From positions 1 to 56,047 of IMG/VR virus record IMGVR_UViG_3300042888_001378: a stretch of DNA of 56,047 bases; one strand, written 5' to 3'. Below, piece after piece: positions 1 through 56,047 of this stretch. The position numbers and the translations under genes are program-made. The notes under the pieces were generated by a model, which saw only the letters and a program-made list of their open reading frames with translations, had not been told where the DNA came from and did not search any database. The first letter of the stretch is position 1. Each line of letters begins with the position of its first letter. Source of the stretch: a virus.

Positions 1-60
1 ACATAATGTTGCCAATATATACACTTTATATTTTTTTACAAATTCAATCACATTTTTCAT
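1..60 (-). CDS. N-terminus of an ORF leaving the window (hypothetical)
   Basis: An ATG at 60-58 opens a minus-strand frame with no stop to the window edge. It gives 20 codons beginning MKNVIEFVKKYKVYILATLC. The charged start followed by a hydrophobic run could be the beginning of a membrane segment, but the fragment is too short to identify. It lies about 57 bases downstream of the sigma-factor terminator hairpin, so it would be a separate transcription unit. In AT-rich DNA a 20-codon open frame can occur by chance, so the call is tentative. Confidence 0.4.
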   Translation of the reverse strand, partial: MKNVIEFVKKYKVYILATLC

Positions 61-117
61 AATTATTTTTTTAATAAATATAATAATTTTTTATTTTATA
101 GTAAATAGAAAAGATAA

Positions 118-138
118 TGGGGGACAAATTGTCCCCCA
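118..138 (-). terminator. Hairpin terminator after the sigma-factor gene
   Basis: A perfect inverted repeat, TGGGGGAC / AAATT loop / GTCCCCCA, lies 22 bases past the stop of the sigma-factor gene. It is a rare GC-rich island in an AT-rich background. On the minus strand it is followed by a T-rich stretch (TTATCTTTTCTATTT) rather than a clean T-run. It probably ends the transcript carrying the UVR-motif and sigma genes. Confidence 0.7.
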
Positions 139-160
139 GTAGTCATTAACTTTTTATGGT

Positions 161-958
161 TTATATATCAAAAATACCACCTAAATTATTTCTAACCTTT
201 CTTATCGAAGTTTCTTTTATTTGTCTAACTCTTTCTTTAGTTAAACCTACCTCCTCACCAATCATTTCTAATGTCATTGGTTCACCGTTGATCCCGAAGT
301 AACAATTAATTATTTCAATCTCTCTCTCACTTAAACCATTTAATGCCCTCTTCATTTCATTTTTTCTTAACATTTCTTCCTCATCCTCCATTTGATCAGG
401 ACGAGTAAATGTTTTATCTTCAACCAAAGTCAGTAACTCATCACCGTCCTCATTGATGGTAGTATTTAGTGAGGTACAAGATGGTATGTGTATTTGTTCT
501 ACCTCATCATCATACGGAGATCTTTGATTTTCTTTTTCAAAAATATCAGTTTCCTTTCTGATTTTAGATAATTTATTAATTACACTTCCAGGTAACCTTA
601 CCGTTCTAGAATTATCATTCAATGACTGCATTATAGATTGTTTAATCCACCATACTGCATATGTGTTAAATCTAAATCCTTTAGTGTGATCGAATTTTTT
701 TGCCGCAGTAATCAAACCATAATTACCTTCAGATATTAAATCTGCAACCGCCAACCCTTGATTCTGATACTCCTTAGCAATTTTAATGACAAATCTTAAA
801 TTGGCATTTACTAATTCGTCTAAGGCTTTCTTATCCCCATGCTGAATTTTTTTAGCCAACTCCACTTCTTTTTCTGCAGTAATCACTTCAGATTTCCTTA
901 CATCTCTCATGTAGAGGCTAATACAATCCTCATTTGGATTTAGATACTTGTTTGACAT
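161..958 (-). CDS. Phage-encoded primary-type sigma-70 factor
   Basis: This 265-residue protein has the full architecture of a group 1/2 sigma factor. Region 1.2 lies at about 11-40 and region 2 at about 50-120, including the core-binding and -10 recognition helices (ADLISEGNYGL, then FNTYAVWWIKQSI). Region 3 is shortened at about 120-190. A helix-turn-helix region 4 lies at about 203-257 (LEMIGEEVGLTKERVRQIK). It resembles the short RpoD proteins of Bacteroidetes in both length and sequence, unlike the minimal T4 gp55 late sigma. It should bind host RNA polymerase and redirect it to phage promoters. It is the last gene of a two-gene unit behind the promoter at 1491-1520 and is followed by a hairpin terminator. 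Family assignment is firm; which phage promoters it reads is unknown. Confidence 0.95.
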   Translation of the reverse strand: MSNKYLNPNEDCISLYMRDVRKSEVITAEKEVELAKKIQHGDKKALDELVNANLRFVIKIAKEYQNQGLAVADLISEGNYGLITAAKKFDHTKGFRFNTYAVWWIKQSIMQSLNDNSRTVRLPGSVINKLSKIRKETDIFEKENQRSPYDDEVEQIHIPSCTSLNTTINEDGDELLTLVEDKTFTRPDQMEDEEEMLRKNEMKRALNGLSEREIEIINCYFGINGEPMTLEMIGEEVGLTKERVRQIKETSIRKVRNNLGGIFDI

Positions 959-962
959 ATAT

Positions 963-1439
963 TTATTTTTGTTTTTTATTTATTAAGTCTCTTAATTTAG
1001 CCGCAGTTTCATAATCTTCATTCTCCAAAGCCTCATCAAGTAATTCCTCATCACTTTTAATTGGTATGTTTTCTATTTCATCAAATTTACCACTAAAAAT
1101 TTTATCTTTAACTTGTTTCAATGATTCCTCAATTATATTGTAGGGTACCTTACTATTATCTATATCCCCACCAAATAATGCCACCTGAAATTCTTTATTT
1201 GCAATACTAGCAGAATAGAATCCTAATGTCATTTCAAATATGATAAAAGAACGTTCATTCATCTTTAACAAATCTTCTAATTCTCCTATTGAAAATGCGG
1301 TTTGGAAAGTTGCTATAATTAAACCTTCACCACTAACAAAATTTACACTACTTTCAGATAATACAGTTAAATCTTCTTTAAGTCCTGAAACGTCTCCCAA
1401 CCCTATTAAACATACCTTTTTTAAAAATGTGCTCTCCAT
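963..1439 (-). CDS. Small protein with a C-terminal UVR motif
   Basis: This 158-residue protein is of unknown function. The last 30 residues (LLDEALENEDYETAAKLRD region) match the UVR motif, the short helical hairpin used for protein-protein contact in UvrB, UvrC, McsA and ClpC. The first 125 residues form an alpha/beta-like region with no family I recognise. The gene lies 4 bases upstream of the sigma factor and shares its promoter at 1491-1520, so it may modulate host polymerase, Clp proteases or repair proteins. That role is inferred from position and motif only. The exact octamer TATTTATA sits 10 bases before the ATG, as at several other genes here. Confidence 0.7.
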   Translation of the reverse strand: MESTFLKKVCLIGLGDVSGLKEDLTVLSESSVNFVSGEGLIIATFQTAFSIGELEDLLKMNERSFIIFEMTLGFYSASIANKEFQVALFGGDIDNSKVPYNIIEESLKQVKDKIFSGKFDEIENIPIKSDEELLDEALENEDYETAAKLRDLINKKQK

Positions 1440-1490
1440 ATTCTTTTATTATAAATACCCACAAAAATTGTTCTTTTTTTATTATAGTGA

Positions 1491-1520
1491 CAAAGATAGT
1501 AAAAATTAATTGATTTGCAA
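1491..1520 (-). promoter_or_regulatory. Bacteroidetes-type promoter for the UVR/sigma unit
   Basis: On the minus strand, TTG (1520-1518), a 19-base spacer and TATCTTTG (1498-1491) match the Bacteroidetes housekeeping promoter TTG-N17-23-TAnnTTTG exactly. The -33 box overlaps the 3' end of the gp46-like gene. The expected leader to the ATG at 1439 is roughly 45-50 bases. Confidence 0.75.
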
Positions 1521-3881
1521 AGAAGAAATGTCATTATTTTTCTCAACAGTAATAATTTTGTCTGCCCAATCTTGTACAATAGGGTTATGACTAATTAAAA
1601 ATATGATTTCGTACATCTTCTTAATCTTATCAAAAAATATCTTAACTTGATCCAAATTAATATTCGCAACTTTACCTAATACCTCATCAAATACTATTAC
1701 GTTTGGTTTTGGTAAGGTGGATATTCTACCTAAGACACTTCTCAATGCCAATGAAGCCAACGTAGTTTCTAAACCAGACCCTGTTCTAAGTTTTTTAATG
1801 ATGTCGTTCTTAATAAGTATAAAGTCTACTTCATTTTTATCGTTAATCTCTAATTGGATTTCAAAATCACAAACTTCATCCAATAATCTGTTAAGTTCAT
1901 GATTGATAATTGGTATAACTGAAGATAAAACTAATTTAGAAATTCCATTTTTACCAATCATTCTATTATACACTTCAAAAATTTTCAGTACCTCATCTTC
2001 TTTCTTAATCTGTTCAATCAAAGAATTGTTTTCATTTATTTTTTCTTCTTTATTCTTACTATCATTTTCTATAGTCTGTATGTTAGATTTAATAGTGTCT
2101 TTTTCTACATCTAATGTCTCAATTAACTGATTGTAACCTAAAATTTTACTTTCTAACTTTCTATTTTCCTCAATAAAATCTGAATTTCTTTCATAGTCTT
2201 TAAGTAAAGATGTTTTTTCTCTATAATCAACTCTCATTCTGTCGATGTCTATTTCAGTTTTATCTTTAGAAAGACTTAATTTATCGTATGAATCAGAGTT
2301 CTTTTTTTCCTCACTAATTTTAGTTAGTTTGTCACAAATCTTATCTATTTTTGTGACAATACCCTTCAGTTCCTTTTCCTTAACTTTTAAAAGTTTTTCA
2401 TTATCCTTTATTTCTGAACTATGATCAACCTCGTCTAACGCTCTTTTACATGTGGGACAGATTTCCCCCTCCTTCAAATCCTTAATTAATTTTTCTATTG
2501 ATTTAATTGAGGATTCAATACCATTTTTTTCTACCAGTAAGTTTTTCTCTTCTGTACGATACTCTTCATGTGTATCTTCATCGTATGAAAATTTAGGTAT
2601 AACTTTTATTTGTTCATTAATACCATCTAATGTTTCTTTAAGTGTTACTCCCCTTTTAGTTAAAGAGTCAATCTCTTTTTTTAACGTATCAGGATTTACT
2701 TTTTTAATCTCATCATCAATACTATATCTCTTTCCTAATAAGTCTTCTTTCTTATCCTTAGCCGTCTTTATTTTTCCTAAAACCTCATTTAATTTTGTAT
2801 CGTTTTCTTTATTTGCAATTCTATTATCACTAATATTTCTTTTATATTCTTCAATATCTAATTCTAACTGTTTGGTGTTAAATAGGTTCGATTTCATTTT
2901 ACTTTTAAATTCTGACATCAACCCTTTGTTTATATCCTCCTTCTTTTCTATAATTTCTAAACCAATAAATTTAGTTAACAACCTACCCCTTTGTGTAGGT
3001 TTAGTTTCCATTAAATCTTCTAAATTTTTTGAGGTAGCAACTATGGTTAACATGAAATCATCGTAAGAACCTATAGTATCTTCAATTAACTTATCAGTCT
3101 CTCTTCTTTGTTCACCTTCTAAATTTTCTTTAGTACCATCAGATAAAATCCGATAAAACTCTAATGATGTGGAAATTTTATATTCACCATTTTTAGATAA
3201 CTTTCTATTAAGTGTTCTCTCAATAATATACTCATCACCATCGATTTCTATATGTCCCCCAACTAAAACATCGTCCTTGTTAGAAAACGTATTAAACACT
3301 TCTGAGTTAACTTCGGTTTTAGTTGTCTTACCAAAAAATAAGAATAGTAATGAATCGATAGTAAAAATAGTTTTACCTCCTTGATTTGCAGGAATAGAAT
3401 TTACAACTGTTAACCCATCTAAATTTTTATACTCAATCTCATTATTATCTCCAAAAGAAAGAAAATTATTTAACCACAATTTCTTAATACTCCATCTTCG
3501 ATATCTAATGTCTTCTTCTTCATTATTAATAAGAATTTCGTTAATCTTATCATCTAACCTACAAAGTCTTTCGTAATCAACCGTAACCTCATTTAACTTT
3601 AACCATTCAACAAACAACCCCCTCTGATAGGCAGTGTCCATAATGTTATCTATCAAACCCTCAGTAATGTCTATAACTTTTCCCGCACTATTTTTAAGTA
3701 TTGGGATGAAGTTTATCTTAATAGAAGATTTGTGTACACTATATTTTTCTGAAAAATACGTTTTAACCTTATTTACTGTTTCTATAGTTCTATTTTCAGG
3801 GTAATCTTGCCAATCAACTCTTATCTGCGCCTTTTCTGGTACATCAACCAATTTTGTTCTTTTTACTACTGTCTTTTCCAT
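1506..3881 (-). CDS. 46: gp46/SbcC-like recombination nuclease ATPase subunit
   Basis: This 791-residue SMC-like ATPase forms the Mre11-Rad50-type complex with the gp47-like nuclease encoded just upstream. The complex processes DNA ends for recombination-dependent replication. A degenerate Walker A (PANQGGKT) is at about 164-171, a zinc hook CPTCKR near 474 lies between two long coiled coils, the ABC signature region (GSGLETTLASLA) is near 697, and a Walker B/D-loop (VIVFDEVLGKV) is near 727. It is longer than T4 gp46 (about 560 residues), partly because about 130 residues precede the ATPase head. That extension is unrecognised. Its start lies three bases after the stop of the coiled-coil gene, so it is in the same operon. 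Assignment is firm. Confidence 0.95.
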   Translation of the reverse strand: MEKTVVKRTKLVDVPEKAQIRVDWQDYPENRTIETVNKVKTYFSEKYSVHKSSIKINFIPILKNSAGKVIDITEGLIDNIMDTAYQRGLFVEWLKLNEVTVDYERLCRLDDKINEILINNEEEDIRYRRWSIKKLWLNNFLSFGDNNEIEYKNLDGLTVVNSIPANQGGKTIFTIDSLLFLFFGKTTKTEVNSEVFNTFSNKDDVLVGGHIEIDGDEYIIERTLNRKLSKNGEYKISTSLEFYRILSDGTKENLEGEQRRETDKLIEDTIGSYDDFMLTIVATSKNLEDLMETKPTQRGRLLTKFIGLEIIEKKEDINKGLMSEFKSKMKSNLFNTKQLELDIEEYKRNISDNRIANKENDTKLNEVLGKIKTAKDKKEDLLGKRYSIDDEIKKVNPDTLKKEIDSLTKRGVTLKETLDGINEQIKVIPKFSYDEDTHEEYRTEEKNLLVEKNGIESSIKSIEKLIKDLKEGEICPTCKRALDEVDHSSEIKDNEKLLKVKEKELKGIVTKIDKICDKLTKISEEKKNSDSYDKLSLSKDKTEIDIDRMRVDYREKTSLLKDYERNSDFIEENRKLESKILGYNQLIETLDVEKDTIKSNIQTIENDSKNKEEKINENNSLIEQIKKEDEVLKIFEVYNRMIGKNGISKLVLSSVIPIINHELNRLLDEVCDFEIQLEINDKNEVDFILIKNDIIKKLRTGSGLETTLASLALRSVLGRISTLPKPNVIVFDEVLGKVANINLDQVKIFFDKIKKMYEIIFLISHNPIVQDWADKIITVEKNNDISSLQIN

Positions 3882-3884
3882 ATA

Positions 3885-4436
3885 TTATTTTTTTAAAATA
3901 TTTGATCCAAACCAACCACCTCTTTTTTCATCACCATATATATCAGTTTCTTTTTTAGTTTTTTTCTTTTCAGATTCTAATTCTGATTTAAGTTTTTCCA
4001 ATTCAATATCCTTTAAAGATAACTTATCTTGGAAAATATTTTCCATTTCTATTACTTTAGTGGAAAATTTTTGTAACTCAGACTCATTTTCTATTAGTTT
4101 AGTGGAAAATATTTTCTTTTCCTCTTCCAACTGAGTTAGTTTATTACTCAATTCGGTAATCTGTATATCATCAGTTATTATAACTTCTTTTTCAATAATC
4201 TTTTCAACGGGTACTTCCCTAATTACTTCAATAATCTTTTCAACAGGTATTTCTTTAATTACCTCAACGATTTTTTCTACTTCCTTAACTTCGGTAGACC
4301 CTAAAGGTGTTGAACCAAATTTTTCAACTGTATACCCTTGACGAACCATTTTAATTATGAATTCATCTATATTGGATATATCATTTAATCGACAATATTC
4401 CCATATTTCATCTTTTAAATTTTTAGGTATTTCCAT
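3885..4436 (-). CDS. Coiled-coil protein with tandem 12-residue repeats, between gp47 and gp46
   Basis: This 183-residue protein is not a recognised family. Residues 1-40 look helical and could be a small folded domain. About 58-92 is a 12-residue repeat (VEKIIEVIREVP-like, just under three copies), followed by a heptad-rich coiled coil to about 165 and a basic, glycine-containing tail. Its ATG overlaps the gp47-like stop by one base (TAATG), which implies translational coupling. Its placement between the two subunits of an Mre11-Rad50-type nuclease suggests an accessory or scaffold for that complex, which is an inference. T4 also has small genes between 46 and 47, but I see no clear similarity to them. 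Confidence 0.7.
   Translation of the reverse strand: MEIPKNLKDEIWEYCRLNDISNIDEFIIKMVRQGYTVEKFGSTPLGSTEVKEVEKIVEVIKEIPVEKIIEVIREVPVEKIIEKEVIITDDIQITELSNKLTQLEEEKKIFSTKLIENESELQKFSTKVIEMENIFQDKLSLKDIELEKLKSELESEKKKTKKETDIYGDEKRGGWFGSNILKK
4192..4290. repeat. 36-bp tandem repeat within the coiled-coil gene
   Basis: Units start at 4192, 4228 and 4264 with the shared core TCAATAATCTTTTCAAC. The first two are nearly identical and the third is partial and diverged. The period is exactly 12 codons, so the repeat is maintained in frame. Confidence 0.8.
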
Positions 4437-5257
4437 TATGAATTTGTTAGGTATTCTCTTTCATTGTCAATATCATCCAATGAATTTATTTTAAATACAT
4501 AGTACCCATAATCAGTTTTTATGTCGTGTTCAGTATAGTCTAAATGTTCCACATCCCACACAAGGTATCCGTGACCGCTCACTCTTTCACCAAAATCTTG
4601 TTGTATTAAACTACCACAATATGTGATATTAGTACCCTTCCTCACAAAATTTTGTCTGTGATGAATGTCTCCCATTAATACGGCATCACAACCATCGAAC
4701 TGTTCTAATTCAGAATGATCTTCAAATTCAAACCCTATAGAGGTGATTGCCCCATTAACAGGTGCGTGAAATAATCCAATATATTTTTTATCCTTACCAT
4801 ATAGTTTTTTAGCCTCTTTAATATTCGGTCTCACATTTTCTTCAAAAATAGAATAAACACACCATACAATATTATCATCTAAATAACACTTACTTTCTTT
4901 AAAGTATGAAACATTTTCACTGAATGTTCTTTTTTCAATAACAGGTGTTAGTGAATCCACTCTTTCTTTATTATTCTCTAATAAATCGTGATTACCTGCA
5001 ATTACTATAACAGGACAAAGTTTTGTGCATTCATCTAAAAACCAAGTTACTAAAACAGATAACTCATTAGAAATCGTAATTTTTTGATGTACAATGTCCC
5101 CCGCAATTACAATTCTAACCTCATTGTGAATTAAATTATTATCTTCAATGTATTTAGATACCTCCTCTAAAAATTTTTGACAGACTAACTCTGACTCATC
5201 TAATCTTTTAAACGTCCTAAAGTGTAAGTCCGCAATATGGAATAACTTTTTTACCAT
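4436..5257 (-). CDS. 47: gp47/SbcD-like recombination nuclease subunit
   Basis: This 273-residue calcineurin-type metallophosphoesterase is the nuclease partner of the gp46-like ATPase. The metal-binding motifs occur in order: DLH near residue 10, AGDIVH near 52, AGNHD near 91, a histidine in LFHAPVNG near 161 and GDIHHR near 193. It is shorter than T4 gp47 (about 340 residues) and lacks an obvious long C-terminal capping region. It is the first gene of a tightly coupled three-gene operon. The -7 box of the promoter at 5262-5292 ends only four bases before the ATG, so the transcript may be leaderless. Assignment is firm. Confidence 0.93.
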   Translation of the reverse strand: MVKKLFHIADLHFRTFKRLDESELVCQKFLEEVSKYIEDNNLIHNEVRIVIAGDIVHQKITISNELSVLVTWFLDECTKLCPVIVIAGNHDLLENNKERVDSLTPVIEKRTFSENVSYFKESKCYLDDNIVWCVYSIFEENVRPNIKEAKKLYGKDKKYIGLFHAPVNGAITSIGFEFEDHSELEQFDGCDAVLMGDIHHRQNFVRKGTNITYCGSLIQQDFGERVSGHGYLVWDVEHLDYTEHDIKTDYGYYVFKINSLDDIDNEREYLTNS

Positions 5258-5261
5258 TTTA

Positions 5262-5292
5262 CAAATATAATATATTTTTTTTATTATTACAA
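5262..5292 (-). promoter_or_regulatory. Bacteroidetes-type promoter for the gp47/gp46 operon
   Basis: TTG (5292-5290), a 20-base spacer and TATATTTG (5269-5262) are present on the minus strand. Only TAAA separates the -7 box from the gp47 ATG, which leaves essentially no room for a 5' leader. Confidence 0.75.
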
Positions 5293-5296
5293 ATAA

Positions 5297-6208
5297 TTAA
5301 TCGAGTGATGTTTTGTTAGTTTTTAACACTTCGAACATATTATCTACATGATGTGAAAAATCATCACAGTTAATTATTTTATAGTTATCATTTTCTTCAT
5401 TGAACCACACTAAGTGACAACTACCCAATTTTAGGTTAGTGTTCCTTTCAATAATTTTTTTATAGATTGATAATTGGAGTGAGTATGTGTTAAATTCACA
5501 CTCATCTAACATCCAAAGACAGTCTTTCATTTTATTTCCGAAGTCGTTCTTCATCCTAAGAGTGGTATTTGTTTTCCAATCCCATATCTGTAAACACTGA
5601 TGCCTTTCATTCCAAAATAACTGATCAACCATTCCGCATAATAACAATTCACTATCCCCAATCACTAACTCAGACTTAACAGGTATTAATTTACCCTTTA
5701 CTACGGTATCCTCATAGAAATTATGGAAGTGTCCCTTCATAACTTCGAAGGTGTCTTTAATTTCATCAAATTTTAAACCTTCGGGACTAAACTGAGGGTA
5801 AGGTTTTATTTTATTACTCAAATAGTTTTCAATGTAGTCATGTAGTGTAGAACCCTCATAAGTTGCATGATGATTTTTGTATTTCCATAGTTTATCTATA
5901 TCTGATTCGGTAACCCATTCAGATTCAGGTTTTGGTTTTGAGTAATCTGGTCTACCATAAGGATCATCTTCCATTGGAAAGAAGTTTTGTTTATGGGCGT
6001 ATTTATCTGCCATACTTTTGGCTTCATATATATGACCCTGTCTCTCCGCCCATTTATCTACCTTACCTACATTATCTTCAAAATGATGTTCAAATTTACC
6101 GATAAACCCAGTACAGGATAGTGTTTGAACCCCATCTATGTAATATTTATGGGGTTCATCGTAGTATTTTATATGGTTAAATTTTGATAGTTCCTTAATT
6201 ATATCCAT
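5297..6208 (-). CDS. PD-(D/E)XK nuclease, RecB/Cas4-like
   Basis: I place the start at the ATG at 6208 (303 residues). A longer frame would need a TTG at 6232 and would run into the promoter-like region. The catalytic pattern of RecB/Cas4-type PD-(D/E)XK nucleases is visible: GSTLHDYIE at about 119-127, Glu180, Asp195 in GMVDQ, Asp210-x-Lys212 (WDWKT) and the QxxxY helix at 245-249 (LQLSIY). No iron-sulfur cysteine set is apparent. In this position, just upstream of the gp47/gp46 operon, it probably acts in phage DNA recombination or end processing. Superfamily is well supported; exact role is unknown. Confidence 0.85.
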   Translation of the reverse strand: MDIIKELSKFNHIKYYDEPHKYYIDGVQTLSCTGFIGKFEHHFEDNVGKVDKWAERQGHIYEAKSMADKYAHKQNFFPMEDDPYGRPDYSKPKPESEWVTESDIDKLWKYKNHHATYEGSTLHDYIENYLSNKIKPYPQFSPEGLKFDEIKDTFEVMKGHFHNFYEDTVVKGKLIPVKSELVIGDSELLLCGMVDQLFWNERHQCLQIWDWKTNTTLRMKNDFGNKMKDCLWMLDECEFNTYSLQLSIYKKIIERNTNLKLGSCHLVWFNEENDNYKIINCDDFSHHVDNMFEVLKTNKTSLD

Positions 6209-6263
6209 TAGCACAATATTTATTATTAACAATTATACTGAAATTTAATTAGAAAGACAAATT
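6209..6263. promoter_or_regulatory. Divergent intergenic promoter region
   Basis: These 55 bases separate the minus-strand nuclease gene from the plus-strand accessory pair. On the minus strand, TTG (6260-6258), a 20-base spacer and TATAATTG (6237-6230) match the Bacteroidetes promoter with one mismatch in the -7 box. I find no matching promoter for the plus-strand pair, although transcription must be divergent here. Confidence 0.5.
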
Positions 6264-6713
6264 ATGACTCATTTAACAGACAATTATTTAAAAAAAATAT
6301 TTAAGATAATCTATAACTATATAGTAGGATCAGACCCAAATTTCGATATCTCCGATTTATTTGATGATTCAAATGTATATGAAGACATTTATATGTTCAT
6401 ACAAGATAAATTGTCTCATACTGACTCAGATGAGGTTGACTTCATTTACGCTAGTTTTAGTCGTAATTGGGAAATGTATGGTAGTTCATTTCCTGAAATA
6501 TACGGTGAGGTTATTAAACCTGAATTAAAAATGTATGAGGGTGTTAGAAATTACGGGGCTACTGTAGTATACAATGAATATTATCACCATAACACATACT
6601 TACCAGTAATGTTAGAATATATGATAAATGAATATCAAATAGATGAGGATAACGTAGAGACAGATATTCGAGACACTTGGGATCACCAAATAAATATAAA
6701 CGAAAAGAAGTAA
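6264..6713 (+). CDS. Hypothetical acidic protein
   Basis: This 149-residue protein is rich in Asp, Glu, Tyr and Asn, with no transmembrane segment, signal peptide or recognised domain. The middle (about 95-120) is tyrosine- and histidine-rich (NEYYHHNTY). It is the first of two plus-strand genes inserted among minus-strand genes, five bases before the ParB-like gene, so the two are probably co-transcribed. No function can be assigned. Confidence 0.65.
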   Translation: MTHLTDNYLKKIFKIIYNYIVGSDPNFDISDLFDDSNVYEDIYMFIQDKLSHTDSDEVDFIYASFSRNWEMYGSSFPEIYGEVIKPELKMYEGVRNYGATVVYNEYYHHNTYLPVMLEYMINEYQIDEDNVETDIRDTWDHQININEKK

Positions 6714-6718
6714 TAGTT

Positions 6719-7297
6719 ATGAAATTCTCAGATATATTAAAAGAAGGTATTCCCATTTATAAAGAATACGAACCATCAACCAACAAAAAAATGTATGATA
6801 GGTTGAAAAAGTACTATGGTAGTACACCAGAATATGTTTTAAAAGATATATTTTTTAATAATATTGCAGTTAACTCTATGGAAGACATCAACAAAAATTA
6901 TTATGGTGACCCTATTTTATTTTTAGCAAGATTTGATGGTGGTTATTGGGATAGATTTCTAAAAGGTCCTTGGAAATTAGAAGTACTTAATGTTAATCCC
7001 GAAGACTTTGACAATAGTACTGTTAATGCCTTTATAGAAAGGGACTTTGGTAATGTTGACGCTTATTTAGTACCTAACGATGAAGAAAGGATGCAAACTC
7101 AAAAAAGAATGGCTTCGTCTACTGGTATGAATGAACCAATAATTGTAGAAAGAAATCGCACAGGTAAATACGAATTAATTGAGGGTTGGCACAGAGCAAT
7201 GTCAATACTATTATTAGGTAATAACGGTGAGGATTTAAAAAATTGGAATAGAGTAAAGATAAGAGCCTTTGTAAGAGACCCTTATCAACAAATGTAA
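6719..7297 (+). CDS. ParB/sulfiredoxin-fold-like protein
   Basis: I start at the ATG at 6719 (192 residues). An upstream TTG frame would overlap the preceding gene. Residues about 138-165 (IIVER...YELIEGWHRAMSIL) resemble the core strand-turn-helix of the ParB/sulfiredoxin-like fold, whose usual form is a strand followed by ELIDGHHR. No HTH domain follows, so a partitioning role is unlikely. Stand-alone ParB-like folds in phages include ATPases and DNA-nicking enzymes, but I cannot choose among these. The N-terminus (MKFSDILKEG) resembles the short N-terminal tags of T4 internal head proteins. The stop codon abuts the stop of the convergent receiver-protein gene with no gap. Confidence 0.6.
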   Translation: MKFSDILKEGIPIYKEYEPSTNKKMYDRLKKYYGSTPEYVLKDIFFNNIAVNSMEDINKNYYGDPILFLARFDGGYWDRFLKGPWKLEVLNVNPEDFDNSTVNAFIERDFGNVDAYLVPNDEERMQTQKRMASSTGMNEPIIVERNRTGKYELIEGWHRAMSILLLGNNGEDLKNWNRVKIRAFVRDPYQQM

Positions 7298-7705
7298 TTA
7301 AACAGTGTGTTCTATCTGAACTCTCACACAATTTTGTGGTAATCTATTTATATGTCTGTAGTTATTAATGTAACCCATCATATTAGCACTACCTATTGCA
7401 TTAGCAGAGTGGATAACTACTTCGACAACAGTTTTTCCGTCCAACCATTGTTCTACTAACCATTTAGTACAATCCATACCAGTTTTTTCTGTAATGTTAT
7501 CATAATTTAATTCGTAATTATAATAAACATTTTTATGCCATTCATTCATCGCACTATCTCCCAAATCATGATCTAACGAAATAAGTTCGATGTTATCTAA
7601 ACCGATTTCTTCTACTTTTTTCACAAACTCATCATAATTTCGAACTACAACCCAATCGCCCTGTATTGGTGTTCTTACATCATCCAAATAGATTTTACTT
7701 TTCAT
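7298..7705 (-). CDS. Cyclic-phosphate-processing receiver-domain (cREC) protein
   Basis: This 135-residue stand-alone protein matches the cyclic-phosphate-processing receiver family. An LDD motif is at 7-9, a strand ending LISLDHDLGD at about 41-50, and a VIHSANAIGSANMM segment near 96-109. Members are degenerate two-component receiver folds linked in comparative genomics to RNA repair and cyclic-phosphate handling. The gene follows the primase gene by five bases and probably shares its promoter at 8670-8699. Its substrate here is unknown; a role in tRNA or RNA repair during infection is inference. Confidence 0.8.
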   Translation of the reverse strand: MKSKIYLDDVRTPIQGDWVVVRNYDEFVKKVEEIGLDNIELISLDHDLGDSAMNEWHKNVYYNYELNYDNITEKTGMDCTKWLVEQWLDGKTVVEVVIHSANAIGSANMMGYINNYRHINRLPQNCVRVQIEHTV

Positions 7706-7710
7706 ATTTA

Positions 7711-8661
7711 TTATATTAAACTTTCTTTTATTTTTTTTGCGGTTGATAGTATATCTATCACACCTTTCTTCCCAATCCTTTGGTTTATGTCAGATATGTC
7801 ATAACCATCAGGTAATTTAACTATTAAAACTCTACCGTGTAATTTAGTAGAGTTTAATTTTTTATAGAGGTTTATCGCATCCTTATATGCGTCAGAGTCT
7901 AATAATATTATTACTTTACATTCCGCCCTCTTTACTAATTTAGTGAATAGTTCATCACTTATAACTTTACCTAACATAGGGATACTGTTGGGTACCACTA
8001 TATGATCGAAAACACCTTCAACAATGTATATATTCGAATCCCAATTAACCTTTCCCTCATTAAAAACAATTTCACTTTTAGGTATGTCAGGGTTCTTATA
8101 CTTTAGTTTGGTGTACTTATCATAACTTCTACCTAAGAAGTAGTTTATGTCACCGTGAATGTCGTATGAAGGGAATATTACCCTATTAGAGTATTCACCA
8201 GTTTTACAAAATCCTATATTATATTTTTTAATAGTGTCTAAACTAATATTCCTTTTAACTAAATAGTCCATTGCAAGTTTATAGTCCTCACTACTATCTT
8301 CTAAACTTAACGGTATAAATTCTTTAGGTAACCCTTTTAAAACAACCTTTTCTTTAACTTTCTTATCCTTTATAGATTCAGGATTAATTAATTTATATTG
8401 TTTTAAATCGTTTTTGTTTCCGTAATTTTTAATTAACTTATATAAACTACCGTGTGTATCGTTGGTTTCTGAACAAGCCCAGCATTTATATACATTATGT
8501 CCATAGTTTACCTCTAAATTACCTTTACCGTCACCTTTACTTAAACCTTTAATTTCATAAGAACAAACAGGACAGTCAAAGGACATTTGTCCCTTATCTT
8601 TGTGATGATTTTTAGGTTTCCCTAAAATACCTTCTAATATTTCAACTATTAGTTCTGACAT
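7711..8661 (-). CDS. DnaG-type DNA primase
   Basis: This 316-residue primase has a zinc-binding domain with CPVC (Cys30, Cys33) and CWAC (Cys60, Cys63). A TOPRIM catalytic domain carries the conserved glutamate in EGVFD (214-218) and LLDSDAYKDA (252-261). Its size is close to T4 gp61 (342 residues). It should prime lagging-strand synthesis with the helicase encoded at 41001-42392. The gene has its own promoter just downstream of the ruvC terminator, with eight bases between the -7 box and the ATG. Assignment is firm. Confidence 0.93.
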   Translation of the reverse strand: MSELIVEILEGILGKPKNHHKDKGQMSFDCPVCSYEIKGLSKGDGKGNLEVNYGHNVYKCWACSETNDTHGSLYKLIKNYGNKNDLKQYKLINPESIKDKKVKEKVVLKGLPKEFIPLSLEDSSEDYKLAMDYLVKRNISLDTIKKYNIGFCKTGEYSNRVIFPSYDIHGDINYFLGRSYDKYTKLKYKNPDIPKSEIVFNEGKVNWDSNIYIVEGVFDHIVVPNSIPMLGKVISDELFTKLVKRAECKVIILLDSDAYKDAINLYKKLNSTKLHGRVLIVKLPDGYDISDINQRIGKKGVIDILSTAKKIKESLI

Positions 8662-8669
8662 AACTTTTA

Positions 8670-8699
8670 CAAATATAGTAATTTTTTTAACATAAACAA
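8670..8699 (-). promoter_or_regulatory. Bacteroidetes-type promoter for primase and cREC
   Basis: TTG (8699-8697), a 19-base spacer and TATATTTG (8677-8670) are present on the minus strand. The -7 box ends eight bases before the primase ATG, so the leader would be very short. The promoter starts 10 bases after the A-run of the upstream terminator, which gives a clean operon boundary. Confidence 0.78.
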
Positions 8700-8709
8700 A
8701 AAAAAAGGC

Positions 8710-8739
8710 AAAAAAAATATCGGTTAAAGAACCGATATT
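8710..8739 (-). terminator. Rho-independent terminator after ruvC-like gene
   Basis: A 10-bp stem, AATATCGGTT / AAAG loop / AACCGATATT (8716-8739), is followed on the minus strand by an eight-base T-run (8717-8710). A second copy of ACCGATATTA, which forms one arm, lies at 8759-8768 beside the ruvC stop. The hairpin closes the long structural operon that ends with the ruvC-like gene. Confidence 0.85.
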
Positions 8740-8765
8740 AATATTTATAGGTTAATAGACCGATA

Positions 8766-9398
8766 TTATTTCCACTTACCTTCTTTTCTCATCTGTCCTA
8801 AAACACATGTATAAGCATCCGTCATATCATAATTTTCTTTAGTTAATTTTTGGTGTCTATCATACATCCACACAATTTGAGGCTCTCTTTCGTTTACTTT
8901 TTCCCAAACTACTACTTTTTTATCGATTTCCCAATCATAGTTACCGAAAAGAACTGGTTGTTTACCACTAATTTCTTTTTCACTATAATTTTCACCTTTT
9001 TTATTAGTTTTTCTTATTTGCATAAGTTCTGGATAAGCAAATTTTCTTGCATCATAAGAAGAAATAAATTCAGGTATTATGTTAAGTACTTCATAAACTG
9101 ATCTACATATCATACCGTTAAATCTAAGTAGTGTTGCAACTGTATTTACATTGTTTGACCTAACTAACGGTTCTTCGATTATAACTCTACTAATATCGAT
9201 ATCACTATACTTTTCTAAAAACTCAAATTGAAATATTTGTGCTTTTTTAATCAATAATTCAATATTGTCTTTAGGATTTGGTTTCACTTTAGGTGTGATG
9301 TGTGTCAATAATTGTAATTTACCACTCTCCCCTCCATCTTCAAAAAGTGAAATACCTATTGTTTTGGTAGACACGTCTAACCCCAATATTCTACTCAT
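8766..9398 (-). CDS. RuvC-like Holliday-junction nuclease (RNase H fold)
   Basis: This 210-residue protein has the RuvC arrangement of acidic residues: GLDVSTKTIGIS near 6-17, a second acidic strand VIIEEPLVRSN near 93-103, and a C-terminal YDMTDAYTC near 189-197. It probably resolves branched DNA before packaging, the job T4 gives to endonuclease VII. It lies 19 bases after the last tail gene and before a strong terminator, so it may be expressed with the structural genes. That timing would fit a packaging role. Fold is well supported; activity is inferred. Confidence 0.85.
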   Translation of the reverse strand: MSRILGLDVSTKTIGISLFEDGGESGKLQLLTHITPKVKPNPKDNIELLIKKAQIFQFEFLEKYSDIDISRVIIEEPLVRSNNVNTVATLLRFNGMICRSVYEVLNIIPEFISSYDARKFAYPELMQIRKTNKKGENYSEKEISGKQPVLFGNYDWEIDKKVVVWEKVNEREPQIVWMYDRHQKLTKENYDMTDAYTCVLGQMRKEGKWK

Positions 9399-9417
9399 AA
9401 AAAACTTTTTTTTTAAC

Positions 9418-10713
9418 TTATATAATTATCTGTACGTCAAATACAACAAAATCATTTTTCTTTTTAACTATTTGTCGATCTGTCTTACCGATAGCCAAAA
9501 TATTTCCCGCCACATCTGTTATTGCGATTTCACTTATCCTTACATCATCATTAACAGTTAATGTAGCATTTTGTGAGTTATAGAATTCTCCTCTAGCCGC
9601 AATACACACTATGTTTTGTACAAAATCATTTTGTATACTATCTATTGTCGTATTATATGTACTAGCACTATAATAGTAAAGTCCTAAACCATTATTAAGA
9701 ATATTTGTATTACTATTACCACTAAAATCTAAAGCGATGTTTTCTACAATATATTCGTCAGTTATTGCAAATATACCTTTATCTAAATACATTACACCCG
9801 CTATCTTATCAGAATATATTTGTGTATCGGCAACTGTTTGTACATTTATTAATTCTTTACCATTTAAACTAAATGGTTTAAATGAATCGTATCCAGTTGA
9901 CCAACTTTTATTAGAATCGTTATTTGGTTTCTGTACACTATCTGACACCAAATATGAAACGTTAATATCATTTGTAAATAATGCTTTAGGGTATGAACTA
10001 ATATCTCTGTACTGAGTATCTAATGTCGCCTTTGGTATAGTGGTTTTTGGGAATGTACTATAAATTTCATATGTCGTCATACCTGTAGGTACTCCACCAG
10101 TAGTAAATCCAGTATATACTGGTAATTTTATTTTTATACTTTTACCGTCAATTATTTCACCATACTGACTGTTATCAATTACACCCAATAATATATTATT
10201 AACACCTAAACCACTAAATGGTGTGTCTGACCAACCACCGTTTTTAGAAGTAGTACCAGTAAATACATTACTATCAACACTTCTTATTGGTAAAGATAAA
10301 CTTTTAAATAGGTTGGTGAATTTATCGGATGTATCACTTTTATCTAAAGATACATAAGTTAAATTAGTACCACTTACCGTAGTCTCACCAACGTTAAATG
10401 CATTCATACTTATAGAAGATGAGTTTGGTTCAACTTGTTTTTTAGTGTTAGGTGAAACGGTAACGTATAATTTACTATTAACAAATACATTTTCAGAAAT
10501 GTTATCATTAGTATTTAAGTTATACCCTATATCACCACTATTAGTCGGTATTAAACCAGATGTTAGTTTTTCACTAGTGTTGTAATTAGCATCAGAGTCA
10601 CCTAATGTGAAATGTGAAAAAATTTTATTATTATTCAATAATATTTTCTCTCTACCAACCTTAGTTAATCTAGCCTTTACAGTTATTGTTGATGCACTAT
10701 TTATAAATCCCAT
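9418..10713 (-). CDS. Tail/baseplate structural protein, paralogue of the next gene
   Basis: This 431-residue beta-rich, Thr/Ser/Asn-rich protein has no catalytic motif. Its first 45 residues (LTKVGREKIL then FTLGDSDANYN) and last 40 (ISEIAITDVAGNILAIGKTD) align with both ends of the 742-residue protein encoded upstream. The middle regions do not align. The shared ends suggest a common mounting module and assembly or C-terminal module around different bodies. This is expected of paired tail-tip or fibre components. The structural role is inferred from composition and from the last position in the tail operon. Confidence 0.75.
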   Translation of the reverse strand: MGFINSASTITVKARLTKVGREKILLNNNKIFSHFTLGDSDANYNTSEKLTSGLIPTNSGDIGYNLNTNDNISENVFVNSKLYVTVSPNTKKQVEPNSSSISMNAFNVGETTVSGTNLTYVSLDKSDTSDKFTNLFKSLSLPIRSVDSNVFTGTTSKNGGWSDTPFSGLGVNNILLGVIDNSQYGEIIDGKSIKIKLPVYTGFTTGGVPTGMTTYEIYSTFPKTTIPKATLDTQYRDISSYPKALFTNDINVSYLVSDSVQKPNNDSNKSWSTGYDSFKPFSLNGKELINVQTVADTQIYSDKIAGVMYLDKGIFAITDEYIVENIALDFSGNSNTNILNNGLGLYYYSASTYNTTIDSIQNDFVQNIVCIAARGEFYNSQNATLTVNDDVRISEIAITDVAGNILAIGKTDRQIVKKKNDFVVFDVQIII

Positions 10714-10725
10714 TTTATTATTTTT

Positions 10726-12954
10726 TTAAAAGTCTATTGTTAATTCTATGGATGCAGTTGTAGAGTCAGAAATTTTTATAGGTCTCGACAATTTACCAAC
10801 TAAAACCAAATTCTGATTATTATCTAATATACCTATCTCACTAACATATCTATCATTACCGAATTCAAATGTTGAATTACTAGTTGATGCGATACTCGCA
10901 CCATCAATAGTAATATTAAATAATGATTTATATATTGTTGCCGATATGTGAGTTCTTAAGTTACCATAGAATAACCTTTCATCACCTAATGTCATTTTAC
11001 CATAATAACTAGCAGAAGACATATCTAATTCACTACCTAAATTGAAAATGGTTCCACCCGTATATAAATTACCTGTTAAAATAAATCCAGTAATATTTGG
11101 GTTTTGATTCTCAAATAGTGTCGGACTTATTGTTTCACCACTGTTAACCGTAATATTTGTGGACGTAAAATCAATTACTTTCCAATTAGATGGTAAAGGT
11201 CTAGATTGTGTTGTTTTATCAACCACCTGTGCCAATACTTTAAAAGTATCTGCAAAAAATCCATATCCATCATAATTAACGTCTTCCCTTTTTCTCATAT
11301 AAGGTAATTCATTAAGATTACCTATTCTAAACTGTACGTCTTTATCCGTATTAGTTTTATTATCGATTACTGTATATCTTTGACAAGGTAATATAGGTGT
11401 AGTGACTGTGGTAGTACCAGTTGATCCAGTACCTAAATTCTCTAACCAATATGTTAAATATAGGGATTCACCAGCCTTTAAAACACCAGTACAGTTACCA
11501 CTCAAAGGTGAAACTAACTCTGCCGCTAAATCAGGTAGTGTATAATTTCTATTAGATTTGTATGACATTCCAGCAATTAACTCTTCGTTATCAATAACTA
11601 CAATTTTTAATTGTGGGAAAACTTTACCTACTGCCAACGGTAATGTAGGACTAACTGACATACCACTATATTCAATTAAATCATAATATTCAATGTCATT
11701 ATTACTAGATAATGTTTTTCTAATTGTATCCGAAGTAAATCTCATACCTAATGTAGTTCCACTACCAGTACCTAAATCATTTCTTCTATGCCACATAACA
11801 GGTATATCTAAGTTAAGTAGTTTTCCTGTCTCCTCATCAATATAGAATTGTTCTCCGTAAAAATTAGAAATACAACTATTTGTGTAGTGAAGTATTGATA
11901 TGGATTTATTATATGTATCCATATAACTCTTACTATCCATCATAGAATTTGTGTTAGTAACAGTTAATTGTCTATTATAACCTAAGTATTGTTTCGTACC
12001 AACAAATTGTTCTGAACCAAATAAATTGTTTTCATGATAATTAACTGGCGAATCTTTATATAATCCCGCAGGATTTTCTGTCCAAACATTATTCATATTC
12101 CAAACAGGAATATTATCTACACATATATCACAACTGTTCTGAAATGACAATGTTCCTGAATTCCAATATGCCGAAAGACTACTTGCCCCATAATATGTGT
12201 CCATAGGATCATCACCTCCAGGTAATGTATAATAAGTTATGATAGTTCCTGAATATGCACTAAGTGTTGGTAATGCCCTATCCACTTTAATGGTTGACCC
12301 TGCAATGTTAGTTATGTTATAAACCGTATTTATTGTTGCAGAAGTCATTGTTGATCCCGTAACATTACCCAATGTGGGGTTACTAAATCTAAAAATAATA
12401 TAATCATTTACACTTGTTGCAGTTAAAGCGGTGTCTAATGTTAAAACACCTTGTGTAAATGTAGTATAATCAGTAGTACCACTAAATTTACTTAAATTAA
12501 TAGTACCTTGTTCTAAAATAAATGTAGAATTTGTTTGTGCCACTAATCCAGTATCTACAGTAGAACCTGAGAAAAATCCTCTATCATCCGCTTCATTTGT
12601 AATAATACCTTTTATTAATTGTATATTACTTTGTTGATTAAGTGGGAAAATAAATTGATTGGCTTGATCAAGTAAAAAAGAAGAAAAGAATGGGTTATCA
12701 TCTTTAGGTCGTAAAACTTTAGAATATATATTTTTTACAATATTACCATCTGCTTCAGGAAACCAAAATTCCCCAGTCGCTGCACCTATACTTGGTACGA
12801 ACTCACTCCAACCTTTTACATAGTTATAATCAACCTCAGAATCACCAATCATATAGTTGGCAAAAGTTAATTGTCCTTTCGCTAATTGTTCCCTACCTAT
12901 ATCAGTTAATTTTACTCTTACTAAGGTAGTACTCTGTTTATTTATGTAACTCAT
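10726..12954 (-). CDS. Tail fibre/baseplate structural protein (742 aa)
   Basis: This protein is beta-rich with abundant Thr, Ser, Asn and Gly. The N-terminus (LTDIGREQLA then MIGDSEVDYN) and C-terminus (VSEIGILDNNQNLVLVGKLS) match the 431-residue neighbour, and the centre is unique. A TCG-encoded Thr/Gly-rich stretch (GTGSTGTTTVTTP) near 510 looks like a linker. It is likely an adhesin or fibre-associated protein at the distal baseplate, but no receptor-binding domain is recognisable by eye. The ATG is preceded by AAAGGAAA, one of the few Shine-Dalgarno-like sequences here. Confidence 0.75.
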   Translation of the reverse strand: MSYINKQSTTLVRVKLTDIGREQLAKGQLTFANYMIGDSEVDYNYVKGWSEFVPSIGAATGEFWFPEADGNIVKNIYSKVLRPKDDNPFFSSFLLDQANQFIFPLNQQSNIQLIKGIITNEADDRGFFSGSTVDTGLVAQTNSTFILEQGTINLSKFSGTTDYTTFTQGVLTLDTALTATSVNDYIIFRFSNPTLGNVTGSTMTSATINTVYNITNIAGSTIKVDRALPTLSAYSGTIITYYTLPGGDDPMDTYYGASSLSAYWNSGTLSFQNSCDICVDNIPVWNMNNVWTENPAGLYKDSPVNYHENNLFGSEQFVGTKQYLGYNRQLTVTNTNSMMDSKSYMDTYNKSISILHYTNSCISNFYGEQFYIDEETGKLLNLDIPVMWHRRNDLGTGSGTTLGMRFTSDTIRKTLSSNNDIEYYDLIEYSGMSVSPTLPLAVGKVFPQLKIVVIDNEELIAGMSYKSNRNYTLPDLAAELVSPLSGNCTGVLKAGESLYLTYWLENLGTGSTGTTTVTTPILPCQRYTVIDNKTNTDKDVQFRIGNLNELPYMRKREDVNYDGYGFFADTFKVLAQVVDKTTQSRPLPSNWKVIDFTSTNITVNSGETISPTLFENQNPNITGFILTGNLYTGGTIFNLGSELDMSSASYYGKMTLGDERLFYGNLRTHISATIYKSLFNITIDGASIASTSNSTFEFGNDRYVSEIGILDNNQNLVLVGKLSRPIKISDSTTASIELTIDF

Positions 12955-12999
12955 TTTCCTTTTTTATTTATTTAATAAATATATTGAATGTTATTATTT

Positions 13000-15906
13000 T
13001 TAATATGCATCACCACTATTATATTGTATTACTATCTCACTAACATCACTATATGCATAACTATATATTACTTCACCCATAATAGGTGTGTAAAACTTTT
13101 CGTTTTTTATTCTATATATAAATTTATCACCAGCCAAAGCATTTGTCAATGTTACTAAAATTTTATATGTTTTTTCACCAATAACATAATCTGTTACTCC
13201 ACTATATAGTATGTTTTGGAAATAAATGTCTGATGGATCAGTAAACTCTAAAGTAAATTTACCATTTACACTTAAAGGTGCAGAATTTATTGACCAATTT
13301 ATATCTGGTGTATTTGTTGGCACTAATCCATTTATACCTGAATTCGGTACATAAAATCCCTCAATTATGTCACCAACATTTAATGTTTCTTCTAATATAA
13401 TTCTTCTATCGTTAGATGTTGATAAATAATATTCAATATCTTTAGATAGGATAGAACCATTTATTGATAATACAATATCACTTGCAGGTGATGAAAGTAA
13501 ATAAAATTCATATTTATTATGTGTTGTATTATAAAATACCCTATCATTTGTAGTTTCAGTACCAGTCGCACCACTAGTTATCGGTGTTGTAATATTATAT
13601 ACATCTCCATATAAATTATTTGATGTTCCGTTATCTACATACGCATATGTAAGAACTTGTCTATCCAATGGTGTAAATAATAATTGTATATATGGTGTAG
13701 ATGCAGTTGTATTTGCACTATACTCTATTCCCTTTGCCAAAACTGAACCATTATAACTAACTATTGGATCAGATAACCCATTAACTACATATTGCGTTGT
13801 CCCTGTGTTAGTAAATACCGTTTGTACTACTAAACTATCTATACTAGGAGGTGCGGGTGCAGTTGAGTTATTGAATAATGGTTTTTCTGCCTCAAACATA
13901 CTGATAAAATACCAATCAGTTTCTGGATAATATATACCATATAACGTACCCCTTTTGTAGGTATCTAAAGTATTTTTTCTAAGTTGTTGTTGTTTTGCTA
14001 AAAATGTATTAACGTCATAAGTCCAATATGATTTAATAAGAAACTCACCTTCACCTAAATTTACCGTTGGTAAATAAACAGTATTTCCAGTATTTCCTGT
14101 TAAATTTTCATAACCAATACTAAAATTATATAGTGCTGAATTACTAAATCCACTATTGATTTGATCATACTTATAAACCTCACCATAATATGATAGTTTT
14201 TTAGGTTCCACCACATTATTAACATTATTCACTAAGACATTAAATAGGTATCCTAATCTACCACTATTGATAAGATATACAAACCTATCTGGTGATAATG
14301 TTTTGTTTGTAATAACATTAGGTAATCCCCAATAAGAGGTAGTTCCCGTTACACCTGATGTGGTTAAATTAAACCCATTTTTTTCAAAATTACATAATAC
14401 ACCTAAACCATTAGGTCGGTGAATCATATGTAAGAATCCAACTCCGTAATCCGCAACATATATTTTTTCATCAGGACCCATCTGTAATGCACCTAAACTA
14501 CTACCACTTAATGAAGCAATTTCTATAACATTTTCAGTCATTTCAGTTGCTGAAGTATATGATAAATTAAACTGATAAATTTCTTCACCAGCACCTTCTG
14601 AAACATAGAATTTTGATGAATCTGAAGAAAACTCTATTCCGTAAGGTCCTACATTAAAAGTAAAACCTGTAATCGTAATAAGGTTACTTAAGGTACCTGC
14701 AGATGATTCAAAATCAAATATATCGATAATATCTTCATCGTATATTAAAGAAACTAATTTAGTACCATCAGGAGATGTTTTCATATAACCTCTTGCAGTA
14801 TTATGTGTACTACCAATACTTGTTATCACAGGACCACTTAAACCAGTCTGAGAAACTAAAAATGAATAATAATTAGTATCACCACTAGTATGTGCTAACA
14901 CCCAATAGTCTTCTCCATTACTATGTGAACAAGATGTAACTTTTTCTGTTATAGGGGTATTAATAATTTTATTATTTTTTACCTCTACTTCACCATTACC
15001 ATTTTGTAAATCCATATTAACTACTGAATACTCAAATCCATTTGGTGATCCATTGTAATCAGTTGTAAATACATAGTACTTATTTGAATTAGGTTTGGGT
15101 ACTATAATTGACGATTGTGTCGATGTACCAGAACTAGATAATCCTGTTCCGTTAACCATAATAGTATTACCACTAGTATAAATTGTTTCTCCATTAGTAT
15201 AGAACAATAGTTTACCCTCTACGTTTGATATAGATGAAACTCCCTCCTGTGAAATTACTGATCCAGTTATTGAAACTGGTGTTCCACCAGATTGTATTGG
15301 ATTAAATGAAATACCTGCGTTACTACCAAAGAACCAATTATAATTTAATCTATCATATGTATAACCAGTATATGTGACAGGACCACAAAGTGTGTCTGCA
15401 GTAGTTGTTGGTATTTTCCTAGTACCACTTATACTAACTTGTGGGAAATCAAAACTATCAAAATCAGTTCTCTCTATGTGTGAATACTGATACCTATTAC
15501 TAACTGGCTCCCACCCAAAATTTTTACTTTCATTTCTACTGGAAAGTAATTTATATTTTTTACCGCCATCAATATATAATAATTCATTATTAGGTTCTAC
15601 CTTAATAGACATATTACTATCACTACTATTACCCGATAAAGAAAATATAATAAATTTTTCTGTTAATAAATTAGAAAAAATTGTGTTACCGTAATTTTGT
15701 GGATTACTTAAAACATATAAATTTTTTGCATTAGATAAATCAGTTGGTAAAAATAATGCGGTTTCTGTTTCTATGAAAGTAGATAAAGATGAGGCATTAT
15801 AATGTACGTCAGTAGATATATTCACATTTACAGGTGATTCTATTTCACTTATCACATTTGCCGAAATAGACACTGGATTTTCTATTTTACCTCTTATACT
15901 AGCCAT
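13000..15906 (-). CDS. Tail protein carrying a Bacteroidetes surface-type beta-propeller
   Basis: This protein has 968 residues. About 1-185 is an N-terminal region of unknown type. About 190-535 closely follows the repeated beta-sheet module found at the start of many Bacteroidetes secreted, gliding- or T9SS-associated proteins. In order it shows NWFFGSNAGISF, EGKLLFYTNGETIY, NGTGL...STQSSIIVPKP, YYVFTTD, YSVVNMDLQNGNGEV, TEKVTSCSHSNGEDYWVLAH, GYMKTSPDGTKL and GALQMGPDEKIYVAD. About 560-968 is built from beta-sandwich-like repeats (VSYNGSVLAKGIEYS; VLSINGSILSKDIEYY). It sits between the giant tail protein and two fibre-like proteins, so it is probably surface exposed on the tail. A host-derived adhesion module is my inference; the similarity is recognised from memory and not searched. 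Confidence 0.8.
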   Translation of the reverse strand: MASIRGKIENPVSISANVISEIESPVNVNISTDVHYNASSLSTFIETETALFLPTDLSNAKNLYVLSNPQNYGNTIFSNLLTEKFIIFSLSGNSSDSNMSIKVEPNNELLYIDGGKKYKLLSSRNESKNFGWEPVSNRYQYSHIERTDFDSFDFPQVSISGTRKIPTTTADTLCGPVTYTGYTYDRLNYNWFFGSNAGISFNPIQSGGTPVSITGSVISQEGVSSISNVEGKLLFYTNGETIYTSGNTIMVNGTGLSSSGTSTQSSIIVPKPNSNKYYVFTTDYNGSPNGFEYSVVNMDLQNGNGEVEVKNNKIINTPITEKVTSCSHSNGEDYWVLAHTSGDTNYYSFLVSQTGLSGPVITSIGSTHNTARGYMKTSPDGTKLVSLIYDEDIIDIFDFESSAGTLSNLITITGFTFNVGPYGIEFSSDSSKFYVSEGAGEEIYQFNLSYTSATEMTENVIEIASLSGSSLGALQMGPDEKIYVADYGVGFLHMIHRPNGLGVLCNFEKNGFNLTTSGVTGTTSYWGLPNVITNKTLSPDRFVYLINSGRLGYLFNVLVNNVNNVVEPKKLSYYGEVYKYDQINSGFSNSALYNFSIGYENLTGNTGNTVYLPTVNLGEGEFLIKSYWTYDVNTFLAKQQQLRKNTLDTYKRGTLYGIYYPETDWYFISMFEAEKPLFNNSTAPAPPSIDSLVVQTVFTNTGTTQYVVNGLSDPIVSYNGSVLAKGIEYSANTTASTPYIQLLFTPLDRQVLTYAYVDNGTSNNLYGDVYNITTPITSGATGTETTNDRVFYNTTHNKYEFYLLSSPASDIVLSINGSILSKDIEYYLSTSNDRRIILEETLNVGDIIEGFYVPNSGINGLVPTNTPDINWSINSAPLSVNGKFTLEFTDPSDIYFQNILYSGVTDYVIGEKTYKILVTLTNALAGDKFIYRIKNEKFYTPIMGEVIYSYAYSDVSEIVIQYNSGDAY

Positions 15907-15929
15907 TTACCTATAAATACTATTTAATT

Positions 15930-18900
15930 TTATTCTGTTGTACAATTATGTATTAATTCTTGATTATAAAAATACCCACCTTCTTCCCAGTCAGGATCAC
16001 CAAGTATTGTTACATTACCCTCATATTCATTTGTATCATAAATTTGAGTTATAAATACCTTATTATAATCACTAATTAAAGTGTTAGAAACTCTAACACA
16101 TTTATTAACTTTATCTCTTAAAATAGAAATATAATTTCTTTGTCTTTCGTACAGTGTAGTTCCTGGTATAAAATTAACCAAATTATTTTCTGCCTGTACT
16201 AAAGTTTCTGTAAGTCCACTACAACTCATAAAATTACTATAATAATTTTGTTGTTGTAATAAATATTGGGTTTCCTCATTACTTAAATTAGTAAGTAAAT
16301 TACTTAATTGTGTTTCTAAATTAGTAAGGTTACCAGTCAATAATTGTATTTGTGCCGTCACCACATCAATCTGAGATTGTAGGTTAGGTGTATCTAAATC
16401 TTGTAAGTTTAACGAACACAATATTTTATTTTGTGCAGCGATATTATCCTTAACTAATTCTATTTGAATGTTTTTTATTTTTATTTGATTTTTAATATTG
16501 TTTATCACATCATTAGTAGGGTAAATTGGTATTTGTTCTACTAATGAATAAACGTCTTCCGAACCAATACTAAAATCTGTATACGCACTTAACGTACAAC
16601 CTGTTGTCGTTTCAATAAAGTTTAAACTATATTTTTTATACTGAAATTTGTTTTGATCGAAAATCGTGTTTCTATATACTTTACCTGAATTATCACAACC
16701 TTCCCAAATCGTAGTTGCTGGGACAACTTGTTCTAATAAATTTAACCAATAGTCCCCAATTTTATCCATAAATTCAAACATAGTATTATATGTGAATTTA
16801 CCTGACAATTCTTTACCACAATTATTGGCGTTTAGATATAGTTCATAGAATAACCTTAGTAATGGATAATCACTAATAGTTTGTCTACTTTTTACATCAA
16901 TTAGATTTGATTGTACTAATTGGTCAAACATATCTTTTACATTGATTTCTGATGGTTGTACATCTAAATAATCTAATGGGTTAATACAGATATTATATGT
17001 ATTACCTGTGTAGTATCCGTTAGAACATTCATTTAAAGTTCCACAGTATTCACAATCACCTTCACATACACTACATCCATCAATTGGTTTCCATACACAA
17101 TATCCGTTGTTACTGTCCCACTGGTAGTTTTTACCCAATCCTAACCCATCTAAACCTTCACCGTTTAAAATACTGTTTAATGTTTTACAACAGTTTTCAT
17201 CCACAAAAGTGGTTTGATTAAATGTTTGTGCAGTTACACCACTTAAAACTTCAACTAAAGTACCACCAGTATAAGGTGTACTACCACTATAGATATATGT
17301 CTCATAAACAGATAAAGTACCATCATAATTTTCAGTTATTAAACCAAATAAATTATCTGTTTGTTGATTGTTATTAATAACCAACGTATCTGTACCACAA
17401 TTATTATTTTGTATTTCAAAACCTGAAAGACTTGATCCTAAATTTAATAAATCATAGTATGATGCATTTAAGGAATTTGTATAATCTGAGGTTAATGCAT
17501 AGTATTCATTTTTTAACTCAGTAACTTGATTTACCAAAGTATTTGTAAATGTCGAACAACTAAATGTTAATCCTGTTGTGGATGCGGACAAATCTAATGA
17601 ATAATCAAATAGTGTTGTAGAACTATATACCTGCCCACTATAAACTACAGTACTAGCAGATGTACAATTTGTAGGACAACTACCACTACAATCTATATTT
17701 TTCCAAAAATTAAATACGTCACATTCTATAGCCTTCGCAGGATCTATACTAAATGTGGTGTTTTTAACATTAATAATTAAATCTGAATGATTAACGTCAT
17801 AATTCGTATATCTATATTCTAAGTCAGTCCACAATCTTTCTTCAGGTGTACCTAATTTTACTACCTGATAATTACTTGTTGATGCCGTATTACAAGGTCC
17901 ATCAGGATATATAGTTTCTGTAATTATTCCCTGATCAGTGTAAACCCAAGATTTTTTATTGTCAATAACACAACTCAATTGTGGAATTAAACAATTATTC
18001 AATGAAACTAATCGTTCTGTTTTACAATCAGAAACATTAATTATAATGTTATCAATTAATAAACATACTGAACAGTTATAGTTTTCTATCTCAACTGAAA
18101 AGAAAAATTCTTTTTCGGGATATAATCTCCTTAAATCATCACACACACATTCTGGTATAGTGAAATTAAAGGTATTCCAATTAGGTTGGAATAAGTTTGA
18201 GTTATATGGTGTGTTTGAGTTAGATAATTCTGTGAAAACAGAATCCTCTATTAAGGCAATATCTTGTTCAGAACCTTCCAATATAATACCACTATATCCA
18301 ACTGAAGGGTTAAATACCCAAAATGGGTTAACTGACTGTGTATACGGTAAATAAGTTAAATTAGAGTCAACTTGACTAGTATAAACTAAATTATTATTAT
18401 CCACAAACAATTTAAAATTAAGTTTTAAATCATCAATTAATGTTAAATAACTTTCAGTACTATTAATATAGTCGTTATATTGTGTTAGTATTTCAGAATA
18501 CCATTCATCATAAACAGACTCTGTAATATTTTCTATCTCTATTAATTTTGTTTGTAGTGTTTCTAATGTATTATTTAGATAATTAAATAATTCTTGACTA
18601 CAACAAGGGTTAGGTAATGTTGGATCACATGGACTAGGTATTTCTGCCTGTGCTTCCGCTATAACATCTACAATTTCATCTATAGTAATTGTAGTTTTTA
18701 AGGTTGAATTATCGTTTTGTACGATATCATATGTTATATCTTCCTTTTGTTTTTCTAATGCACTAACCTGTGTTTTATTTTTTTGTAGTTCAATATTTAA
18801 CGTAACCTTTTGACTATCATTTAATACAATTTGACCTTCAGCATTAGTAATCGATTTAGGTGTAACACCTAATATTATTGCAGTTTTATTAATGGTATTA

Positions 18901-21900
18901 ATATAATCATTATTATCTAAAGTAGATTTTTGAGTTGTTTCATCACCAATTACTAAATAATTTTTAGATAATGTGTTGATGTTCTCTTTTACTACATTAA
19001 TATCTTTTACTAAAGTATTTTCTACTTCTTTTTGGTTTTCAAATTTTGCAACAACTAATTGTTCTTCTAAATAATTATTTTGTTGACAATTATATAATAA
19101 ATTTGAGTAGACTGTTTTTTCAGAACTTAATCTAGCATTTTCAGTTTTAACACAATTATTATATAATTCTCTATCTCTTGTATTAATTGTTTTAGTATTA
19201 CCATAAACTTGTGCTTTACAATAAGATTCAACGTCAAAGGTATTTATTTCATTAATCTTATCTTCATAAATTTTACAATCTAATGGTAATGTAGCATTAG
19301 ATAATGCCTTATTAATTACCTCAATTTGACTATTTTTTTCTGTAATCTGAGAATCAATTAATGTCTCAGTAATTTTTAACTTATTATTTTCAGTAGTTAA
19401 TATATCTACTTGAGTTTCTTTACTTGAGATTAATGTATTCTTTTGTTTTTCAGAATTTATAATTTCATTAGATAACACAGACTTAGTTGGTTGATTTTCG
19501 GGTACCTCCTCTAAATTACAGTTAAATTCGTATTGTGATATTACCCCAATAATTCCTTCTATAGTATTCTTATAATCCATATATAGATTAGTCCAAAGTC
19601 CATATTCTAATGGTATTTCTAACATACAAATATTTGTAGTAGTTATATATTCATTAAAGTCTATAAAACATCCTGGTTGAACTATGTTTAAAGTGAAACA
19701 ATCACCTATTGATATGTCTACCTCTTTTTTAATGTTATTTAAATCTGTACCATATGTAATCAATTCACTATAATCAAAATCAAATGAACCTAATAACTCA
19801 CTATTTGGTGTTGTAACTATTTCTTCATATGTATCAGAAATATTTTTAACCCAATTAGCATTAACTGAATACGAATCCTTCAATGATGCGATGTTTCCAC
19901 CTACCGCATTACAACATTCAACAATTGGTTCGTTTTGTTGTGTGTTTTGCCATATAACATATTCTTCAGTTACATCCTCACTATCATTAAAGTTATTTTC
20001 TAAAATAGAACTTTCTTCCGAACTGTTAGTAAAAGAAACAAAGTTCATACATAATAAACTATTTAATGAATTATCATGAATAATTGCTGGATAACAATCT
20101 ATTCTTGTTACACACTCTTTTAAATTTTCTGTCTGATATTTTACCATATAGTCAAAAGAAAAGTCTACTTTACAAGAACAATCTGTAACTTCAGGTAATT
20201 TAAATCCTGACCAAGCCTCACTCGCAAATACAATTGATACGTTATCTAAACTACCACACCCTATATGATTTGGATCAACAACCGCATTACTTATTGAGTT
20301 AGGGTTTTCTACATATAGATTACCATTATCAACATACGGTATTAAATTATTTGTTGTTGTATCAATATAAAAAGAACCATATGTATACTGAGTAAACAGT
20401 TCTCCAACTGACTGATACAATTCTGCCAATTGTCCTGTTGCGTTCCAATCTAAAATGAAATCATTATAATATTCGATAGGAGTAAAACTTACTCTACCAT
20501 ATTCGTCTATTACGTGAACAACCCAATTTGCTGGATTCATAAAATCAGGATCTTCAAACAAAGAATTTAAAATAACTTCAAAACAATCAATACAATCTTC
20601 ACCAACACCTTTAACTATTATAGCCTCTTCTAAACAATCATCATATATTGTTGTCGAATAATATTGTGGTACTTCACCGATTGGGTTTTGTAATTCTACA
20701 TAACCAATAGATGTATCAAATAACGATGGTGGTATAACATACGTTGTTCCACCAGTTACAGTTGATAATTGATTACTATATGTCTCAATTTGTGTCTGTA
20801 TTGTTGATTTTTCTATTTCAGTATTTAATGACTTATATGTTGTACCACCTATTGGTGTCTCTACAGTTTCTTTACCACTACCAGTCATACCTATAGGGTT
20901 TACATTAGGAACTGTAACACCACCTAAACCAATAACTGGTGAAGAAGGTAACGCAGGTACTGACGTGTTAGTAGTATTACCAACTGTCCCATTTGTTCCT
21001 GAAGTAGATGAGGTACCATTTAGTTCCCCCTCTAATCCCCCAATGTAATTTTGAATATCGTTTGTATTCGATGTTGGTGTAGTTAATGAACTACCTGAAA
21101 TACATACAATATAACTTATATCATCTTCTTCAATAATTTGAAAATTGTATCCGTACCACGCACAACATTCAGGACTACTAATTATTGTTGTTAATTCACA
21201 ATCAACTTCAACAAACCACTTAAAGAAATTAGACGGTAGACTGTTTGGGTTCAATCCGTTTAAATAAGTCTGTGGTGGAATTGTAGAGGTGTTTGATGAT
21301 GGGGATGTCGAAAACTGTGTTACACCATTAGGTGTTAACTGATAACATTTATTATTAAATGAATATATGTTATTTGGCATAGTATTATTAGTCAATTCAA
21401 ACACTATAATACCATTAGGTAAAGTATCAACTGGCTCACCAACACAAGGTGCAGTTTTAGAACAGTATTCAACTATTCTACATTCTTCATTAGTATATGT
21501 AACATATTGTCCACCTTCAGAAATACAACAACTAGCAAATTCATTAAATGAAACCTTAGTACCACCAGAATTAACAAAGTATATATAAGGGTCACAAGTC
21601 ACCGCACTTAAGGATGAACAATCTATTTGGAAATTATCCTGTGGTATCTCATCAACACATATTTGTAATGTTTGATTAATGTCACAATTTTCAGAAGAAA
21701 CTTCTAAAAGTGCATTGTTTTGTGCCACCATATAGTTATTTTGTATTACATACCATTCTGGTGAATACGCCAAATAACTATTTTGTTGTATTTGTTGTTG
21801 GAAATTTAAATATGCTTCTTCAGCCGCCTCAAATTGTTGTTGGAATGTTGTCTTACCATCATTCTGTAGTGGCGTTTCAATAATACTATAATTAACGTTT

Positions 21901-23948
21901 ACACAATCCTCTATGAATTGGTATGTATTAATTGCGGGATTAAATGTTAATTGTGTTGTAAAAAATTCACTCGTCCCTGAAGGTACGCTATTAAATAATC
22001 CATGATTATAATTTAAAAAGTAATTTTCACCTAAAGTTGTTGCCGTAACAGTAACTGTGGGTTCTGAATTAAAGTTAGGGATAAAACACCTACTAAAATA
22101 TTGTAGATATTCACTACCACCATCATATGCACCAACGTGTGGGTTGTTACCCTCTAAATTAGTTACTACATTAGAACCGTAAGTCTCCCTATACCAACCT
22201 CCCGCTTTTTGGAAATACATTTCGGTATAATCATTCTCCACTAACTCACCCGTATTAGGATCAATAAAATTTGTAATTACTATATCACCATTTATTGGTG
22301 GTAGTGGGTACCCATTTTCATCGTATGGGATATTTTGGAAGTTTACTTCTCCTGTATATATGTATAATAATCTTTTTATTTCCTCTACATCTAAAGGTTT
22401 GTCTAATATTACAATGTATTCATTGAAATTAACTAAGGATTCAGGTGCACCAATAAATCTGAATAAGAACTCAACTGCCTTCCTACTACCCTTACTTTTC
22501 CACAACCAAGCAATGTTCAATATTAATCTTCTGTAAAGTTCAATATCAATCTCACTTTGAGTCATATTAGTTGATGTACCGCTAAACTCTCCACCACCGT
22601 TACTAGGTAAAAATAATTTACTAAATGTATTATCCGTAACAAAAGTTATAGGGTCTAAACCTAACATATAAGCCAAATCTTTGACTAATACATCTGGTAC
22701 GTTGTTTTTCTTATCGTATGTAACAACGTGTGCGAATTTTATACCATTAATATATTTTTTAATGAAATCAAATTCTACTCCATATATTCTTAATAGTTTA
22801 GATGCTTTCTCACCATTTAATACATAATCATTACCATCCCCTCTAGGTATGGTATCAAAACTACTTATTGCTTCCGTAGTATATTTTCTTATAATGATAT
22901 CCGTTCTAGAATTATCTAAATCCTCACCCAATTGATTCATCTTATCTAAAAAGGCAATATAATAACTATCAAAAAAGTTTAGGTTATAACCGTCTTCTAA
23001 TAAAGGGAAATTAAATATCTTTTTAGATGTGAGTAATACACCATTATCTGTATATTTCGTACTATAGAATTGTGATGTATATTTTGGATAAATATTTCTA
23101 TCTAATAAGTTTAATTGTAAGTCATTTAATCCCGTAAAGAATTTCTCAATCTCCGATTCGTTTGGTTTTATGAAATACGGTATTGACGAATCTATTGGTG
23201 TCGTTAAGAATGATATTTGTGGTAAAATTAAACCAGTTAATTCTGGAAAAGGATTTCCCTCAACAACTAATTCTACCTCAGAGTTAGTTTTTTGTGTTGC
23301 AGGTGCGATACTTTTTATTTTTTTCGAAATACCGTTATGTTCAATTGTATATGAACCATATTTTAACGTAAAATTTCTTAAAGGATTTTCTGTTTGTTCT
23401 GTAGGTGTAAATTGTGCATCTACAGTATATTTTATATTGTATGGGTTAACAAAGAAATTACTATTTACCTTAAATGTTGATTCGTCCGCAGATAAATTAT
23501 ACACATAATTAGTAATATTATTACCTGTAACACTACCAACTTTATTATCCACATAAATTGCTGCAGGATAATTATTTTGTATGTCTATTAGGGAAGCCCT
23601 AATCAATTCTTTTGCAGAACCATACCAAACATAACTTAATGGATTTGTAATATCTAAATTAAGTTTTGTTTTTAAATTTTTTTGTATCTCTAATTGAGGT
23701 GTGTCCGCATCTACAATATCGTCTAAGGTAAAAAATTTAGATTTTGTACCCTGAGTAAATAAAACATTTGGTTTGGGATCTAAATTTACTGATATTGAAA
23801 AATTACCATTAGTAAATAACGTAGTCCCTCCCTCACTAGTAAGTTGGAACCCTACTAAGTCAGGACTAAAATTCCTATACTCAATGTTGTCATTGAAAAA
23901 TATTCTTTTAGCGTATCCCGCAATTTTTATTCTCTTATTGTTAGCCAT
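15930..23948 (-). CDS. Giant tail/baseplate protein with gpI/gp7-like segment (2672 aa)
   Basis: The N-terminal 500 residues end in LYRRLILNIAWLWKSKGSRK and AVEFLFRFIG (about 471-500). These resemble the KGT-containing helix of P2 tail protein I and related wedge proteins. The rest is a mosaic of beta-rich, cysteine-containing segments (about 750-950), a Gly/Thr/Ser linker (about 970-1035), long coiled coils (about 1490-1560, 1600-1750 and 2440-2560) and further beta-rich segments. A segment near 2320 (EQVVPATTIWEG) recurs in baseplate proteins of related phages as I remember them. It most likely forms a wedge arm or a tail-length extension beside gp6. No enzyme motif was seen. The role is inferred. 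Confidence 0.75.
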   Translation of the reverse strand: MANNKRIKIAGYAKRIFFNDNIEYRNFSPDLVGFQLTSEGGTTLFTNGNFSISVNLDPKPNVLFTQGTKSKFFTLDDIVDADTPQLEIQKNLKTKLNLDITNPLSYVWYGSAKELIRASLIDIQNNYPAAIYVDNKVGSVTGNNITNYVYNLSADESTFKVNSNFFVNPYNIKYTVDAQFTPTEQTENPLRNFTLKYGSYTIEHNGISKKIKSIAPATQKTNSEVELVVEGNPFPELTGLILPQISFLTTPIDSSIPYFIKPNESEIEKFFTGLNDLQLNLLDRNIYPKYTSQFYSTKYTDNGVLLTSKKIFNFPLLEDGYNLNFFDSYYIAFLDKMNQLGEDLDNSRTDIIIRKYTTEAISSFDTIPRGDGNDYVLNGEKASKLLRIYGVEFDFIKKYINGIKFAHVVTYDKKNNVPDVLVKDLAYMLGLDPITFVTDNTFSKLFLPSNGGGEFSGTSTNMTQSEIDIELYRRLILNIAWLWKSKGSRKAVEFLFRFIGAPESLVNFNEYIVILDKPLDVEEIKRLLYIYTGEVNFQNIPYDENGYPLPPINGDIVITNFIDPNTGELVENDYTEMYFQKAGGWYRETYGSNVVTNLEGNNPHVGAYDGGSEYLQYFSRCFIPNFNSEPTVTVTATTLGENYFLNYNHGLFNSVPSGTSEFFTTQLTFNPAINTYQFIEDCVNVNYSIIETPLQNDGKTTFQQQFEAAEEAYLNFQQQIQQNSYLAYSPEWYVIQNNYMVAQNNALLEVSSENCDINQTLQICVDEIPQDNFQIDCSSLSAVTCDPYIYFVNSGGTKVSFNEFASCCISEGGQYVTYTNEECRIVEYCSKTAPCVGEPVDTLPNGIIVFELTNNTMPNNIYSFNNKCYQLTPNGVTQFSTSPSSNTSTIPPQTYLNGLNPNSLPSNFFKWFVEVDCELTTIISSPECCAWYGYNFQIIEEDDISYIVCISGSSLTTPTSNTNDIQNYIGGLEGELNGTSSTSGTNGTVGNTTNTSVPALPSSPVIGLGGVTVPNVNPIGMTGSGKETVETPIGGTTYKSLNTEIEKSTIQTQIETYSNQLSTVTGGTTYVIPPSLFDTSIGYVELQNPIGEVPQYYSTTIYDDCLEEAIIVKGVGEDCIDCFEVILNSLFEDPDFMNPANWVVHVIDEYGRVSFTPIEYYNDFILDWNATGQLAELYQSVGELFTQYTYGSFYIDTTTNNLIPYVDNGNLYVENPNSISNAVVDPNHIGCGSLDNVSIVFASEAWSGFKLPEVTDCSCKVDFSFDYMVKYQTENLKECVTRIDCYPAIIHDNSLNSLLCMNFVSFTNSSEESSILENNFNDSEDVTEEYVIWQNTQQNEPIVECCNAVGGNIASLKDSYSVNANWVKNISDTYEEIVTTPNSELLGSFDFDYSELITYGTDLNNIKKEVDISIGDCFTLNIVQPGCFIDFNEYITTTNICMLEIPLEYGLWTNLYMDYKNTIEGIIGVISQYEFNCNLEEVPENQPTKSVLSNEIINSEKQKNTLISSKETQVDILTTENNKLKITETLIDSQITEKNSQIEVINKALSNATLPLDCKIYEDKINEINTFDVESYCKAQVYGNTKTINTRDRELYNNCVKTENARLSSEKTVYSNLLYNCQQNNYLEEQLVVAKFENQKEVENTLVKDINVVKENINTLSKNYLVIGDETTQKSTLDNNDYINTINKTAIILGVTPKSITNAEGQIVLNDSQKVTLNIELQKNKTQVSALEKQKEDITYDIVQNDNSTLKTTITIDEIVDVIAEAQAEIPSPCDPTLPNPCCSQELFNYLNNTLETLQTKLIEIENITESVYDEWYSEILTQYNDYINSTESYLTLIDDLKLNFKLFVDNNNLVYTSQVDSNLTYLPYTQSVNPFWVFNPSVGYSGIILEGSEQDIALIEDSVFTELSNSNTPYNSNLFQPNWNTFNFTIPECVCDDLRRLYPEKEFFFSVEIENYNCSVCLLIDNIIINVSDCKTERLVSLNNCLIPQLSCVIDNKKSWVYTDQGIITETIYPDGPCNTASTSNYQVVKLGTPEERLWTDLEYRYTNYDVNHSDLIINVKNTTFSIDPAKAIECDVFNFWKNIDCSGSCPTNCTSASTVVYSGQVYSSTTLFDYSLDLSASTTGLTFSCSTFTNTLVNQVTELKNEYYALTSDYTNSLNASYYDLLNLGSSLSGFEIQNNNCGTDTLVINNNQQTDNLFGLITENYDGTLSVYETYIYSGSTPYTGGTLVEVLSGVTAQTFNQTTFVDENCCKTLNSILNGEGLDGLGLGKNYQWDSNNGYCVWKPIDGCSVCEGDCEYCGTLNECSNGYYTGNTYNICINPLDYLDVQPSEINVKDMFDQLVQSNLIDVKSRQTISDYPLLRLFYELYLNANNCGKELSGKFTYNTMFEFMDKIGDYWLNLLEQVVPATTIWEGCDNSGKVYRNTIFDQNKFQYKKYSLNFIETTTGCTLSAYTDFSIGSEDVYSLVEQIPIYPTNDVINNIKNQIKIKNIQIELVKDNIAAQNKILCSLNLQDLDTPNLQSQIDVVTAQIQLLTGNLTNLETQLSNLLTNLSNEETQYLLQQQNYYSNFMSCSGLTETLVQAENNLVNFIPGTTLYERQRNYISILRDKVNKCVRVSNTLISDYNKVFITQIYDTNEYEGNVTILGDPDWEEGGYFYNQELIHNCTTE

Positions 23949-23955
23949 TTACGTT

Positions 23956-24858
23956 TTAAAAATTAGTTATATCATCAAAATCTTTTGTTGGGTCGATAGT
24001 AAATTTCTGTTCCCTAACTTCATACAACGGTTTACCAGTAAACTGATCTTTAACTTCATATAAGTTATATTGTCTGTAAATCTGATTACCAAAATTGTAT
24101 ATAGTATAAATACCATCTTCCAAAGATTTTGTTTGGTTAGAGAATAGTGCATATGCCAATGTTTCTTCATCGAATTCCACCATTTCTATTTCCAACATAA
24201 CTGGATTAAAAAACGTATTTGTTATAATTACATCCTGAAGAGGATTACCTATAAAAGGTATTGCGTTTGGTTTAACTGATGGTGCCGAAGAAGGGGATAC
24301 AGTACAAAATACACTAGTCGAATTATCATTAAATGTGTATGCCTGTGACGCATTTGAATTACCTTGATTTTGTGAAATAGGTAATGCCCTATTATTAGAC
24401 GTTACAATCCTAAATAAATTTTGGATTTTATCTTGTCCAGTACCAGTCTGTTCTTTTATATATTCTATTCTATAACCAACAAGATTACCATTCTCAAATC
24501 TATTTTGTAATTCAAGTGGTATTTGATTGATATCGAAAACGATTCCTTTCACATCTTGATTATCCACCAAAACTGCACAATCTTGTATCGTAGTTCTAAT
24601 TTGTTTAGGTCTTATTACAATACTATAAAATCCTTTAGAACCAAATACTGATGTAGGTAATTTTAATGTATATAATCCACCAAAAATTTCATTTACATTG
24701 TTTGGGTTGTTTGCAGGAATCAATACCTCTGCAGGGTCTAACGATTGTAATTCTACTGTTGTTAATGATTCCCTATTGGGTGTGTAACTGTAAAATATCT
24801 CAACGTCATCAATTGATACATCTGCTGGTCTTATAGTTCCGTAATTTCCTGTAGCCAT
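23956..24858 (-). CDS. Baseplate/tail structural protein (300 aa)
   Basis: This protein is unrecognised. It is beta-rich with a central Asn/Ser-rich loop (about 165-200) and no transmembrane segment or catalytic motif. It lies seven bases before the giant tail protein and ten bases after a similar-sized structural gene, in a run of co-directional baseplate genes. That position and composition suggest a baseplate component. Confidence in coding is high, in function low. Confidence 0.7.
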   Translation of the reverse strand: MATGNYGTIRPADVSIDDVEIFYSYTPNRESLTTVELQSLDPAEVLIPANNPNNVNEIFGGLYTLKLPTSVFGSKGFYSIVIRPKQIRTTIQDCAVLVDNQDVKGIVFDINQIPLELQNRFENGNLVGYRIEYIKEQTGTGQDKIQNLFRIVTSNNRALPISQNQGNSNASQAYTFNDNSTSVFCTVSPSSAPSVKPNAIPFIGNPLQDVIITNTFFNPVMLEIEMVEFDEETLAYALFSNQTKSLEDGIYTIYNFGNQIYRQYNLYEVKDQFTGKPLYEVREQKFTIDPTKDFDDITNF

Positions 24859-24868
24859 AACTTTATTT

Positions 24869-25744
24869 TTATATTCTTATAAATCCACCTCTATTTGTGT
24901 CGATGTCATTACTTGTTTTTATTTCTGATAATATTCCGTGTCTTTCAAATATATCTTCTATACCTCTATTTATAAATACTGCACTATCAACTTCTGGTTT
25001 AAAAACTACACCTAAATATTCTTCTTTTTTTAATGAAGCATTTAATGACGTATTATATTGATTCCACCCACCATTTTTAGAAACGAATTTAGTAGTATTA
25101 TAACTTAAAGATTTACCATATTCATCAACAGTTTTGGTGAATTGGTTTTTAAATGTAGTAAACTCTACACCTGTACTCTGTACATTACTATTGTTTGATC
25201 CAATTTTATAAACTGTCTCAAAATTACTTTCATAAATTACACCATTAAAGTTATCTTTAGGGTTATTAGAAACATTTAAATTAGGTACATATATATCATT
25301 ACCTTGTGAATCTTTTCTATAAGATTTAACTTGTTTTAATAATGAATCATCCGTATAACCACTAACCGTAACACTATTTGTATAATAAAAACTAACAGGT
25401 GCACCAGCCAAACGACCATAAGTAAACGAGTTAAAATTATTAGGTTTGATTGTTAATTGACTACTTTTAGGGACAAATGGTTCATCAGTAAAAATACCCA
25501 TATCATCTATATCCTGTGTTAAAAATAAAGTCACATCTATAGTATTAACTATTTTCTGACCTAAAGGAGTTAATATAAAATTACCTTCAGAATCTATCTT
25601 ATAATCAGGTATTTTACCATAATAATACTTAGGATTACTTTCATCTATGACAGTTTTACCTTCCGAATTTTTAATCAAAACACTTTTAGGTATATTTCTT
25701 ACCGTATGGTATTCTAAATTTATCTTTTTTCTAATGTATTCCAT
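24869..25744 (-). CDS. Baseplate/tail structural protein (291 aa)
   Basis: This 291-residue protein has no recognised domain. The C-terminal part (about 240-291) contains EYLGVVFKPEVDSAVFINRG followed by a short acidic helix and a Gly-rich end. I recall that pattern from structural proteins of other large Bacteroidetes phages. It is beta-rich with no signal peptide. The ATG lies seven bases after the octamer TATTTATA. A structural role is inferred from its place between other baseplate genes. Confidence 0.7.
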   Translation of the reverse strand: MEYIRKKINLEYHTVRNIPKSVLIKNSEGKTVIDESNPKYYYGKIPDYKIDSEGNFILTPLGQKIVNTIDVTLFLTQDIDDMGIFTDEPFVPKSSQLTIKPNNFNSFTYGRLAGAPVSFYYTNSVTVSGYTDDSLLKQVKSYRKDSQGNDIYVPNLNVSNNPKDNFNGVIYESNFETVYKIGSNNSNVQSTGVEFTTFKNQFTKTVDEYGKSLSYNTTKFVSKNGGWNQYNTSLNASLKKEEYLGVVFKPEVDSAVFINRGIEDIFERHGILSEIKTSNDIDTNRGGFIRI

Positions 25745-25761
25745 AACTATTTATAAATATA

Positions 25762-26646
25762 TTAAAGTATAGTTTGCCAAAATGTTAGTGTAGGTATACC
25801 GTTACTTGATGGATTTAAATTAACTCCTGGTGGTATTAATTGTTGTCTATAGTTTGGTGTGAATTTATATTTATAAATACCATTATCATTTTTTAATATC
25901 ACCTTTAAATATGTGATACCATTTTCACCCTCTAAATTTGTTAAAGTAATATTGTTTGGGTTGAAATCTTTAGATGCTGCCATTTCATATATTTTACCAT
26001 TTCCCGCATTATTGAATTGTGCAACTGCATACATTTCATATTCTTGATTTGGTGCATTATCTACTAAGTCCTTAAACCAATATATGTGGAACCCCTCATG
26101 AACCTCATTAGGTTGTAATACAGGATCACCAATTGTAAATGTAATAGGACAATTATCTAAAGGAAGTACAAACCCGAATTGATTTTCTTGATCTTTACCT
26201 ACCTGTGTATATATGTCTGAAAAAGATAATAATTGATTTTTACCACTATATGGATTATCATAAAGTGATAATCTAATAAAACTATTAATAAATCTTTCAG
26301 TTCTACAGAATATATCGTCAAAAATAAACCCAATATCTTTGTAAAGTCCTGGTTCCGCACTAGTACCCCTATGTGAGGGATTACCTATTAGTATACTACT
26401 TGGAGTATAAAAATTTAAATTTATTTTAAATTTATCTATAATATTCCAATTATTATCACAAGGTTTAAAAATAACTTTTTTATAATCAACTATTGGATTA
26501 ATAGACTTTTCAATTTCGTCTTTTACAAACTTATCCTCAATTAATTCTGCATTATCAACAGGGAAAAAATTAGTTCCCAATGATATGTCTATGGTACTAC
26601 CAGTACCCAAACTTCCAATTAATATTTTTCTTCTATCAACAAACAT
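25762..26646 (-). CDS. Baseplate/tail structural protein (294 aa)
   Basis: This protein is unrecognised. It is beta-rich, begins MFVDRRKILIGSLG and has conserved-looking aromatic and proline residues but no catalytic motif. Its start overlaps the end of the 724-residue gene by 11 bases, which suggests translational coupling and linked stoichiometry. It lies in the middle of the baseplate gene run; its role is inferred from that alone. Confidence 0.68.
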   Translation of the reverse strand: MFVDRRKILIGSLGTGSTIDISLGTNFFPVDNAELIEDKFVKDEIEKSINPIVDYKKVIFKPCDNNWNIIDKFKINLNFYTPSSILIGNPSHRGTSAEPGLYKDIGFIFDDIFCRTERFINSFIRLSLYDNPYSGKNQLLSFSDIYTQVGKDQENQFGFVLPLDNCPITFTIGDPVLQPNEVHEGFHIYWFKDLVDNAPNQEYEMYAVAQFNNAGNGKIYEMAASKDFNPNNITLTNLEGENGITYLKVILKNDNGIYKYKFTPNYRQQLIPPGVNLNPSSNGIPTLTFWQTIL

Positions 26647-28810
26647 CGTCTATTTCTTTTTGTTTTAAGAATGATAAGTCTAAACATCCACCAGCAACAT
26701 CTCTTTTACCTAATTCATATTCACCAATATAACTAGCCAATGTTACTTCAATATTTAAATTTGCCAAACCATTGTAATTTAAAATGTCTAATGTGTTTGC
26801 AGAACCGACATCTAAAGTAAATATAACTTTAGTCCAATTATTACCGTTAAATTGATAGTACCCTACCCCAACACCATTTATGGTATCTGGGTTTGTATTA
26901 AAAACGATTAATCCCGATTGTGGGTTTGGTACTGTAGTAATGTCATTAATATTAACCAACGATGTTGCAGGTATGTCAATACTATAATTTAAGAAGGTAG
27001 GATCATTAAGTAATTTTATAAATTTATCCTGTTGTAAATTGTTAACATCTGACGCACCTAATACTATATCCTCTGAAATTAATGAAAATTCACAAGGTGG
27101 ATCCTGTCTTTGGAAATAAAATCTTTTATCTAAATAAACATAATGTGCACCACTCTCAAAAGGATAATCAACTCCCGCACCTGAATTATCAAATTCACCA
27201 ATTTCTAATATATCCCTCCATTTAAAAACATTAGGTGCGATTTCGGTTGCATAATCAGGTATCTGAAAAGACTTTCTCAATTCATCTATTTCGTTTGGGT
27301 TTGTGATATTATATTTGTCTATAACTAATTGTAAGTTAACTGCTGGATTAATATAATTAGAAAATTCTCTTATTTTTACCAAATTAAAAGGTGTATAGAT
27401 ATACCCTTCTTTTTTATTACCTTTATTAGTATCTATTGAGTTTAAAAATTCTCTATAAACTGTATTAACTCTATGATATAAATTTTCTAATCTTCTTTCC
27501 AATAATTCACTTTCATTATATTCTACAATGTCACCATCAAAAATATCATCACTTTCGTCTATATTTTCATAATATGTAGAACCAACGTAATTTGTATCTC
27601 CATATGATCTTATATTATAATTAACACTTGCGTCATTTTCTAAATCATAACCTGCAGAAATTTTAGTCCAAAATCTTACGTTATATGGTGGTGGTAATGG
27701 TTGTTGTTGTATTAACCAATACTGAGTATTAATTGATGATGGATTAGAGTCATTATCATTTTTTATTATTGATAGGTATAGTTCCGTTATTGGTCTACCT
27801 AAATTATCAACTAATGTACTAACGTCAATATCATTTTTAAAATTAAATGCAACTACCTCATCATTAAAATATGTTACACCATACGCTGCAGGATATAAAT
27901 CATAATCTTTATAATCTGAACTTGTTAATGATTTAAATTGTCTCACATAATAACTAGATAATTTACCATTAACACTTCTTTTTATTGTAGATACACCCAA
28001 ACTAAAATTAATGTCTAAAGGATTAACATCTATTATAAATGTCCTTAATTTATTATCATTAACTTGATTACCTAATTTAAATACTCTATATATCTGTGTA
28101 TTTAAATTAAGTGTATTGTTTGGTGTATTGTCAACGAAATTATATAACTTAATCCTATCACCAACATTTAAACCGTGATTCATCGGTGTTCTGAAACCAA
28201 CATATTGTCTCCCATTTAATTCTATAGTAAACTTATCAATGACTGGGATACCGTCTTTAAGTGATTTGTTTGAGTTGTTTTTAACTAAAGTTATATCTTT
28301 AGTACTAAATGGATAAACTATCTTTAATAAGTAATTTGAAGATCCGTCACTATCTAACATTTTTAACCTATCATATCCAGGATCGAATGGAAAAAATTCA
28401 CATAACGCACTTTTATTATCATTAAATTGTATTTCATTCGTATTTGGTTCATCGTTATATGAACCTACCCACCCATCTTTTTCAAAAATAGAACTACTCA
28501 TTATTGTTTTAGCAGCAACTTGTGGTACTGGACTTACATTCGGTAGTGGTTTAGGTTGTTTTAAGTATATTTTTATATTTTCATTAAATAATACATTTGT
28601 AACAACTGGTTTGACTACACCATAAAAACGATAAATTGTACTATCTTTTCTCTCTTTCTCAAACTGTTCAAATTGACTAACAGTCGTATCGATATCGTTT
28701 AATGGTATAGGTTTATTAGTATTGTTTAAACCGAATTGAATTTGTGTGTTTACGTTAACATTATTAGGTAACTTAACACTATTCAATAATATTTTATTAT
28801 TAATATCCAT
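26636..28810 (-). CDS. Large baseplate/tail structural protein (724 aa)
   Basis: This is a beta-rich protein with a helical segment near 450-490 (NESELLERRLENLYHRVN), followed by a Tyr-rich stretch of a type I recall from large tail proteins of Bacteroidetes phages. There are no transmembrane segments or enzyme motifs. Its ATG overlaps the stop of the 1526-residue gene by one base (TAATG), and its own stop overlaps the next start by 11 bases. It is therefore translated in a tightly coupled chain. Probably a baseplate or tail-sheath-proximal component; exact role unknown. Confidence 0.72.
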   Translation of the reverse strand: MDINNKILLNSVKLPNNVNVNTQIQFGLNNTNKPIPLNDIDTTVSQFEQFEKERKDSTIYRFYGVVKPVVTNVLFNENIKIYLKQPKPLPNVSPVPQVAAKTIMSSSIFEKDGWVGSYNDEPNTNEIQFNDNKSALCEFFPFDPGYDRLKMLDSDGSSNYLLKIVYPFSTKDITLVKNNSNKSLKDGIPVIDKFTIELNGRQYVGFRTPMNHGLNVGDRIKLYNFVDNTPNNTLNLNTQIYRVFKLGNQVNDNKLRTFIIDVNPLDINFSLGVSTIKRSVNGKLSSYYVRQFKSLTSSDYKDYDLYPAAYGVTYFNDEVVAFNFKNDIDVSTLVDNLGRPITELYLSIIKNDNDSNPSSINTQYWLIQQQPLPPPYNVRFWTKISAGYDLENDASVNYNIRSYGDTNYVGSTYYENIDESDDIFDGDIVEYNESELLERRLENLYHRVNTVYREFLNSIDTNKGNKKEGYIYTPFNLVKIREFSNYINPAVNLQLVIDKYNITNPNEIDELRKSFQIPDYATEIAPNVFKWRDILEIGEFDNSGAGVDYPFESGAHYVYLDKRFYFQRQDPPCEFSLISEDIVLGASDVNNLQQDKFIKLLNDPTFLNYSIDIPATSLVNINDITTVPNPQSGLIVFNTNPDTINGVGVGYYQFNGNNWTKVIFTLDVGSANTLDILNYNGLANLNIEVTLASYIGEYELGKRDVAGGCLDLSFLKQKEIDDVC

Positions 28811-31800
28811 TAGTTAGACGAATTATTAGATACCCCCTGTGTCGTTAATACAACATTTGGGTTATTTGGTGGTGTAATTGGTGTCCCAACTTGAGTTGTT
28901 TGTATTAATGTCTCACCCAAACACGTTTTATAAACAGTAAATGGATTATCTCCAACATTATTTATATTAGGTGAATTATTAATATTTTCATTAACAGTAT
29001 CATTTGATGCATTAAGACCCTCTAATGTAACTTCATCTATTAAATCACCGAAGAATTGAGATACAGTTCTATGTAATGCAGTTTTACCTGGTACTAAACC
29101 AAAATAAAGGAAATACGGTGTTTGGGTTCTGTTAAATTTAATACCATTTACTAAATTACTTCCATTATTTGGGTCATCTTCCAAAGTCACCACACCAGTT
29201 GTTGGATCTGTTACTAATTGGTTAATTTCGTCAACCCCATCTAATTGTGACGTTTGATTAAAATTAATTGTTTGGTTACCATTAGGATAATTAATGAAGG
29301 ATGATGTTTGTCCTGGTGCCAATCCATAGAAGTAATCACCACTACCATTAGTTTTTTTATAACCGCAGGCATCACCAGGAATAAATGTATCTCCGTCATT
29401 ATATTCTGAAAGAATTTGTTCACCATCTAAATTATAATATAAATTATACCCCTCACTCAATGCAATTTCAGGATATGTATTATATAAGTTATCAAACTCC
29501 AATGAACCTGGTCTTTGGTGGTGGAACGTTAAATTAGATGATTTATAACCATTAAATCTTTTACAAAAATAACTTCTTACATCTTCATCATGATCAAACC
29601 TTAAGAAACAGTTACCTATCTCTATACCTATATCGTTTTTATCTATGATATCCACACCTATTTGTGAATGATTTACACTCGCTGACGTATTCAAACAAAC
29701 TGTTTTAAAACAAGAGAACTCCGCATAAGCCCTAAGATTTAACGATATATTTTTCTTATCGTCAAACTTAAGAATATTTCTAGTAACATTATTACCCGAT
29801 ATTTGTGGTGTACCTAATTTATATTTAACATCCTCATAACTAACATTAAATGTAGTCGGTGGTATGACATCCATAATAAATGGTACATCGTCAATATCAC
29901 AATATGTACTACTACCTAATTCCATAATAGTTGTAGGTAACATTAGGTTTGCTTTATATTCACTATTATTATATTTTACATCACCTTTAGGTATGTAAGG
30001 TGTATAATATATATTACCATCAGCCCAACTAATTAACCCGTGTTTAATTAATTTACTATAGTTATTATATTCCGTTTCGTTATATATACAAGGTGCCACA
30101 CCATTGGTGTTACAGTCTGGTGCACATGTGTAAGATGGACATCCCGAAGATGGTACTGTTGGACTTCCAGGTTCTTCTTCATCTGGTTGCTCTATCGGAC
30201 CAAAACCATCTTCCGCCTCTTCTGCAGTTGGTACATAATTACTTGACTCTACACAATCTAATGATGTTTTAAAGTATTCTTTTCTCTCCATCATTCTTGT
30301 ATCGTCACATATATTCCTATGGTGTCCATGTCCACCTATGTTTGTCCAAGTTGAGTTGCCTGCAGCATCTTCTGTTTCTACATACTCAGGTTTACCGTGT
30401 TCACTTTGTATTGTTCTATTTTTAATTTCATACTGAACCCCAAATGTATTAAATGTATTTTGGAATGATGAAAAACTATTAAATTTAATTTTACACGCTT
30501 CAAAATTACTATTTTTACCATTAAATTCTAATTCTTTTACTGCAACATTAAGGTTTGGCGTCTGTAAATCATTATCTTCTGTACCATACCAATCAGTAAC
30601 CCTTCTCCATCTTACCTTAGCAGTACAATCGTTAACAACTATTAAAGGTGTAGAACCTAAAGTTGTGGGTATTTTTATTCTCCATTGTTCAAATGTAGGA
30701 TTACCTTGAAAGTTTGTAGTAAATGATCCTAAAACTGGTCCTCTTTCTTTACAATCAAAATCGCAAAATTTATCTTTTTTAATCTGACCAAATTTTCTTT
30801 TTCTCTTTTTTAGTTTATATTTTCTCTTAACCAAAGGGAAATATAGTGTACCACCAACCCAATCATTATAAAAGTCAAATTTTAACATTCTAAGAAAAAC
30901 AGCAACAGGTTCCATTACACATGAAACCCAATCCTTTATTCCTGGTGTCTGTATACCACCACAATTACTACAACTAAATGGTTGTACATATTGTGAATTA
31001 CATCCCGAATCATCACCAAAAGGAGTTTTTATTAATGTTAATTTATATTCTTTCCCTTCATCCGCACACTTTAATGATATTAATGGTACTTTAACACAAC
31101 ATTTAGAACAACAACCAAAATTATTACCACAACTTGACTCATTAGTTGGGCAACCATATGTTGGATCACTACAACAACTGTGTTGGGTTCCACCACATAT
31201 GTCTTTACATTTCTTACATAATAAACCACTGAATATACACTTATATTTTAAAGATATACAATTGCCTAAAATTTTAATACCACCATCTGGACAAGCCTGT
31301 GATAAATTACATTCGTCACAGTCCAATCCTTGATACCAATAAGTTCCTTGCCCAACCCTCATTCTTCTACATCCAGCACCTGGAGAAGTTGCACAAGATC
31401 CATAATTATACCACCAATCCTCTACACCTGTTCCTGTTGCACTATTTTGGACTGGTCCTGGTCCTGGGTTACCGATATTATTAGTATTTGTAATAACACT
31501 TGGTACACCATTACCATTCTGAGGCATATCAGAAAAATTAATTGTCGCACAACTACCAGATTCTTCATCGTTAGGTGGATTCACTCTACCATTAACATCG
31601 ATACAACTTGACCATGGGTTATCACCACTACCAATAGGGGTTCCATTATTACCTGCTCTGATTGACCCACAACCAGCAAATGATGCTGGATACCCATCAT
31701 TTCCCGTTTCTTTCCAACATCCAGCTCCATCATCATATGATTGTGATTGAACGTAGAATCTCGCCCTACTACCTTTGTTAGATACTAAACAAATACCTAC

Positions 31801-33390
31801 AGGTAACTTAATATTACATATTGCAGTTACTAAACCATTGATAATATTTATGATACCATTTATAAATCCTACTACGTGTCCAAATATTGATAATATGAGA
31901 CATATTATACTATAAAGTGGATTAAAATTAGTATCTAACCTATTTGTGGGGAATTTGTTAACACCCTCACCATTTAAAATATCTTTAATACCTATAAACC
32001 CTCTAGCCTCATCACCAAATTTACCACCTATTTTTTGTAATCTTCCAATATATTGTTTAACAGTATATACTTTTTTCCATCTAAATGGATAAAATTCCTC
32101 TAAGTAGTTGTATTGATTGGTTAAATCGTTTGCATATGGAGTATTATCAGTTATTGTTGATAATTGTTGGTTTATTTTAAAATCACTACTATTTTTTAAT
32201 TCATTAGTACCATATTCCCTAAAATTAAAATTGTTGTTAGTATTAGGTACTAAATATTTTGCCCTCTCTCTTAATCTTTTATCGTTAGATGTTGCATCCA
32301 TAGATATTCTAAACCTATAATCACCTTCAGTCGCAACACCCTTTATACCATCAGGTGAGGGAATTAAGTTTCCAAACTCATCTGTCACTACCTTTCTAAT
32401 ATTCATAGGTACTAATACTGACCAATTACCATTATCGTCAATAGAATTATCCTTAAAGGTAAAATTTTCTATATTCCCATCTACTGTTCTTCTGATTGAC
32501 TCTATTTTACCAGAACCAGTTATTACCTCATTTAATTTACCCATCTCGCGGGCTGGTTTACAGTTCTTATTTAATGAATCTTTTTCATCATCAGTAAAAA
32601 TACTACCCGTAAAAATTGCGGTAGGTACTAATTCTAAACTATCTATAGAAATATCTAATCTGTTTATACCTAAACCACTACCAACATTTAAACTATCACA
32701 CCAATAAGGTTCAACTCTAATTGGTATATTTTCAGAAAATATTTGCGGTAAACTATCTAAGTTATTTGAAGATTTGAATTTAAATCTATCTTTAAATAAG
32801 TTATCACTATAACCCTGATCAATTAATTCAAAAGGTCGTACAGATAAAAATCCAATATCACTAACATCCATATCATAATGGAGGAAGTGATCCCCTACAG
32901 GTACTCCAAATAATATATAATCACCCGCAGAATTAGTAGTTGTCGTATACTTATAATATTTTTCGTAAATTTCTAGTGTAGTACTATCATCTAATATCTG
33001 TCTTTTCTTAGGAAAAGTACCTACAGGTGTATGATCTAGTTTTTGTTGGTAACTAGGTAAAACGTTATACCTTATCCCATTCCTATTTTTTTGATCAGGA
33101 AATGGTTCACTATATGGATATATTGCAGACTTTACTGGATCATTTAAATCCGCTTCATCTACAGGTACAAAAACTGAAACTCTTACGTTTGGTACACCGA
33201 ATCCATTATTTATAATTACTCTTCCTGCAATTACACCATATTCCGCACAGTAACTTTGATATTCGTCTTTTTGTGAAATTTTTAAACTTAATATTTCTAA
33301 ATGATCATAGTTTTGAGTTAAGTCAACATTAACTTTTAAATATCCATTATCTTCGCCTGGTGTTGTCCTAATTCTATATGATTTAGACAT
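28810..33390 (-). CDS. Giant baseplate protein with hydrophobic and cysteine-rich regions (1526 aa)
   Basis: About 53-76 (VIAGRVIINNGFGVPNVRVS) and 151-175 (TTNSAGDYILFGVPVGDHFL) together resemble a carboxypeptidase-regulatory-like beta-sandwich split by a 75-residue insertion. About 490-537 is strongly hydrophobic (LYSIICLILSIFGHVVGFIN and following), long enough for one or two membrane helices. About 553-880 is cysteine-rich, with 20 cysteines at 690-812 in pairs such as CC, CxxC and CKKC. A very basic patch (KRKYKLKKRKRKFGQ) follows near 855. The remainder is beta-rich. It lies in the wedge operon after gp6 and a small membrane protein. Size and location recall gp7, but I see no sequence match. 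The membrane-active interpretation is inference. Confidence 0.78.
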   Translation of the reverse strand: MSKSYRIRTTPGEDNGYLKVNVDLTQNYDHLEILSLKISQKDEYQSYCAEYGVIAGRVIINNGFGVPNVRVSVFVPVDEADLNDPVKSAIYPYSEPFPDQKNRNGIRYNVLPSYQQKLDHTPVGTFPKKRQILDDSTTLEIYEKYYKYTTTTNSAGDYILFGVPVGDHFLHYDMDVSDIGFLSVRPFELIDQGYSDNLFKDRFKFKSSNNLDSLPQIFSENIPIRVEPYWCDSLNVGSGLGINRLDISIDSLELVPTAIFTGSIFTDDEKDSLNKNCKPAREMGKLNEVITGSGKIESIRRTVDGNIENFTFKDNSIDDNGNWSVLVPMNIRKVVTDEFGNLIPSPDGIKGVATEGDYRFRISMDATSNDKRLRERAKYLVPNTNNNFNFREYGTNELKNSSDFKINQQLSTITDNTPYANDLTNQYNYLEEFYPFRWKKVYTVKQYIGRLQKIGGKFGDEARGFIGIKDILNGEGVNKFPTNRLDTNFNPLYSIICLILSIFGHVVGFINGIINIINGLVTAICNIKLPVGICLVSNKGSRARFYVQSQSYDDGAGCWKETGNDGYPASFAGCGSIRAGNNGTPIGSGDNPWSSCIDVNGRVNPPNDEESGSCATINFSDMPQNGNGVPSVITNTNNIGNPGPGPVQNSATGTGVEDWWYNYGSCATSPGAGCRRMRVGQGTYWYQGLDCDECNLSQACPDGGIKILGNCISLKYKCIFSGLLCKKCKDICGGTQHSCCSDPTYGCPTNESSCGNNFGCCSKCCVKVPLISLKCADEGKEYKLTLIKTPFGDDSGCNSQYVQPFSCSNCGGIQTPGIKDWVSCVMEPVAVFLRMLKFDFYNDWVGGTLYFPLVKRKYKLKKRKRKFGQIKKDKFCDFDCKERGPVLGSFTTNFQGNPTFEQWRIKIPTTLGSTPLIVVNDCTAKVRWRRVTDWYGTEDNDLQTPNLNVAVKELEFNGKNSNFEACKIKFNSFSSFQNTFNTFGVQYEIKNRTIQSEHGKPEYVETEDAAGNSTWTNIGGHGHHRNICDDTRMMERKEYFKTSLDCVESSNYVPTAEEAEDGFGPIEQPDEEEPGSPTVPSSGCPSYTCAPDCNTNGVAPCIYNETEYNNYSKLIKHGLISWADGNIYYTPYIPKGDVKYNNSEYKANLMLPTTIMELGSSTYCDIDDVPFIMDVIPPTTFNVSYEDVKYKLGTPQISGNNVTRNILKFDDKKNISLNLRAYAEFSCFKTVCLNTSASVNHSQIGVDIIDKNDIGIEIGNCFLRFDHDEDVRSYFCKRFNGYKSSNLTFHHQRPGSLEFDNLYNTYPEIALSEGYNLYYNLDGEQILSEYNDGDTFIPGDACGYKKTNGSGDYFYGLAPGQTSSFINYPNGNQTINFNQTSQLDGVDEINQLVTDPTTGVVTLEDDPNNGSNLVNGIKFNRTQTPYFLYFGLVPGKTALHRTVSQFFGDLIDEVTLEGLNASNDTVNENINNSPNINNVGDNPFTVYKTCLGETLIQTTQVGTPITPPNNPNVVLTTQGVSNNSSN

Positions 33391-33393
33391 ATA

Positions 33394-33777
33394 TTAATCA
33401 TTGTTTTTTTTATTGTTATCGAAAATTTCAATATCATCAATATTTTTTCCTACATAACTAGTAGTATCCTTAAATTGATTCTCTCTTTTTCTAATCTCTC
33501 TTTTATATTTAAATTCCGCATATTTCGTAAATATACCCATAAATAAATTCTTAAACTTTTTAGTAACATTAGGTAATGATTTAGGAAAAAAGAACGAAAT
33601 AAAAATCTGCCCAACTAAGACTAAAATAATAAGAGGTATTGCTATAATAATAACAAAAAATGCAATCACTCTAAATAAAAATGTACTACCCGCTAAATCT
33701 GAAGGTATTAAATTTAAAGTTTGATTTTCATTATTATCATTTTGTGTTTCTGTTTGATTACATGTATTACATCCCAT
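33394..33777 (-). CDS. Small membrane protein in the baseplate operon
   Basis: This 127-residue protein begins MGCNTCNQ. It has an Asn/Gln-rich segment to about 28, a long hydrophobic stretch at about 32-68 (FRVIAFFVIIIAIPLIILVL and following, enough for a membrane helix or hairpin) and a basic, then acidic cytoplasmic-type tail. There is no cleavable signal peptide. It lies between gp6 and the 1526-residue protein, three bases from the latter. A membrane protein inside a wedge operon is unusual. It could serve lysis, assembly at the membrane or channel formation during ejection, and nothing in the sequence decides between these. Confidence 0.75.
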   Translation of the reverse strand: MGCNTCNQTETQNDNNENQTLNLIPSDLAGSTFLFRVIAFFVIIIAIPLIILVLVGQIFISFFFPKSLPNVTKKFKNLFMGIFTKYAEFKYKREIRKRENQFKDTTSYVGKNIDDIEIFDNNKKNND

Positions 33778-33826
33778 AACTTATATTTTTTTAATAAAAC
33801 TAACTCAATTTTCTAGAAAGTAAGTA

Positions 33827-35656
33827 TTATGATGTAGAAATTGTCACTTTTATGTCTTTATTAGGGTATTTAATTTCAAACATACCATTAGGTTGTCCGA
33901 ATAAAGTATATTTACCTAATAAGTCTACCTGTCTAGTAGTCTCATCAATATAAGGTTGGGCAATTTCATTTAACGAATATTTACCGTTTTCATTAACTTT
34001 ATTAAATACTCTTAAATCTGTGACATTTAATACACCACCAACATTATTTATATTTTCAATAAGTTGTGAAACATATATATTGTCACCCATATCCCATTTA
34101 TTTATATCAAAATAATCTGTGATACTACTAATGACACCTGAAATGATATCACCTTTAGGTATTGATTTTTCTGCAAAAATATCTACCTCAAAACCTAAAT
34201 TAATGACTCTACCATTTTTAACTGTTACATAGTCATTAATCATTCTATAATCCGCCAAATACTCTGCGATATTCTGTTTTAATGTGGACGTAGCCTCAGT
34301 AGTTAATTTAGAGTTTGAGTCTAATGCCAAAATTGATACGTTAATTTTATTTCTCTCCTCCCATACACCAGTTCTAAATGGTACACCAAATTTACCTGGC
34401 ATTAATGGTATTCTCGATTGATAATCTTTGATAGTGACACATCTGTCTTGTGCGGAAAAATTATATCTAACTAAGTTTCTTACTTCATCAATAGATGGTT
34501 CTTCTTTCCCACCCAATGCAGGTATCGGATTGTTAACCGATATACTATTTCTTATAATTCTATTTATATCTGATGAGTCACCATTAATTACTACATTTAT
34601 GGTACCCAAAGTATTAATGATATTTACACCAATGTTACTATCTTCTCCACCACCTATTCTATATCTAACATAGATAGTGTTATCCGTAGGTGGTATTTGA
34701 CCCAAAGATAAGTTATTAACTGTTTTACCAATTCTTTCTATTTGTCCTCTACATCCAACGAAATCGTTTAATTCTGACACATCGGCATCACCTGCACCAA
34801 ATATAATTTTACAGAAACCATTATCTGTATATTCTTTAATAAATCTACGAGGTGCGTTTAACCATTTACCTACTGCGATACCCTCTCTATCTGATATCGT
34901 ATTGTCATCAACAACATAAACTTCCGCCTGTGCCAATGCAGGTACCTCATACCAACTTATATCGAAATCGCTGAACTCTTCCTCTGTTGGTTGGTTAACT
35001 AAATTGGTACCTTCTTTTGTTATAATATTTTCTATTGATAGTACGTTGTCTTCAGGTAAAATAATTTCAAAAAATGGTCGGTAATCACTTCTACTTAATG
35101 TTCTTTTATAAGTTTTTGTGATACCGTTTAACATTATTTCTCTTTTAGTAAGAGTGTAATTTTGAATTATCCCACTTCCATCTATGTTTGGCACTACTAA
35201 TCTATTTGGTATTCCTCCAGTTGTAAAAGGGGATGAAAAATCACAATCTTCCATCATTTCGAATACTTTACCCGCACCTGTGGCTTGTGAACCTTTTAAA
35301 ATTTTAGGTGCATAACTAATATCAAATGTATCACCTTTAACTGGAATGTTAGTTACTGTCCAGTCAACTATTGTTATACTCGGTCTTTTTCCTGGTATAT
35401 TTAATCCAAAAGTTCTAGCCAACTCTAAAAGTGATGATCTTTCCTGTGCGTAACTGATTTGTGTCTCATTAAACATTCTATCAGTATGGAATGATAACAT
35501 ATCACCAACCGCAGCGTTTAATTCCAATAACATCATACCTACAGATGCATCATTAAAATCTGAGAATATTTCTGGATAATATTTTTGTATGAACTCTATT
35601 AACTGTTGTCTAACATCTGAGAAGTTCCTAGCATTGTAATCTATTTTTTTAGCCAT
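33827..35656 (-). CDS. 6: gp6-like baseplate wedge protein (baseplate J family)
   Basis: This 609-residue protein is close in length to T4 gp6 (660). The N-terminus (FSDVRQQLIEFIQKYYPEIF, then ASVGMMLLELNAAVGDMLSF) is typical of gp6/gpJ proteins that form the wedge dimer ring. A central Baseplate_J-like region follows at about 290-400, with the RCVTIKDYQSRIPLMPGKFG segment near 405-425. It lies two bases downstream of the gp25 homologue, the usual T4-like pairing. Assignment is firm. Confidence 0.92.
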   Translation of the reverse strand: MAKKIDYNARNFSDVRQQLIEFIQKYYPEIFSDFNDASVGMMLLELNAAVGDMLSFHTDRMFNETQISYAQERSSLLELARTFGLNIPGKRPSITIVDWTVTNIPVKGDTFDISYAPKILKGSQATGAGKVFEMMEDCDFSSPFTTGGIPNRLVVPNIDGSGIIQNYTLTKREIMLNGITKTYKRTLSRSDYRPFFEIILPEDNVLSIENIITKEGTNLVNQPTEEEFSDFDISWYEVPALAQAEVYVVDDNTISDREGIAVGKWLNAPRRFIKEYTDNGFCKIIFGAGDADVSELNDFVGCRGQIERIGKTVNNLSLGQIPPTDNTIYVRYRIGGGEDSNIGVNIINTLGTINVVINGDSSDINRIIRNSISVNNPIPALGGKEEPSIDEVRNLVRYNFSAQDRCVTIKDYQSRIPLMPGKFGVPFRTGVWEERNKINVSILALDSNSKLTTEATSTLKQNIAEYLADYRMINDYVTVKNGRVINLGFEVDIFAEKSIPKGDIISGVISSITDYFDINKWDMGDNIYVSQLIENINNVGGVLNVTDLRVFNKVNENGKYSLNEIAQPYIDETTRQVDLLGKYTLFGQPNGMFEIKYPNKDIKVTISTS

Positions 35657-35658
35657 AT

Positions 35659-36042
35659 TTAAAATGTTAATGTAATTGTATCTGTACTTGTGAAAGTCCC
35701 TTCAGTAACTGTATAGGTTAATTCCACAATAATTAATTCTTCGATGGTATCATTTCTAAACGATATATCGTTAATCAATAAATTAGGTATAAACCTAATT
35801 ATTGTTTGATTCAAATTATCCTTAATTTGTTCCTGTGTTATTTCATCATTGGGTTCAAAGATGAATTTTTTAAGGTCACTACCGAATTCTGGTAGATATA
35901 ACCTTTCACCCTTATTAGTTAACAATAAATGCAATAAGTCCGCCCTAATAGCGTCCTTATCAGTTTTATTCATTTTAAAATAGAAACCATTGTCACTATC
36001 TCTAAAAGGGAAATCAATATTTATATATCTAGTCTTAGCCAT
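35659..36042 (-). CDS. 25: gp25-like baseplate wedge protein
   Basis: This 127-residue protein is of the GPW/gp25 family. The hallmark segment ALLLTNKGERL-type appears here as LLLTNKGERLYLPEFGSDLK (about 37-57), followed by FEPNDEIT and a C-terminal beta hairpin. In T4, gp25 binds the sheath and gp6 at the wedge core. The gene precedes gp6 as in many contractile systems. TATTTATA lies six bases before the ATG. Assignment is firm. Confidence 0.93.
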   Translation of the reverse strand: MAKTRYINIDFPFRDSDNGFYFKMNKTDKDAIRADLLHLLLTNKGERLYLPEFGSDLKKFIFEPNDEITQEQIKDNLNQTIIRFIPNLLINDISFRNDTIEELIIVELTYTVTEGTFTSTDTITLTF

Positions 36043-36102
36043 TCTCTATATAAATATTGTACTATAAATTTTTTGAAAAGAAATGGTAAAATATTAAAAA
36101 TT

Positions 36103-38187
36103 TTATTTACACTCAACTTTCATATTAAATACTGTTCTATCCAATGGTGAGAATACTAATATGTTAATTGGCATTTCTTTTTGTTCTTTTGTAATAGTAA
36201 ATGATGAATTTTTTTTCATAATATTATCATATCCCGCACGAACAGATTTATATTTTTCAACATAGACAGGTATATTTTCTAATTTTGTACTATCAATATC
36301 TATATTTTTAATTTCATCAGTAACTTTTTTGGCTTGTGTGTCACCACCTTTAAAAATAGAATCAACTTTAAGTTTTCCACCTACAGAACCAATTGCAGCG
36401 TTAATACTTTCGATTAATCCTTCTTTTTCTTTGTAATACATTAGTTCACCCACAAAATTTCTAGACATATTATTTATTGAACTTATGTCCTCATCATTTT
36501 TTACTTTAATATTATGTAGTTGACTCTTCGACTGTATATACAACATTTTCTTTTTTTCTTCTAAACTTAAGGCAACGTTTTTATATTCCCCATTCCAAAC
36601 ATCACCCATAAATCCACTAAAGAATTCTTGATCACCGTATTTAACATAAAATGCATCAGGTACCACTAATGAATCAAATGAAACTGTTAAAGTATCACCC
36701 TCTCCAACAGGAAAAGTACTATTAACTGCCGCTGCTACGAAATTATTAGTTTTAACACCTCTTCCACCTTTAGTTTCCGCGTTATAATTACATTTTAATG
36801 GTGGGGGTGGAGTTGCCTTACAGTTACATCCAGGAACAATTCTTATTGGTTTATCTTTAGGACAAACACATTCACCTTTATCATTTTTCACTAAATCACC
36901 TGTACACTCACATTCTTTTTTATCTACATTATATACTGTACATTCAGGGCAATTTGGACAACTACAATCATCTAATACAGGTATTTTACCTGCCGCATCA
37001 CAATAACACTTATCGTTTATTGTAAATGTACCCTCTTTACATTTACAATTACCGTCTTTGTCTTTTTCCATACATTTAGGACAAGGACAACCACAATTTT
37101 CATCAGGTGCCTTCTTACCTTCTTTATCACAATAACATTTACCGTCAGAACCTTTAATTAAACCTTCTTTACACTCACATTCACCATCTTCAACCAATCT
37201 TTCCATACAATTAGGACATGGTTCTTTATCTTTTTTTCTACATTCACATCCTTCTTTAACATAATTAGGAGGACATTCACATTGTTTTGTTTCTTCGTTA
37301 TATGTCATACCTTCAGGACACGTACATTTACCACTTTCGTCCTTTGTCATACAAGGATCTGGACATGGTTCTTTTAGTGTATAACATACTTTTGCAGTAA
37401 CCGCAACTATTTGTCCAGGATTAAGTTTACGTGACGCAATGTCTGTTTTCCAATTCTCATCAACATTGTCTTTAGTATATAAACTACCACCATCTTCGTA
37501 TACAGGTACTGTTGTTGGATCAATTTTAATTCCATATTTTTTACCTTCCTTATTTAAAGCATCGACAATACCATTATATAAATTAACCGCCCTATTCTTT
37601 GCCAATTTTTGGTTGGTGCCTTGATTACCAGGATATTTTGCCAATTTTTTACCAGTGAATGGTTTGAATTCAAATTCTGTACATACACCACCATAATCAC
37701 GATCAGGTAAGACTGACCAATTTTTACAGTAATCATTAGCAAATTGTGGTTCTACCGCACCACCATAATAATTACTAGCAAATCCTTGAAGAGTGATTTC
37801 TCTGATATACATAGTACCACTATCTAAACCTTTTTTATATTCTGGATTAGAATTAATAACATTTCTTACTTCAGTTAAAAAATTATCTACTGCTGCAGAT
37901 CCTTTCGGTACATTTACCACAAATCTACCAGTGGCTTTTATTTTAAAACATTCATTTTTATCTGGTAATATCGGTTCTCCCTTTTTACCTTCCACTTCAC
38001 CAGTACCTTTAGAGTCTTCTTTGGTTTTTGATTCTTCTCCTTTGTTTTCGGAAGGTTTTTCCGCAGTATTTTTTGTGGGTTCGTCACCTTCTGGATCAGC
38101 ACTCGTACTTACTTCAGTAATAGGTGTACCTTTCTCGTACACCATTAAATTTTTTATCCTATCTAATTCTTCAAATAAATTTCTCAT
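36103..38187 (-). CDS. OmpA-like protein with four tandem eight-cysteine repeats (694 aa)
   Basis: I start at the ATG at 38187; a TTG 12 bases upstream is the only longer choice. Residues 1-25 (MRNLFEELDRIKNLM...ITE) form an amphipathic helix ending in Ile-Thr-Glu, followed by a Glu/Lys/Pro-rich linker to about 75. About 95-270 resembles an OmpA C-terminal domain: ITLQGFAS near 131-138 and NQKLAKNRAVNLYNGIVDAL at 192-211. The ligand aspartate of the canonical GHTD is replaced by Ser, while the RA arginine is kept (Arg199). About 275-457 holds four repeats of 42-46 residues with eight cysteines each. About 470-694 is a mixed C-terminal region. It is the first gene of the gp25/gp6 operon. It may be a virion protein contacting the cell envelope, or a packaged internal protein. 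Confidence 0.8.
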   Translation of the reverse strand: MRNLFEELDRIKNLMVYEKGTPITEVSTSADPEGDEPTKNTAEKPSENKGEESKTKEDSKGTGEVEGKKGEPILPDKNECFKIKATGRFVVNVPKGSAAVDNFLTEVRNVINSNPEYKKGLDSGTMYIREITLQGFASNYYGGAVEPQFANDYCKNWSVLPDRDYGGVCTEFEFKPFTGKKLAKYPGNQGTNQKLAKNRAVNLYNGIVDALNKEGKKYGIKIDPTTVPVYEDGGSLYTKDNVDENWKTDIASRKLNPGQIVAVTAKVCYTLKEPCPDPCMTKDESGKCTCPEGMTYNEETKQCECPPNYVKEGCECRKKDKEPCPNCMERLVEDGECECKEGLIKGSDGKCYCDKEGKKAPDENCGCPCPKCMEKDKDGNCKCKEGTFTINDKCYCDAAGKIPVLDDCSCPNCPECTVYNVDKKECECTGDLVKNDKGECVCPKDKPIRIVPGCNCKATPPPPLKCNYNAETKGGRGVKTNNFVAAAVNSTFPVGEGDTLTVSFDSLVVPDAFYVKYGDQEFFSGFMGDVWNGEYKNVALSLEEKKKMLYIQSKSQLHNIKVKNDEDISSINNMSRNFVGELMYYKEKEGLIESINAAIGSVGGKLKVDSIFKGGDTQAKKVTDEIKNIDIDSTKLENIPVYVEKYKSVRAGYDNIMKKNSSFTITKEQKEMPINILVFSPLDRTVFNMKVECK
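36817..37365 (-). repeat. Four encoded eight-cysteine repeats
   Basis: The units begin near protein residues 275, 323, 369 and 411. Each has the order CPxC, GxCxC, xCxC, CxC, giving 32 cysteines in about 183 residues. DNA similarity between units is modest, so this is a protein-level repeat. It looks like EGF or zinc-knuckle spacing without being a clear member of either. Confidence 0.8.
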
Positions 38188-38204
38188 ACTATTAACCAAT
38201 TTTT

Positions 38205-38235
38205 TTGGCAGTTAAAAAAATATATACTATATTTG
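38205..38235 (+). promoter_or_regulatory. Bacteroidetes-type promoter for the protease gene
   Basis: On the plus strand, TTG (38205-38207), a 20-base spacer and TATATTTG (38228-38235) form an exact TTG-N20-TAnnTTTG promoter, with about 21 bases to the ATG at 38257. The same 69-base gap must also carry the signal for the divergent structural operon, for which I find no exact match. Confidence 0.75.
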
Positions 38236-38256
38236 TTATATAAATACTTAACAACT

Positions 38257-38814
38257 ATGAAAAAAATACTTTTCACCCTTTTATTTTTAAATAGTATTTT
38301 ATGTTTTTCTCAGAAAAATTTTACTATGGCTGAGTTTAATTTAATCACAGATAATGGTCAAAAATGGAATAATAATATTAAGATTTTCATTTATGGAGAC
38401 TGTAGTTTTAGTGATTCAGTAACAATTGTAAAGACAATCACTGAGTTCAATTCTATTTTAGAGACAGTTCAAATAGAGTTGGTTGATGATATATCATTAT
38501 CAAATACTGTAATGTATTTTACAACTGATAATGATTTTATTAAACTTTTCCCTTGGAGTGAGAAGGATGTTAAAAATTCTACAGGTATAACTTATACTAA
38601 TGTTGCTGGTAAAAAAATTACTAAGGTTAGATTACATATTGATATTACTGAATGTAGAAAATACTCATGTATGCCCATAACTATTAGGCACGAAATGTTC
38701 CATATTTTAGGTTTTGGTCATATAGAAAATGAAAAAAATACTATACTTAAAAGTCGTAGTGAAGAGTTTAGTGAAAGGGATAAGGAAATGATTTCTTTAT
38801 TATATAAAAAATAA
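38257..38814 (+). CDS. Secreted metzincin/matrixin-like metalloprotease
   Basis: The start is the ATG at 38257 (185 residues); a TTG frame 24 bases upstream would begin inside the promoter. Residues 1-19 (MKKILFTLLFLNSILCFSQ) are a typical flavobacterial Sec signal, probably cleaved before Gln. The zinc site HEMFHILGFGH matches HExxHxxGxxH. The end (FSERDKEMISLLYKK) matches the last helix of matrixins. The usual Met-turn methionine appears to be Leu (NTILKS). It is a plus-strand, single-gene unit with its own promoter and terminator among minus-strand genes. That makes it look like a cargo (moron) gene expressed from host-type signals. Possible roles are digestion of surface proteins, biofilm or competing receptors. 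Confidence 0.85.
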   Translation: MKKILFTLLFLNSILCFSQKNFTMAEFNLITDNGQKWNNNIKIFIYGDCSFSDSVTIVKTITEFNSILETVQIELVDDISLSNTVMYFTTDNDFIKLFPWSEKDVKNSTGITYTNVAGKKITKVRLHIDITECRKYSCMPITIRHEMFHILGFGHIENEKNTILKSRSEEFSERDKEMISLLYKK

Positions 38815-38839
38815 AAGTCGGATTTCTCCGACTTTTTTT
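38813..38839. terminator. Bidirectional terminator between protease and DUF5522-like genes
   Basis: A nine-bp stem, AAAAGTCGG / ATTTCT loop / CCGACTTTT, is flanked by an A-run on one side and a seven-base T-run on the other. It can terminate both convergent transcripts. It overlaps both stop codons. Confidence 0.88.
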
Positions 38840-39050
38840 AGTTCAAGTTTTTTGTACCTTTTAAATGTTTAGGTTCATAGGGGCAGTGTTTACAACCACT
38901 ACCACAACAACTTCCTCTTCGTTTATGGTATTCTTCAGTCATGACTATCCTTCCTTGATTATCATAATAGAATTCATCTGGTTGTAATTTAGGTCCGAAC
39001 TCTCTAACATATAATTGTTGTACCCAATCTTTAGATGCGCCTACATTCAT
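38838..39050 (-). CDS. DUF5522-like small cysteine-rich protein
   Basis: This 70-residue protein has the motif TEEYHKRRGSCCGSGCKHCPY at about 38-58, which I recognise as the DUF5522-type signature common in Bacteroidetes genomes. The clustered Cys and His residues suggest metal binding. It lies two bases after the ribonucleotide reductase stop and is the last gene before the terminator, so it is probably co-expressed with the reductase. Whether it delivers reducing power or metal to that enzyme is speculation. Confidence 0.8.
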   Translation of the reverse strand: MNVGASKDWVQQLYVREFGPKLQPDEFYYDNQGRIVMTEEYHKRRGSCCGSGCKHCPYEPKHLKGTKNLN

Positions 39051-39052
39051 AA

Positions 39053-40912
39053 TTACACTATTTCACATGCTCCCCCAGCACAAGCAACTTCGCCAGAAAG
39101 GTTAGTATTATCCTGTAGTTCAATAACTTTAGTTAAATCTAAGTTACTTAAAGACTTCATCATTTTTTCATAAGTTTGTTCATCACAATCCTCAAAAGGT
39201 GCTTGTTGGTACGTCCCCCCATTATATGGTAATACTGATAATCCATTATAGAATTTTCTGTTTTCCCACATCCATTCACCAGCGTATTCCCACTCATCTT
39301 CTTTCAAAGAAATTGTTGCGGATACATTATGACTATTTTGTCCACTTCTATGTCCTGGTTTAATCCACTCTTGAGATACTTTTTTTACTCTTTCTAATAA
39401 ATCAAAAGAGGATTCGTATCTTAAAATAGATCCTTCAGGTGATTTTTGTGGTATAGAAATAACTGCAGTATCGTGAGGTCTGAATATTTCATCCTCTATT
39501 AATTCAGGATGATTAACAGACAAATAAGTATAAATAGCCTCATTTTTTCCAACTCTAATTCTTCTAACATAATAGTCATTATGCCAAGCGTGAATGCCTG
39601 ATGAAGTACCTAAAACTAAAGATGATGTACCTGAAGGTTTTACTGTTGTAGTTCTAGCCGCATTATTAATACCAATTAATTTTGCAACTCTTTCGTTTTC
39701 TTCTTTTACTGCCTTTGCCGCTAATTTCATATCATAGCCTAAAACTACTCCAGAACCAATACCTGTCATACCGACACCAATCAATGCGTCTTTCTCTGTA
39801 GTTCTTTTCCAAACATCTCTTAGGTAATGGAAGTCAGTATAACCAGCCTGTAGTGTACCAATAAATGCGGCACCCTTAACTCTGATTTCAAAATCTTCTT
39901 GAGATTCAATATCTGAAGCATTTACCTCACATAAATTACAGAATTGGTATGGTCTCAAACCAATCTCACAACAAGGGTTAGTACCCCAATCTTTATCGTT
40001 AGATAAGTAAATTCCTGGTTCACCTGCTCCTGATAATTCAATTCTCTTCCACAAGTCTAAGAAAAATTCTTTTGTAATTTTGTGTCTAAGTAATACTGCT
40101 GAGTTATTCGCCCTTCCTCTTTGTGGATTCAATTCCCACCAGTTACCTGATTTACACGAAATCATCTCATTATCATCCGCACTAAATAAACTAATTAATG
40201 CTGCTCTTCTAATACCACCAGCCAATACCGCATCTGCAATATGACAAACTATATCGTGAACCTCAATAGATGATAATTTTTCACCATCAGATTTAGCATC
40301 TAATACTTTTTTAATATTGTGAATACAATCTTTTAACGGTTGTGGTCCAGGTGCCTTTCCACCTGATGTTACTAATAATGCCCCTTTTTGTCTAATATCT
40401 GAAAAATCAAATACTGGCGTCGATGACTTTATACCAAAATAAGATTCCACTAACATCTTAATTGCATCTGCCCATCCTTCAATAGAGTCACTAATTAAGT
40501 ATCTTCTATTTCTATTAGGGTTTGGTTTTTTAATGTCAGGTAATGCCTCAACATGATGTTTTTGTACTGAGAACCCTACACCTGTACCACCTAAAAGTAA
40601 AAACATAGTTTCTGAAAATGCGTCCACATGATCAATAGGTAAATATGCGCAATTATATACTCTGTTAGGTGATATTTCTATAGGTTTACCACCGAACTGT
40701 AAACTTCTCATTGATGGTAATATTTTTTTGTCATACACCAATTGATAAACCCCTTCAATTTCATCTTTAATATGAGGGTATTTTTTTTGATGCATTTCTT
40801 TATTTCTTGTAACTAACTCTTCCCAAGTCTCTCTTCTATTTTCAGTAGGTAGATATTTTGCATATTTCATATATACCGTAATGTCTGATAGAATTTTGTT
40901 TGATAACTCCAT
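39053..40912 (-). CDS. Adenosylcobalamin-dependent (class II) ribonucleotide reductase
   Basis: This 619-residue protein is of the monomeric class II type (Lactobacillus RTPR-like, usually about 740). It reduces ribonucleotides to deoxyribonucleotides for phage DNA synthesis with a coenzyme B12 radical. Visible catalytic residues are Cys88 in YNCAYLP, the NPCCEIG loop with Cys314 and Glu316, Cys325 in FCNLC, and the C-terminal redox pair Cys611/Cys616 (ACAGGACEIV). The segment AARTTTVKPSGTSSLVLG is the phosphate-binding loop. No separate small subunit gene is present, consistent with class II. It follows the helicase gene in the replication operon. I see no cobalamin riboswitch upstream. Assignment is firm. 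Confidence 0.93.
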   Translation of the reverse strand: MELSNKILSDITVYMKYAKYLPTENRRETWEELVTRNKEMHQKKYPHIKDEIEGVYQLVYDKKILPSMRSLQFGGKPIEISPNRVYNCAYLPIDHVDAFSETMFLLLGGTGVGFSVQKHHVEALPDIKKPNPNRNRRYLISDSIEGWADAIKMLVESYFGIKSSTPVFDFSDIRQKGALLVTSGGKAPGPQPLKDCIHNIKKVLDAKSDGEKLSSIEVHDIVCHIADAVLAGGIRRAALISLFSADDNEMISCKSGNWWELNPQRGRANNSAVLLRHKITKEFFLDLWKRIELSGAGEPGIYLSNDKDWGTNPCCEIGLRPYQFCNLCEVNASDIESQEDFEIRVKGAAFIGTLQAGYTDFHYLRDVWKRTTEKDALIGVGMTGIGSGVVLGYDMKLAAKAVKEENERVAKLIGINNAARTTTVKPSGTSSLVLGTSSGIHAWHNDYYVRRIRVGKNEAIYTYLSVNHPELIEDEIFRPHDTAVISIPQKSPEGSILRYESSFDLLERVKKVSQEWIKPGHRSGQNSHNVSATISLKEDEWEYAGEWMWENRKFYNGLSVLPYNGGTYQQAPFEDCDEQTYEKMMKSLSNLDLTKVIELQDNTNLSGEVACAGGACEIV

Positions 40913-40958
40913 TTTTTATTTTATTTTTTTTATTATTTATTAGGGTGTTTGTTTCCAT

Positions 40959-40981
40959 AATGGTTTATTAGATAAACCATT
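40959..40981 (-). other. Hairpin upstream of the ribonucleotide reductase gene
   Basis: A perfect 10-bp inverted repeat with a three-base loop, AATGGTTTAT/TAG/ATAAACCATT, lies in the 88-base gap between helicase and reductase. No T-run follows on the minus strand, so it is not a standard terminator. It may be an mRNA-stability, processing or attenuation element. Confidence 0.5.
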
Positions 40982-41000
40982 CATTTTATTAATTTATAAA

Positions 41001-42392
41001 TCAGTTATTAGTCATTGGTATATTCCTTTTATTTTGAATTGTACTCGCTATAAAATCGGAATCTTTCCTTTTCTGTCCCTTTTCATGTTGTAAAAGTGTG
41101 ACATCTGTACTTTCACTAGTATCTATATTTAAAGTACCATTATCAAAAACTATGTCTGTAAAAACAACACCATCTCTACCAAATCTAGATTTAAGAACTG
41201 CTAATGTAGCCCTACCTTCTTCTTTCTGATCCAACGTCTTCGCTACGGATAAAATAAAATGCCCTATTTGTCCTTTCTTAATTGATCCACCCATCATATT
41301 TGCCTCAACTAAGTCTGCACCAATCGCACTACGATTACCTTGTACTGCAGTCCACCCAGCAATGTCTAATTCAGACAACATTGTTTCAAATTGTCTCATA
41401 ACATTACCTTCACCACTAAACTCATCTTTAAATTGTTTAGTAGGTTGTACACAATCAATGTAATCTAAAAATACGATATCAGGTTTAATACCAGAAGAAA
41501 TTAATTTTCTAAGATATTGTTTAATATGAGGTACAGTTGTACCATCACTAGACATTTTCTTTAAAATTAAATTACCTTCTTGATTTTGGAATCTAGGGAT
41601 GATTTCTTGAACTTCCTCTCTTCTATCACCTAATTCATTTAAATCAATACCAGTGAAACAAGTTAAGTGTTTTCTTTGAATAACTTTAACATTATCCTCA
41701 AAAAATATTTGAACTACGTTCTTTCCATCCAAATATGCGGTGTTAGCCATTCTCGTCATAATGGTTGTTTTACCAACACCAAATGCTGCCAATATTACAC
41801 CTAATTCTCCCTTAGATAATCCACCACCCATAAGATTATCAATTCCTACTAAACCTGTCGGTATAGGGTTTCTAAAATCATCCGATAGCACATCTTCAAT
41901 AGCGTGAAACATATCAACACCTTCGTCTTTCTCAGTACCAACCGTTATAGCCCGTTTTACTAATTCTTCACACTCTTCATATCTATCAAAATCTCCATTA
42001 TCTAAAATCTTTTGGATTTTTTGTGTAGCCTTCTTAAGTTCTTGTTGTTTGCAGAACTTAATGGCAACGTCTTGGGTGTGTAAACAGTCTTTATTGTCAG
42101 ATTCTTTTACTTCTTTAATTAATTCAACTGCCGATTCTCTCGCTATTTCTCTACGGACTTGTGTTTTAATTAGATTAAAGATAGTTTCATAAGAAGGTAT
42201 TGTTTCATACTTTTCATAGTAATCTTTCAAACTAGCCACAATTAGTCTCATATACTCATTATCAAAATAGTTTGGATCAACTATTGAGATGATGCTTTCT
42301 GAAAATTTATGATCTTCAACTAATTGTTTAACTAACTTTATTTGAAAACTATAGCCTAAATAGCCTAAGTTAATACTCTCATTTTTCGCCAT
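41001..42392 (-). CDS. 41: Replicative DNA helicase, DnaB/gp41-like
   Basis: This 463-residue protein is close to T4 gp41 (475). The N-terminal helical domain covers about 1-165, followed by a RecA-fold motor. Walker A is AAFGVGKTT at about 202-210 and Walker B is IVFLDYIDC near 303. The H4-type region (MMGGSIKKGQIGHFILSVAK) lies near 370 and an arginine finger region (KSRFGRDG) near 412. It unwinds the fork with the primase at 7711. No separate gp59-like loader is recognised, though the preceding 160-residue gene is a positional candidate. Assignment is firm. Confidence 0.92.
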   Translation of the reverse strand: MAKNESINLGYLGYSFQIKLVKQLVEDHKFSESIISIVDPNYFDNEYMRLIVASLKDYYEKYETIPSYETIFNLIKTQVRREIARESAVELIKEVKESDNKDCLHTQDVAIKFCKQQELKKATQKIQKILDNGDFDRYEECEELVKRAITVGTEKDEGVDMFHAIEDVLSDDFRNPIPTGLVGIDNLMGGGLSKGELGVILAAFGVGKTTIMTRMANTAYLDGKNVVQIFFEDNVKVIQRKHLTCFTGIDLNELGDRREEVQEIIPRFQNQEGNLILKKMSSDGTTVPHIKQYLRKLISSGIKPDIVFLDYIDCVQPTKQFKDEFSGEGNVMRQFETMLSELDIAGWTAVQGNRSAIGADLVEANMMGGSIKKGQIGHFILSVAKTLDQKEEGRATLAVLKSRFGRDGVVFTDIVFDNGTLNIDTSESTDVTLLQHEKGQKRKDSDFIASTIQNKRNIPMTNN

Positions 42393-42406
42393 TCTTATAT
42401 CTGATT

Positions 42407-42889
42407 TTAGTTATTAATAAATATGCCATCTAAGTTATAACCGCAGTAATTTTTTGTATAATTTTTCATACTTAACCCATGTTGCAAATAATCGATGATT
42501 CTTGGAATAATTTTTCTTATGTCTACGTCATATCTCACGTTTGGTGGGTAATCGTTACCACTAAAAATTCTTTCACATATAACTCTGTCTTTCACTTTTA
42601 ATTGTAAAGTAAAGAAGTCTTCGTTTTCATATATGTCAACCTTTTCAGTTTCCTCTGCCGTAGTATAGAAGTTATAATACTTTTCCATATAATCATATGT
42701 ATTATTTTTAAAATGTTCTTTTATAACATCTACTACACTATCTATAGTTTCTTTTATTTCGTAAGATAATAGAGAGTCTCTATTGAAATTTTTAACATTA
42801 AAATTTCTACCTACGATTGGGTTTCCGTTAATCATAAATAAAAATTCATACGGATAACTTTGATAACTTTTTTTCATTTCTTTATTCAT
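42407..42889 (-). CDS. Hypothetical protein in the replication operon
   Basis: This 160-residue protein is not recognised. It has an alpha/beta composition with a basic N-terminus (MNKEMKKSYQSYPYEF), an IKETIDSVVDVIKEHF helix near 44-59 and many aromatic residues toward the end. Its start overlaps the exonuclease gene by eight bases and the helicase follows by 14 bases. The location between FEN-type exonuclease and helicase would suit a fork protein or helicase loader such as gp59, but there is no sequence evidence for that. Confidence 0.65.
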   Translation of the reverse strand: MNKEMKKSYQSYPYEFLFMINGNPIVGRNFNVKNFNRDSLLSYEIKETIDSVVDVIKEHFKNNTYDYMEKYYNFYTTAEETEKVDIYENEDFFTLQLKVKDRVICERIFSGNDYPPNVRYDVDIRKIIPRIIDYLQHGLSMKNYTKNYCGYNLDGIFINN

Positions 42890-43925
42890 AATTTTGACTG
42901 TAATAACTTTTTTCTTTCTTTATTATCGATAGGAATGGTTGTAAAAAATTTATATACCCATCTCTACCTCCAGGTATTGCCATCATTAACCCATCTTCTA
43001 ACATCATTTTTATTACATTTTTTACTTCCCTTCCTTCAGGATCTATTGGGGTGTTAAAAACGTTATCTAATTCTGTTTTAGTTGTTTCTGTTAATAAGGG
43101 ATTACCTAGATTTATAATTCTTTCATTTATTTCAAAAATCTTATCTTTTTGAGAACCTTTGGTAACTCTATTTAGTATGTTATCAAGTGATTTCAATCTA
43201 TTTTTTCTTTCATTTTGTATACTTACAATTTTACTAAAAATATATTCTAAAGTCAAAGTTTTTTCCTTAATTTCTGGAAAAAAATTAACTAAAGTTTTTT
43301 CACTGATACCTTGTATACCTTTGATATTGTCACTAGTATCACCAGTAATGATTTTTATTAATTTAAGATTTGTTGGGTGGTGATTAAAATATGTTAAATA
43401 ATTGTCCTGTGTGACAATCCTTTTTAGATTAATTACATATACACCAACCCTTTCACCTATTAGTTGACATAAATCTCTATCATTACTCATTATAACCACT
43501 TTCTCATCTTCAGACATATTTTGAACATAGTGTCCGATACAATCATCGGCTTCTGTAATTTCATCTCTATATTGTCGTATGAATAGTTCTTCACAATAAG
43601 CAATAACCCTTTCTTTTTGTAGATATAATTCTAAATCAGAAGGTGGTTGTTCATTATAGAAATCTTTATCTCTATTAGATTTATATTCTTTGTAGATATC
43701 ATATCTCAATCTACCACTGAATTGTCCATCCCAAAAAACATACACTCTATCAAATTTATACTCGTTTAACATTTTTCTAACCATAGTTAGGAATTGAAAA
43801 ATCCCACCTATATGGGTATCTTTATAATAAAGATCCTTAGCCCCATGATAGGCGGTTTTAATCAACGAGTCACCATCAACAACAAGTGTTTTTTTAAATT
43901 TTTTCTTTTTTTCTGGGAATTTCAC
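42882..43925 (-). CDS. 5'-3' exonuclease / RNase H (FEN family)
   Basis: This 347-residue flap nuclease is of the T4 RNase H type and removes RNA primers and 5' flaps. The metal-site motifs in order are VVDGDSLIKTAY near 15-26, VFWDG near 62-66, EADDCIG near 123-129, SNDRDLCQL near 145-153 and the helix-hairpin-helix region GDTSDNIKGIQGIS near 190-203. The frame opens with GTG at 43925. The nearby ATG at 43929 is out of frame and closes quickly, so a GTG start is the best choice. It is followed with overlap by the unknown 160-residue gene. Assignment is firm; the start is less so. Confidence 0.92.
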   Translation of the reverse strand: MKFPEKKKKFKKTLVVDGDSLIKTAYHGAKDLYYKDTHIGGIFQFLTMVRKMLNEYKFDRVYVFWDGQFSGRLRYDIYKEYKSNRDKDFYNEQPPSDLELYLQKERVIAYCEELFIRQYRDEITEADDCIGHYVQNMSEDEKVVIMSNDRDLCQLIGERVGVYVINLKRIVTQDNYLTYFNHHPTNLKLIKIITGDTSDNIKGIQGISEKTLVNFFPEIKEKTLTLEYIFSKIVSIQNERKNRLKSLDNILNRVTKGSQKDKIFEINERIINLGNPLLTETTKTELDNVFNTPIDPEGREVKNVIKMMLEDGLMMAIPGGRDGYINFLQPFLSIIKKEKSYYSQNYE

Positions 43926-43950
43926 ACATTCTTTATTGAAGGTTCAACAA

Positions 43951-45000
43951 TCAATCGTCAGAATAATCTACAGGAGATTCAATTACGTTGTCTTCAACTA
44001 CATCAAAAGATGTGTCATCAAATACACCATCAAATACTTCTGCCCAATAATCTTTATTCTCAGATTTGTATTTATCAATGTCTTTTTTATCATCTTCAAT
44101 GAAACCGTGTGTGGTTGCAAGTATTTTGTTATCTGCGTAACCTAAACCATTCATATGGTTCTTATGGATACCCACTTTAGTTCTAATTGCGAAATTAACT
44201 TTTCTACCCTTATTAGTTGCAGAAAGTTTAGATACACCAGAACTCTTTTGATTTCCAAACAAAAATACTAATGCGCAAGATAGGTAAATAGAATTACCAC
44301 CTTTAGGTGCAATTGTTGGTTGTCCAAATGGATTATCAGGTAAAGCAACCCATGGTTGGTTTACGAAAACCATAGTATTGGTGTATGGATAACTTTCTTT
44401 TCTTGAAGATGTTATCCTTTGTGCCAATCCCATACCCCATTTTTCAGATATAACTCTCGCAGTATGTTGGTTACCACCTTTACCGTCAAAACTCATTTGA
44501 CAAGGTATCGTACCAATAGAATCCCACAAAAACACAATGTCGTGTGGAATTTCACCATTTTTTTGTGCGTCCAATACTTCGGTTACATAATCAAACGCTT
44601 GTTCGATATAATCGAATCCTAACTTATAAAGTAAGAATCCGTCCCAGTATGCAGAAACTTCTCCTGTCTCTTCGTCAACTTCTTCAATGTATTCAGTTTC
44701 TAAACCCATTTGTTTAGCGTGTTCAAAACTAAATTTTTGTTCTGTTATGATGAAAACAGGTAGAATATTTTTTTTCTGTGCATCTACCGCAGTCTGTAAA
44801 AGTGCAGTTGTTTTTCCAGTGTCTGAATGACCTAGAAGCATATTAATCTGACCCATAGCAGGTCCTGGTAGACCAGTCGCCTTCTGAAAGGCTTCCCCTA
44901 GATCAAAGTACCTTTGTTCTTTGTACTTTTCACTAGAGGAAAACTTCTTTCTTATAGACGAAAAATCAGATGCTTTTTTCTTTAGTGGTTGTTTCGCCAT
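43951..45000 (-). CDS. uvsX: UvsX/RecA-like recombinase
   Basis: This 349-residue strand-exchange protein has Walker A GHSDTGKTT at about 57-65, Walker B HDIVFLWDSIG near 148-158 and a loop region with KGGNQHTARVISEK near 173-186. It has an acidic C-terminal tail (EDNVIESPVDYSDD). The length is slightly below T4 UvsX (391). It works with the gp32-like protein encoded eight bases upstream in recombination-dependent replication and repair. Assignment is firm. Confidence 0.94.
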   Translation of the reverse strand: MAKQPLKKKASDFSSIRKKFSSSEKYKEQRYFDLGEAFQKATGLPGPAMGQINMLLGHSDTGKTTALLQTAVDAQKKNILPVFIITEQKFSFEHAKQMGLETEYIEEVDEETGEVSAYWDGFLLYKLGFDYIEQAFDYVTEVLDAQKNGEIPHDIVFLWDSIGTIPCQMSFDGKGGNQHTARVISEKWGMGLAQRITSSRKESYPYTNTMVFVNQPWVALPDNPFGQPTIAPKGGNSIYLSCALVFLFGNQKSSGVSKLSATNKGRKVNFAIRTKVGIHKNHMNGLGYADNKILATTHGFIEDDKKDIDKYKSENKDYWAEVFDGVFDDTSFDVVEDNVIESPVDYSDD

Positions 45001-45008
45001 ATTATATA

Positions 45009-45908
45009 TTAAAACGGTAATTCGTCATCATCACTATCTAATGAAGTTACTCCAAAATCAGTATCTTCATCTTCACTATCATATTCAGATTCAAATGACT
45101 TAGAAGTTTCAGTTCTCATCATATTGATTTCATCAGTTAAAGACGCAGTTTCTTTTTCTTCTTTGTCTTCTTCTGCAACGAACTTCTTCTGTTCCGAATC
45201 CCAAATAGGTGTTTTATTAGTAGCCACAATTTCTAAATACTCTTGAGACTTTTTAGAATAAACATCTCTGTGTGTTTCATCGTTGTTAAACCAATCATTC
45301 GCCTTTTCTTTATCCTTAGTAAGGATAGATGAATCGTCAGCCATAATAGAATTTACAACACTAAAATTTTTGTCATTTCTACCTGTAGTGATGATAATAT
45401 CTCTACCTTCTCTAGGATCAGTAATATCACCTTTTAATTTAAATAAAGGAATGATTTTATCCATAATACCGTCACCAGTATATTTGTGCTTAAATCTCCA
45501 AAATTTAACTCCGTGATCTTCATTCTCTCTATCAATACCTTTAACTACATAGAATTTTCTAGGTATGAAGTCTTTCGCCAATTTCTTAGCCTTTTCTGAA
45601 CCATCTTCATATAAGGCGTCTTTAGCCTCACATAGTGGACAGTGTTCACCATCGTTTAAATGGTTACAATAAATTTTATCCCAATTACCATTAACTAATT
45701 TTTCATGATAATAAACCTCCGTAAATGGAGAACTACCATCTTTTGTAGGTAAGATTCGGAATGTTTTTGTGTGGGATTTTACCCCTTTAGGTAGTTTCTC
45801 ACTGAAGTACTTTTTAAGTCTGTCTTCATTAGAGAGTTTTTTACCACTTTTCGCTGGCTCAGTGTTTTTTTCGTACTGAGACAGAATTGCATCTAAAGTA
45901 TTACTCAT
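45009..45908 (-). CDS. 32: gp32-like single-stranded DNA-binding protein
   Basis: This 299-residue protein (T4 gp32 is 301) has a zinc site of the gp32 type: His68, Cys81, Cys90, Cys93. The spacing H-x12-C-x8-C-x2-C is nearly identical to T4 gp32. A basic N-terminal arm, a central OB-like core rich in aromatic residues and a long acidic C-terminal tail (about 240-299, ending DSDDDELPF) complete the architecture. It is the first gene of the replication operon, directly behind a canonical promoter, as expected for a highly expressed early or middle protein. Confidence 0.93.
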   Translation of the reverse strand: MSNTLDAILSQYEKNTEPAKSGKKLSNEDRLKKYFSEKLPKGVKSHTKTFRILPTKDGSSPFTEVYYHEKLVNGNWDKIYCNHLNDGEHCPLCEAKDALYEDGSEKAKKLAKDFIPRKFYVVKGIDRENEDHGVKFWRFKHKYTGDGIMDKIIPLFKLKGDITDPREGRDIIITTGRNDKNFSVVNSIMADDSSILTKDKEKANDWFNNDETHRDVYSKKSQEYLEIVATNKTPIWDSEQKKFVAEEDKEEKETASLTDEINMMRTETSKSFESEYDSEDEDTDFGVTSLDSDDDELPF

Positions 45909-45932
45909 TGTATAAAAATTTTAAATTATATA

Positions 45933-45963
45933 CAAATATACTAAAGATATTCCTAAAAGTCAA
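45933..45963 (-). promoter_or_regulatory. Bacteroidetes-type promoter for the replication operon
   Basis: TTG (45963-45961), a 20-base spacer and TATATTTG (45940-45933) lie 24 bases before the gp32-like ATG on the minus strand. Just upstream, AAAAACCCCGATTTTT (45965-45980 region) could be a weak terminator for the preceding acidic-protein gene. Confidence 0.78.
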
Positions 45964-45978
45964 TAAAAATCGGGGTTT

Positions 45979-46719
45979 TTAGTTATTTTCTTCGTCTTTT
46001 GTGAATTGGAAAGATTTTCTAATATCTTTTTCGTTGTAGTTATCAACATCACTCTGTTTAAGGACAAACTCTTCTTCGTCTTCGGTTGCCTCATAACCTT
46101 CTTTGTCTTTCCAGAAATCAGTTAATTTAATACTATATGGGAATGAGTCCATAGATCTCATCTCTAATCTTTCTACAGGTGTTGGATTTCTTTTTTCAAT
46201 TTGTTTTTCTAACTCATCGATTTTATTAATCACATTATCCATACCAGAAACTTGATTTTCTAATTCAGATAATTTACCCAACAACTCATCCATTTTACTA
46301 CTCATACCTTCTACAGAAGATTTAGTCGCTTCAGTTTTGTCTACGATATCAGTCACATCTATTTCAACAGATTCTTCACCAGTTTCTGTACTAGCCGTAG
46401 GAGTTTCAGTTGCAGTTTCATCCGCATCAACATCTTCTACTTCCGCATCATCTGCCAATGGATCAGTTTCAGGTGTTTCTCCACCTGCTTCAGGTGCAGT
46501 TTCCGCACCAGCTTCAGGTGCAGTTTCATCACCACCTAACGACATAAAAGGATCATCCCCTTCTGTATCTTCATCACCCGCAGGATCCTGCTCTGTAATG
46601 TATTGATCATCTGTAAGAAGTGTACCGTTCACATCTTTTTCATTTTCAGGTACATAAAATGTGTACTCCAATAATTGTTTATATCTTTTTAATTCCTCAG
46701 AAAGTACTTTTTTGTTCAT
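45979..46719 (-). CDS. Very acidic coiled-coil protein with possible capsid-targeting N-terminus
   Basis: This 246-residue protein begins with an amphipathic helix (LSEELKRYKQLLEYTF) and an Ile-Thr-Glu at 41-43, followed by a long Glu/Asp/Thr/Ala/Pro-rich low-complexity segment (about 44-120) with a repeated APEAGxET unit. A coiled coil follows at about 130-180, then a charged C-terminal domain (about 185-246). The composition resembles T4 scaffold or internal head proteins. Ile-x-Glu is the cleavage motif of the T4 gp21 prohead protease. No head genes are in the window to support this by context. It could equally be a regulatory acidic protein. Confidence 0.7.
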   Translation of the reverse strand: MNKKVLSEELKRYKQLLEYTFYVPENEKDVNGTLLTDDQYITEQDPAGDEDTEGDDPFMSLGGDETAPEAGAETAPEAGGETPETDPLADDAEVEDVDADETATETPTASTETGEESVEIDVTDIVDKTEATKSSVEGMSSKMDELLGKLSELENQVSGMDNVINKIDELEKQIEKRNPTPVERLEMRSMDSFPYSIKLTDFWKDKEGYEATEDEEEFVLKQSDVDNYNEKDIRKSFQFTKDEENN

Positions 46720-46720
46720 A

Positions 46721-46909
46721 TCACATTATTAGTTGTCTACCGTCATTAGTTTTATATATCTTATTCACTCTCTCTACAATTTCTTTTCCATCATTAATAA
46801 GACATTCTTCTCCAACACAATCTTCTTTTTTTGCGTTGTTATCATTTAAAAAATCGTTAAGTGACTTTTCTAAATTATCGTTTTTTTTAGTATCTCTATT
46901 TGTTTCCAT
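46721..46909 (-). CDS. Small charged hypothetical protein (62 aa)
   Basis: This short, lysine- and aspartate-rich protein carries two cysteines in DCVGEEC. No family is recognised. It ends one base before the start of the acidic-protein gene and has the octamer TATTTATA followed by ATAATAAAAG shortly before the ATG. That leader closely resembles the one before the UVR-motif gene. The leader and tight spacing support it being real. Confidence 0.6.
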   Translation of the reverse strand: METNRDTKKNDNLEKSLNDFLNDNNAKKEDCVGEECLINDGKEIVERVNKIYKTNDGRQLIM

Positions 46910-46938
46910 AATACTTTTATTATATAAATATTGTGAAA

Positions 46939-47370
46939 TTAAGAAAAATGTTTTTTTATGTCGATAATTTTTAATTCATCGTTTTTAACTATTATCATTT
47001 TGTTTTGATAATCGTCCCAATTTATTTTAACATTTTTATAATCTAGATTACCAACTTCGTGTTCACTTATTTTTTCTATTAACTTATTTAATGCATTAAT
47101 AGTATAAAAACACTCTCCCTTTTTGTGGACTATTATTGTTGGTGGGAAAAATGAAGATGTTTCCACTTTTTGATCTTGTTCAACCTTAACCATAAAGGTT
47201 AAAATATTTTTATTTAATTCTTCAAAATTATATTGAAATATGTTTTTTTCTTTGATTCCAAATCTTTTATATAAATAATTTTTAAAACTTTCTAATTTAT
47301 CCTGATATACAAAAGATGCTAATGTTATATTTTTACCGCTCGTCTCCATTTCCATAAATGTAAGGGACAT
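46939..47370 (-). CDS. Hypothetical protein (143 aa)
   Basis: This protein is unrecognised. It is lysine- and asparagine-rich alpha/beta with no motif or membrane segment. The first ATG (47370) overlaps the upstream gene by 38 bases. ATGs at 47355 and 47349 would shorten the overlap and are equally plausible starts. It is probably translated with the preceding gene. Confidence 0.65.
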   Translation of the reverse strand: MSLTFMEMETSGKNITLASFVYQDKLESFKNYLYKRFGIKEKNIFQYNFEELNKNILTFMVKVEQDQKVETSSFFPPTIIVHKKGECFYTINALNKLIEKISEHEVGNLDYKNVKINWDDYQNKMIIVKNDELKIIDIKKHFS

Positions 47371-47935
47371 ATCTATTTTTATTTTTTAGTTTGTATATTA
47401 AATCCTTACATTTATTAAATATCTTATGATCTACCAAAGTAATATCATTTATCCTTTTAATTCTACTTATTATCTTATCTTTTTTATTTTCGAAATATTC
47501 TAAAACATTTAAATCTATGCCAAATATTATATTTTCACTGTATATGTAAACCATACCGTTTTCTGTAAAATAAATTACTGGTGAACTAAGAGACAATATT
47601 TTTTTTATTATTCTATAATTTACTCTTTTACTACCATAGAGTATATCTAAAAAAACATAAGGGATGTTTTCACCAAATTTATCAAAACAATATTCTTTAA
47701 ATTGTTCAAAATCACTTTCAAAATCAGATTTTCTTTCTGTTTGATCAAAAGTCCAAAATAGGTTATTACTTATATTTTTATGAATTATAGATATTCCTTC
47801 ACCTAACAATTCTTTAGATAATTTTCTACCAATTATAAGTGTTGGTAATCCTTTATTAATAGATTCTAAATCATCACACACATTGAAATTATCAACGTTT
47901 AATTTAGTCTTAGTTACTATATTACCTATATTCAT
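47333..47935 (-). CDS. Hypothetical protein (200 aa)
   Basis: This protein is unrecognised. It looks alpha/beta, with strands such as PTLIIGRKL and PYVFLDILYG and a lysine-rich C-terminus. The -7 box TATATTTG (47947-47940) ends four bases before the ATG, again suggesting a leaderless or near-leaderless transcript. It heads the small gene cluster between the hub-like tail gene and the replication operon. Confidence 0.68.
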   Translation of the reverse strand: MNIGNIVTKTKLNVDNFNVCDDLESINKGLPTLIIGRKLSKELLGEGISIIHKNISNNLFWTFDQTERKSDFESDFEQFKEYCFDKFGENIPYVFLDILYGSKRVNYRIIKKILSLSSPVIYFTENGMVYIYSENIIFGIDLNVLEYFENKKDKIISRIKRINDITLVDHKIFNKCKDLIYKLKNKNRYVPYIYGNGDER

Positions 47936-47939
47936 AATA

Positions 47940-47970
47940 CAAATATAGTGATTTTTTTTTAAAAAGTTAA
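47940..47970 (-). promoter_or_regulatory. Probable promoter for the 200-residue gene
   Basis: TATATTTG (47947-47940) is an exact -7 box on the minus strand. The -33 position has TTA instead of TTG at the expected 20-base spacing, so this promoter is weaker than the others listed. Confidence 0.5.
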
Positions 47971-47973
47971 GTT

Positions 47974-50900
47974 TTATGCTGGTTTAAAGTAATCTATTAA
48001 CGGTTGACCGTCTTTACCAACAAAAATTGTAAGTACATTTTGGAATGTCTCTATTGATTTATCAGATTTAGGTGGCGAGAATTGGTGAGCAGTGTCAAGA
48101 CATTTTTTATATGTTGCCAAAGTACCGTTATTTTTTTGTGATGTGTAAAAATAAGAAGTTTGTGGATTGTTACCTTTTAAACCTTTAAAGTATTTCCATT
48201 GTACAATAGAAGTCTGTATTGCACTATCAACACTATCACTTAACCTAAATGGATTTGTTATTGAAACTTCCCCACTTTTATTAAATTCTTCATACAATTG
48301 AAAGTATTGTTTTCTTCCAACAATATAAAGGAAACCTCTAGGTCTAAATCTATATGCATCACCATCAAAAATATTATAATAATCTAATACTTTTATTTGT
48401 GATTCATCCTCTTTTTTTAATTTAGTTAAGGCTTCATTTAATAGTTTTATTTTTTCCGCTTCTGATGGTATTGACGGATTAAAAGTTTTTATCTTTTCAT
48501 TAATTTCTTTTTTCTTAGCCTCTATGTTGTCGTTTTCTTTATATTCGTTTAGTGTTGGATTTCCAGCAATTTGATAGGCTTTTTTATTGTCTAAACCTGT
48601 GGTTGCGGTTGGGGTTGATGCTAAAATACCTAATCCAGTAACACTATTATAATATCTAGTTTGTCCAGATGCTATTGAATCATTAGATGGGAATTTAACT
48701 ACATGTTCTTCCTTTTTAGGATCGTCCCAAGGCATTTCTTTATTTAAAAAGTTTTCTGAATTTGCTAACATTGCAGATAACAACATAGTAACCTGAGTAT
48801 TTTTTATAATTTGATTACTTTTAAATTGTTGCGTTAATGAACTTATTAGTGAAGTTAATTCCGCATCAGTATAGTTTGTAACTCCTAAATTTCTGAAGTT
48901 AATTAAACCTCCATTTGTAAAATTAGTATCAAAATCAAAATCATCCCCACCTTCAATATCTTCCCTTACACCAAATCCTGAAACAGTAGTTAAATTAGTA
49001 AATTCTATTTTAGGTACATCACTTATTTCATTTAAATCTATATCTAAGTCAGCAGTAATTTCTGTGTTTGGTGCAGAAATAAACTTTGATTGCCTTACAC
49101 CTTCAAAATTAGTTGTCATATGGTTTGGACTAATGTTATGACTAACACTAGTTATTAAATAAGCCCCATTAAAAAATGGTACGTTTTGTAAGTCAAAATA
49201 CATTAATGGTTGTATATTCATACAACCCATAGAGTCAACTTTACAGGTATATGACCTAGTTTTAAATAATCTAAGTAAATCAGTTCCTACATATGTTTTT
49301 TGAGTACCACCTCGTTTATCCACTAAATCTGATAAAGCCTTAAAATACTCACCAGTTTCTCTATGTTCTTGTTGACTTAAGGAAACATTTTTGAAAATTG
49401 TTTGGTTTTGTGCACCAAATGCAACTCTAAAGGCGACTAAAGAATTTTGTCCATTATTAATTATGTCTGGAGGTGAGTCATTTTTACTAGTTGGATCATT
49501 AGGATTCGGAAAACTATAACCATCATTAGCAAAAAAGTTATTATTTCTTTCTTTAATATCTAAAGCCTGTGACGCTCCTCCGATATATATACAACAAAAT
49601 ATTGGACCTTGTGATTTATTACTATCTAATGTTGTTTGTGGTTTAAATATTTTAGCAACCTCAACACCACTTTTATAATTAATGTAAGTTGGTAATATCT
49701 GGAAAAGGAAATTACTATCTCTTAATAGTTTGGACATAAAGAAATAAACACTAGTATCTAAATTACTACCTAAGGTTAGAAAACTTTTTAAATTAAATGT
49801 TGCCTTATCACCTATATCATTCCAACCTCTATCAATAAATTTAAAATAGTCAATTAATGGTGTTTCAGAATTTCCACCACAAATATTAAATCCTTTTCTA
49901 TCTGAACCAACCCATTTACTATTTATGTTTTTAAAATAATTATATAATTGTAATTTTAACTTTACTGTACTTTTATTTTCACTTTGTTTTACTTCTTCAG
50001 TATTCGTACTATTTCCATTTTTATTTGTCTGTTCTTGTTTAGTAAACGATTCTTTAAAACTTTTTATATATTCTTTAATACTATTGTTAGAAATTTTTAA
50101 ACCTACAGGAACATTTTTATTATTAAATATGTCTGGGTTTAATATAATCATATCAGTTGTTTCTTTAAGTGTACTTAAAATATATGATTTTGATGAGTTA
50201 ACATCGTTGGTACTACCACTTACCGAGTTTAACGTTGATACTAACGTATTAACATTCTTTTCAAAGGTACCATTAAACGTATTATTAAAATTTTGATTAT
50301 CTACCCAATTTTTAAACTCATTTATAAATGTTATTTTTGTAGATATAGGTAAAGTTTTTAAATTTTCTTCTATAGATTTTTGCTTAGTATTATACCCTAT
50401 TTTAGATAAGTATTCATCTTTTGGAGTTATAAATTCTGAGTAATCTTTTCCGTTACTAATAACATTTACTAATGGATCTAAAGATTCCCCATATCTCCAC
50501 AATATACTACCAATAAAATAGATATACATTTTAGGTAGATTTACAATTCTTGCACCAACAAAATTATTACCAGAAAAAACTGAATTCAAAAATCCTTCTT
50601 TAAAATCTCTGAAAGGGAATGTAGATAATAAAAGATATGCCCTACTATAATTACTTAATTGTTGTTTATAAAAAGGACTATCAGTTATTAAATCCTCAAA
50701 TGCATTCGCAGTTTTACTTTTAAAATTAGATATATTAATATATTTACTACCATATGTACCACCAGAAGGGTTATAATCCTCTAGTATTGTTTTGTTTAAG
50801 TCTCCAGTAATATCCCCACTTGATTTTAGTAAGTTTTTACATACTTCTAAATCCCAAACATTAAACGAATTATATGTCGTTAAATTATTAGACTTGCTAT

Positions 50901-53586
50901 AAAAGTTTTTGTAGAATAAAGGTCCTGTTTCTTTTCTGTTTATACCATTTCCATTTTTTTCATCTGTTAAATTACCATAGAGTGAATCTTCCCTTATTTC
51001 TTTAAATAAGTTTTTTGAATTATTAATAATTCCGTTAACATCAAAGAGCATATATTCTGCTTCTGAATTATATTTACCACTTATATTAAATCCATCGATT
51101 TTTGGTAATGCGGTTTCTTCTTTTAATAGAAGTAAATCGTTATCATTAATAACATTATCTTTATAAAAATTTGTATTTTCATAGACACTACTATCTCTAT
51201 CCATTTCATTCAACAAATTAGTTATAATGTCTCTAACATTTTTTGAATATATGGTTCTATTGGCAGCAATTGCCTCGAATTTTGAATAATCACTAATTGA
51301 TTTTAAACCAGTGTCTTTATCAAATAATGAATAATTATCTAAAACTACTGATCTAACAATAAATTTTTCTACCAATTCTTCTTTAATAGAATTAATATCG
51401 TTTAATGTATTAATTTTTAACCATGGGTTTGTGTTATAATCAATTGGGTTAATAGGGAACCAATTATCCGTATCTAAACCATTTTTTAAAGTAGTAGCCT
51501 TAGTAACTTCCTCTAGTGTTTTTCTTTTTGAAACTAAAATATCAAACACTTCTTCAGTAAATCCCCATTCAGGGAAATCATTAGGGTTTATACCTGATAC
51601 TTCACCTATATAAATTTCTTCTGAACTACCATCGGTATTATTTTGATATATTGAGGGCCAAGCAGCACTATTAATACCTGTAGGAATATCAGTACTATAT
51701 CTACTTAAAATAGAACTCCTACTATTAGACTTACTTTTTTGTTCAGACTCAAAACTTATATCATAAATAGTCTCAACCATTGCCTGAGTATTATTCGCAA
51801 TAATCTCAAAACAATTATCTATTGTAGGTTTAAACCCAAACTTATCTTTGAAATTTTTTAATAATTGTTCATTTATTTCTGACTGAACTACTTCCCTTTG
51901 TATCTTTATAATTTCTTCTAATTCTATTATTGAGTACTCAACTAACTCTCTTTGTTTCCTAAAATCCGCAACCAAAACTTGTGAATTTTTACCCATAGTA
52001 GGGGAATAGAAAGTACCATCATTTACTAATTTTTTAAATAATTCTATATTAAATGAGTTATTTTTTCCTGATTTATCACCATCATAACTATTAAGTAAGT
52101 AAAGATTATTTGTTCCACCACTTAAATAAAATAAATCCAAAACATTATTATATGTTGTTCCCGATATCTTTCCATTAGTATCTTTTGTAGGTGACACTAT
52201 ATAATCTTCCCATGCATTTTCTGATAAAATATTAGGAAATGAATTAATTAATTCTTGATCCTTCGCATTCGCCTTATTTTCACTACCACTTATTTTTTCA
52301 ATCTTTTTTTGGTTTTTTTCTTTTGCTTCTGATAAAGTATTAGTAGGTTTATATTCTATTCTTTTATCGGAAGAAAGATATTCTTGATATTTTTTTATTA
52401 TATCACTTAATGTTGTGATATATGATTTAAACGCACCTCTATTGACAGAATTGAAAACTATATAATCCCTTATAGAAAAATAGTTAATTTTTACTTTAAG
52501 TTCATCGTCTTTTATAGTAGTTGTTTCTATAACATTCTTATTATTCTCTAACTGAATAAATGGTTTACTGTCAGTTACATTATTTTCAATACTACCACCA
52601 TTATTATTGTTTGGTTCTTTAGGTAAACTATTACCAATAAAAGTACGAATAGTTTTTAATAAGTTTAATTTACCATTTAAATCTTTAAGAAATTGGAAAC
52701 TATTTGAATCTGTTTTTATTACTTCAGTTTCTACCTGTAGTTTACCAATTTTAGTCATAAAATCGTCTACTTTTCTAATGTTTAAACCATCTTGTGTGGT
52801 TACACCATTAGTGAATCCTCCAGTTGATTGTTTAATTCTTTCATCAAAAATTCTATTTAAATTCGCAAAACCTCTTTCCGTATTAACTACACCAATAATA
52901 TTCCCCATAACCATATCATTGAGAAAGGCTTGTTGGAATCCTAAAAAATTGGCAGTTATATCAAAATTACCTGTTTGACCATCAAAATTAGATGTCCAAT
53001 TAGTCATATGTAAACAATAATCTACTTTTTGTCCGAAATACCCTTTTACTGAAAGTCTAAAAACAGGATACGGCATTTTAAAAAATATACTATATGGAGA
53101 TAACCTATCATTATCCTCAATAACATCGAATAATGCACCACCTCTTACATCGGTAAATGTAATATCAACTACTGGAACTAAACTAGCATTGTATTTAATG
53201 TCTATTGATTTAATACCAAAACCTTCTAATACTCCCGCACTTCTTGTTTCAGAATTGTTTAATCCGCCAATTTGTGTCCATTCAGTTGTTGCATAACTTT
53301 TTTGTAGTGCAGGATCTAATTTTCCTGCATCATTATAACTTATTTTAGTGGATATGAAATTGACTTCATCTACCACTCCACTATTAAAAATTATTGGATC
53401 ACCCGCCAACGTATTTCCACCATAAGTTGTTCTACTTCTAGGATACGCAGAAAATTTAACATATATGAATAAGTCTTCAGGTGGAACAATGTCCATACCA
53501 GGTGGGTTTGGGTCAACAACAAAAACACTTCCCGTATTTTTTTCATTACCTTTATTAGATCCTATTTCTTGAACATTATTATCCAT
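47974..53586 (-). CDS. Very large hub-like baseplate/tail protein (1870 aa)
   Basis: The N-terminal quarter contains PYPVFRLSVKGYFGQKVDYC and SNFDGQTGNFDITANFLGFQ, a pattern of tube- or hub-type beta domains. The middle is long, Asn/Lys-rich and unrecognised. Near 1475-1500, LITSVSHNISPNHMTTNFEG resembles the strand pair found at the end of the second beta-barrel in gp27/gpD-type hub proteins. It lies beside the gp53/LysM-like wedge gene and the adaptor-like gene, so a central hub or spike-carrier role is reasonable. It is several times larger than T4 gp27, and the remaining sequence may contain insertions. No lysozyme or peptidase motif was found. Confidence 0.75.
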   Translation of the reverse strand: MDNNVQEIGSNKGNEKNTGSVFVVDPNPPGMDIVPPEDLFIYVKFSAYPRSRTTYGGNTLAGDPIIFNSGVVDEVNFISTKISYNDAGKLDPALQKSYATTEWTQIGGLNNSETRSAGVLEGFGIKSIDIKYNASLVPVVDITFTDVRGGALFDVIEDNDRLSPYSIFFKMPYPVFRLSVKGYFGQKVDYCLHMTNWTSNFDGQTGNFDITANFLGFQQAFLNDMVMGNIIGVVNTERGFANLNRIFDERIKQSTGGFTNGVTTQDGLNIRKVDDFMTKIGKLQVETEVIKTDSNSFQFLKDLNGKLNLLKTIRTFIGNSLPKEPNNNNGGSIENNVTDSKPFIQLENNKNVIETTTIKDDELKVKINYFSIRDYIVFNSVNRGAFKSYITTLSDIIKKYQEYLSSDKRIEYKPTNTLSEAKEKNQKKIEKISGSENKANAKDQELINSFPNILSENAWEDYIVSPTKDTNGKISGTTYNNVLDLFYLSGGTNNLYLLNSYDGDKSGKNNSFNIELFKKLVNDGTFYSPTMGKNSQVLVADFRKQRELVEYSIIELEEIIKIQREVVQSEINEQLLKNFKDKFGFKPTIDNCFEIIANNTQAMVETIYDISFESEQKSKSNSRSSILSRYSTDIPTGINSAAWPSIYQNNTDGSSEEIYIGEVSGINPNDFPEWGFTEEVFDILVSKRKTLEEVTKATTLKNGLDTDNWFPINPIDYNTNPWLKINTLNDINSIKEELVEKFIVRSVVLDNYSLFDKDTGLKSISDYSKFEAIAANRTIYSKNVRDIITNLLNEMDRDSSVYENTNFYKDNVINDNDLLLLKEETALPKIDGFNISGKYNSEAEYMLFDVNGIINNSKNLFKEIREDSLYGNLTDEKNGNGINRKETGPLFYKNFYSKSNNLTTYNSFNVWDLEVCKNLLKSSGDITGDLNKTILEDYNPSGGTYGSKYINISNFKSKTANAFEDLITDSPFYKQQLSNYSRAYLLLSTFPFRDFKEGFLNSVFSGNNFVGARIVNLPKMYIYFIGSILWRYGESLDPLVNVISNGKDYSEFITPKDEYLSKIGYNTKQKSIEENLKTLPISTKITFINEFKNWVDNQNFNNTFNGTFEKNVNTLVSTLNSVSGSTNDVNSSKSYILSTLKETTDMIILNPDIFNNKNVPVGLKISNNSIKEYIKSFKESFTKQEQTNKNGNSTNTEEVKQSENKSTVKLKLQLYNYFKNINSKWVGSDRKGFNICGGNSETPLIDYFKFIDRGWNDIGDKATFNLKSFLTLGSNLDTSVYFFMSKLLRDSNFLFQILPTYINYKSGVEVAKIFKPQTTLDSNKSQGPIFCCIYIGGASQALDIKERNNNFFANDGYSFPNPNDPTSKNDSPPDIINNGQNSLVAFRVAFGAQNQTIFKNVSLSQQEHRETGEYFKALSDLVDKRGGTQKTYVGTDLLRLFKTRSYTCKVDSMGCMNIQPLMYFDLQNVPFFNGAYLITSVSHNISPNHMTTNFEGVRQSKFISAPNTEITADLDIDLNEISDVPKIEFTNLTTVSGFGVREDIEGGDDFDFDTNFTNGGLINFRNLGVTNYTDAELTSLISSLTQQFKSNQIIKNTQVTMLLSAMLANSENFLNKEMPWDDPKKEEHVVKFPSNDSIASGQTRYYNSVTGLGILASTPTATTGLDNKKAYQIAGNPTLNEYKENDNIEAKKKEINEKIKTFNPSIPSEAEKIKLLNEALTKLKKEDESQIKVLDYYNIFDGDAYRFRPRGFLYIVGRKQYFQLYEEFNKSGEVSITNPFRLSDSVDSAIQTSIVQWKYFKGLKGNNPQTSYFYTSQKNNGTLATYKKCLDTAHQFSPPKSDKSIETFQNVLTIFVGKDGQPLIDYFKPA

Positions 53587-53589
53587 ATT

Positions 53590-53919
53590 TTATTGTTTTT
53601 GGACATACAATGTCAAGTATTTATTTACTTGATCGATGTATTGTTGTAAACTATCTCTCAAAGGAAAAGGTATTCTTATTATTTCTTTATCACCAATATT
53701 TTCTTCAACACCACCATATTGTGGGTTAGCCAATAATATTAACCAACCATGATATGGGTTATCATAATACTTTTGACTTAATTTATCTAAACGTGACGTA
53801 AGTGTACTATAAACCACTGATTTATCACTACTTTTTGTAGGTAGTATTATATAAGGTAATGGTAAGTATTTACCATCAAACTTAAAACTTTGATATCTGT
53901 CGTAATATTCCTTTCCCAT
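53590..53919 (-). CDS. gp53/LysM-like baseplate protein
   Basis: This 109-residue protein has the LysM-type segment RLDKLSQKYYDNPYHGWLIL followed by LANPQYGG and EIIRIPFPLRD. That is the form used in baseplate wedge gp53 and in LysM tail proteins that join hub and tube. It lies three bases before the hub-like gene and four after the adaptor-like gene. Role in the baseplate is well supported; which of the two functions is not decided. Confidence 0.85.
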   Translation of the reverse strand: MGKEYYDRYQSFKFDGKYLPLPYIILPTKSSDKSVVYSTLTSRLDKLSQKYYDNPYHGWLILLANPQYGGVEENIGDKEIIRIPFPLRDSLQQYIDQVNKYLTLYVQKQ

Positions 53920-53923
53920 AGTA

Positions 53924-56047
53924 TTATTTTATCCCATTTGCAGTAACAGTAAAGTCTTTCTGAACTTTTGTCTTACTTTTATTTTTAGTAAAGTATGCCT
54001 CTACTTTAATTTTTGTCTCTACTCCGTTTAAATATATATCTTTATTACTCTTTATATTTTTGACTTGAAATTCCGCATCTTTAACTGCCTTTTCGGTTGC
54101 TTGGTTTTTATTTGCCTCAAAAGTTGTTTTTGCAGTAGTTAACACATTTTCCGCAGTAGTTATTTTATTATCATAATCTTTAATTTTATTAGGGTCCGCC
54201 AATTTAGTAAATGAAGATAATGGTTCACTTATTTTTATATCATTTTTAGGTCCAACTTCTTTATTTTCACCACCAACTTTTATTATCATTTTCATTTCAT
54301 TATTTTCATTTGCACTGTTTTCTTTATCAGTTGGGTTCGTTTCACTTGGTAACTTATTCCCTCTAGTTGTTGACATAATTTCAGTGTCGTTAATTGTTAT
54401 TTCAATAGGATTATCCGACTCAACTTGTTCAGTACTAGTATTTTTTTCATCTTGTTTTACTTGATCGATAGTATCTTGTGTTTTTAAACTACCATATATA
54501 GTCTGAACCGTATCCTTACCAATTAACCTTTCTTTTAATTGCCCTAATTTAACACCATCTTTTATTTTACCATCTTCAATTGTATCAGAACGAACATCAT
54601 ACATTTCTGTATTTGCGTAATAATTAAATGAAACTGCGTTTTGTAATCTATTAATTGGACCAACTAATGAATGTCCACCAATTAAATCAATACTAAGTGA
54701 AACTGTCGCAATCATAGGTTGAACCCCAATACCTTCAGGATTAGTGTCCCACTTAGGTCCATCATATGTTATAGATAATGTGTTTATTGCTACTTTGGTG
54801 TGGAAGAAATCACCTATTCTTAAAATACAGATTGGTGGTCTACCAAATGAAAGGTTTTGTGGTTGTACCCCAACCTCTACACCATCTTTAGTAGTGTTTT
54901 TATCATAGATACTAGGACCCTGTCTCATACATTGATTTAAAAATGTTAACCTACTATTAAAACCTTCAGGTGTTATACTGTGAAAACCTGCATGAAAGTA
55001 TCTAATTTTTTCAGAAATAGTTTTAAAGTAATTAGGGTAATTTGCATCAATAAAATCAAAATAAGGTCCCTCATCAATAATTAGATTATCAATTAAGTTG
55101 ATTGCCTCTACAGGATCTATTGGTTCAGGATCTCCCTCACCTTTTTCTGGAGGTAGCGCTTCTGTAGAATTTTCTGTGTCATTTTCCATTAATACATCTA
55201 CTCTATAATCTTCTATGTTATCAGTTTCTATAGCTTTACCAGGTTCTATTTTTATAGGTGATATGTTTTTAAATGTTTTTACATCTAATGACTGTTGTAA
55301 AAATGTAGTAAGTTTATCTTTTAAATCTTTAGAAAATGAGTCTGCTAATGATACTGGTTGAGCTGGTGATATATCATTTCTTGCCACCTCAATACTTGCA
55401 AAACCATTAAGTGTTATTAAAACTTTAGGATTAGTGTTACTTAATTGTTTTTTTATAAATTCTAAAACTTCTATTTTTAGTTTATTAAATCCTGATTCAT
55501 CAATTTTTCTAGTTGCCTTACAATTTTCTGTTGTCTCAGTACAATTCTCTACATAGTTAACTGTTCCTTTCTTTTGTTCTTTTTCAGGTATATTTATTTT
55601 TGGTTTTTCCTTTTCATATATTTTTTTCTCAACCTCATCGATATCTGTTTGTGGTACTGCACACTCCAACGCCCTAATAAAATCTTCAGGTGTGACACAA
55701 CCCGCAAAGAAACGCTCAACAAGGTTATTATTCATTCCTCTGTAACAATTTATTACTCTTGGGTGATCGACTATTATTTTAAATGATAGTGACCCACTTC
55801 TTTTGGAATTATTATATGTGTAAACAGGTTCACTTCTACCGATAAACTCAGTTTGTGTCCAATTGGCACTAGTATTCTCATCAAATGTTAATTCATATGG
55901 TGGGAACCACATTATCCTACCCTTAGTACCTGTTAATGGATCACCTGGTCCAATTTCAAATAAAGGTAAATCTGCCAAATTGTCTGCCCAAGCCAAATTT
56001 TCCAATGATAACATGAATTTCTTCCTAGTAGTCTTAGAATCTAATAT
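53924..56047 (-). CDS. Tail tube/baseplate adaptor-like protein with OmpA-like insertion (5' end outside window)
   Basis: An ATG at 56014 gives 696 residues, but the frame stays open through the 11 codons to the window edge, so the real start may lie beyond it. About 33-80 (IMWFPPYELTFDENTSANW, then GRSEPVYTYNN, GSLSFKIIVDHP) is the signature of contractile-injection-system tube/adaptor proteins. About 395-465 (IGVQPMIATVSLSIDLIGGH) is the matching second part of that fold. Between them, about 195-280 (VLITLNGFASIEVARN to DYRVDVLME) resembles an OmpA C-terminal domain, again with GFAS in place of GHTD. The tail beyond 480 is Glu/Lys/Thr-rich and helical. It probably connects tube and hub. Confidence 0.78.
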   Translation of the reverse strand: MLDSKTTRKKFMLSLENLAWADNLADLPLFEIGPGDPLTGTKGRIMWFPPYELTFDENTSANWTQTEFIGRSEPVYTYNNSKRSGSLSFKIIVDHPRVINCYRGMNNNLVERFFAGCVTPEDFIRALECAVPQTDIDEVEKKIYEKEKPKINIPEKEQKKGTVNYVENCTETTENCKATRKIDESGFNKLKIEVLEFIKKQLSNTNPKVLITLNGFASIEVARNDISPAQPVSLADSFSKDLKDKLTTFLQQSLDVKTFKNISPIKIEPGKAIETDNIEDYRVDVLMENDTENSTEALPPEKGEGDPEPIDPVEAINLIDNLIIDEGPYFDFIDANYPNYFKTISEKIRYFHAGFHSITPEGFNSRLTFLNQCMRQGPSIYDKNTTKDGVEVGVQPQNLSFGRPPICILRIGDFFHTKVAINTLSITYDGPKWDTNPEGIGVQPMIATVSLSIDLIGGHSLVGPINRLQNAVSFNYYANTEMYDVRSDTIEDGKIKDGVKLGQLKERLIGKDTVQTIYGSLKTQDTIDQVKQDEKNTSTEQVESDNPIEITINDTEIMSTTRGNKLPSETNPTDKENSANENNEMKMIIKVGGENKEVGPKNDIKISEPLSSFTKLADPNKIKDYDNKITTAENVLTTAKTTFEANKNQATEKAVKDAEFQVKNIKSNKDIYLNGVETKIKVEAYFTKNKSKTKVQKDFTVTANGIK

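Follow-up and report, generated by a model that had tools for sequence, protein, structure and literature searches.

A predicted tail protein shared by a group of uncultured phages contains a domain that is homologous along its whole length to a domain of secreted Bacteroidota proteins, and this domain is predicted with high confidence to be a beta-propeller. The phage copies form a single clade, relatives of the same phages keep the flanking parts of the protein with other modules or nothing between them, and the capture of a host gene segment, which the original prediction had put forward, is well supported by these comparisons and looks like a single event in an ancestor of these phages. 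We think it probable, though well short of certain, that the host-derived propeller occupies a slot in the tail protein as a surface-binding module that would aid adsorption to a Bacteroidota host. Propellers in receptor-binding proteins, the capture of host domains and modular slots in tail proteins are all known kinds of phenomena. What appears to be new is a T9SS-cargo propeller fixed in the tail protein of a phage group, since no T9SS-cargo propeller in a phage tail or receptor-binding protein was found in the open-licence literature that we searched.

The predicted tail protein and its propeller

The window analysed here is the whole of a virus record of 56,047 bases. The protein of interest, P0001, is a 968-residue ORF at positions 13000-15906 on the minus strand, with propeller-bearing orthologues in 29 other IMG/VR contigs. 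The motifs quoted in the original prediction are found in this ORF, and the segment that it singled out, residues 190-535, corresponds exactly to positions 14302-15339. This segment, the propeller module P0002, stands between an N-terminal part (residues 1-189, positions 15340-15906) and a conserved C-terminal part (residues 536-968, positions 13003-14301), all on the minus strand. On the same strand, the next gene upstream (15930-23948) encodes P0004, a giant tail-cluster protein of 2672 residues, and the next tail-cluster gene (10726-12954) encodes P0003, a protein of 742 residues that served as our synteny marker. The propeller of P0001 sits, in other words, within a protein of the tail/baseplate gene cluster, and it is from this gene neighbourhood, rather than from virion data, that we take P0001 to be a tail protein; the earlier description of it as one stands on that footing.

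In the curated Pfam, PHROGs and NCBIfam libraries no family reached its cut-off for P0001, and PHROGs gave no match for P0001 or P0002. When the segment was searched alone, the matches, all far short of the cut-offs, were Pfam Lactonase (E 0.012), Pfam SGL (E 0.016) and an NCBIfam model (E 0.022). P0001, P0003 and P0004 were without a match in INPHARED at E 1e-3. Five Rhizobium phage matches to P0002 in the same database (E 0.2-3, covering 17-18% of the query) were discarded as noise, as was the single match from a PDB sequence search (E 0.45).

An AlphaFold2 model of the domain, built from 51 phage and bacterial sequences, reached a pLDDT of 95.4 and a pTM of 0.93, and structure searches with Foldseek and VIA-align returned propellers as the top matches (Z 20-24), in agreement with the fold that had been proposed from the sequence. 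The best VIA-align match was the YVTN propeller of an archaeal surface-layer protein (Z 24.2), and further matches included 6-phosphogluconolactonase-like proteins (about 22-23) and a designed seven-bladed propeller (22.2). The number of blades is probably seven, as judged from the fold matches and the order of strands rather than from inspection of coordinates; the strand order fits six four-stranded groups and one group closed by both termini. Among viral proteins the best fold match was A0A516LFR9, an entry left unnamed in the tables, with a TM of 0.73 (by query length) at 12% identity. The model of full-length P0001 (pLDDT 62, pTM 0.40) is of too low quality to show where on the protein the propeller lies.

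Bacterial relatives and probable capture of the domain

Residues 190-535 are homologous to the bacterial domain at 34-44% identity, with E down to 4e-75. The homology spans the whole propeller, taking in most of P0002 residues 1-346, and the conserved blocks match; we found no Pfam family for this domain. A tblastn search of the PLSDB plasmids gave five records, all from Hymenobacteraceae (best E 2e-28), and in four of the five the match overlies a gene named 'gliding motility-associated C-terminal domain-containing protein'. A genome scan with one genome per species confirmed 216 relatives, from which 79 loci were kept: two phage pieces and 77 cellular loci, which by NCBI phylum comprise 76 from Bacteroidota and one from Ignavibacteriota. 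The best ORF of each cellular locus matched at E 4e-75 to 4e-55 with 34-41% identity, and 57 of the 395 genomes sampled from one phylum had a match at E 1e-20 or better, with a top identity of 44%. Homology of this kind, on plasmids and in the genome scan, lies far beyond chance and bears out the proposal that the segment is a module of secreted Bacteroidota proteins.

The accompanying label 'gliding-associated' fits one of the contexts in which the domain occurs and fails to cover the others. In 33 of the 77 cellular ORFs, all from Hymenobacter, the propeller is standalone (364-503 aa, with the domain at the end), and longer C-terminal parts extend beyond it in the other 44. A sorting-domain scan covered 44 ORFs, made up of 42 of the 44 long ones and two of the 33 standalone ones, and found T9SS sorting domains of type B in 23 and of type A in 19, two sets that may overlap. 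CHU_C was found in 23 of these ORFs, two PKD models in 17 each, SprB repeats in two and OmpA in one. Since the propeller is joined to such different C-termini, it is not a gliding-specific part. One Cytophagales ORF (locus L042, 5905-7434) combines the propeller with an OmpA-type C-terminus and has no T9SS sorting domain. In one Bacteroidota MAG (G002, locus L036) there are 14 propeller matches, four of them on one contig, which indicates that the propeller family has expanded there.

P0001 differs from these bacterial proteins, many of which carry type A or type B sorting domains: the curated domain libraries place no T9SS sorting domain at its C-terminus, and its flanks are those of a tail protein. 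A Pfam scan likewise found no SprB repeats in it, and no hydrophobic stretch is visible by eye at its N-terminus. We do not class P0001 as a T9SS substrate, and the domain alone appears to be what it has in common with such proteins.

On the phage side, IMG/VR scans turned up 29 contigs with the domain in addition to the window (26 plus 3 loci), always in the same tail protein, and the propeller-bearing ORFs range from 954 to 1218 aa. One of the two phage pieces from the genome scan lies inside a Flavobacteriales MAG (L034). The other (L033, also L026) is an 83.8 kb contig of the propeller phage group within the Prochlorococcus single-cell assembly AG-409-L21, where it is either a co-sorted phage or contamination.

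In a tree of 82 rows, the 20 distinct phage copies form one clade with support of 100/100, present in 100% of 200 bootstrap trees, a number at which the bootstrap had not fully settled. Hymenobacter genome rows were thinned to one in five for this tree, and L009, L033, L034, L024, L025, L103_3, L038_4, matches covering fewer than 250 query residues, identical rows and the phage copies fetched later were left out. The stem of the phage clade is long, at 0.95 changes per column. The cellular copies form a polytomy, within which a midpoint-rooted drawing places the phage clade; the tree has no outgroup and assigns the phages to no single host group. Median identity is 38.3% between phage and cellular copies against 39.6% among cellular copies, phage copies are at least 52% identical to one another, and no more than 10 of the 64 cellular copies lie closer, on average, to the phages than to other cells, so the phage clade stands somewhat apart. 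The nearest cellular rows suggested by a quick tree were not supported by the careful one, and we therefore name no donor.

The case for a single capture by a phage ancestor combines this one clade with 51 propeller-free loci, described below, that have matching flanks and gene order. A recent event was considered and rejected. The GC/GC3 values of the segment (0.318/0.145) are close to those of its flanks (0.286/0.143 and 0.287/0.131), which makes the capture probably not recent, and the genome scans, those 395 genomes included, contained no cellular copy above 44% identity, so that the event is old or else its donor has yet to be sampled.

The module slot

Relatives of P0003 number 489 in IMG/VR. 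The best 79 loci were fetched, and every ORF of at least 60 residues in them was scanned with profiles of P0003 and of the N-terminal part, propeller and C-terminal part of P0001. Among these best 79 of the 489, 27 loci carry the propeller, 51 lack it and one (L193) is too short to tell. A P0003 homologue lies directly downstream of the propeller-bearing ORF in 27 of 27 such loci; each of the 51 propeller-free loci keeps the C-terminal part in the gene directly upstream of P0003 and is free of the propeller throughout. The profile of the C-terminal part (A4) matches 78 of the 79, namely the 27 with the propeller and the 51 without. The profile of the N-terminal part (A5), counted at a domain E < 1e-3, matches 27 of 27 propeller loci and none of the 51, so the gain or replacement in this clade went beyond the propeller. 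By P0003 identity to the window, the propeller-free loci are more distant (39-42%, against 59-100% for the propeller loci), and the simplest reading is thus that the common ancestor of the propeller-bearing clade gained it. A more distant relative on a 197 kb contig (L141) keeps the gene order with the propeller missing, and the window protein minus its propeller can be aligned with it through the junction at 28% identity (E 1e-49).

What lies between the flanks varies. In the 51 propeller-free loci, which represent 39 distinct N-termini, the flanks meet directly or enclose other modules, which marks this place as a module slot or exchange site. The N-terminus ahead of the C-terminal part is short (about 53-76 residues) in 34 of the 51 and longer in 17, and the long ones are mutually homologous in 16 of 17 cases, that of L208 being different. 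Each of these 16 has a PA14-like domain, a small domain or the two together, in most cases preceded by a conserved 'SGASKI'-like segment, and a PA14-like module occupies the slot of nine propeller-free loci. The name 'PA14-like' derives from one sub-cut-off Pfam match, that of L030 (19.5 bits, cut-off 24). Pfam gave no match for the modules of L219, L199 and L215, and a search for the PA14-like module in 296 genomes of the phylum, which also found no match, was run without a positive control and carries no weight.

The right flank of the slot is the conserved C-terminal part itself. The left anchor, residues 147-172 of P0001 (15391-15468, minus strand), resembles a conserved N-terminal segment of the propeller-free relatives: a profile-profile comparison with their N-termini gave E 2.8e-5 and a probability of 74% over residues 132-166, and an HMM of those N-termini placed its best domain within residues 133-176 in all 11 propeller proteins. 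This homology is short, and weak in single sequences, with the anchor HMM reaching a sequence E < 0.01 in only seven of the 11.

One propeller is itself interrupted. In L030 (7470-11123, on a contig that is also L185), a PA14-like module of about 240 aa lies inside the propeller, near window-domain residue 297, and relatives of this module are found at the slot in propeller-free loci as well as in long (giant) ORFs upstream of the tail protein.

Likely role and host of the phage

In the reading that we prefer, an ancestor of the phage group would have taken the propeller, which probably has seven blades, from a secreted Bacteroidota surface protein, and it would have been inserted at the module slot of the conserved tail protein, with the sorting domain that is frequent in the bacterial proteins lost and the propeller alone kept. 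Displayed on the baseplate or tail-fibre apparatus of the virion, it would most likely act as a surface-binding module. Its target would be a conserved component on the outside of a Bacteroidota host, whether a glycan or a protein with which the bacterial propeller proteins interact, and such binding would help adsorption.

Propellers of this general kind are described for the phage receptor-binding proteins phi11 Gp45, PRD1 P2 and PhiKZ gp131C in passages of PMC4901313. According to the same passages, PhiKZ gp131C (PDB 4GBF) is a seven-bladed propeller at the baseplate periphery whose receptor role is suspected and unconfirmed, and like the propeller of P0001 it belongs to a baseplate-associated phage protein; sequence searches against PHROGs, and against INPHARED at E 1e-3, found no relation between it and P0001 or P0002. 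Gp45 of Staphylococcus phage phi11 also places a propeller within a multidomain tail protein, in its case a receptor-binding one, but that propeller has five blades and a cell-wall teichoic acid receptor (passages of PMC4901313), and we found no sequence relation here either. Within the T9SS, the PorE protein contains a propeller that passages of PMC9143113 describe as thought to mediate protein contacts, with the difference that PorE is a periplasmic lipoprotein of the machinery.

The pattern of conservation bears on whether the propeller touches the host at all. It is the best-conserved part of P0001, which hints at a conserved partner or at a constraint of the fold. Among 301 phage pairs, which are not independent because they come from 26 related loci (of the 27 with the propeller, after exclusion of pairs with P0003 identity >= 90%), the C-terminal part is less conserved than the propeller in every one of the 301, and the N-terminal part in 275; P0003 slightly exceeds the propeller in conservation (medians of 69.1 vs 64.8%). 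Receptor-binding tips are usually fast-changing, and conservation this strong argues against such a tip and makes a structural role possible. The captured propeller could now be a platform that carries other binders rather than a part that contacts the host, a role for which the PA14-like module nested in the L030/L185 propeller offers some resemblance. However, the propeller is missing from the slot in 51 of 51 relatives, 34 of which carry no large module there of any kind (among the best 79 of 489 loci), so tails of this sort work without the scaffold, and we consider a purely structural role possible but unlikely.

A different specialisation would be mimicry, as the original prediction proposed, with the phage propeller occupying the partner, at the surface or in the secretion machinery, of the host's own secreted propeller proteins. 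The phage copies keep 80-93% of 76 cell-conserved residues, about the rate of the cells themselves (91% at the median, leave-one-out), which counts in favour of mimicry, but glycines and aromatics are frequent among the retained residues and may be kept for the fold alone. Passages of PMC9233685 report that Flavobacterium columnare mutants in gliding and T9SS genes are phage-resistant, and SprB and RemA are mentioned as possible phage receptors in passages of PMC13288928; those of PMC11205867 concern phage transport, not receptors. Against mimicry, the bacterial propeller comes with a type A, a type B or an OmpA anchor, or with none, and is thus not tied to one machinery. We also know of no ligand or partner of this widespread T9SS-cargo propeller, and on balance we regard mimicry as quite unlikely. 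That bacteria instead acquired the propeller from phages is hardly credible: the tree is not rootable with present data and, having no outgroup, leaves parsimony alone to exclude this direction, but the bacterial copies extend across Bacteroidota and Ignavibacteriota with deep divergence and paralogues, the phage copies are one shallow clade (at least 52% identity) in one gene context, and the propeller-free phages fall outside that clade by P0003 identity (39-42% vs 59-100%).

A broader and decidedly doubtful proposition is that a T4-like phage group has a host-type secreted propeller as its adsorption module, which docks on the conserved surface partner of the bacterium's own secreted proteins, and that the slot is a general exchange site. 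If this were true, the bacterium could not easily alter the receptor without harming its own secreted proteins, and the slot would let such phages swap host-derived and other binding modules. Quite apart from this proposition, a phage group in which the domain has stayed the best-conserved part of a tail protein offers a way to approach the bacterial propeller: the cell target of the phage propeller would be a candidate partner for the bacterial propeller proteins as well. The slot, now located in a sizeable family of uncultured phages (the 489 IMG/VR relatives by P0003), might help host prediction.

Genes for a baseplate wedge protein, a UvsX-like recombinase, a DnaB-like helicase and a RuvC-like resolvase, together with primase-like and sigma-factor genes, suggest that the phage of the window is T4-like and contractile. 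The wedge protein (33827-35656, minus strand; PHROGs 219, 10646 and 6, E 2e-19 to 9e-15) shares about 27% identity with its counterparts in Flavobacterium phage immuto, Microcystis phage Mel-JY01 and an uncultured phage. The host of the phage is likely a member of the Bacteroidota. Four intergenic matches to the Bacteroidota-type promoter consensus lie at 8670-8699 (minus strand), 5262-5292, 1491-1520 and 45933-45963, where 0.19 are expected and none of 500 shuffles reaches four, with gene ends taken by hand from the ORF list; the enrichment is found only in this intergenic subset, the 12 matches in the whole window against about 9.7 expected being at chance level. Large phages of predicted Bacteroidota hosts are the subject of passages in PMC12619734. 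The window also encodes a ribonucleotide reductase at 39053-40912 that matches the insertion domain of B12-dependent enzymes.
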